The translations under genes were made by a program, and so were the position numbers. The notes under the pieces were generated by a model, which searched no databases, was not told where the DNA came from, and saw only the letters and a program-made list of their open reading frames with translations. This document shows, in pieces, positions 1-33,318 of a DNA stretch of 33,318 nucleotides (position 1 is the stretch's first letter; each line of letters opens with the position of its first letter). Where the stretch lies: NCBI GenBank assembly GCA_016938815.1, contig JAFGTX010000267.1, positions 1 through 33,318 of the forward strand, given 5' to 3'. The DNA is from Clostridia bacterium (lineage in GTDB: Bacteria > Bacillota > Clostridia > Peptostreptococcales > Acidaminobacteraceae).

Positions 1-900
1 CACCAGTCGGACACCCTTCAATGCTTTATCCACATAAACAGTATTCATAGTAACGTCGTTAAAATAGAGACTATTCATGCCACCACCATTAATAATGGTT
101 GCACCTTTGACTTCAACTTCTTGAAGGATTACATCACCTTCACCGACTTGCGCGCCTATTGTTAAATTGCCATTGATGACTAATTTTTTTAAAGTTGCAC
201 CTGACTTAGTTACAACGATATTGCCATCAACAATGGTTTTAGATGTATCGTCCCCATAAACTTTACTCTCATTGTAGACAAAATTTTCTTTGGATTTGCT
301 AGCCAATGATTTAGATAAAGTTACAATCGCCTCTGCTCTTGTAATATTTCCTTTTGGCTTAAATTCGCCAGTAGGATAGCCTTTCATGATTCCAGCTTCA
401 TTGACAGCAAAAATCGCGTTTATATTGTCAGAAGATGCTTCTGCATCATCAATGAATTTGTCTTCTAATGATACGGCATATAAATCTTCTACTATAGCAA
501 TTACTTTAGCGGCTTCTTCACGTGTAATTGCTCTCATCGGTTCTACCATGCCTGTAGTATCGACATTTATGTAACCTGCCGCTGCTCCTTTTTCAATTTC
601 TTTGGTATACCATGCATTTTCAGGTACATCAGTATACTGAGTCTTTGTTGTTTTAGTAAACTGATAAGCTCGGTTCACCAAAGTGAAAAATTCAGCACGA
701 CTAATTGTATTGTCGGGTTTAAATGAACCATCTGCATAACCCGTAATCAATCCTGATTCAATGGCTGACTGAATCATGTCTTTTGCCCAGTGCTCTTCTA
801 CATCTGTCAATGATGCGATGTTTGAAAATGCCGGCATTGCATTTGTTAGCATCATCAGAACGCATAAAAGTAGAGCCATATGTCTTTTTGCTTGTTTCAT
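1..900 (-). CDS. S-layer homology (SLH) domain protein, N-terminal part; runs off the window edge
   Basis: Own reverse translation; absent from the ORF track because the frame has no stop inside the window. Signal peptide MKQAKRHMALLLCVLMMLTNAMPAFS, three SLH-like repeats (e.g. DVEEHWAKDMIQSAIESGLITGYADGSFKPDNTISRAEF; ITREEAAKVIAIVEDLYA; GIMKGYPTGEFKPKGNITRAEAIVTLSKSL), then beta-helix-like repeats (IVDGNIVVTKSGATLKKLVINGNLTIGAQVGEGDVILQEVEVKGATIINGGG). AGGGGGC ribosome-binding site upstream. Confidence 0.9.
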   Translation of the reverse strand, partial: MKQAKRHMALLLCVLMMLTNAMPAFSNIASLTDVEEHWAKDMIQSAIESGLITGYADGSFKPDNTISRAEFFTLVNRAYQFTKTTKTQYTDVPENAWYTKEIEKGAAAGYINVDTTGMVEPMRAITREEAAKVIAIVEDLYAVSLEDKFIDDAEASSDNINAIFAVNEAGIMKGYPTGEFKPKGNITRAEAIVTLSKSLASKSKENFVYNESKVYGDDTSKTIVDGNIVVTKSGATLKKLVINGNLTIGAQVGEGDVILQEVEVKGATIINGGGMNSLYFNDVTMNTVYVDKALKGVRLV

Positions 901-927
901 GTTTTGCCCCCTATCATGTATTTTGTC

Positions 928-956
928 AAAAAAATATAGGTTTTAACACCTATATT
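928..956 (-). promoter_or_regulatory. Terminator-like hairpin plus U-run in the 5' leader of the SLH gene
   Basis: On the minus strand AATATAGGT-GTTAAA-ACCTATATT followed by a T-run, about 30 nt upstream of the SLH start codon. Confidence 0.6.
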
Positions 957-971
957 CATTGACGCCTGTTT

Positions 972-980
972 ATTATAACA
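972..980 (-). promoter_or_regulatory. Putative extended -10 promoter element for the SLH gene
   Basis: Minus strand TGTTATAAT (TGnTATAAT) upstream of the leader hairpin; no good -35 at 17 bp spacing. Confidence 0.4.
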
Positions 981-1040
981 CCATTTATTGTCAATTAGAA
1001 GAGTTATTGGTATATGTAAATATAGATTAACAATTATAGT

Positions 1041-1065
1041 AAAAAAAGCGACCCTAAGGTCGCTT
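1041..1065 (-). terminator. Intrinsic terminator downstream of the ynbB-like gene
   Basis: Minus strand AAGCGACCTTAGGGTCGCTTTTTTT. Confidence 0.85.
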
Positions 1066-1086
1066 AACATAGTCCACATTTAATTT

Positions 1087-2382
1087 CTATTTCTTCAATA
1101 CCCCATCCCGTTCCATCTGAGACAGACTGCTCATAACCCCTAGCTTGCCATGGTCGTAAGTCAGACCGCCTTGGTAGTAAACGACAAAAGGTTCCCTAAT
1201 TGGCGCATCGGCACTCAGTTCGATGGATGAACCTTGTACAAAAGCACCAGCGGCCATAACTACAGGACTTTCATAACCCGGCATGTCCCAAGGCAGTGGT
1301 GTGACGTAGCTGTCCACTGGTGAGGCGCTTTGAATGCCCTTACAGAAGGAAACGATTTTATCTTCGCTACCGAGTTTGACTGACTGGATGATATCACTTC
1401 TATAGGCATCAGAGCTTGGGCAGACTTCATAGCCCAGACTTTCATAGGTTTTCGCACAAAGAATGGCACTTTTGAGAGCGTTGACTGCAACGGTCGGTGC
1501 CAAGAAGAGGCCTTGTAATATAGTACGTGTTTGACCGAATGTGAGACCACATTCCTTGCCGATACCTGGTGAGGTCATTTTTGCAGCAATCAGTTCGATT
1601 AAAGCTGATTTACCAACAATATAGCCACCGCTTAAAGCCAGTCCACCACCAGGATTTTTAATCAATGAACCTGCCATTAGGTCAGCGCCCACTTCTGTCG
1701 GCTCTCTATAATCAAGGAATTCCCCATAACAGTTGTCAACCATAACCACTGTTTCTGGCTGAATCGCTTTCACTTTCTTGACGATGGCCTCAAGATCAGC
1801 AATTTGAACTGCTTTTCTAAAACTGTATCCTGCCGAACGTTGTATGTAGACCATTTTAATAGGTTCTGCTTTTAGAGCGGCTTCAATGGCCATTTCATCA
1901 AAAGAGCCATCCTCTAAAAAATTGATTTCAGCGTACTTGACACCGATTTCCATAAGGGATGATCCATTAGGACCAGCAGTACCGATGACGTTTTCAAGGG
2001 TGTCATAAGGTCTGCCTGAGATGGCGAGCATCTTGTCACCAGGTCTCAAAACACCTGTAAGGCACAGGGTCAATGCATGGGTACCGTTAACAATTAAAGG
2101 TCGTACAATAGCGTCTTCACCGCCGAACACTTTGGCGAAAATCGATTCAGTCACCTCACGTCCAGAGTCGTTGTAACCATAACCTGATTGCCAATTGAAA
2201 TGTGTGTCGCAAAGACGGTAAACCTGCATGGCTTCGATGACTTTAAGCTGATTGTAAGTGATCATCTGATTCAGTTCTTCAAATTTATTGTAAACTTCCT
2301 TTTCTGCGTTTAGAACGGTGTCTACCGCAAAAGGCGTAATGCCTAGTCGTTCGTATTGTGCTGTTATTAGTTTTGTTTTCAT
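1087..2382 (-). CDS. Methionine gamma-lyase family / 'aluminum resistance' PLP-dependent protein (YnbB-like)
   Basis: 431 aa ORF; recognisable family sequence (HFNWQSGYGYNDSGREVTESIFAKVFGGEDAIVRP; GSLIKNPGGGLALSGGYIVG); position next to hfq-miaA as in other Firmicutes. Confidence 0.9.
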   Translation of the reverse strand: MKTKLITAQYERLGITPFAVDTVLNAEKEVYNKFEELNQMITYNQLKVIEAMQVYRLCDTHFNWQSGYGYNDSGREVTESIFAKVFGGEDAIVRPLIVNGTHALTLCLTGVLRPGDKMLAISGRPYDTLENVIGTAGPNGSSLMEIGVKYAEINFLEDGSFDEMAIEAALKAEPIKMVYIQRSAGYSFRKAVQIADLEAIVKKVKAIQPETVVMVDNCYGEFLDYREPTEVGADLMAGSLIKNPGGGLALSGGYIVGKSALIELIAAKMTSPGIGKECGLTFGQTRTILQGLFLAPTVAVNALKSAILCAKTYESLGYEVCPSSDAYRSDIIQSVKLGSEDKIVSFCKGIQSASPVDSYVTPLPWDMPGYESPVVMAAGAFVQGSSIELSADAPIREPFVVYYQGGLTYDHGKLGVMSSLSQMERDGVLKK

Positions 2383-2407
2383 ATAATCCTCCGCAAAGCA
2401 TTATACC

Positions 2408-2445
2408 AAAAAAAGTCTCAAATGACTATCATTTGAGACTTTTTT
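2408..2445 (-). terminator. Intrinsic terminator downstream of hfq, bidirectional appearance
   Basis: AGTCTCAAATGA-CTA-TCATTTGAGACT, 12 bp perfect stem flanked by an A-run and a T-run; lies between hfq and the ynbB-like gene. Confidence 0.85.
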
Positions 2446-2465
2446 GATTAGACAAGTTAACCTTG

Positions 2466-2714
2466 CTATTCATCTTCTTGCTTTGAAATGGATGCTGCGT
2501 TAAAGTTCACAGGTTTGCTCGGCACAATGGTCGAAATGGCATGTTTGTAAATCATCTGTTGTTTCCCATCACTGTCTAAGATAATGGTGTAGCTGTCAAA
2601 GCCTTTGACAAAGCCTTTGATCTGATAGCCACTGATGAGGAAGATGGTAATTGAGGTAGAATCTCTTCTCACCTGATTCAGGAAAACATCTTGTAAATTT
2701 AGTGTAGACTTCAA
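2466..2714 (-). CDS. hfq: RNA chaperone Hfq
   Basis: Sm-like core ([59 protein letters not shown]). Start revised from ORF-track 2753 to a TTG at 2714 preceded by AGGAGGGG. Confidence 0.93.
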
Positions 2715-2752
2715 AATAACCCCTCCTATTCCCTTATTGCAGCGCTTACCCA

Positions 2753-3694
2753 CTAGTCCGCTGCAATTTTTTCTCGAACATAATGTTCTATTTGAGATAA
2801 GTATTCATCCAAAGAGCCACACTGATCGTAATCAAACCACTTGATCGAGTCATAACGCCTAAACCATGTTAATTGTCTTTTGGCATAACGACGAGAGTTT
2901 TGCTTGATGGTACTTACCATTTGTTCATAAGAATACTTCCCATCCAAATATGGAAGTACCTCTTTATATCCTATACCCTGCATAGATACATATTTATCAT
3001 TTAATCCTAAAGTTTTTAGATTTTTTATTTCATCAATGAGACCATTTTCAAGCATAATGTCCACACGCTTGTTGATGGCTGCGTACAGCTTCATTCTAAG
3101 TCGCTTCAATCCAATAAGGATGACATCATATTCCTTGGTTGGAATCAGGTCAGTCTTGAAATCCGACATGTTTTCACCGGACATTTTATTAACTTCTAAA
3201 GCACGTATGACGCGTTTGACATTATTAGCATGAATTCTACTGGCTGCTTCAGGATCGATTTGCGCCAATTGTTGGTGCAAAAAATCACCGCCCTTTTCCT
3301 GCCAGAGTCGATTCAGTTCTTCTCTGTATTCCGGATCAGAATCCGCGCCGGAAAAGTCCATTTCATACATGAGTGCATTAATGTATAGGCCTGTGCCACC
3401 AACGATGATAGGCAATTTGCCCTTTTCAAAAATTTCTTGGATATAGCTCTGTGCTTGTTTGCGATACTCTGCTACAGAAAATTCATCCCGCGGGTCAATC
3501 TCGTCTATCAGATGGTGCTTGATGTCACCCATCTCCTCTGCAGTGGGCTTTGCACTGCCGATATCAAAATATTTATAGATTTGCATAGAATCGGCAGACA
3601 CGATTTCACCATTCAGTTTCTTGGCAAGTTCAATCGAAGCAGCCGTTTTACCAACGGCTGTCGGACCGCATATGATTACAATTGTTTTTCTCAT
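2753..3694 (-). CDS. miaA: tRNA dimethylallyltransferase MiaA
   Basis: [42 protein letters not shown]; mutS-mutL-miaA-hfq order. Confidence 0.96.
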
Positions 3695-5706
3695 TATGTT
3701 CTTTTAAACTTCCTTTCAATTTCATACTGATGCATCGCTATAATAATCGGTCGTCCGTGAGGACAGGTATAGGGATCATCTAAGTTTCTCAGATCCTTTA
3801 ACATCTGTTCAACCTCCAAATGATGGACGCGATGATTGGCTTTTATGGCTGCCTTACAGGATTGCATGATGATTTCTTCGTCTTGAAGGGTTGCCAGATC
3901 TTCTGGTCCCTCGATGTGTTCGATGAGCTGTTCAATAAAATGCTTTCCGGCAGGTCTATCAAAAAGCACCGGCACAGAACGAATGATAATATCATTCATA
4001 CCAAAAGCTTCGACTTCAAAACCGATATTTTGAAGCAAGGTCACATTGGAAAGCAATAATTCCTGCTCGTTATAAGTCATTGAAATCGTAATGGGATCCA
4101 GTAGCATTTGTGCTTCCATTTGACGCTTTTTATATTTTTCTCTAAAAGATTCATACAGAATTTTTTCATGCGCGGCATGTTGGTCAATAAAATATAGCTG
4201 TGCCTCTTTTTGCAAGATCAAGAAGCTTTCAAAAGCCTGACCAACATAGATCAAGTCATCGTAAATCGACTTACCAACCGGTAGGTAATCTGGCGTATCA
4301 TCAGATTTCTCAATGGTTTCCTTTACAAGCAAATCATTTAAGTTGTACTGAGTGCCTAATTCCTTTGACGCTGTATGACTGATAAAGGATGGCTTTGAAG
4401 CGGACTTAATTGCGGATGTTTTTTCGAATCTTTGCTCTGTTTTTTGTTCTGCAATTGGTTCTATAGAGGGCTCGTCCCTTTCCTCTTGAGATTGATAGAG
4501 TACATCCATGGCTGACTTTGTTGGCGTCGGATAATGGGTGTTGATACTCTGTCTTGTAGAAGAGGAAGAGGTGGCTGTTATCTTTTCAACTTGAGTCGGC
4601 ATTGTTTTCGGTGACGGTTTTTCTTCCCGTATGCTTACTTCTGCCTTTTCTTGAAGTGACGCTTCAGGCTTTGAAAAGACATCAATTTTCTTGAAAGTTT
4701 CTGTCGGCACCTGGTTGTAACTGTTAATGCATTTTCGGATTGCTGTATAAAGCGTCTGCTTAATGCTGTTCTCCTCATGGAACTTGATTTCCGTCTTGCT
4801 CGGATGAATGTTGACGTCAATGGTCTTTGCATCCAATTCAATGAAAAGGAAGCATACCGGATGCCTATGAAGCGGTACCAGACCCTTATAGGCCAGTTCC
4901 AATGATTCTGAAACAATTTTGCTGGCAATGTAACGCCCGTTGACAAATACGATTTGCAATTGACGGTTGCCCCTTGTAAAATGAATGGCCGATAAAAGCC
5001 CTGTTATTTTAAATTGGTCAGTGCCTTCGTGTTCAAAAGCAATTAAATTTTGCGACACTTCTTTTCCAAAGATGGCATAAACCGCATCTTTCAAGTCATT
5101 ATTGCCTTGTGTCTTAAAAATGATACGCTCATTGATGATATATTTGAAGGAAATATCCGTATGCGAGAGCGCCAACTTATTGACGATAGCGCTGATGGCA
5201 TTTTGTTCGGCTCCATCGGACTTTAAAAATTTTAATCGGGCTGGCGTGTTAAAGAAGAGGTCCTTCATGATGATCGTCGTACCATTTGAAGCACCGACCG
5301 CATCTTGTGAAAGCACCTTTCCGCCAGACAAGACCAGCTTTTCGCCCAGTTCCTTATCCGCCACCTTACTGATTAGTTCGATGTTGGATACCGATGCGAT
5401 ACTGGCCAGTGCCTCGCCTCTAAAGCCCAGACTTTGGATATTGTAGATGTCCTCTATTCTGGAGATTTTGCTGGTCGCATGTCTAAGGAAGGCCGTCAAC
5501 AAATCGTCAGGTTCAATACCATGACCATCGTCTGAAACACGGATATAATCCTTACCGCCACCTTTGATTTCTATGGTGATATTTTTAGAACCTGCATCTA
5601 TGGCGTTCTCAACCAACTCCTTGATGACGGAAGCGGGTTTTTCTACTACCTCACCTGCCGCGATTTTGTTGGAGATGAGCGGGTCTAATACATGAATTTT
5701 AGCCAT
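3694..5706 (-). CDS. mutL: DNA mismatch repair protein MutL
   Basis: GHKL ATPase N-terminus (IAAGEVVEKPASVIKELVENAIDAGS) and C-terminal endonuclease motifs DQHAAHEKILYE and CPHGRP. Overlaps the miaA start by 1 nt. Confidence 0.97.
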   Translation of the reverse strand: MAKIHVLDPLISNKIAAGEVVEKPASVIKELVENAIDAGSKNITIEIKGGGKDYIRVSDDGHGIEPDDLLTAFLRHATSKISRIEDIYNIQSLGFRGEALASIASVSNIELISKVADKELGEKLVLSGGKVLSQDAVGASNGTTIIMKDLFFNTPARLKFLKSDGAEQNAISAIVNKLALSHTDISFKYIINERIIFKTQGNNDLKDAVYAIFGKEVSQNLIAFEHEGTDQFKITGLLSAIHFTRGNRQLQIVFVNGRYIASKIVSESLELAYKGLVPLHRHPVCFLFIELDAKTIDVNIHPSKTEIKFHEENSIKQTLYTAIRKCINSYNQVPTETFKKIDVFSKPEASLQEKAEVSIREEKPSPKTMPTQVEKITATSSSSTRQSINTHYPTPTKSAMDVLYQSQEERDEPSIEPIAEQKTEQRFEKTSAIKSASKPSFISHTASKELGTQYNLNDLLVKETIEKSDDTPDYLPVGKSIYDDLIYVGQAFESFLILQKEAQLYFIDQHAAHEKILYESFREKYKKRQMEAQMLLDPITISMTYNEQELLLSNVTLLQNIGFEVEAFGMNDIIIRSVPVLFDRPAGKHFIEQLIEHIEGPEDLATLQDEEIIMQSCKAAIKANHRVHHLEVEQMLKDLRNLDDPYTCPHGRPIIIAMHQYEIERKFKRT

Positions 5707-8349
5707 TTATTCACCTAACTTTCCTTTTAACTGATAAAGGATGTTCATGGCATCCATTGGCGTCATTTGCATCAAATCTATCTGTTTCAGCTCTTGAAGA
5801 ATCGTTTTTGCCATCAGGGTTGTTTCATCCTCAAAGACCACAGGCGGCGTGAAAAAGTCAATTTGACCGGCCTGATCGCTGATGTTGCGTACATTATTAT
5901 TGATATCGTGTTCTTCAAGCTTCGAGAGGATATCTTTGGCTCTGTCGATGACCTGAGCAGGCACACCAGCTAGTTTGGCCACTTGAATACCAAAGCTCTG
6001 GTTGGCTCTTCCCTTGACAATCTTCCTCAAGAAGACGATATCGTCACCTTGTTCTTTGGCGGAAATGGAATAATTCCTAACGCCGTCTATTTTGCCTTCG
6101 ATTTCCGTCAGTTCGTGATAGTGGGTTGCAAACATGGTTTTAGCTGCAATGCCGCTGTCCTTTGACAGGTATTCCACCACCGCCCAAGCGATACTGAGTC
6201 CGTCGTAAGTACTGGTACCTCTACCGATTTCATCCAAGATAATCAGGGAACGTGGTGTGGCATTATGAAGAATGTTTGCCAGTTCATTCATTTCCACCAT
6301 AAAGGTACTTTGCCCCTGAGAAAGGTCATCAGAAGCACCTACTCTTGTGAAAATACGGTCTACAATGCCGATTTCTGCATGAGCGGCAGGTACATAGCAA
6401 CCGATTTGCCCCATAAGCGTAATAAGGGCAACCTGTCTCAAATAAGTCGATTTTCCGGCCATATTAGGCCCTGTGATGATGTAAAGCTTATTGTCAGTCT
6501 TATCCAGTAGAGTATCGTTTGGAATAAAAAGTTCTGCGTTAACCAGATGCTCCACAACCGGATGACGCCCTTCTGTGATAACGACACCGTCTTCATCGGT
6601 AATCACTGGGCGCACATAGCTTTGTCTATAACTCACTTCTGCAAAAGAGGTGATGACATCGATTATGGCAATCTGGCGTCCCATATGCAAAAGTATATTG
6701 ATATCCTTTAAAATACGATTCTTTAGATCAACAAACAAATCATATTCCAAGGCCTTGATTTTATCTTCAGCACCCAGCACCTTTTCTTCGATTTCCTTAA
6801 GTTCCTGCGTAATATAACGTTCCGAATTGGCAAGTGTCTGCTTACGAATATAGTCGTCAGGCACAAGCTCTGAGTTTGCCCTTGTCACGTCTAGATAATA
6901 GCCAAAAACCTTATTGAAGCCAATTTTAAGTGTTTTAATCCCGGTTCTTTCCTTCTCGCGTTGTTCAATATCTAAAATCCAGTCTTTCCCGTTGGTCACC
7001 GCATAGCGCAGTTCAGCCAAATCTTCATTGTAAGAGGCCTTGAACATACCGCCTTCTCGAACAGAAAACGGAGGTTCTTCCACAATAGCCGTATCAATGA
7101 GGTTATAAGTCGTTTCCAAAGTATCGTAACTCGACAGGATATCAGCAAATAAACCTGTCGGCATGGTTTCTAGTAGACTTTTAATATAAGGCAGTACCCC
7201 AAGGGATTTTCTAAGGGCAATCAAGTCCCTACAATTGACGTTACCGAATACAAGTTTTGAAGACAAGCGTTCAAGATCATAGATTTCCTTCAAATAGCTT
7301 CTCAGTTCATCGCGTTTTTGCGACGAACCATAAAGGGCCTCGACGGCATCCTGTCTCTTGCTGATTTGCTCAATGTTAAGCAGGGGTTGTTCGATCCAAC
7401 GTTTCATTGTTCTCGAACCCATAGATGTACAAGTTTTATCAAGAATCCAAAGTAGTGACCCTTTCTTGTCTTTGCCTCGAATGGTCTCCGTCAATTCTAG
7501 ATTCTTACGTGTAAACTTATCCAACACCATGAAATGATCATGATGATAAAGTTCCAATCGGTCGAAATGCTGCAAATCTACCTTTTGAGTCTCTTTGATG
7601 TAGTCAATTAAGGCACCGGTTGCGCAGAGTTCCGGCGAGGCCTTTTCAAGGCCGATGCTGTCGATGGCATAGATGTTGAAAAAATCCTTCACTTGTGCTT
7701 CGGCAAATGTTTCATGAAAAACGTCCTTGCCCCTGTAAGACAAAGATACTTTAGGTAAATTGTCGATAGTTAACATAATATCGTTATGTAAACCGTTTTC
7801 GATCAATATGATTTCTGATGGATTGATTTTCATCAATTCGTCGGTTACCTTCTGAGTGGAGATCGATCGATCAAACGTCGTCGCCTTGAGTTCTCCTGTG
7901 GTAATGTCCGCATACGCCAGACCATAACCACGGTCTTCCATGTTATAAAGTGACAGGATGTAGTTGTTATTCTTTTCATCAAGCATGCCCGGTTCAATCA
8001 CGGTACCCGGCGTAACGATTCGAATAACATCCCTTTTCACGATGCCTTTAGCAGTTTTGGGATCCTCTACCTGCTCACATACAGCGACCTTAAAGCCCTT
8101 TTCGATGAGTTTTGCTAAGTAACCCTCTGCCGCATGATATGGCACACCACAAAGAGGCGCCTTTTCATCCAGGCCGCAGTTTCTTGCTGTCAAAGTGATT
8201 TCAAGCGCTTTAGAAGCCTTGATGGCATCGTCGAAAAACATTTCATAAAAGTCACCCAGTCTATAAAATAAGATGTAGTCTCTATAATTGTCTTTTATTT
8301 CAAAATACTGACGCATCATTGGCGTCAATTTATCATAATTAATTTCCAC
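5707..8349 (-). CDS. mutS: DNA mismatch repair protein MutS
   Basis: DNA-binding FYEMF motif, Walker A TGPNMAGKST, Walker B SLIILDEIGRGTSTYDG; 880 aa. Confidence 0.97.
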   Translation of the reverse strand: MEINYDKLTPMMRQYFEIKDNYRDYILFYRLGDFYEMFFDDAIKASKALEITLTARNCGLDEKAPLCGVPYHAAEGYLAKLIEKGFKVAVCEQVEDPKTAKGIVKRDVIRIVTPGTVIEPGMLDEKNNNYILSLYNMEDRGYGLAYADITTGELKATTFDRSISTQKVTDELMKINPSEIILIENGLHNDIMLTIDNLPKVSLSYRGKDVFHETFAEAQVKDFFNIYAIDSIGLEKASPELCATGALIDYIKETQKVDLQHFDRLELYHHDHFMVLDKFTRKNLELTETIRGKDKKGSLLWILDKTCTSMGSRTMKRWIEQPLLNIEQISKRQDAVEALYGSSQKRDELRSYLKEIYDLERLSSKLVFGNVNCRDLIALRKSLGVLPYIKSLLETMPTGLFADILSSYDTLETTYNLIDTAIVEEPPFSVREGGMFKASYNEDLAELRYAVTNGKDWILDIEQREKERTGIKTLKIGFNKVFGYYLDVTRANSELVPDDYIRKQTLANSERYITQELKEIEEKVLGAEDKIKALEYDLFVDLKNRILKDINILLHMGRQIAIIDVITSFAEVSYRQSYVRPVITDEDGVVITEGRHPVVEHLVNAELFIPNDTLLDKTDNKLYIITGPNMAGKSTYLRQVALITLMGQIGCYVPAAHAEIGIVDRIFTRVGASDDLSQGQSTFMVEMNELANILHNATPRSLIILDEIGRGTSTYDGLSIAWAVVEYLSKDSGIAAKTMFATHYHELTEIEGKIDGVRNYSISAKEQGDDIVFLRKIVKGRANQSFGIQVAKLAGVPAQVIDRAKDILSKLEEHDINNNVRNISDQAGQIDFFTPPVVFEDETTLMAKTILQELKQIDLMQMTPMDAMNILYQLKGKLGE

Positions 8350-8393
8350 GGTTCGCCTCCAAATTCGTTCTCCCTATCAGTATAACAAATTAG

Positions 8394-8423
8394 AAAAAGG
8401 CGCGCTACAAGAGTAACACGCCT
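8394..8423 (-). terminator. Intrinsic terminator downstream of miaB
   Basis: Minus strand AGGCGTGTTA-CTCTTG-TAGCGCGCCT then TTTTT; 10 bp stem counting two G-U pairs. Confidence 0.75.
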
Positions 8424-8432
8424 AATATCATC

Positions 8433-9866
8433 TTATTTTACAAGTTCGCCACAAAGTGAAAATGGTTTTGGTCTTGTAATCTTTACGTTGACAATTTGAC
8501 CGATCAAACTCGAATCACCAGGGAAACTCACCGTGATGTGCTGCGAGGAACGACCGGTTAAGATGCTTTCATCTTTGCTGCTGACATCATCTACCAGAAC
8601 TTCCATGACTTCACCCACATAGCCTTGCATTTTTTGCCAAACACCGGCATTCAAAACCTTAAGAACGCGTTCAAAGCGTTTATGCTTGACGTCTTCTGGA
8701 ATTTGATTGTCAAATTCTGCCGCTGGAGTACCTTGTCTCACCGAATAGATGAAGGTAAAGGCTGTCACATAATCTACTGCCTTAATCAGTTCGATGGTGT
8801 CGTCAATATCCTGTTCTGTCTCCCCCGGAAACCCAATAATTAGATCCGTAGAGATACCGAGATTTGGTAGCTTCTCTTTTGCGTATCGAATGGTTTCAAG
8901 GTAACTTTCAACCGTATATTTTCTGTTCATCGCTTTAAGTACCGCGTTGCTTCCGGATTGTATCGGTAAATGCAATTGATCGCATACTTTATCGCACTCT
9001 GCCATGACATCAATCAATTTTTTGGAGATGTCCTTTGGATGAGAAGTCATAAATCGAATACGTTCAAGACCCTCTATCTTGTTGATTTCTCTAATGAAAT
9101 CAGCAAAATCGACAGGTGTATCCAAGGTCTTACCATAAGAGTTGACGTTTTGACCCAGCAAAGTCACCTCTTTTGTCCCATCCGCAACGAGGCTTTTAAC
9201 CTCATTGACAATGGATTCGACCGTTCTAGAACGCTCCCTGCCTCGGGTATATGGCACGATACAGTAAGTACAGAAATTGTTGCATCCGAACATGATGTTG
9301 ACAAAAGCTCTGGTCTGGTAGCGTCTTTCCACGTTAATGCCTTCGATAATATCCCCCTCAGTATCCCAAACTTCCACCAAGAGGTTTTCGCGTTTGTTTA
9401 AAACGCTGTTTAAAAGTGCTGGGAAATTGTGCACATTATGCGTACCAAAAACCAAGTCCACATGACTGTATTTGGCTTTAATTTCATCTACAATGTGGGG
9501 TTGCTGCATCATGCAGCCACATACAGCGAGGATCAATTCCGGTCTTTTTCGTTTCAAAGACTTCATATGCCCTAGATTCCCAAAAACCTTCAGCTCTGCG
9601 TTTTCTCTGACACAGCATGTGTTGAAAATAATCAAATCCGCATCATCTCTAAATGGACTAATTTCATAGCCCATTTGCAAAAGCATGCCTGCCAGTTTTT
9701 CCGAATCGTGTTCGTTCATTTGACAGCCATAAGTTTCAATAAAATACTTCCTATTGCGATTATTATCCGCATAAAATTCATCATTCGCTCTTTTTATATC
9801 TTGAATAATGACTTGATTTTTAAGTAGTATATCCGTGTTGGTAACGGTAGTTGCTTCTCTTTTCAT
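8433..9866 (-). CDS. miaB: tRNA-2-methylthio-N6-dimethylallyladenosine synthase MiaB
   Basis: YFIETYGCQMNEHDSE, radical SAM motif CNNFCTYCIVPYTRGRERSR, C-terminal TRAM region. Start moved from 9887 to ATG 9866 because GGAGGAAGAT lies just upstream. Confidence 0.95.
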   Translation of the reverse strand: MKREATTVTNTDILLKNQVIIQDIKRANDEFYADNNRNRKYFIETYGCQMNEHDSEKLAGMLLQMGYEISPFRDDADLIIFNTCCVRENAELKVFGNLGHMKSLKRKRPELILAVCGCMMQQPHIVDEIKAKYSHVDLVFGTHNVHNFPALLNSVLNKRENLLVEVWDTEGDIIEGINVERRYQTRAFVNIMFGCNNFCTYCIVPYTRGRERSRTVESIVNEVKSLVADGTKEVTLLGQNVNSYGKTLDTPVDFADFIREINKIEGLERIRFMTSHPKDISKKLIDVMAECDKVCDQLHLPIQSGSNAVLKAMNRKYTVESYLETIRYAKEKLPNLGISTDLIIGFPGETEQDIDDTIELIKAVDYVTAFTFIYSVRQGTPAAEFDNQIPEDVKHKRFERVLKVLNAGVWQKMQGYVGEVMEVLVDDVSSKDESILTGRSSQHITVSFPGDSSLIGQIVNVKITRPKPFSLCGELVK

Positions 9867-9948
9867 ATCTTCCTCCAGTTTGTTCACTAGTTCTTATTTT
9901 ATCATAAAAAATTTTTTTGTATATTACTAATCCGGATTTATAACTTTG

Positions 9949-10830
9949 TTAACGCAATCGCGAATTACCGATCACCGCACCAATAATCATCAAACCGCTC
10001 AATATATTGATGGGATTCACAGCCTCTTTTAAAAACGCTATCGCCAAAACTGTTGAAAATACAGGAACAAGATTTATGAACAAAGCGGTTTTAGCAGGTC
10101 CTATCTCTTTAATGCTCAATTGCTGAATGGTGTATCCAAGTACAGTCGGGAAAACGGCCATGTAGATCACGGCAGCATAAGCGCCTGCGGATACATTTAA
10201 GGCGTGATCAAGGATCATTTCTTTCAAAGCAAAGGGTGTTAATAGAAGTACGCAACCGATAAAGGTGTATGTGCTGAGTTTTAAAGGATGCATTTTTGCC
10301 GTAGCACTTTTCACGAGAACCGAGTAACTCGACCAGCAACACGATGCAAACAACATGATGAGGTCACCCTTGTTGACACCAAGATGTAATATATCGAATA
10401 TCTGCCAGTCGGTTATTGTAAGCAGCACACCCATAAAAGCAATCAGGATATATCCTATGCGCTTCATGGTAAGACGGTCACCAAGGAAAAGCGCGGCTAG
10501 AGCCGCTGTTATCAGCGGATTGCTTGCATTGATCATGGCTGCTTTAGAAGCGGTTGTATAGCGCAAGGCTAAGAAAAACGGCAAATGATAACCAATCATG
10601 CCCACCACAGAAAGCTGGAGGACCATTTTATAGTCGGACTTCGATAATCGCCAGTCCGTACCCATGTGTCTTTTCATAACGCCAAACAGTATGATGGAAG
10701 CAAATAAGAATCTCAAGTAGGTCAGCATAATCGGACTGAGTTCGTTAATGCCTAATTTGCCCGCAATAAAAGCACCCGCCCAGAAAACGGCTGCAAATGA
10801 CATCAAAATGTAGTTGTTTTTTTTCTGCAT
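9949..10830 (-). CDS. DMT superfamily (EamA) transporter
   Basis: About 10 hydrophobic segments; EamA-like sequence (FAAVFWAGAFIAGKLGINELSPIMLTYLRFLFA). Confidence 0.88.
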   Translation of the reverse strand: MQKKNNYILMSFAAVFWAGAFIAGKLGINELSPIMLTYLRFLFASIILFGVMKRHMGTDWRLSKSDYKMVLQLSVVGMIGYHLPFFLALRYTTASKAAMINASNPLITAALAALFLGDRLTMKRIGYILIAFMGVLLTITDWQIFDILHLGVNKGDLIMLFASCCWSSYSVLVKSATAKMHPLKLSTYTFIGCVLLLTPFALKEMILDHALNVSAGAYAAVIYMAVFPTVLGYTIQQLSIKEIGPAKTALFINLVPVFSTVLAIAFLKEAVNPINILSGLMIIGAVIGNSRLR

Positions 10831-10865
10831 GAGAGACTCCTATGATGTATGGTTTTGAATAAATT

Positions 10866-11720
10866 TTACCACGAAAAATCTACTTCTACTATAATCAAAC
10901 TCGCGAATAGTAAAAGCGCGCCGACATAACCTTGTATAGTTAGGATTTCTTTAAAAACCATAAAGGCGAAGAAAGCGGCAAAGACGGGTTCCAGTGAAAA
11001 AATTAACCCTGTATGAACTGCACTTGTGTATTTTTGCGCTACCGTTTGTGTCACAAAACCAAACGCAGAGCAGAATAGGCTGAGTGCCAGAACAACACCC
11101 CACGATGAAGGCGTAGATGGCAACTGTGGGGTTTCGATGGCAATGGCAATGAGTGTACTGTAGATAGCAAGAAAACCAAGCTGGAAAATGCCTAAATTAA
11201 GCGAATCAACCTTCTGAGTTAATTGACCCGTAACGACAATATGCACCGCAAAAAATAAAGAACACAAAATGCAGTAGATATCTCCTACTTGAAATGTCAT
11301 TGATTCTTTCAGCGTTAAGAGTGCAACACCTATAATCGCAAGAAAAATACTGAAAATCGTCTTCTGCTGTATTTTAGTTTTCAGGCAGATGAAAGACAAC
11401 ATAGGTACAAAAATGGCCGCAATGCAGGTTAAAAATCCCGCATTGGAGGCGCTTGTGTATTGCACGCCGTAATTCATGAATGCGAAAACGACAGTCAGCA
11501 GCAGCCCAATCAAGGCAGAATACTTCAAAGTGTTTCGATCCACTTGTCGGACGTGCTTATGAAAAATAGCAGCCGTTGTCGCAAAAGCAATAATCGACCT
11601 CAGTGCGATTAAGTTGAATTCTGTGAGCCCTTGAAGCCCAATTTTGGTGAGCATAACAGATGCCCCCCAAAATACAGTGACCAGTATTAATGCAATATCC
11701 GCTTTGTGCTGCACATTCAT
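10866..11720 (-). CDS. DMT superfamily (EamA) transporter
   Basis: TVFWGASVMLTKIGLQGLTEFNLIALRSIIAF; start moved from 11741 to ATG 11720, preceded by a GGGGGG ribosome-binding site. Confidence 0.88.
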   Translation of the reverse strand: MNVQHKADIALILVTVFWGASVMLTKIGLQGLTEFNLIALRSIIAFATTAAIFHKHVRQVDRNTLKYSALIGLLLTVVFAFMNYGVQYTSASNAGFLTCIAAIFVPMLSFICLKTKIQQKTIFSIFLAIIGVALLTLKESMTFQVGDIYCILCSLFFAVHIVVTGQLTQKVDSLNLGIFQLGFLAIYSTLIAIAIETPQLPSTPSSWGVVLALSLFCSAFGFVTQTVAQKYTSAVHTGLIFSLEPVFAAFFAFMVFKEILTIQGYVGALLLFASLIIVEVDFSW

Positions 11721-11770
11721 GTTTACGCCCCCCACCGGCATTAAAATGCACTTTCAATTGGTTTTATCTG

Positions 11771-11804
11771 AAAAAAAGGACAGGGTAAAAGATACCACTG
11801 TCCT
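11771..11804 (-). terminator. Intrinsic terminator downstream of cheR
   Basis: Minus strand AGGACAG...CTGTCCT followed by TTTTTT. Confidence 0.75.
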
Positions 11805-11815
11805 AAAGTCTCTTG

Positions 11816-12592
11816 CTATTCCAATGATTTTTGATAGAAGAATGTTTTTAAAGGTTTGAAATTGTATTTGGCTGGTACGATAATCTGTTCTGTACTGCCA
11901 ACAAACAAAATACCATCATTTACTAACGCATCATTGAATTTCTTGTACATCTCATCTTTTGCTTCTTCTGTAAAGTAGATCATAACATTTCGACATACAA
12001 TTAAATCGTAATTTTTAGGATACGTGTCTTTCAATAGGTTAAAATGTTGAAATTCAACACATTTTTTAATTTCTTCGCTGATTTTATACGCATTACCCAC
12101 CGGTTCAAAATATTTCTTTTTAAATTCCTCAGGCACATTCTCAATACTTTTAGCGCTGTAAACACCAATTTTAGCCTTATTGATCGCTTCTTTGTCAATA
12201 TCTACCGCCAAAATTTTAATGCGATTCAATGGAAAGAAATTACTTAGGGTCATAACCAACGTATAAGGTTCCTCACCAGTCGAACACGCCGCACTCCATA
12301 CCTTGAGCGTTGATCGTGTCTTTAACAGCTCCGGTATGACGGATGTCTTAAGAACTTCCCATTGATTGGTGTTTCGGAAGAATTCAGAAACGTTAATGGT
12401 TAAATAGTTGATGAATTCGTCAAATACTGCTTTATCTGTATCGAGCAATCGAAAATAAGCTTCAAAACTATCGCAATTGTTTCTTTTTATCAAAGACTCA
12501 ATACGTCTTTTCATTTGTCGCTCTTTGTACAATGATAAATCAAGACCAGTCTTCTTAAAGATTTTTGATTTGAAATTTTCATATCCTTCCAT
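11816..12592 (-). CDS. cheR: CheR-type protein-glutamate O-methyltransferase
   Basis: CheR N-terminal domain and SAM domain motifs VWSAACSTGEEPYTLVM, YDLIVCRNVMIYF. Confidence 0.92.
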   Translation of the reverse strand: MEGYENFKSKIFKKTGLDLSLYKERQMKRRIESLIKRNNCDSFEAYFRLLDTDKAVFDEFINYLTINVSEFFRNTNQWEVLKTSVIPELLKTRSTLKVWSAACSTGEEPYTLVMTLSNFFPLNRIKILAVDIDKEAINKAKIGVYSAKSIENVPEEFKKKYFEPVGNAYKISEEIKKCVEFQHFNLLKDTYPKNYDLIVCRNVMIYFTEEAKDEMYKKFNDALVNDGILFVGSTEQIIVPAKYNFKPLKTFFYQKSLE

Positions 12593-12647
12593 AGCAGCAC
12601 CCCTTTTTTATTTTATTTATACACTATAATTCCCCATTAAAAACAAG

Positions 12648-12676
12648 AAAGTCGTGTAACATTGTTACACGACTTT
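12648..12676 (-). terminator. Hairpin terminator downstream of the rpsA-like gene
   Basis: Perfect 14 bp inverted repeat AAAGTCGTGTAACA-A-TGTTACACGACTTT followed by CTTGTTTTT on the minus strand. Confidence 0.75.
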
Positions 12677-12686
12677 AAAGGCTATA

Positions 12687-13772
12687 CTATGCTTCTTCAG
12701 TAACTTCTTCAGATGCCATAGTTGCTTTGATAGAAAGTTTTAATTTTTTCTCTTCTACGTCAGCTTCTAAAATCTTAACTGTTACTTCGTCACCAACGCT
12801 TAACGCGTCAGATGGCTTTTCAATTCTTTTTTTGTCGATTTGAGAAACGTGAATAAGGCCTTCAACACCTGGCTCTAATTCAGCAAAAGCACCAAAATCA
12901 GTCAAGTTTACAACTTTAGCAGCAAAGCTGTCTTCTAAGTTGTATTTTTCGTTGAATACTGTCCAAGGATCAGAAGTAAGTTGCTTGATACTTAATGAAA
13001 TCTTTTCGCTACCTTGATCAGCTTTAAGTACTTTAACTTGGATTTTGTCACCTACAGCTACAACATCTTTAGGGCTCTTGATTCTACCCCAAGATAATTC
13101 TGATAAGTGAATTAAACCATCAAATCCACCAACATCAACGAATACGCCGAAGCTAGCAATTCTCTTAACTTCACCTTCAACAACTGCACCTTCAGTAACA
13201 TTTTCCCAAACTGCAGACATTTTAGCTTTGTGTTCAGCAAGAGCCAAATCTTTTCTAGAGAATACGATTCTCTTTCTTCTTTTGTTGATTTCAATAATCT
13301 TAACTTCTAATTTTTGACCTGTAAATTGAGACATGTCTTTTACAAAAGTAGCCGCTAAGTGAGAAGCAGGGATAAATCCTCTAACTTCGTTGTAGTATGC
13401 TGCCACACCACCTTTAAGAACTTCGCCAATTCTAACTTTGATAAGTTCTTCTTTGCCGTAAAGCTCTTCTAACTCATCCCAGTCTTTAAACTGAGCTAAG
13501 CGCTTAATAGATAACAATACATTGCCATCGCCGTCATCTGTTCTAAGTACAAATGCATTAACCTCGTCATCTATTTTAAATTCATCGATTGCAGCGTCGT
13601 TAGTTGCTGAAACCTCCGATCTTGGAATGATACCGTCGTTCTTGTAACCGATGTTTAACACGATTTTGTCAGTGTCGATTTGAACAACCTTTCCTTTGAT
13701 CGTGTCACCTTTTCTCGGAACCTTGAACGACTCGTCCATTTCCTTTAGAATTTCTTCCATTGTTGTGCTCAT
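12687..13772 (-). CDS. rpsA: 30S ribosomal protein S1 homolog with multiple S1 domains (RpsA/YpfD-like)
   Basis: Repeated S1 motifs (GDTIKGKVVQIDTDKIVLNIGYKNDGIIPRSE; GAVVEGEVKRIASFGVFVDVGGFDGLIHLSELSW; LTDFGAFAELEPGVEGLIHVSQI). ATG 13772 preferred over the TTG at 13778. Confidence 0.92.
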   Translation of the reverse strand: MSTTMEEILKEMDESFKVPRKGDTIKGKVVQIDTDKIVLNIGYKNDGIIPRSEVSATNDAAIDEFKIDDEVNAFVLRTDDGDGNVLLSIKRLAQFKDWDELEELYGKEELIKVRIGEVLKGGVAAYYNEVRGFIPASHLAATFVKDMSQFTGQKLEVKIIEINKRRKRIVFSRKDLALAEHKAKMSAVWENVTEGAVVEGEVKRIASFGVFVDVGGFDGLIHLSELSWGRIKSPKDVVAVGDKIQVKVLKADQGSEKISLSIKQLTSDPWTVFNEKYNLEDSFAAKVVNLTDFGAFAELEPGVEGLIHVSQIDKKRIEKPSDALSVGDEVTVKILEADVEEKKLKLSIKATMASEEVTEEA

Positions 13773-14611
13773 TAACAATTACCTCGCCTTCTAAATTTAT
13801 TAATAATTTCTTGTATGACCCAATCTGGCGTTGACGCGCCTGCTGTGATACCTATAACGACATCTCCAGCAAATTCCTCATAAGAAAGTTCATCAGCAGA
13901 TTCTACAAAATAGGTAGCCGCACAAATGGATCTACATATCTCATATAATTTTTTGCTATTTGAACTGTTCTTTCCGCCAACGACAATCATGCAATCCGCT
14001 TGAGAAGCAAGTTCTCTCGCGGCCTGCTGTCTTTTGGCAGTCGCATCACAAATCGTATTGAAAACAACGACCTGCTCAGATTTTGATCTAAGAATATTTA
14101 TCATATTTTCCCAAAGTTCTGTGTTGAAGGTCGTTTGTCCAACTATGCAAGTCGGTCCATCAATCTCCAGCAACCTAGCTGCATCGACCGTATCAATAAT
14201 CGTTGCGCTATTGTCACACCAGCCATTAATACCGATGACTTCAGGATGGGTTGAATCACCAATAATTATTATACCATATTTTTTAGCATAATAGTCACTA
14301 ACAATACGATGAATTTTAGAAACATAAGGACAAGTGCAATTGAAAACCGTATTTTTTGAAGTTTCCAGTTGTTCAATCACCTGTTTGGCTTCACCATGAG
14401 AACGTATAATCACTCGTTCACCCTCTGCTTCAGCAGCTGTATCAATGACTTGAAGGCCTAGTTTCTTAAGTCTGTCGACTTCAAGCGGATTATGAATTAA
14501 CGCGCCTAAGGCCTTTGACGGACCTTCTGTCTTCAATATTTCTTCTGTATCATCTATTGCTTTCTTAACACCATAACAAAAACCGGCATATTCTGCAATC
14601 CTTATTTCCAT
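13772..14611 (-). CDS. ispH: 4-hydroxy-3-methylbut-2-enyl diphosphate reductase IspH
   Basis: FeS cysteine contexts GFCYGVKKA, NCTCPYVSK, TICDATAKRQQAA. Confidence 0.95.
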   Translation of the reverse strand: MEIRIAEYAGFCYGVKKAIDDTEEILKTEGPSKALGALIHNPLEVDRLKKLGLQVIDTAAEAEGERVIIRSHGEAKQVIEQLETSKNTVFNCTCPYVSKIHRIVSDYYAKKYGIIIIGDSTHPEVIGINGWCDNSATIIDTVDAARLLEIDGPTCIVGQTTFNTELWENMINILRSKSEQVVVFNTICDATAKRQQAARELASQADCMIVVGGKNSSNSKKLYEICRSICAATYFVESADELSYEEFAGDVVIGITAGASTPDWVIQEIINKFRRRGNC

Positions 14612-14623
14612 AATTTATCCCTA

Positions 14624-15229
14624 TTATCCTTTCTGGTTGATTGCCAAGTGATCATAAGTGATTTGTAGAATGGATTGTGTAAGTTTCTGATAAGTTTCCG
14701 AATCCAGTTTTTGACCCTCATATTCTTCTAAAGAAACCACCGGATGGTAGGTTATCTTAATCTTTGAAAACAATTTATAAGTAGAATCTACGGTTACCGG
14801 TATAATCGGCACCTTCGCTTTAATGGCAATCAGCGCAACACCCGGTTTTGCATCCAGTGGTGTCCCGTCGGTTTTCTTGTTTCTCGTCCCTTCCGGGAAA
14901 ATCAACAAGCCCTCGCCACCCTTTAATATCTTTAAAGATGTTTTGATCGCCGTTATGTCATTGCCATCTCGATCGACTGGAAACACCTTGATTCTCGGTA
15001 ATATGAACTTTAGAATCCAAACATCGAAGGCTTCTTTCTTTGACATGGCATGTAAATCCATACGTGGGAAAAAACCACCGATGAGCGGTGGATCGTACAT
15101 ACTCAAATGATTGGGTGCTAGCAGATAGCCTGAGTCCTTAGGTATGTTTTCTTCACCATAAACTTCGACTCTAAAAAACAGCTTATAGAAAGCTCTCATT
15201 GCGAGTTTTGCAAAACTATAGAAAGTCAT
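14624..15229 (-). CDS. plsC: 1-acyl-sn-glycerol-3-phosphate acyltransferase (PlsC family)
   Basis: NHLSMYDPP (HX4D) and FPEGTR motifs. Start moved from 15250 to 15229, with AGGTGAG upstream. Confidence 0.93.
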   Translation of the reverse strand: MTFYSFAKLAMRAFYKLFFRVEVYGEENIPKDSGYLLAPNHLSMYDPPLIGGFFPRMDLHAMSKKEAFDVWILKFILPRIKVFPVDRDGNDITAIKTSLKILKGGEGLLIFPEGTRNKKTDGTPLDAKPGVALIAIKAKVPIIPVTVDSTYKLFSKIKITYHPVVSLEEYEGQKLDSETYQKLTQSILQITYDHLAINQKG

Positions 15230-15230
15230 C

Positions 15231-15884
15231 TTACTCACCTTCTTGAACAATTTTTATAATTTCTGAAACTACTTCTTCAATGGTCAGACCTGTTGTGTCA
15301 ACTTCATGTGCATCCTCTGCTTTTTTTAGCGGTGAGGTTTGGCGATTCATATCATCGTAGTCACGTTTCTTGATATCTTCTCTGATCGAATCCATTTCAA
15401 CAGCATGTCCTTTTGCAATCAGTTCTTTATAACGCCGTTCTGCTCTTTCATCAACTGAGGCTGTCAAAAATATTTTGTGAGTTGCATTCGGCAGCACTAC
15501 GGTACCGATATCTCTACCGTCCATAATGATGCTGTTGTTTTGACTGATATGCTGTTGACGTTTAACCAGCTCTTCCCTAACTAATTTGTTAGCGGCATAA
15601 CTAGAGACATTTTCAGCAATCTTAGGCGTTCTGATTTCCTCAGAACGATCAACATGATCTAAAATGAGCAACTCCCCTTTGAAGGTAATGTCTGTATCGT
15701 CCAGCATCGTCTTCAGAGATAACGTGTCATCTGGCTCAATATGCTGTGCCAACGCTTTATAAGTAATACCCCGATACATTGCACCTGTATCCAAGTATAT
15801 AATGTCCAATTTCTTGGCAATGATTTTTGAAATGGTACTTTTCCCTGATCCTGCAGGACCGTCTATTGCTATTTGAATCGTCAT
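15231..15884 (-). CDS. cmk: Cytidylate kinase
   Basis: IAIDGPAGSGKSTISKIIAKKL, DTGAMYRGITYKA, MDGRDIGTVVLPNA. Start at ATG 15884 (MTIQIAIDGP). Confidence 0.96.
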   Translation of the reverse strand: MTIQIAIDGPAGSGKSTISKIIAKKLDIIYLDTGAMYRGITYKALAQHIEPDDTLSLKTMLDDTDITFKGELLILDHVDRSEEIRTPKIAENVSSYAANKLVREELVKRQQHISQNNSIIMDGRDIGTVVLPNATHKIFLTASVDERAERRYKELIAKGHAVEMDSIREDIKKRDYDDMNRQTSPLKKAEDAHEVDTTGLTIEEVVSEIIKIVQEGE

Positions 15885-15946
15885 GCATTGCCTCCACATG
15901 TATTTTATATCATCAATATAGTATAACACAAAATTTTGTTAATATA

Positions 15947-15974
15947 TAAAAAAAGTGGCGTTTATGCCACTTTT
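15947..15974 (-). terminator. Intrinsic terminator downstream of the GNAT gene
   Basis: Minus strand AAAAGTGGCATAAACGCCACTTTTTTT. Confidence 0.85.
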
Positions 15975-15982
15975 ACATTCGA

Positions 15983-16468
15983 TCAATGTCGATCATACCT
16001 TAATATGACGTTGGTTTTTTCCACCTTGAAAGCAACAAATCCGAGACGCTCAAAAAAATCGAGTGCCGGGTCACGAACATCTACACTGAGACAAATACCA
16101 TGCACACTTGCAGGCAATTGCGCCATTAGATAATGTACCAGATCTGTACCGATACCTTTGTTTCTATAAGCGCCATCTATAACAATCGTTAACTCAGGTA
16201 ATTTATCGTTGATATAAGCTTCACCTGGTGCATCCTTCGTAAAGAACTTAAGCCAAACAGCACCAATCGCCTCTGAAGTCATCGAATCTATGGCGATGTA
16301 GCCGATATCCTCATCATGCCATGGATGAATATATTTCTTATAGCGTTCCGTTTCCAATACAGAGCGGTCCGGCATAGGTTCGTCATCCAAAACGAAGACG
16401 GTTTCATAAAGTAGCAGTTCCAAGTATGGGACATCAAATGCATTAATTTTTCTGAACTCAGCTTTCAT
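15983..16468 (-). CDS. GNAT family N-acetyltransferase
   Basis: LTIVIDGAYRNKGIGTDLVHYLMAQ (acetyl-CoA binding loop) and DFFERLGFVAFKVEKTNVILRY. Confidence 0.85.
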   Translation of the reverse strand: MKAEFRKINAFDVPYLELLLYETVFVLDDEPMPDRSVLETERYKKYIHPWHDEDIGYIAIDSMTSEAIGAVWLKFFTKDAPGEAYINDKLPELTIVIDGAYRNKGIGTDLVHYLMAQLPASVHGICLSVDVRDPALDFFERLGFVAFKVEKTNVILRYDRH

Positions 16469-16483
16469 GTCGCATCCCCCTCA

Positions 16484-17032
16484 CTAATTGTTTAAAACAA
16501 TGTCAACAATCTCCCAGCTAATGGTCTTGTTGTTATCGATCTTAAAAGTCAGCAATGCTGTTCCGTCGATGTGTCCATCGTCAAAAGTCGCATAGACCCA
16601 CTTGTCATTGAGTAAAACGGCGTTTTCAGGGCGCCAAGCCATAGAACCACCTAGAACACCTTCAAAAGGAATCAAGTTGTTGTGATGATTCAAATCATTT
16701 AAGATCAAGGAATAATCCTCGTAGCCCATCGCCTTTAATCTTTGTTTGGACAGCTCATCCAAGGTCAAAGTGTTATTTAAATCGTTTTGCAACTCCAATT
16801 TTTCAGAATTGATTTTTTGCACTTCAATCGTGAGCTTTTTAATCATCTCACTACTCTCACTATTCAAAGCGCTCATATCCGTTAAACTTTCAGAAAGTTT
16901 GATTTGTTTTGTTTGAAGGCTTTCGTTAACCTCTTGAAGTTTCTGTACTGTTACCAGCAGATAACCCGAAATTAGAACAGAAACAATTAACAATATGCTT
17001 AAAATGGTCTGCCTTTTTTGTGTTGGATTCAT
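16484..17032 (-). CDS. Hypothetical protein with an N-terminal TM helix, coiled coil and small C-terminal domain
   Basis: TILSILLIVSVLISGYLLVTVQ hydrophobic segment followed by a heptad-rich region; C-terminal domain GSMAWRPENAVLLNDKWVYATFDDGHIDGTALLTFKI. Confidence 0.7.
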   Translation of the reverse strand: MNPTQKRQTILSILLIVSVLISGYLLVTVQKLQEVNESLQTKQIKLSESLTDMSALNSESSEMIKKLTIEVQKINSEKLELQNDLNNTLTLDELSKQRLKAMGYEDYSLILNDLNHHNNLIPFEGVLGGSMAWRPENAVLLNDKWVYATFDDGHIDGTALLTFKIDNNKTISWEIVDIVLNN

Positions 17033-17122
17033 ACTATTCTCCTCATACTAACCTAACATAAGCATAACACAATACGGCGGCAGAGTGTATTATGAAATTC
17101 TTAATTCATAAATTTTATAGGA

Positions 17123-18151
17123 TTAAACAGTTTCACTATTTTTCAAATTTACAATAAGAGCCAGCGCAATGGTACCATAAGCGATGAAACTTCTAAAGTA
17201 CTCTCCTAATGCAGGATTATCAAATAGCTGTTGGCCGGCTTGTGGCGATACGATAAAGAGCGTATGAAAAACCAGTAAACCCAGAATCCCCTGTCGTACA
17301 GTCGCATCTTTTATTGTCGCACCACCTGCCATAAGTGCTGCGCTGGCAAATATCTCATGCTTTAAGTGTCCTGTATAGACATTGAGCATGCCAATATTTT
17401 GCAAATAGATCATATGTCCTAGACTTGCAACAACTGTCGATAAGACAATAGCTTTGATACGGACTTTTTTACTGTTAATACCCACCATATAAGCACGATC
17501 GCTGGAATCGCCCACACATTTTATCTCCTTTCCGAAAGGCGTATGCATTAAGTAATTGATAAAGGCGCCAAAAAATAAAACGACACCAATCATAAACATA
17601 GGAAATGAGATATCATGCAGGGTCACAACAAATATCTTATCCAACACACCACGAAAAGGCTCCAAATCGATTAAATTACGGACACCCGTTCCACGAGAAA
17701 GTAGAATTTCCGTATTCTTGACAGGAATAATGCTACCAACACAGACAAGGAAAATTAGCTGGTAAAAACCATTGGCCAAAAAACCAATAATCATCGTTGT
17801 AATCATCTCTTTTCCAGGCACCTGGTTTAGGCAGTGACCGATAAGCACACCAAATACAATTGCAAAAGTCAACGAGAGTGATAAAGCAGCCACGCCACCT
17901 AATTTCCCCCCTAGCCCTGCTGCAATGGCAATGATATACCCCATCTGTGCACACATGGCACCTACCGTCACCGAAAAATTCAAACCCATACCTGCTTTGA
18001 TCGGAATAATCAGCGCAAAAATCATAACACCGTTGCGCACAAAGCGGTTAACCGTTTCGTTAAGCACAAAACTCGGGCTAAGGCCAGAAACAGAGATACC
18101 TATAATGGACAGCACAAAAAAGAATAAAGGCATCTGATATTTTTTAAGCAT
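17123..18151 (-). CDS. ABC transporter permease (BPD_transp_2-like)
   Basis: Polytopic; GMGLNFSVTVGAMCAQMGYIIA and FASAALMAGGATIKDATVRQGILG typical of sugar/nucleoside-type permeases; adjacent to paralogous permease and ATPase. Confidence 0.88.
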   Translation of the reverse strand: MLKKYQMPLFFFVLSIIGISVSGLSPSFVLNETVNRFVRNGVMIFALIIPIKAGMGLNFSVTVGAMCAQMGYIIAIAAGLGGKLGGVAALSLSLTFAIVFGVLIGHCLNQVPGKEMITTMIIGFLANGFYQLIFLVCVGSIIPVKNTEILLSRGTGVRNLIDLEPFRGVLDKIFVVTLHDISFPMFMIGVVLFFGAFINYLMHTPFGKEIKCVGDSSDRAYMVGINSKKVRIKAIVLSTVVASLGHMIYLQNIGMLNVYTGHLKHEIFASAALMAGGATIKDATVRQGILGLLVFHTLFIVSPQAGQQLFDNPALGEYFRSFIAYGTIALALIVNLKNSETV

Positions 18152-19154
18152 AGCGGCCTCCCTTCTCTGAAATCAAAAGCGCGTAAAGTATAATACCATT
18201 GGTGATGATATTACGTACAATTTCTGAAATCTCAGGTAATAAAAGTTCGTTGGCAATCGGTACGGAAAGTAAATAGATACTTTGAAAGAGATAGGTCCCT
18301 ATAATGGCATGTATAATCGTCCCCTTTTTTGCAGAAGCGCCACCGATTAGCAGTGCAGAAACTGCGGGAAACGCCATCATCAACGGAGCATCGTAAAGTT
18401 CCAAAAAACCGAAACTTTGTGCGTAGACCACGATACCTACTGCGGCGATGACCAATGAAATTCTAACAGACAATAATTTTATTTTTTTTACATTCAAACC
18501 AGACGCCTTGGCGAAAGCGTCATTTTCTCCTACAGCACAAATACTTTTACCGGAGGTCGTTTTAAAGAAGTAATGAATTAGACCTGCTATAATCCCGTAA
18601 ACCAAGAGAAGTCCAAAGGGCAAGACGAAATTACCGACCTTTATAGACCATAATTGATCCAGTGTGCTGGTGAAGTAAGGATTCAAGCCGATTCTAGGAC
18701 GTAGTCCTGAACCACCTATTGGGTAAAGCATCTGACGATTACTAAAAGGCACCAATGACCAGAAAAAGTTCATCAGAGGGATGAAGGAAAAACCGATAAA
18801 GGTACTGGCAATCTCTTCTCTACCCTTAACAGCAATAAGGATTCTACCGTATACTTCACTAAAAGCGAGTGCAATGAACCCACCAAGCAATGCAGAAATC
18901 AGTAAACCCACTAAACCTGTCAGCTTGAAATTCACAGCGATACACATACCGATCAAGCCAGCGGTAATACCGACCGGCAAGCCAAAGTTCATGCCCATGC
19001 CCGCATTGAGCATCGGTATAAGACTTAAGACAAGTAAACCATTCATTGCGAATTTAATAAAAGATAGGTTCAATAGGACAATCATATCCATGTGCAAATG
19101 AAAAGCAAGGGCTACCAATAATACCAGAAAGCCTGCGATAATTTTATAAGCCAT
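18144..19154 (-). CDS. ABC transporter permease (BPD_transp_2-like)
   Basis: GMGMNFGLPVGITAGLIGMCIA, FPAVSALLIGGASAKKGTI. Start moved from 19259 to ATG 19154, since the upstream part overlaps the ATPase gene. Confidence 0.88.
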   Translation of the reverse strand: MAYKIIAGFLVLLVALAFHLHMDMIVLLNLSFIKFAMNGLLVLSLIPMLNAGMGMNFGLPVGITAGLIGMCIAVNFKLTGLVGLLISALLGGFIALAFSEVYGRILIAVKGREEIASTFIGFSFIPLMNFFWSLVPFSNRQMLYPIGGSGLRPRIGLNPYFTSTLDQLWSIKVGNFVLPFGLLLVYGIIAGLIHYFFKTTSGKSICAVGENDAFAKASGLNVKKIKLLSVRISLVIAAVGIVVYAQSFGFLELYDAPLMMAFPAVSALLIGGASAKKGTIIHAIIGTYLFQSIYLLSVPIANELLLPEISEIVRNIITNGIILYALLISEKGGRYA

Positions 19155-20727
19155 CAGAAGACCCTCCTTTTGAAAATGCCAATCCAAATTCTTTTGCCGA
19201 AGCATCAGGTGATAAAATTGCTGAAATTCTACCTTCTGAGAGAACCACAATACGATCACACAAACGTTTCAGTTCTTCTAATTCACTTGAAGCAATCACC
19301 AACGTCATTTTGTCCTTACGATTGCTTTCTATAAGACTCTGCAGTACTTTTTCCTTTGCAGCAATATCAATGCCACGCGTTGGTTCTGAAACAAATAGGA
19401 TGTCCGGCTCAAGTGAAAGACTACGGGCCAAACAGACCTTCTGCTGATTGCCACCACTCAAAGTCTTCACCACTTGTTGATGAGAGCGACAGACAATGTC
19501 CAATTGTTCGCAATACTTGCTGACCGCCTTATCAGCACTGGCTTTATCGTATAATTTCATCAGACCACCAAAATGTGGTTTAGAATATTTTCTATAGAGT
19601 TGCTGTGCCGTGAACACAATATTTTCTCCGATGCTATGTTCCAAAAGAAGACCGACGTTTTTACGGTCCTCACACAAAACATAAAGCCCCTTTGTAATCT
19701 TTTCTTGATAAGTTAAATTTGTAATATCAAGGCCATTCATATGTATTGCACCACGTGTGGGATAAAAACCGATAAGGCCTTTAGCCACTGCCAACTTACC
19801 ATGTCCAGACAAACTGGTAATGCCCAGTACTTCACCCTTATAAATCTCCAAACTGAAATTTTCCAAAGCTTCTCCTGGATAATCGACTTGAAAATTTTCA
19901 AACCGCATTTGTACTTCCTTTGTATCTAGCGCTCGATTGGAAACTGTTTTTTGAACTTTTTCTCCAATCATCTCTATGGCTAATTGATCCAGAGTGATGC
20001 TGCCATTTTCATAATAGCCTACCGTTTCACCATCGCGTAAAACCAAGAGATGATCACATAAACACATCACTTCTTCCAAACGATGTGAGATAAAGAGTAC
20101 AGAAATGCCTTTTTTTACCAGCTTTTTAAGCGCTGTAATTAAAAGTTGGCTGTCTTTGTCATTTAGAACTGCCGTCGGCTCATCTAAAATCAATAATTTC
20201 AGGTGATTTCGATCTAGTTCCCTTGCAATTTCTATGAACTGTTTCACACTGATTGACATATGGTCCACCAACATGCTGGCATCAATTTCAAGACCAAGAG
20301 ATTCTAGTTTTTCTTGAGCCTCCATCTGATCCTTTTTATGGTCAATAAGAAGGTAATCTTTTAAAACATGCTTAGCGAAATCTTTCACAATGTTTTCGTT
20401 ACCCAGCTTAATATTTTCTGCAATTGTCAATTTGGGGAAAAGAGCAAACTCTTGATGCACCATCCCAATGCCATACTGTGTTGCATTGCCTTCGTAGTTA
20501 ACATCCATCCTTTGCCCATCTACTTTAATTACCCCTGTATAACCACCCGTATTTTTGATGACCTGATGTCCGAAAATGATATTCATCAAGGTGCTTTTTC
20601 CAGAGCCGTTGGCACCGATTATACCTAGGATTTTGCCTGGCATTAATGAAAAATTGATATCTTTTAAAACTTCATGTTGTCCGTAATGTTTGCCGACATG
20701 ATTTAATTCTAAAATTGGTTTATTCAT
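19144..20727 (-). CDS. Two-domain ABC transporter ATP-binding protein (sugar/BMP-type importer family)
   Basis: Walker A GANGSGKST in domain 1, LLILDEPTAVLND, signature LSGGNQQK in domain 2, FVSEPTRGIDIAAKE. Confidence 0.94.
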   Translation of the reverse strand: MNKPILELNHVGKHYGQHEVLKDINFSLMPGKILGIIGANGSGKSTLMNIIFGHQVIKNTGGYTGVIKVDGQRMDVNYEGNATQYGIGMVHQEFALFPKLTIAENIKLGNENIVKDFAKHVLKDYLLIDHKKDQMEAQEKLESLGLEIDASMLVDHMSISVKQFIEIARELDRNHLKLLILDEPTAVLNDKDSQLLITALKKLVKKGISVLFISHRLEEVMCLCDHLLVLRDGETVGYYENGSITLDQLAIEMIGEKVQKTVSNRALDTKEVQMRFENFQVDYPGEALENFSLEIYKGEVLGITSLSGHGKLAVAKGLIGFYPTRGAIHMNGLDITNLTYQEKITKGLYVLCEDRKNVGLLLEHSIGENIVFTAQQLYRKYSKPHFGGLMKLYDKASADKAVSKYCEQLDIVCRSHQQVVKTLSGGNQQKVCLARSLSLEPDILFVSEPTRGIDIAAKEKVLQSLIESNRKDKMTLVIASSELEELKRLCDRIVVLSEGRISAILSPDASAKEFGLAFSKGGSSDGL

Positions 20728-20741
20728 TTTCCCTCACTGTT

Positions 20742-20769
20742 AAAAAAGGAGCTATAAGCTCCTTTTTTT
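20742..20769 (-). terminator. Intercistronic terminator/attenuator between the lipoprotein gene and the ATPase gene
   Basis: AGGAGCT-ATA-AGCTCCT flanked by an A-run and a T-run; overlaps the upstream gene's stop codon and ends about 14 nt before the ATPase start. Confidence 0.8.
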
Positions 20770-21934
20770 AATAGAAAATTGATTCCATGATTAGCACGAA
20801 ATAGTTGTCTAATTCTGGTTTCAACGTATTGAATTCTGCACTTACACCAAAAGTTTCTTCTGAGAATGCTTTAAGGTTATCAAGATTTTTATAATCGAAT
20901 GATTCATCTTCAATCATTTTCTTAGCTAGTTCCACAGCGTATTCTGGTACATAAACTGTTACAGGTACTGGCCATCCTGACAATCTGCCAGTCATATCTG
21001 CTTCGGCTGCTTTTTCAGAAATCATTTGATTGATCTTATCAAAGTTGCCAGCATCTTCTTCACTCAACTCAAGGTTCATAACTGTTGGGTATGCTTGAGT
21101 TGGCGTTGGACAACATTGTTCAGCTACGATGAATTTCAATTTTAAAGCTTCATCAATGATGACATCATACATTGGGCAGTTTGTTCCGAAAATGTTAGTG
21201 TCTACACCGTATTTCTCGATTTGTCTTGGAATATCTTCACGCAAGAACTGTTGCATTGCAGCTGGTCCGTTACCTGTTTGAGGGTCAGGTGTTGTTACTT
21301 CTACAAAAGTCATACCTAACTCTTCAGCTGTTGCTTTCATTTGATCTCTTCTTGCAACGATAACTTCTTTTGCCATATGTGTTGGGAAAGAGTAATGGAT
21401 GATTGTTTTGGCACCCATATCGTGTGCTTTTCTAGCAATTGTTTCACCACGTCTTACCCAGTCTGTGTCGATACATACATCGATGTATTTTGACATCAAT
21501 TCAGGATCATCCCAAATCGGCGCAGTCATCGTAATGATGTCAGGTCTTTTTTCTTCAATTTTTTGAAGTGCCGGTAATAAACCAGCTTGTCCTGAAACCA
21601 CGATTACCGCTTTCATTTCAGGGTCATCCGCCAAAGATGTGATTTGACTTAAACCTGTTTCGATTTCTGTTGAAAAGTTCTCTGGCAATGTGATGTGCTT
21701 TACAATGTCAGGATACTTTGCTACCATGTTTTCTGCTGCACGGTATTCATCTTCACTTGTCGATAACGTTGGTGTCACGATACCGATTTTGTAGCTAGTT
21801 GCAGTTTCTTGAGTTTCAGTAACTACAGGCTCAGTCGCCCCGCTACCTTCGCTTGATTCTTCTGCTTTTGCACCACAGCCTACAATACTGAAAGCTAGTG
21901 CAAATACCAATAACATACTTAATACTTTCTTCAC
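20768..21934 (-). CDS. DUF3798-type substrate-binding-like lipoprotein
   Basis: Lipoprotein signal VKKVLSMLLVFALAFSIVGCG; body resembles DUF3798 proteins (YKIGIVTPTLSTSEDEYRAAENM; KTIIHYSFPTHMAKEVIVARRDQMKA). GTG start at 21934 preferred over 21955, with GAGGG upstream. Confidence 0.82.
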   Translation of the reverse strand: MKKVLSMLLVFALAFSIVGCGAKAEESSEGSGATEPVVTETQETATSYKIGIVTPTLSTSEDEYRAAENMVAKYPDIVKHITLPENFSTEIETGLSQITSLADDPEMKAVIVVSGQAGLLPALQKIEEKRPDIITMTAPIWDDPELMSKYIDVCIDTDWVRRGETIARKAHDMGAKTIIHYSFPTHMAKEVIVARRDQMKATAEELGMTFVEVTTPDPQTGNGPAAMQQFLREDIPRQIEKYGVDTNIFGTNCPMYDVIIDEALKLKFIVAEQCCPTPTQAYPTVMNLELSEEDAGNFDKINQMISEKAAEADMTGRLSGWPVPVTVYVPEYAVELAKKMIEDESFDYKNLDNLKAFSEETFGVSAEFNTLKPELDNYFVLIMESIFY

Positions 21935-22000
21935 TATAAATCCCTCACAATACATTATTTATTGCACTTTCAATCCACCGCTGGAAAGAAAGAGTACAAC

Positions 22001-23131
22001 CTAGATCATTTCAAGGAACGCTTCGACCCTTGTGGCAATTTGGCCCACATCTCCTGGCGAGTAATCTGTCGTCACCTGTAAGTATGGCGTATTTCTTTTT
22101 GACATGGTTCTGCTGACCAATGTCGCTTCAACGTTATATGTGTGGCATGCATGCCAAGTCAACTCAATAACGCCATCTACTTTAAAATCATCCACCAATT
22201 GGTTTAGCAAATCCAGACGATGCGTATTTGGCGTGATACAAGGACAGGCTACGCTAAGGTATTTTTTGGCCAGCGCCTTTAGAGGGGATGGGGTATCTTC
22301 TTCCACTAAATCAGCAGTCTTCAAACCACCACAGTTTTCCATGGCGACGATGACAGCACCTTTTTCTTCGATAATATCAACAAGTTTACTGTGTGTCGTT
22401 GGACACCCCGTTAGTAATATACGCGGTTTATTTTTCATCGTACTTATAAATACGGGATCTTCTCTTCTTTTTTCTAGGGCTTCAATCGCCAATTCGATTT
22501 CCTGTACACGTTTTGGAATATTGCATTCAAAGCTGATTGCACCTCTGATATTGTTCATCTCATGCCCTGTTAACAGTGGCGTTTCCTCTGAGTTAAGATA
22601 CTGTAACCTATACATTGCTTTTCTAAGCTGGTTGTATTGCTTGATTGTTGCATTAATCATAGCATCGGTTATTTCCGTATCTGTAATGCTTTCAACGTAT
22701 GCTTTCATTTTTTCGATTTCGTTCTCAAAGTATTGATAGTCTTCTTCACGACTACAAGTATTTGGCAGATACAGGACATGAACCGGTTTAATATCTGCTA
22801 ATAATTCAAACATCTTCTTTTTGCCATCACACGTCGCATCTGCAATGATGTGCTCTGAATAATGGAAATATGGACAAGTATCAGCAATGCCGTGTCCATA
22901 ACTGGATTTAATTAAATCACATAAATTACGTGGTAAATCAATCTCTGACTTCTTAGCGCTTTCATAAGAACCAGCACAGAGTGATACTGGAATGCCACCA
23001 CCTGCGACGATAATCTCTTTAGGTGTGAAGGCACAGTATGTACCGACCACATGTTGCCCTTCTTCTCTCAGTGCCATACATTCTTTGAAAATTTCTTCGT
23101 TGATGCGTTCTGAATATTTTGTACTAAACAT
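22001..23131 (-). CDS. 2-hydroxyacyl-CoA dehydratase D-family protein, YjiM-like / double-cubane cluster protein
   Basis: VGTYCAFTPKEIIVAGGGIPVSLCAG, DLPRNLCDLIKSSYGHGIADTCPYF, ADATCDGKKKMFELLADIKPVHVLYLPN, ACPCITPNTHRLDLLNQLVDDFKVDGVIELTWHACHTY; closely resembles E. coli YjiM as I remember it. Start at ATG 23131 with GGAGTG upstream. Confidence 0.88.
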   Translation of the reverse strand: MFSTKYSERINEEIFKECMALREEGQHVVGTYCAFTPKEIIVAGGGIPVSLCAGSYESAKKSEIDLPRNLCDLIKSSYGHGIADTCPYFHYSEHIIADATCDGKKKMFELLADIKPVHVLYLPNTCSREEDYQYFENEIEKMKAYVESITDTEITDAMINATIKQYNQLRKAMYRLQYLNSEETPLLTGHEMNNIRGAISFECNIPKRVQEIELAIEALEKRREDPVFISTMKNKPRILLTGCPTTHSKLVDIIEEKGAVIVAMENCGGLKTADLVEEDTPSPLKALAKKYLSVACPCITPNTHRLDLLNQLVDDFKVDGVIELTWHACHTYNVEATLVSRTMSKRNTPYLQVTTDYSPGDVGQIATRVEAFLEMI

Positions 23132-23256
23132 GTGATTCACTCCAATAACTAATTTGTTAAGCCCTTCACCAGTATAGAGTGATATCAATCGTTTGTACAA
23201 TAAAAAAAAACAATAGTTATCGTGCATTTATTTTTTATTCGAATATCACTTTTTTG

Positions 23257-23294
23257 AAAAAAAAAGCGTGGAACTTTTCGTTTTCCACGCTTTT
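23257..23294 (-). terminator. Intrinsic terminator downstream of the rpiR-type gene
   Basis: Minus strand AAAAGCGTGGAA...TTCCACGCTTTTTTTTT. Confidence 0.85.
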
Positions 23295-23310
23295 AATCAC
23301 TTCATCTTTT

Positions 23311-24174
23311 CTATTTCGGATTGTAAATCTTATAATTTTCCCAAATACCTTCTAATTTGCCAAAGGACTTTTTAACCTTGTCTTTTTCACAGATACTTAC
23401 CGCGATGATCAAGGTATTGACCAAACTCATCGGTGCAACTAACGAGTCGATAAAGGTATTCATATTGTATTTTGCGGTCATGTAGTAGTCTGACAGCGGT
23501 ACTAGTGGTGAGCTTGTACTATCGGTAATACCGATTAACTTCGCGCCCTGTGACTTCGCAAACTCTACAACCTCATAAGTCGTTTTTGAATATCTTGGGA
23601 AAGAGAAAGTAATCAGTACATCATCTTCTGTGATATTCAACAACTGGTCGAATAAATCATTGGCTCCAGATGGCACAATAGCTACCGAATCCAAAATGAA
23701 ATTCAAGTAGAAGCCGAGGTAATTGGCTAGAACAGAAGAACTTCTGAGGCCTAGCACATAAACCTTTCGAGCCTTCAATAAGGCGTCCACGGATTTTTGA
23801 ATCATTTCTTCGTCGATCGCGTCCATGGTCTTCCGTATGTTCTCCATATCAGAAGCCATAATCTGTTTCAAATAATTTTCACCAATATCATAGTCCTCCG
23901 ACAGTTCAAAACGTTGAACCGTCGTCAGTTTTGTCTTTATAGATTCCTGAAGCGCCTTTTGTAATTGTGGATACCCTTCGTAGTCAAGCGCGTTAGCGAA
24001 CCTTACGACCGTAGACTCACTTACGCCAACAACGTCCCCAAGGGCTGATGCCGTCATAAATGCCACCTTGTCATAATTCGCCAGTATATAATCTGCAATA
24101 CGTTTCTGTCCTTTACTTAAACCTAAATAGTTCGTCTCAATTCTGTTCAGCAAATCATTACTTGTACTACTCAT
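23311..24174 (-). CDS. MurR/RpiR family transcriptional regulator (HTH plus SIS domain)
   Basis: LSKGQKRIADYILANYDKVAFMTASALGDVVGVSESTVVRFANALDYEGYPQLQKALQ and SIS region VYVLGLRSSSVLANYLGFYLNF. Confidence 0.92.
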   Translation of the reverse strand: MSSTSNDLLNRIETNYLGLSKGQKRIADYILANYDKVAFMTASALGDVVGVSESTVVRFANALDYEGYPQLQKALQESIKTKLTTVQRFELSEDYDIGENYLKQIMASDMENIRKTMDAIDEEMIQKSVDALLKARKVYVLGLRSSSVLANYLGFYLNFILDSVAIVPSGANDLFDQLLNITEDDVLITFSFPRYSKTTYEVVEFAKSQGAKLIGITDSTSSPLVPLSDYYMTAKYNMNTFIDSLVAPMSLVNTLIIAVSICEKDKVKKSFGKLEGIWENYKIYNPK

Positions 24175-24197
24175 AGAATCTCTCTCCTTAAATCATA

Positions 24198-24743
24198 TTA
24201 TCTATTTAAGGCCAATTTGTATCCTGCTTCAAGCGCTGTTTTATTTAAATCTTCCGTTCCTTTTGGCACTCTGTTTAGTAAAGCAGTCTCTACTGCAGCT
24301 CTACTTACAACGCCTGTGATTTCAGTGATGGCACCTACTGCAACGATATTACCTACAATAGATTTGCCCACATCTTCTGCCGCTGTTTTCAAGATAGGAA
24401 TAGAAATAATTTTTTTGGCCTTTACTGTACTTGGTACATTAATTGCTGAGTCAACGATAACGACACATTCTTCGTTCACTTCAGCTAAATACTTGTCTGC
24501 AGCAACTTGAGTCAACGCCAATAAGTAATTTGGTTCCTGAACCTTTGGAAAATGAATCTCATTTGAGCTGATAATAACTTCAGCCTTAGATGCACCACCA
24601 CGCGCTTCAGGGCCGTAACTTTGAGATTGGATGGCATTATTGCCTTCACCAATTGCTGCTTCTGCTAATATTATACCTGCAAGAATAATCCCTTGTCCAC
24701 CAGAACCGGTTAATCTTATTTCAGTTTGCTTTGACATAGTCAT
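24198..24743 (-). CDS. korC: 2-oxoacid:ferredoxin oxidoreductase gamma subunit
   Basis: RLTGSGGQGIILAGIILAEAAIGEGNNAIQSQSYGPEARGGASKAEVIIS. Confidence 0.92.
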   Translation of the reverse strand: MTMSKQTEIRLTGSGGQGIILAGIILAEAAIGEGNNAIQSQSYGPEARGGASKAEVIISSNEIHFPKVQEPNYLLALTQVAADKYLAEVNEECVVIVDSAINVPSTVKAKKIISIPILKTAAEDVGKSIVGNIVAVGAITEITGVVSRAAVETALLNRVPKGTEDLNKTALEAGYKLALNR

Positions 24744-24749
24744 CCCCTC

Positions 24750-25568
24750 CTACTTCTTAAGACGCTCAATGATTGATTCATAAGCTACAGTATACTCGAC
24801 AACGCCTTCTTCTTTCTTGAATTCACCCATTAAGAATTTGCCAGCTTTTTTCTCTTCAGGCAATTTTTCTGCAACTTTTACGTCGATGAATGAATCTTTT
24901 AGGAATGCAATCATATTGGCAGCAGAACCTTTTTTGTTCTTTCTACCGTAGTAAGTAGGACATGTTGAAATCACTTCTACCATTGAGAAACCTTTATGCG
25001 CAATCGCAGTTTCAATCATTTTCTCCATTTGGTTTGCATGGTAAACAGTAGATCTTGCTGCATAAGTTGCGCCAGCAGCTGCAGCCAATTGAGCGATGTC
25101 AAAAGGTCTATCGATGTTACCATGAGGTGCAGTTGTTCCTAAATCACCATTTGGTGTTGTTGGAGAATACTGACCACCTGTCATACCGTAAATGTTGTTG
25201 TTGAATACGATTGTAGTGATGCCAATATTTCTTCTTGCTGCGTGGATCAAGTGGTTACCACCGATAGCAGACGCATCACCGTCACCGGAAATAACGATAA
25301 CTTCTAATTCCGGATTAGCAAGTTTTACACCTGTAGCAAATGCAAGTGCTCGACCATGTGTTGTATGCAATGTATTGAAATCTAAGTAGCCAGGTGCTCT
25401 TGAAGAACAACCGATACCTGATACAACACAAACTTTATCTTTATCTAAACCTAAGCTGTCGATTGCTTTAGCAAGCGCAAGCATGATAATGCCGTTTCCG
25501 CATCCTGGACACCAAATATGTGGTAGATTGTCCATTCTGAAATATTTTTCTACGATTGGATTATTCAC
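24750..25568 (-). CDS. korB: 2-oxoacid:ferredoxin oxidoreductase beta subunit (TPP-binding)
   Basis: WCPGCGNGIIMLALAKAI, SGDGDASAIGGNHLIHAARRNIGITTIVFNNNIYGMTGGQYSPTTP. Confidence 0.94.
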   Translation of the reverse strand: MNNPIVEKYFRMDNLPHIWCPGCGNGIIMLALAKAIDSLGLDKDKVCVVSGIGCSSRAPGYLDFNTLHTTHGRALAFATGVKLANPELEVIVISGDGDASAIGGNHLIHAARRNIGITTIVFNNNIYGMTGGQYSPTTPNGDLGTTAPHGNIDRPFDIAQLAAAAGATYAARSTVYHANQMEKMIETAIAHKGFSMVEVISTCPTYYGRKNKKGSAANMIAFLKDSFIDVKVAEKLPEEKKAGKFLMGEFKKEEGVVEYTVAYESIIERLKK

Positions 25569-26701
25569 TACAATACCTCCTTAACTTTTGCTGCTATTTC
25601 AGCAGGTGTCAATACATCGCCGTTTGCTTTTCCAACATGTGAAACTTTTGCTGCACCTTTTACAACACGTTCTACTTCGTAAACGTATTGTCCAAGGTTT
25701 AACTCTGCAACTACGATGTTGTCGAATTGTTCAGCTAATGCTTTAACACGTTTTTCTGCAAATGGCCAGATTGTAATGGCTCTGAAAAGACCCGCTTTGA
25801 TGCCTTCTTCTCTTAATTGATCGATTGCAGTCTTTGCAGCCCTTGCACTACTGCCGTATGAGAAAATACATACTTCAGCGTCATCCAACATATATTCTTC
25901 ATACTCGATAAGATCATCAAGATTATCTTCAACTTTTTTCATCATTCTATCTAACATGAAGCCTGCGTTTTCCGTGCTGTTGCTTGGGAAACCAGTTTCG
26001 TCATGGAATAGTCCTGTTACATGGTATCTATGGCCAGAACCGAAAGCAGCCATTCTTGGTACAAGGTCGCCTTCTCTTACGCCGTACGGTATATAAGTTT
26101 CACCTTCAACTGGCTCAAGACGGTTGTATATTTCCAACTCACCTGGCTCAGGAATTTCGATTTTCTCTCTCATATGTCCAACGATTTCATCTGTTAATAA
26201 CATAACTGGTGTTCTATATTTTTCAGCTAAATTAAAAGCTCTTACTGTAAGGTCAAATGTTTCTCTAACTGTTGATGGTGACAATGCAATTACTGGGTGA
26301 TCACCGTGTGTACCCCATTTTGCTTGCATAATTTCACCTTGTGCCGGTGCAGTAGGAAGACCTGTACTTGGGCCACCCCTTTGAACGTTAACGATTACAA
26401 GTGGAATTTCTGCGATCATTGCATAACCAATGTTTTCTTGCTTTAATGAAAAACCAGGACCGCTTGTTGCTGTCATGGATTTCTTGCCAGTTAAAGCACC
26501 GCCGATTGCAGCTGCGATACCAGCAATTTCATCTTCCATTTGAATGAATTTTCCACCTACTGTAGGTAATAGTTCTGCAGATTTTTCAGCAATTTCAGTG
26601 GAAGGCGTAATAGGGTAACCTGCATAAAATCTCATACCTGCATATAAAGCACCTTCTACACAAGCTTCGTTACCTTGCATTAATTTTATGTTTTTACTCA
26701 T
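25568..26701 (-). CDS. korA: 2-oxoacid:ferredoxin oxidoreductase alpha subunit
   Basis: MQGNEACVEGALYAGMRFYAGYPITPSTEIAE, MEDEIAGIAAAIGGALTGKKSMTATSGPGFSLKQENIG. Confidence 0.94.
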   Translation of the reverse strand: MSKNIKLMQGNEACVEGALYAGMRFYAGYPITPSTEIAEKSAELLPTVGGKFIQMEDEIAGIAAAIGGALTGKKSMTATSGPGFSLKQENIGYAMIAEIPLVIVNVQRGGPSTGLPTAPAQGEIMQAKWGTHGDHPVIALSPSTVRETFDLTVRAFNLAEKYRTPVMLLTDEIVGHMREKIEIPEPGELEIYNRLEPVEGETYIPYGVREGDLVPRMAAFGSGHRYHVTGLFHDETGFPSNSTENAGFMLDRMMKKVEDNLDDLIEYEEYMLDDAEVCIFSYGSSARAAKTAIDQLREEGIKAGLFRAITIWPFAEKRVKALAEQFDNIVVAELNLGQYVYEVERVVKGAAKVSHVGKANGDVLTPAEIAAKVKEVL

Positions 26702-26907
26702 TATTCCTTACCTCCTAAGAAAATTGCAAAATCTGGGCATCTCATTTCACATTGGCCACACTTGATACAATTCTCGGAATCAAGCATTGCAACTTTACCT
26801 TCATCGTCATATCCTAGTACTTGCTTTGGACAAAAAGTTACACAAATTCCGCAACCTTTACACCATTCTTTTTTGATCTTAATTTCCTGATTATCTCTAG
26901 CACCCAT
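26701..26907 (-). CDS. korD: 2-oxoacid:ferredoxin oxidoreductase delta subunit, 2x[4Fe-4S] ferredoxin
   Basis: Two CxxCxxCxxxCP motifs: CKGCGICVTFCP and CIKCGQCEMRCP; AAGGAGG ribosome-binding site. Confidence 0.92.
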   Translation of the reverse strand: MGARDNQEIKIKKEWCKGCGICVTFCPKQVLGYDDEGKVAMLDSENCIKCGQCEMRCPDFAIFLGGKE

Positions 26908-26942
26908 GTTAAGTACGCCTCCTTGAAAATAACTTCATCCTT

Positions 26943-26970
26943 ATGATAGCACATACAGTTGATTTTGCAA
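26943..26970 (-). promoter_or_regulatory. Putative sigma-A-type promoter for kor
   Basis: Minus strand TTGCAA - 16 bp - TATCAT, about 36 nt upstream of the korD start. Confidence 0.5.
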
Positions 26971-27005
26971 TAAATATTTCATAATTAATTGAAAATATAC
27001 AAAAA

Positions 27006-27021
27006 TGCAATTTAAGTTGCA
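27006..27021. promoter_or_regulatory. Palindromic operator candidate upstream of kor
   Basis: TGCAATTTAAGTTGCA, dyad-symmetric except for one pair. Confidence 0.4.
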
Positions 27022-27068
27022 TAACGTATAATTGACTAAGGGTATTTGTGTATACAATTCCACGTTAT
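27021..27068. repeat. Inverted repeat with 14 nt arms (12/14 matching) in the kor upstream region
   Basis: Arm 27021-27034 ATAACGTATAATTG; reverse complement of 27055-27068 is ATAACGTGGAATTG; 20 nt spacer. Confidence 0.55.
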
Positions 27069-27084
27069 ACAGTATAATCCGCAT

Positions 27085-27109
27085 GAAAAAAAACGGTCTT
27101 ACGACCGTT
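27085..27109 (-). terminator. Intrinsic terminator downstream of the arginine operon
   Basis: Minus strand AACGGTC-GTAA-GACCGTT followed by TTTTTTT. Confidence 0.88.
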
Positions 27110-27113
27110 CACT

Positions 27114-28277
27114 TTAAAATGTTTCTAGTATTTGATTGAAGGTATCAATGAAAACATCCATCTCCTTGTACTCGATGGTTAGTGGTGGTACGATACGGAT
27201 GACATTGCTGCCAGCACTGATCAGAAGCACCTTGTTCTTATAAGCTTCTTGAATGACCTCTTTGACTGGCACTTTCATTTCGATACCGAGCATAAGACCT
27301 TCCCCTCTAACCTCCGTGATAAACTGGGGGTACTTCTTTTCTATTTTGAAAAGCGCTTCTTTTAAATAGGCGGATTTCTCATTTACGGTTTCAAGAAAAT
27401 CTGGAGAACCGGTAATATCGATGACGGTTTTAGACACGGCACAAACAAATGGATTACCACCAAAGGTACTGCCATGGTCTCCTTTGATCAACACGTTAGC
27501 TTTCTCGTTGACGATGAAAGCGCCGATTGGAACGCCGCCGCCAAGGCCTTTTGCCATACAAATGATATCCGGTTCTACGCCGTATTTCTCATAAGCGAAG
27601 AATGTGCCTAATCGGCCTGCACCACACTGTATTTCATCGAAAATCAGTAAACTGTCATTTTCTTCGCAGAGCATCTTCAAGCCTTCCAAGAACGCCGTTG
27701 TAGCGACTTGTATGCCACCCTCTCCTTGAACAGGCTCTACGATGATGGCACAAACGTCCTCGTCCATATTGGCTTTGACATCCTCCAGATCGTTGAAATG
27801 ACAGATCTTTACTTTCTTCAACAATGAACCAAAAGGCTGCTGATATTTTTCCTGTGCTGTAATGCTGAGAGCACCAATGGTACGTCCATGGAAGGAGTTA
27901 TTGAAACAGATGATTTTTTCCTTCTCAGCCTTCTTCGAAGTACCATATTTGATCGCAGTCTTAATTGCTCCTTCTACGGCTTCTGAACCGCTGTTACAGA
28001 AAAAGACGCCTTGATGGTTAGAGAGCTCAACCAGTTTCTTGGCCAATTCTCCCTGTTCTTTGGTCCAAAAGATGTTGGATACGTGAATCATCTTTTCAGC
28101 CTGTGCTTGAATGCTCTTTACAACGGCGGGATGGCTATGTCCTAAGCTATTGACTGCTACACCTGCAACCAAATCAAGGTAGGTATTACCATTGACATCC
28201 GTCAACCAGCATCCGTTACCGCTTTCTGCGATAAAATCCATTCTGTTATAAGTGTTTATGAGGTAGTCATTATACAT
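27114..28277 (-). CDS. argD: Acetylornithine aminotransferase
   Basis: Class III aminotransferase: DVNGNTYLDLVAGVAVNSLGHSHP, LIFDEIQCGAGRLGTFFAYE, GLGGGVPIGAF; next to argB. Confidence 0.94.
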   Translation of the reverse strand: MYNDYLINTYNRMDFIAESGNGCWLTDVNGNTYLDLVAGVAVNSLGHSHPAVVKSIQAQAEKMIHVSNIFWTKEQGELAKKLVELSNHQGVFFCNSGSEAVEGAIKTAIKYGTSKKAEKEKIICFNNSFHGRTIGALSITAQEKYQQPFGSLLKKVKICHFNDLEDVKANMDEDVCAIIVEPVQGEGGIQVATTAFLEGLKMLCEENDSLLIFDEIQCGAGRLGTFFAYEKYGVEPDIICMAKGLGGGVPIGAFIVNEKANVLIKGDHGSTFGGNPFVCAVSKTVIDITGSPDFLETVNEKSAYLKEALFKIEKKYPQFITEVRGEGLMLGIEMKVPVKEVIQEAYKNKVLLISAGSNVIRIVPPLTIEYKEMDVFIDTFNQILETF

Positions 28278-28297
28278 TGTTCTTCTCCTTTATCGTT

Positions 28298-29128
28298 TTA
28301 TTGGGTAACGGTCGTACCGAAATCTTTTACTGAAAACAGTTCGTAAAGCAAGCTGTTCTTTGTCATGCCGTTAATGATGTGTGCCGATTTTGCGCCTTCT
28401 TCGAGCGACGTGATGCAACTGTTCAGCTTTGGAATCATACCATCTGTGATGATGCCTGAATCGATCATCGCTTTGGCTTCCTGCTGCGTCAATTCAGGAA
28501 TGAAGCTAGAAGCGTCACTAAACTCTTTATAGAGACCGTCGACATCCGTCATGAGGATGAGTTTTTCAGCCTTTAAGGCTCCGCACAGTTTCCCCGCCAC
28601 ATCATCCGCATTAAGATTGTAAGTTGTGCCCTCTGCATCATAACCAATCGGTGCAACCACAGGTATATACTCATTTGAAAGCAATAAATCGATATAGTGG
28701 GTATCGACGGCTTCTATTTCACCGACATTGCCGATATCCAAGAACTGATCACCTTTTTTGATCAATTTTTTTTTGGCTTTGATGCATGCGCCGTCTTTTC
28801 CAGTTAAACCAACCGCTTTAAGACCTTGCTGGTTGAAATTCATCGTCAAGTCCTTATTGATGCTGCCACCGAGGAGCATTTCCACTTCTTTCATGGCCTC
28901 TTTTGTCGTGACTCTATAGCCCTCTTTGAATTCAGTAGGAATCTGCATGGCGTCAAGACGCTTGGTGATGAACTGGCCACCGCCGTGGACGATGACGATT
29001 TTAACACCTAAATCCTTCATAAAGAGGACATTATCAATAAAACAGGCTTTTTCATGGTCGGTGTGCATAATAGAGCCACCGAATTTAATAACGTATATTT
29101 TGTCTTTGAATAGTTCCTTGGGTATCAT
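28298..29128 (-). CDS. argB: Acetylglutamate kinase
   Basis: VIKFGGSIM, IVHGGGQFITKRLDAMQIPTEFKEGYRVT, NLNADDVAGKLCGALKAEKLILMTDVDGL. Confidence 0.94.
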   Translation of the reverse strand: MIPKELFKDKIYVIKFGGSIMHTDHEKACFIDNVLFMKDLGVKIVIVHGGGQFITKRLDAMQIPTEFKEGYRVTTKEAMKEVEMLLGGSINKDLTMNFNQQGLKAVGLTGKDGACIKAKKKLIKKGDQFLDIGNVGEIEAVDTHYIDLLLSNEYIPVVAPIGYDAEGTTYNLNADDVAGKLCGALKAEKLILMTDVDGLYKEFSDASSFIPELTQQEAKAMIDSGIITDGMIPKLNSCITSLEEGAKSAHIINGMTKNSLLYELFSVKDFGTTVTQ

Positions 29129-29142
29129 GGCTTCCTCCTCCT

Positions 29143-29589
29143 TTAAATTGCAATCACGTTGTCTTTTAGAATGATAGAACGTGGTAGAAATCCGTGTTTT
29201 TCGTAAAATGAAATCACTTGGTTACCATAAGCCACACTCACTTTGATGGATTCCGGTTTGAAACGCTTAATCCATTCTCGTGAAAGTGTCATCAGTCTGT
29301 CACCAATTTCTAGGCCACGATAGCTTTCGTCTACAAACAGTGATTCAATTTCCCCCTGCTTCTTGTCCATAGAAGCAATGATATAGCCAATCATCGTTTC
29401 GCCTTCATAAGCGAGGATAATCTGAACGTATTCTTTTTTTGAAATTATTTCTTTTCGAGTGCCATAGGTATCTTTTTCAAAATCCTCTGAGAAATATTCA
29501 GAGACCGTTTTATGATACGCGCTTAGCTTGTTCCAAAGCGGCTTCACGGCATCGATTTCGTCAAAACCGACTTTTTTATATAAAATCAT
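29143..29589 (-). CDS. GNAT family N-acetyltransferase inside the arginine operon
   Basis: ESLFVDESYRGLEIGDRLMTLSREWIKRF and VSVAYGNQVISFYEKHGFLPRSIIL; located between argC and argB. Confidence 0.88.
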   Translation of the reverse strand: MILYKKVGFDEIDAVKPLWNKLSAYHKTVSEYFSEDFEKDTYGTRKEIISKKEYVQIILAYEGETMIGYIIASMDKKQGEIESLFVDESYRGLEIGDRLMTLSREWIKRFKPESIKVSVAYGNQVISFYEKHGFLPRSIILKDNVIAI

Positions 29590-29610
29590 ATTTAATCCCC
29601 CTAGATTATT

Positions 29611-30645
29611 TTATAGGTAATAATTATTGGCCGTCAGCCCCATGGTTTCCGGGTAGCCCATCATAAGATTCATATTTTGAACCGCCTGACCGGCAGCGCC
29701 TTTGATTAAGTTGTCGATTGCTGTAATGACAATCAACTTGCCCGTACGCACGTCGTATTTGATTGAAATATCACAATAGTTGGTACGACTGACCTTCTTG
29801 GTCTCTGGTAACCCTTCTGTTACCCTTACAAAAGGTGCTTCCTTGTAAAAATTTTGATATAGTGATAAGACTGCTTCCGGATTGATGGCTTCTGTCACTT
29901 GACAATAGATGGTTGCCAGAATCCCCCTATGCATCGGCACGAGGTGAGGAGTAAAAGTCAAAACGATGGCTTCCCCGGCCTGCTCGCTGAGCACTTCTTC
30001 TATTTCCGGCGTATGGCGGTGTGCTGCCACACTGTAGGCTTTAAAGTTCTCGTTGTTTTCGCAATAGCTGTTGGCAAGAGTCGCTTTTCTGCCAGCGCCA
30101 GTGATGCCTGATTTTGCATCGATAATGATGCTTTTCTTATTTATAAATGGTGCGTCGATAATCGGCAATAGACCAAGGATACTGGCTGTCGGATAACAGC
30201 CCGGATTGGCGACGATTTTTGCTTTAGCGATGGACGATTTGTTGATTTCAGGTAAGCCATAGACCACTTGTTTCAAGAAGTCCCCGTCTTGATGCTCTAT
30301 GTCGTACCATGTCTTTACCGTTTCCACATTGTTCATCCTAAAATCACCACCAAAATCGATGATTTTAACCCCTGTATCCTTTAACTGGTTCACAATTTCT
30401 GTAGATTTACCGTGAGGCAAGGCCAGAAATAAAACATCCAGATTGGGAGCCTTCTCTAGAGCTTCTTCCAACCCTATGCAGACCATATCCACATCCTTTT
30501 CAAAATAGCCATAAACCTTTGAAAACTCAGTGCCCTCAAATGAGTGTGAACACAAATATTCTATTTCAACTTCGGGATGGTTGTTGAGTAGCCCTACCAA
30601 CTGTTGTCCGGCATATCCCGTTGCGCCGATTACCCCTGCTTTCAT
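29611..30645 (-). CDS. argC: N-acetyl-gamma-glutamyl-phosphate reductase
   Basis: VIGATGYAGQQLVGLLNNHPEVEI, active-site ANPGCYPTASILGLLP. Confidence 0.95.
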   Translation of the reverse strand: MKAGVIGATGYAGQQLVGLLNNHPEVEIEYLCSHSFEGTEFSKVYGYFEKDVDMVCIGLEEALEKAPNLDVLFLALPHGKSTEIVNQLKDTGVKIIDFGGDFRMNNVETVKTWYDIEHQDGDFLKQVVYGLPEINKSSIAKAKIVANPGCYPTASILGLLPIIDAPFINKKSIIIDAKSGITGAGRKATLANSYCENNENFKAYSVAAHRHTPEIEEVLSEQAGEAIVLTFTPHLVPMHRGILATIYCQVTEAINPEAVLSLYQNFYKEAPFVRVTEGLPETKKVSRTNYCDISIKYDVRTGKLIVITAIDNLIKGAAGQAVQNMNLMMGYPETMGLTANNYYL

Positions 30646-30672
30646 AACTGATTCCTGCCCTTCTGCTTGGAT

Positions 30673-33318
30673 TTATTCTAAGTTACATAGATTGTATATA
30701 TTCAAATCATCTATTGTGAAATGACTGTTCATGGTTTCCACAAAGGCCTTAAATGTATCAAAAGATGTGAAGCAAGTCACTTTCTTTTCAGTGGCTAGTC
30801 TTCTTAATTTAAAACCCTGTGTTGCATGGTTGTTACCTTTACTGGGTACGTTGACTACCAGCTTGAAGTCGCCTGTTTTCATGAGTGCGAGTAATGACTG
30901 ATGATCGACGCAGTTGATGCTGTCTGCCGATAGGCCGTCCTCAATGCATGCGGCGTAAGTGCCTGGTGTCATGTAGACTTCATAACCCAGGGTAACCATA
31001 CTCTTGATGTAGGCTTTGCCGTCTTCCTTATGCTGATCCGAGAGACTGACAATGGCTTTTCCTTGTTCCGGCATAGCGCCTGTCGTTGCAATAAAACCTT
31101 TTAAGAGTGCCTTACTCAAATTTTCCTCTATGGCTAGAATTTCACCAGTGGATTTCATTTCAGGCCCTAATGCTATTTCAGCATTCTTGATCTTCTCCAT
31201 GGAAAACACGGGGTGCTTCACCGCACAGAGCGTCTTTTCCTGTGCTAATCCTGTACCGCATCCAATGCTGTCCAATGATTGTCCCAGAAGCACCTTGGTA
31301 GCGATCTTGATCATCGGAATCCCTGTCACCTTGGAGATGAAAGGTACGGTTCTCGATGATCTTGGATTAACCTCAATCACATAAATCGAATCCTTTGAAA
31401 CGATAAATTGGATGTTGAAGAGGCCTTTGATACCGAGAGCTTTGGCAATCTTTTTCGTACTTTCTGTCAGGGATTCTTTGATGTCCGCTTTCAGAGAATA
31501 CGCCGGATAGACGGAGATGGAATCCCCAGAGTGGACACCTGCACGTTCCAAATGCTCCATAATACCGGGAATCAGAATATCTTCGCCATCGCTGATGGCA
31601 TCTACTTCTACTTCCTGTCCTAAAATATATTGATCGATGAGAACTGGATTTTTCTTATCGAGTGAAAAAGCCGCTTTCAAATAATTCTCAAGGGTCATGT
31701 CGTCGTAAACAATCTCCATACCGAAACCGCCGATGACATAACTTGGTCTTACCAGAACAGGATAACCGATGGCTTTCGCTGTTTTGATCCCCTCTTCGAT
31801 GGTCTTAACCCCTTTTCCGGCCGGTTGTAGAATTTGGTTGGCTTGCATCAATTGATTGAAAATCTCGCGATCTTCCGAATCGTTGATTTGTTTATGGGTT
31901 ACACCTAAAATCGGTACATTGAGTGCATCTAGGTCTTCTGCCAGCTTAATGGCTGTTTGACCGCCGAATTGTAGAATAACGCCGATTGGTTTTTCCTTTT
32001 GAACGATGTGCATCACGTCTTCTGTTGTAATTGGTTCGAAGTATAATTTATCGGAAATATCAAAGTCCGTACTGACGGTTTCTGGATTATTGTTGACGAT
32101 GATGGCCTCATAACCTTCTTCTTTGAGAGCCAGAACACAGTGGACCGAACAGTAGTCGAATTCTACGCCTTGACCGATTCTAATAGGACCGGAACCGATG
32201 ACAATGACTTTCTTCTTATCGGAAACCGCCACTTCGTCGATGGTGTCGTAGGTGGAATAGTAGTAAGGTGACATGGCGTCAAATTCGCCGCCACAGGTAT
32301 CCACCATTTTGTAAGTTGGCAGAATGCCATGTTTTATTCTGTATTCGAAAATCTTTTTAGCGTTGGTGTTGAGCATCAGTGCCGCCATAGTCTGATCGGA
32401 GAAGCCTTTCTTCTTCAATAGCTTGATATCTTTGATATTGATGAATTCAAGCAGTCTGTCCTTGATTAACTTTTCCATTGCAACGATTTGCTGTATCTTT
32501 TCAAGGAAGAAGAGGTCGATGCCCGTCATACTGTTGATTTTCAAGATGTTGACTTCTCTTCTAATCAATTCGGCAACGAAGAAAATTCTGTTGTGGTCGC
32601 CAGTTGTCATACTGGCTAAAAGTTCCTGTAGTTGCATTTTCTTGGCTTTATCATAAAGTAGGCCATTATAGCCTTCTTCCAGAGATCTGACCGCCTTTAG
32701 AAGTGCTGATTCAAAGCTGTTCCCAATGGCCATGACTTCACCGGTTGCCATCATAGTCGTTCCGAGGGTATGATTGGCTGTTTTGAACTTATCAAATGGC
32801 CACTTTGGAATTTTTACGACACAGTAATCAAGGGTGGGTTCGAAACAAGCTTTGGTTTTACCGGTAATCTCGTTGTCTATTTCATCTAGACCATAACCAA
32901 GGGCGATTTTAGTAGCAACCTTAGCGATAGGATAACCTGTCGCCTTTGATGCCAGGGACGAAGATCGCGATACCCTTGGATTCACCTCGATGATGAAATA
33001 GTTAAAGGAGTTGGGGTCAAGAGCAAGCTGCACGTTGCAGCCACCTTTGATGTTAAGCTTGGTTACAATATCAACTGAAGCCTTTCTCAACATTTGATAC
33101 TCTTTATCACTAAGAGTTTGAGAAGGTGCAACGACGATGCTGTCACCGGTATGGACACCAACCGGATCGATGTTCTCCATGTTGCATACGGCGATGACAT
33201 TGCCTTTACCGTCTCTCATCATTTCATATTCAATCTCTTTCCAACCCTTAATCGATTTTTCAATCAGAACTTGGTTGGCCATGGAAAACTGTATCCCGCT
33301 GGCTGCAATTTCGGCCAC
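30673..33318 (-). CDS. carB: Carbamoyl-phosphate synthase large subunit, N-terminus outside the window
   Basis: IEVNPRVSRSSSLASKATGYPIAKVATKIALGYGLDEI; KKVIVIGSGPIRIGQGVEFDYCSVHC; IEVNPRSSRTVPFISKVTGIPMIKIA; MGS-like C-terminal domain. Frame open to the window edge. Confidence 0.97.
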   Translation of the reverse strand: MAEIAASGIQFSMANQVLIEKSIKGWKEIEYEMMRDGKGNVIAVCNMENIDPVGVHTGDSIVVAPSQTLSDKEYQMLRKASVDIVTKLNIKGGCNVQLALDPNSFNYFIIEVNPRVSRSSSLASKATGYPIAKVATKIALGYGLDEIDNEITGKTKACFEPTLDYCVVKIPKWPFDKFKTANHTLGTTMMATGEVMAIGNSFESALLKAVRSLEEGYNGLLYDKAKKMQLQELLASMTTGDHNRIFFVAELIRREVNILKINSMTGIDLFFLEKIQQIVAMEKLIKDRLLEFINIKDIKLLKKKGFSDQTMAALMLNTNAKKIFEYRIKHGILPTYKMVDTCGGEFDAMSPYYYSTYDTIDEVAVSDKKKVIVIGSGPIRIGQGVEFDYCSVHCVLALKEEGYEAIIVNNNPETVSTDFDISDKLYFEPITTEDVMHIVQKEKPIGVILQFGGQTAIKLAEDLDALNVPILGVTHKQINDSEDREIFNQLMQANQILQPAGKGVKTIEEGIKTAKAIGYPVLVRPSYVIGGFGMEIVYDDMTLENYLKAAFSLDKKNPVLIDQYILGQEVEVDAISDGEDILIPGIMEHLERAGVHSGDSISVYPAYSLKADIKESLTESTKKIAKALGIKGLFNIQFIVSKDSIYVIEVNPRSSRTVPFISKVTGIPMIKIATKVLLGQSLDSIGCGTGLAQEKTLCAVKHPVFSMEKIKNAEIALGPEMKSTGEILAIEENLSKALLKGFIATTGAMPEQGKAIVSLSDQHKEDGKAYIKSMVTLGYEVYMTPGTYAACIEDGLSADSINCVDHQSLLALMKTGDFKLVVNVPSKGNNHATQGFKLRRLATEKKVTCFTSFDTFKAFVETMNSHFTIDDLNIYNLCNLE

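Follow-up and report, generated by a model that had tools for sequence, protein, structure and literature searches.

Double-cubane proteins (DCCPs) bear a nitrogenase-like iron-sulfur cluster. The literature describes them as the archetype that gave rise to the benzoyl-CoA reductases and the hydroxyacyl-CoA dehydratases, and states that what they do in the cell is unknown (PMC11971306). In a stretch of 33,318 nucleotides from a Clostridia bacterium (the window), a DCCP gene heads a minus-strand run of five consecutive genes at 17123-23131, followed by the genes of a DUF3798 lipoprotein, a two-domain ATPase, permease A and permease B. This arrangement raises the question of whether the enzyme acts on what the importer brings in, as an earlier note on this DNA had proposed. 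The evidence gathered here makes it somewhat better than an even bet (about 0.55) that these genes form a unit dedicated to importing a compound and reducing it.

Genes and signals of the cluster

The features of the cluster, in window positions, are the following.

22001..23131, minus strand: DCCP, HgdB/YjiM-like (NF040772, PF06050, PDB 6ENO/7YYL, Cys columns)
20768..21955, minus strand: DUF3798 lipoprotein, predicted type-I substrate-binding protein (PF12683, PDB 3QI7, AlphaFold/Foldseek, Cys conservation)
19144..20727, minus strand: two-domain ABC ATPase of the RbsA/XylG/GguA type (ABC_tran, two stretches)
18144..19154, minus strand: ABC permease A (BPD_transp_2, 53.7 bits; ribosome-binding site and start read)
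17123..18151, minus strand: ABC permease B (BPD_transp_2, 34.2 bits against a cut-off of 26.8)
about 20741..20768, minus strand: terminator-like hairpin at the lipoprotein/ATPase junction, AAAAAAAGGAGC TTATA GCTCCTTTTTT (-14.5 kcal/mol, z -4.4)
23171..23200, minus strand: candidate promoter TTGTAC-18-TATACT, read from the sequence and unproven
about 23260..23294, minus strand: terminator hairpin with a U-run between the rpiR and DCCP genes (-16.3 kcal/mol, z -3.9)

The five genes are thus present as the earlier note had described them, and profile matches confirm their families. The first product scores 440.6 bits against the NCBIfam equivalog model NF040772 (double_cubane, cut-off 350), which makes it a member of this family, and 333 bits against HGD-D (PF06050). 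It matches PDB 6ENO/7YYL (E 7e-70), the alignment with 6ENO spanning 360 residues. Among 46-47 aligned sequences, including 6ENO and the window DCCP, eight Cys columns are invariant, and the window protein retains all of them (C33, C52, C71, C86, C101, C267, C296 and C329, numbered from the ATG at 23131). These residues could provide the ligands of an [8Fe-9S] cluster; in that of BzdN, six irons are Cys-ligated (PMC11971306). The ATG at 23131 is preceded by a plausible ribosome-binding site, while the mechanical open reading frame already begins before the proposed -10 box, at 23227. Assignment to the 2-hydroxyacyl-CoA dehydratases or class I benzoyl-CoA reductases, for which genes of two different HGD-D subunits should lie together with those of a CoA-ester pathway, was rejected: the window holds only one HGD-D gene, and the BzdN, BcrC and HadC models score far under their cut-offs.

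The second product matches DUF3798 (PF12683) over its full length (403.8 bits, model positions 1-271 of 271). It carries a lipobox Cys (Cys27), and translation likely starts at a GTG near 21934. Its sole PDB relative found by sequence is 3QI7 (E 5.7e-102). The AlphaFold model (pLDDT 77.5) has 3QI7 as its best Foldseek match (E 1e-34), followed by proteins that bind sugars or AI-2 and by regulators related to them, so the lipoprotein is predicted to have the type-I periplasmic-binding-protein fold. Profile searches gave no match to a recognised sugar-binding family. The literature passages found contain no functional assignment for DUF3798; its pairing with importer genes suggests that it serves as the substrate-binding protein of the importer. 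In the DUF3798 tree, the window-like proteins form a sharply separate subfamily (clade A, support 100, long stem), with 58-75% identity to the window lipoprotein versus 46% or less for the other members. Three cysteines of the lipoprotein (C260, C281 and C282) are conserved in most DUF3798 proteins, which rules them out as specific to clade A, and are missing from 3QI7. A profile alignment pairs C260 with the Asp of the ND motif of sugar-binding proteins, at a probability of 5.5% that is too weak to place cysteines where type-I binding proteins contact their sugar.

The lipoprotein, the fused ATPase and the two permeases follow each other in the order of an ABC importer of the two-domain-ATPase type. 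Permease A starts at the ATG at 19154, inside a longer mechanical open reading frame beginning at 19259. The closest NCBIfam relatives of the ATPase are GguA, XylG and AraG, with scores below the equivalog cut-offs. A sugar or nucleoside importer was considered; sugar transporters are the best NCBIfam matches but lie far under the cut-offs, which leaves the cargo unassignable by homology.

One transcript may cover the DCCP and importer genes. The earlier statement that no terminator separates the enzyme and lipoprotein genes holds, the only hairpin between them lacking a U-run (z -2.75). The promoter that the earlier note proposed upstream of the enzyme gene fared less well: the motif is there, but promoter-like matches in the region (15, against 21.1 expected from shuffles) do not exceed the shuffled expectation. 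Two other signals had been overlooked. The terminator upstream of the DCCP gene is the upstream limit of the unit and separates it from rpiR-korABC. The hairpin at the lipoprotein-ATPase junction is matched in stability by none of 200 shuffles and recurs in nearly all clade-A loci, where its position is kept and its sequence differs. It fits a common device that would yield more binding protein than permease. No riboswitch or other known RNA reaches the gathering threshold in the window.

Next to the cluster, an rpiR regulator gene lies downstream of korABC, encoding a 2-oxoacid:ferredoxin oxidoreductase (23311-26701), beside which no gene for a ferredoxin-type KorD subunit was seen. These genes were rejected as part of the unit, owing to the intervening terminator and because none of the other clade-A loci inspected has them next to its cassette.

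Pairing of DCCP and importer across genomes

The DUF3798 gene, the ATPase gene and two permease genes form a widespread four-gene importer, and most of the further DUF3798 loci fetched show them in this same order. A DCCP gene lies directly upstream on the same strand in 11 of the 22 clade-A loci (the window, L150, L182, L087, L154, L183, L186, L187, L189, L192 and L193) and in none of 40 other DUF3798 loci, the latter count resting on the sequence fetched per locus, with some short contigs. Fisher's test gives P 1.4e-6 for this difference, a value that ignores relatedness, related loci not being independent. The survey consists of samples from genome searches; a single-protein scan of genome contigs gave only 4 loci. 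Around the importers outside clade A, only varied neighbours were seen as potential conserved partners, some of them two-component regulators. Four loci from several genomes of one genus (L073, L074, L075 and L076) carry two DUF3798 genes in a row, the second a divergent copy, with no adjoining ABC transporter genes.

The pairing takes several forms. L187 and L189 show the order DCCP-DUF3798-ATPase-permease-permease-DCCP-activase, L186 has an activase-like open reading frame after the importer, and in L188 a DCCP-YedF-activase group lies 4 kb upstream of the importer. In L153 (10521-10796, minus strand), the clade-A DUF3798 gene is directly preceded by the remains of a DCCP gene, interrupted by stop codons, and another place in this genome (L195) holds an intact DCCP from that lineage. 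An NF040772 DCCP and an activase were found in each of the 19 clade-A genomes searched, including eight without a directly adjacent DCCP; DCCPs were found in 35 of 291 genomes of the class, at a threshold comparable, not identical, to the one used for clade A. L194 (7341-10556), L213 (7368-11130), L187 and L189 contain a pair of DCCP genes, either adjacent to each other or on both sides of the importer, with one activase gene after them; heterodimeric DCCPs are possible there.

The 11 cassette DCCPs belong to at least four lineages. A tree that unites them in one clade is rejected by the AU test (p 1.5e-53), which speaks against a single origin of the DCCP in these cassettes, and at least 5 label changes are forced on the tree. 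DCCPs would thus have been recruited repeatedly beside clade-A importers, or an old pairing would have been renewed as one DCCP replaced another. In either case, the pairing would have been selected for. No description of it was found in the literature searched, a search that did not include Haft and Gwadz 2023 and Haft and Tolstoy 2025.

These data bear on whether the adjacency arose by chance or by hitch-hiking, with no functional link. Since almost every gene in the window is read from the minus strand, same-strand neighbours are to be expected. However, with two DCCPs among some 3000 genes, chance adjacency would occur in roughly 2 in 3000 cases per locus, which makes 11 of 22 by accident negligible, and the pairing repeats in independent lineages amid unrelated surrounding genes. 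Very improbable for this genome, this explanation is refuted for the clade-A subfamily. The import-and-reduce idea survives the survey for conserved co-occurrence: of its two parts, the functional link between the clade-A importer and the DCCP is well supported by the genome comparison (11 of 22 against 0 of 40 loci, 19 of 19 genomes), and the identity of the imported ligand with the DCCP substrate would be the simplest reading.

Another explanation, which seems unlikely, is that importer and DCCP are regulated together because both belong to one physiological theme, for instance the use of selenium or anaerobic metabolism at low potential, the importer feeding some other pathway and the DCCP not acting on the imported compound. 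It accounts for the half of clade-A importers (11 of 22) without an adjacent DCCP, which make the adjacency frequent, not obligatory. It also agrees with the further DCCPs that clade-A genomes often hold elsewhere, and with the DCCPs commonly found beside selenium genes with no importer at all (L216, L217 and L220). Yet a shared theme does not predict a pairing restricted to one DUF3798 subfamily, involving at least four DCCP lineages and constant in order and strand.

A DCCP needs an ATP-dependent activase, whose absence from the cluster the earlier note had overlooked. No activase gene adjoins the DCCP gene in the window cluster, and the same is true of most cassette DCCPs; for stand-alone DCCPs, the activase gene is usually adjacent. 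An activase is available in the same genome, where a YjiL-like gene (C31:4856-5581) lies directly downstream of a second DCCP gene, and it may serve the window DCCP. Next to this second pair (C31:4829-6738) lie genes of an ABC exporter and a gene for a TetR-like regulator.

The import-and-reduce unit that we favour would work as follows. The DUF3798 lipoprotein would capture a small molecule outside the cell, and the ATPase with the two permeases would bring it in. The ATP-hydrolysing activase encoded elsewhere in the genome would charge the DCCP with low-potential electrons, and the DCCP would reduce the imported molecule or something derived from it. Several points count against such a unit: the terminator-like hairpin inside the cluster, the unproven promoter, the lack of an activase gene in the window, and the clade-A importers without an adjacent DCCP, which may work alone or with a DCCP acting in trans. 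As the pairing arose or was renewed repeatedly, and only with the clade-A importer, the cargo of the importer is a good lead to the DCCP substrate. The recurrently paired binding protein gives a direct experimental handle on DCCP function.

Candidate cargo of the importer

The leading guess for the ligand, a tentative one, is a compound containing selenium, sulfur or a metal(loid). It comes from the selenium and Sao (selenocysteine-assisted organometallic) neighbourhoods of related DCCPs, from the near-universal SelD and from the conserved cysteines of the binding protein. A SelD gene with an in-frame TGA occurs in 18 of the 19 clade-A genomes, and the assembly that lacks it is 88% complete; the published figure for Clostridia is 42% (PMC10418091), which is not a matched control for clade-A genomes. 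A link between DCCPs and selenium genes was already noted in published surveys (PMC5322559, PMC10418091). For example, L216 (5117-9993) and L217 show by sequence the order YqeB-YedF-SelD-DCCP-activase, YqeB and YedF scoring over cut-off in L216, and L219 (5558-11216) shows DCCP-activase-SelD. In L205, L213, L218 and L220 (2499-6534), genes resembling those of a Sec lyase and of a Se/S carrier lie near the DCCP gene, the likeness having been model-tested in L205 and L218. The window has no selenium gene near the cluster. Since DCCPs are tied to selenium genes in general, the link to selenium is a correlative one.

Some DCCPs adjoin importers of unrelated types: Sao-type ABC (L082, L208 and L204), ECF/MptD (L197), PAAT (L219) and BMP (L221), which suggests that the association of an importer with a DCCP is a wider theme. 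In L082 (7180-10550) and L208 (5790-12693), the DCCP gene lies in or beside a Sao locus, with SaoA, SaoT and SaoE over cut-off in the former and SaoB in the latter; in L222, SaoE lies beside an activase-DCCP pair, and in L204 (987-5076) a DCCP is found near a Sao-like importer. Sao selenoproteins are discussed as parts involved in metal binding or metal(loid) resistance (PMC13188914). It is conceivable, if rather doubtful, that the clade-A importer and the DCCP together take up and reduce a compound containing selenium, sulfur or a metal(loid), in a pathway that evolved in parallel to the Sao systems. If this were true, the ligand of the importer would be the first known natural substrate for a DCCP-type double-cubane protein.

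In a special form of import and processing, the DCCP would act on an imported complex and set free its metal, metalloid or chalcogen by reduction, instead of reducing an organic substrate. The DCCPs in or beside Sao loci (L082, L208 and L222) speak for it, the role guessed for Sao being the processing of metal chelates or organometallic compounds, as does the resemblance of C260 and the vicinal C281-C282 of DUF3798 to the CU/CC pair of SaoB (PMC13188914). However, none of the families SaoA/B/C/E/P/T/X is among the NCBIfam matches of the ten proteins around the cluster (for the ATPase, among the best 25 of 188 families), the solved relative 3QI7 lacks the three cysteines, and their placement in a ligand site depends on the weak profile alignment to sugar-binding proteins mentioned above. 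Such a release reaction appears unlikely.

Comparison with known systems

The favoured import-and-reduce unit resembles several known systems in part. Like the window cluster, the Sao operons combine an ABC importer with a binding protein bearing vicinal Cys or Cys-Sec residues, and DCCPs are their neighbours in L082 and L208; however, their binding-protein, ATPase and permease families differ from those of the window. The RbsABC, XylFGH and LsrABCD importers share with it the type-I binding-protein fold, the two-domain ATPase and the BPD_transp_2 permeases. Unlike these ribose-, xylose- and AI-2-type importers, the window importer scores far under all sugar equivalog cut-offs.

The structure 3QI7, from Clostridium difficile 630 and labelled as a putative transcriptional regulator, belongs to the same family and has the same fold as the window lipoprotein. 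The window DUF3798 protein differs from it in being a lipoprotein whose gene is followed by those of an ATPase and two permeases, which makes a role in transport far more likely than one in regulation.

The closest counterpart of the enzyme is found in the DCCP/DCCP-reductase pair of Carboxydothermus hydrogenoformans (PDB 6ENO; related to YjiM/YjiL of E. coli), to whose DCCP the window protein is homologous over its full length, with the eight cysteines shared. The C. hydrogenoformans pair consists of a DCCP and an adjacent activase, whereas in the window the importer takes the place of the activase, which is encoded elsewhere in the genome.
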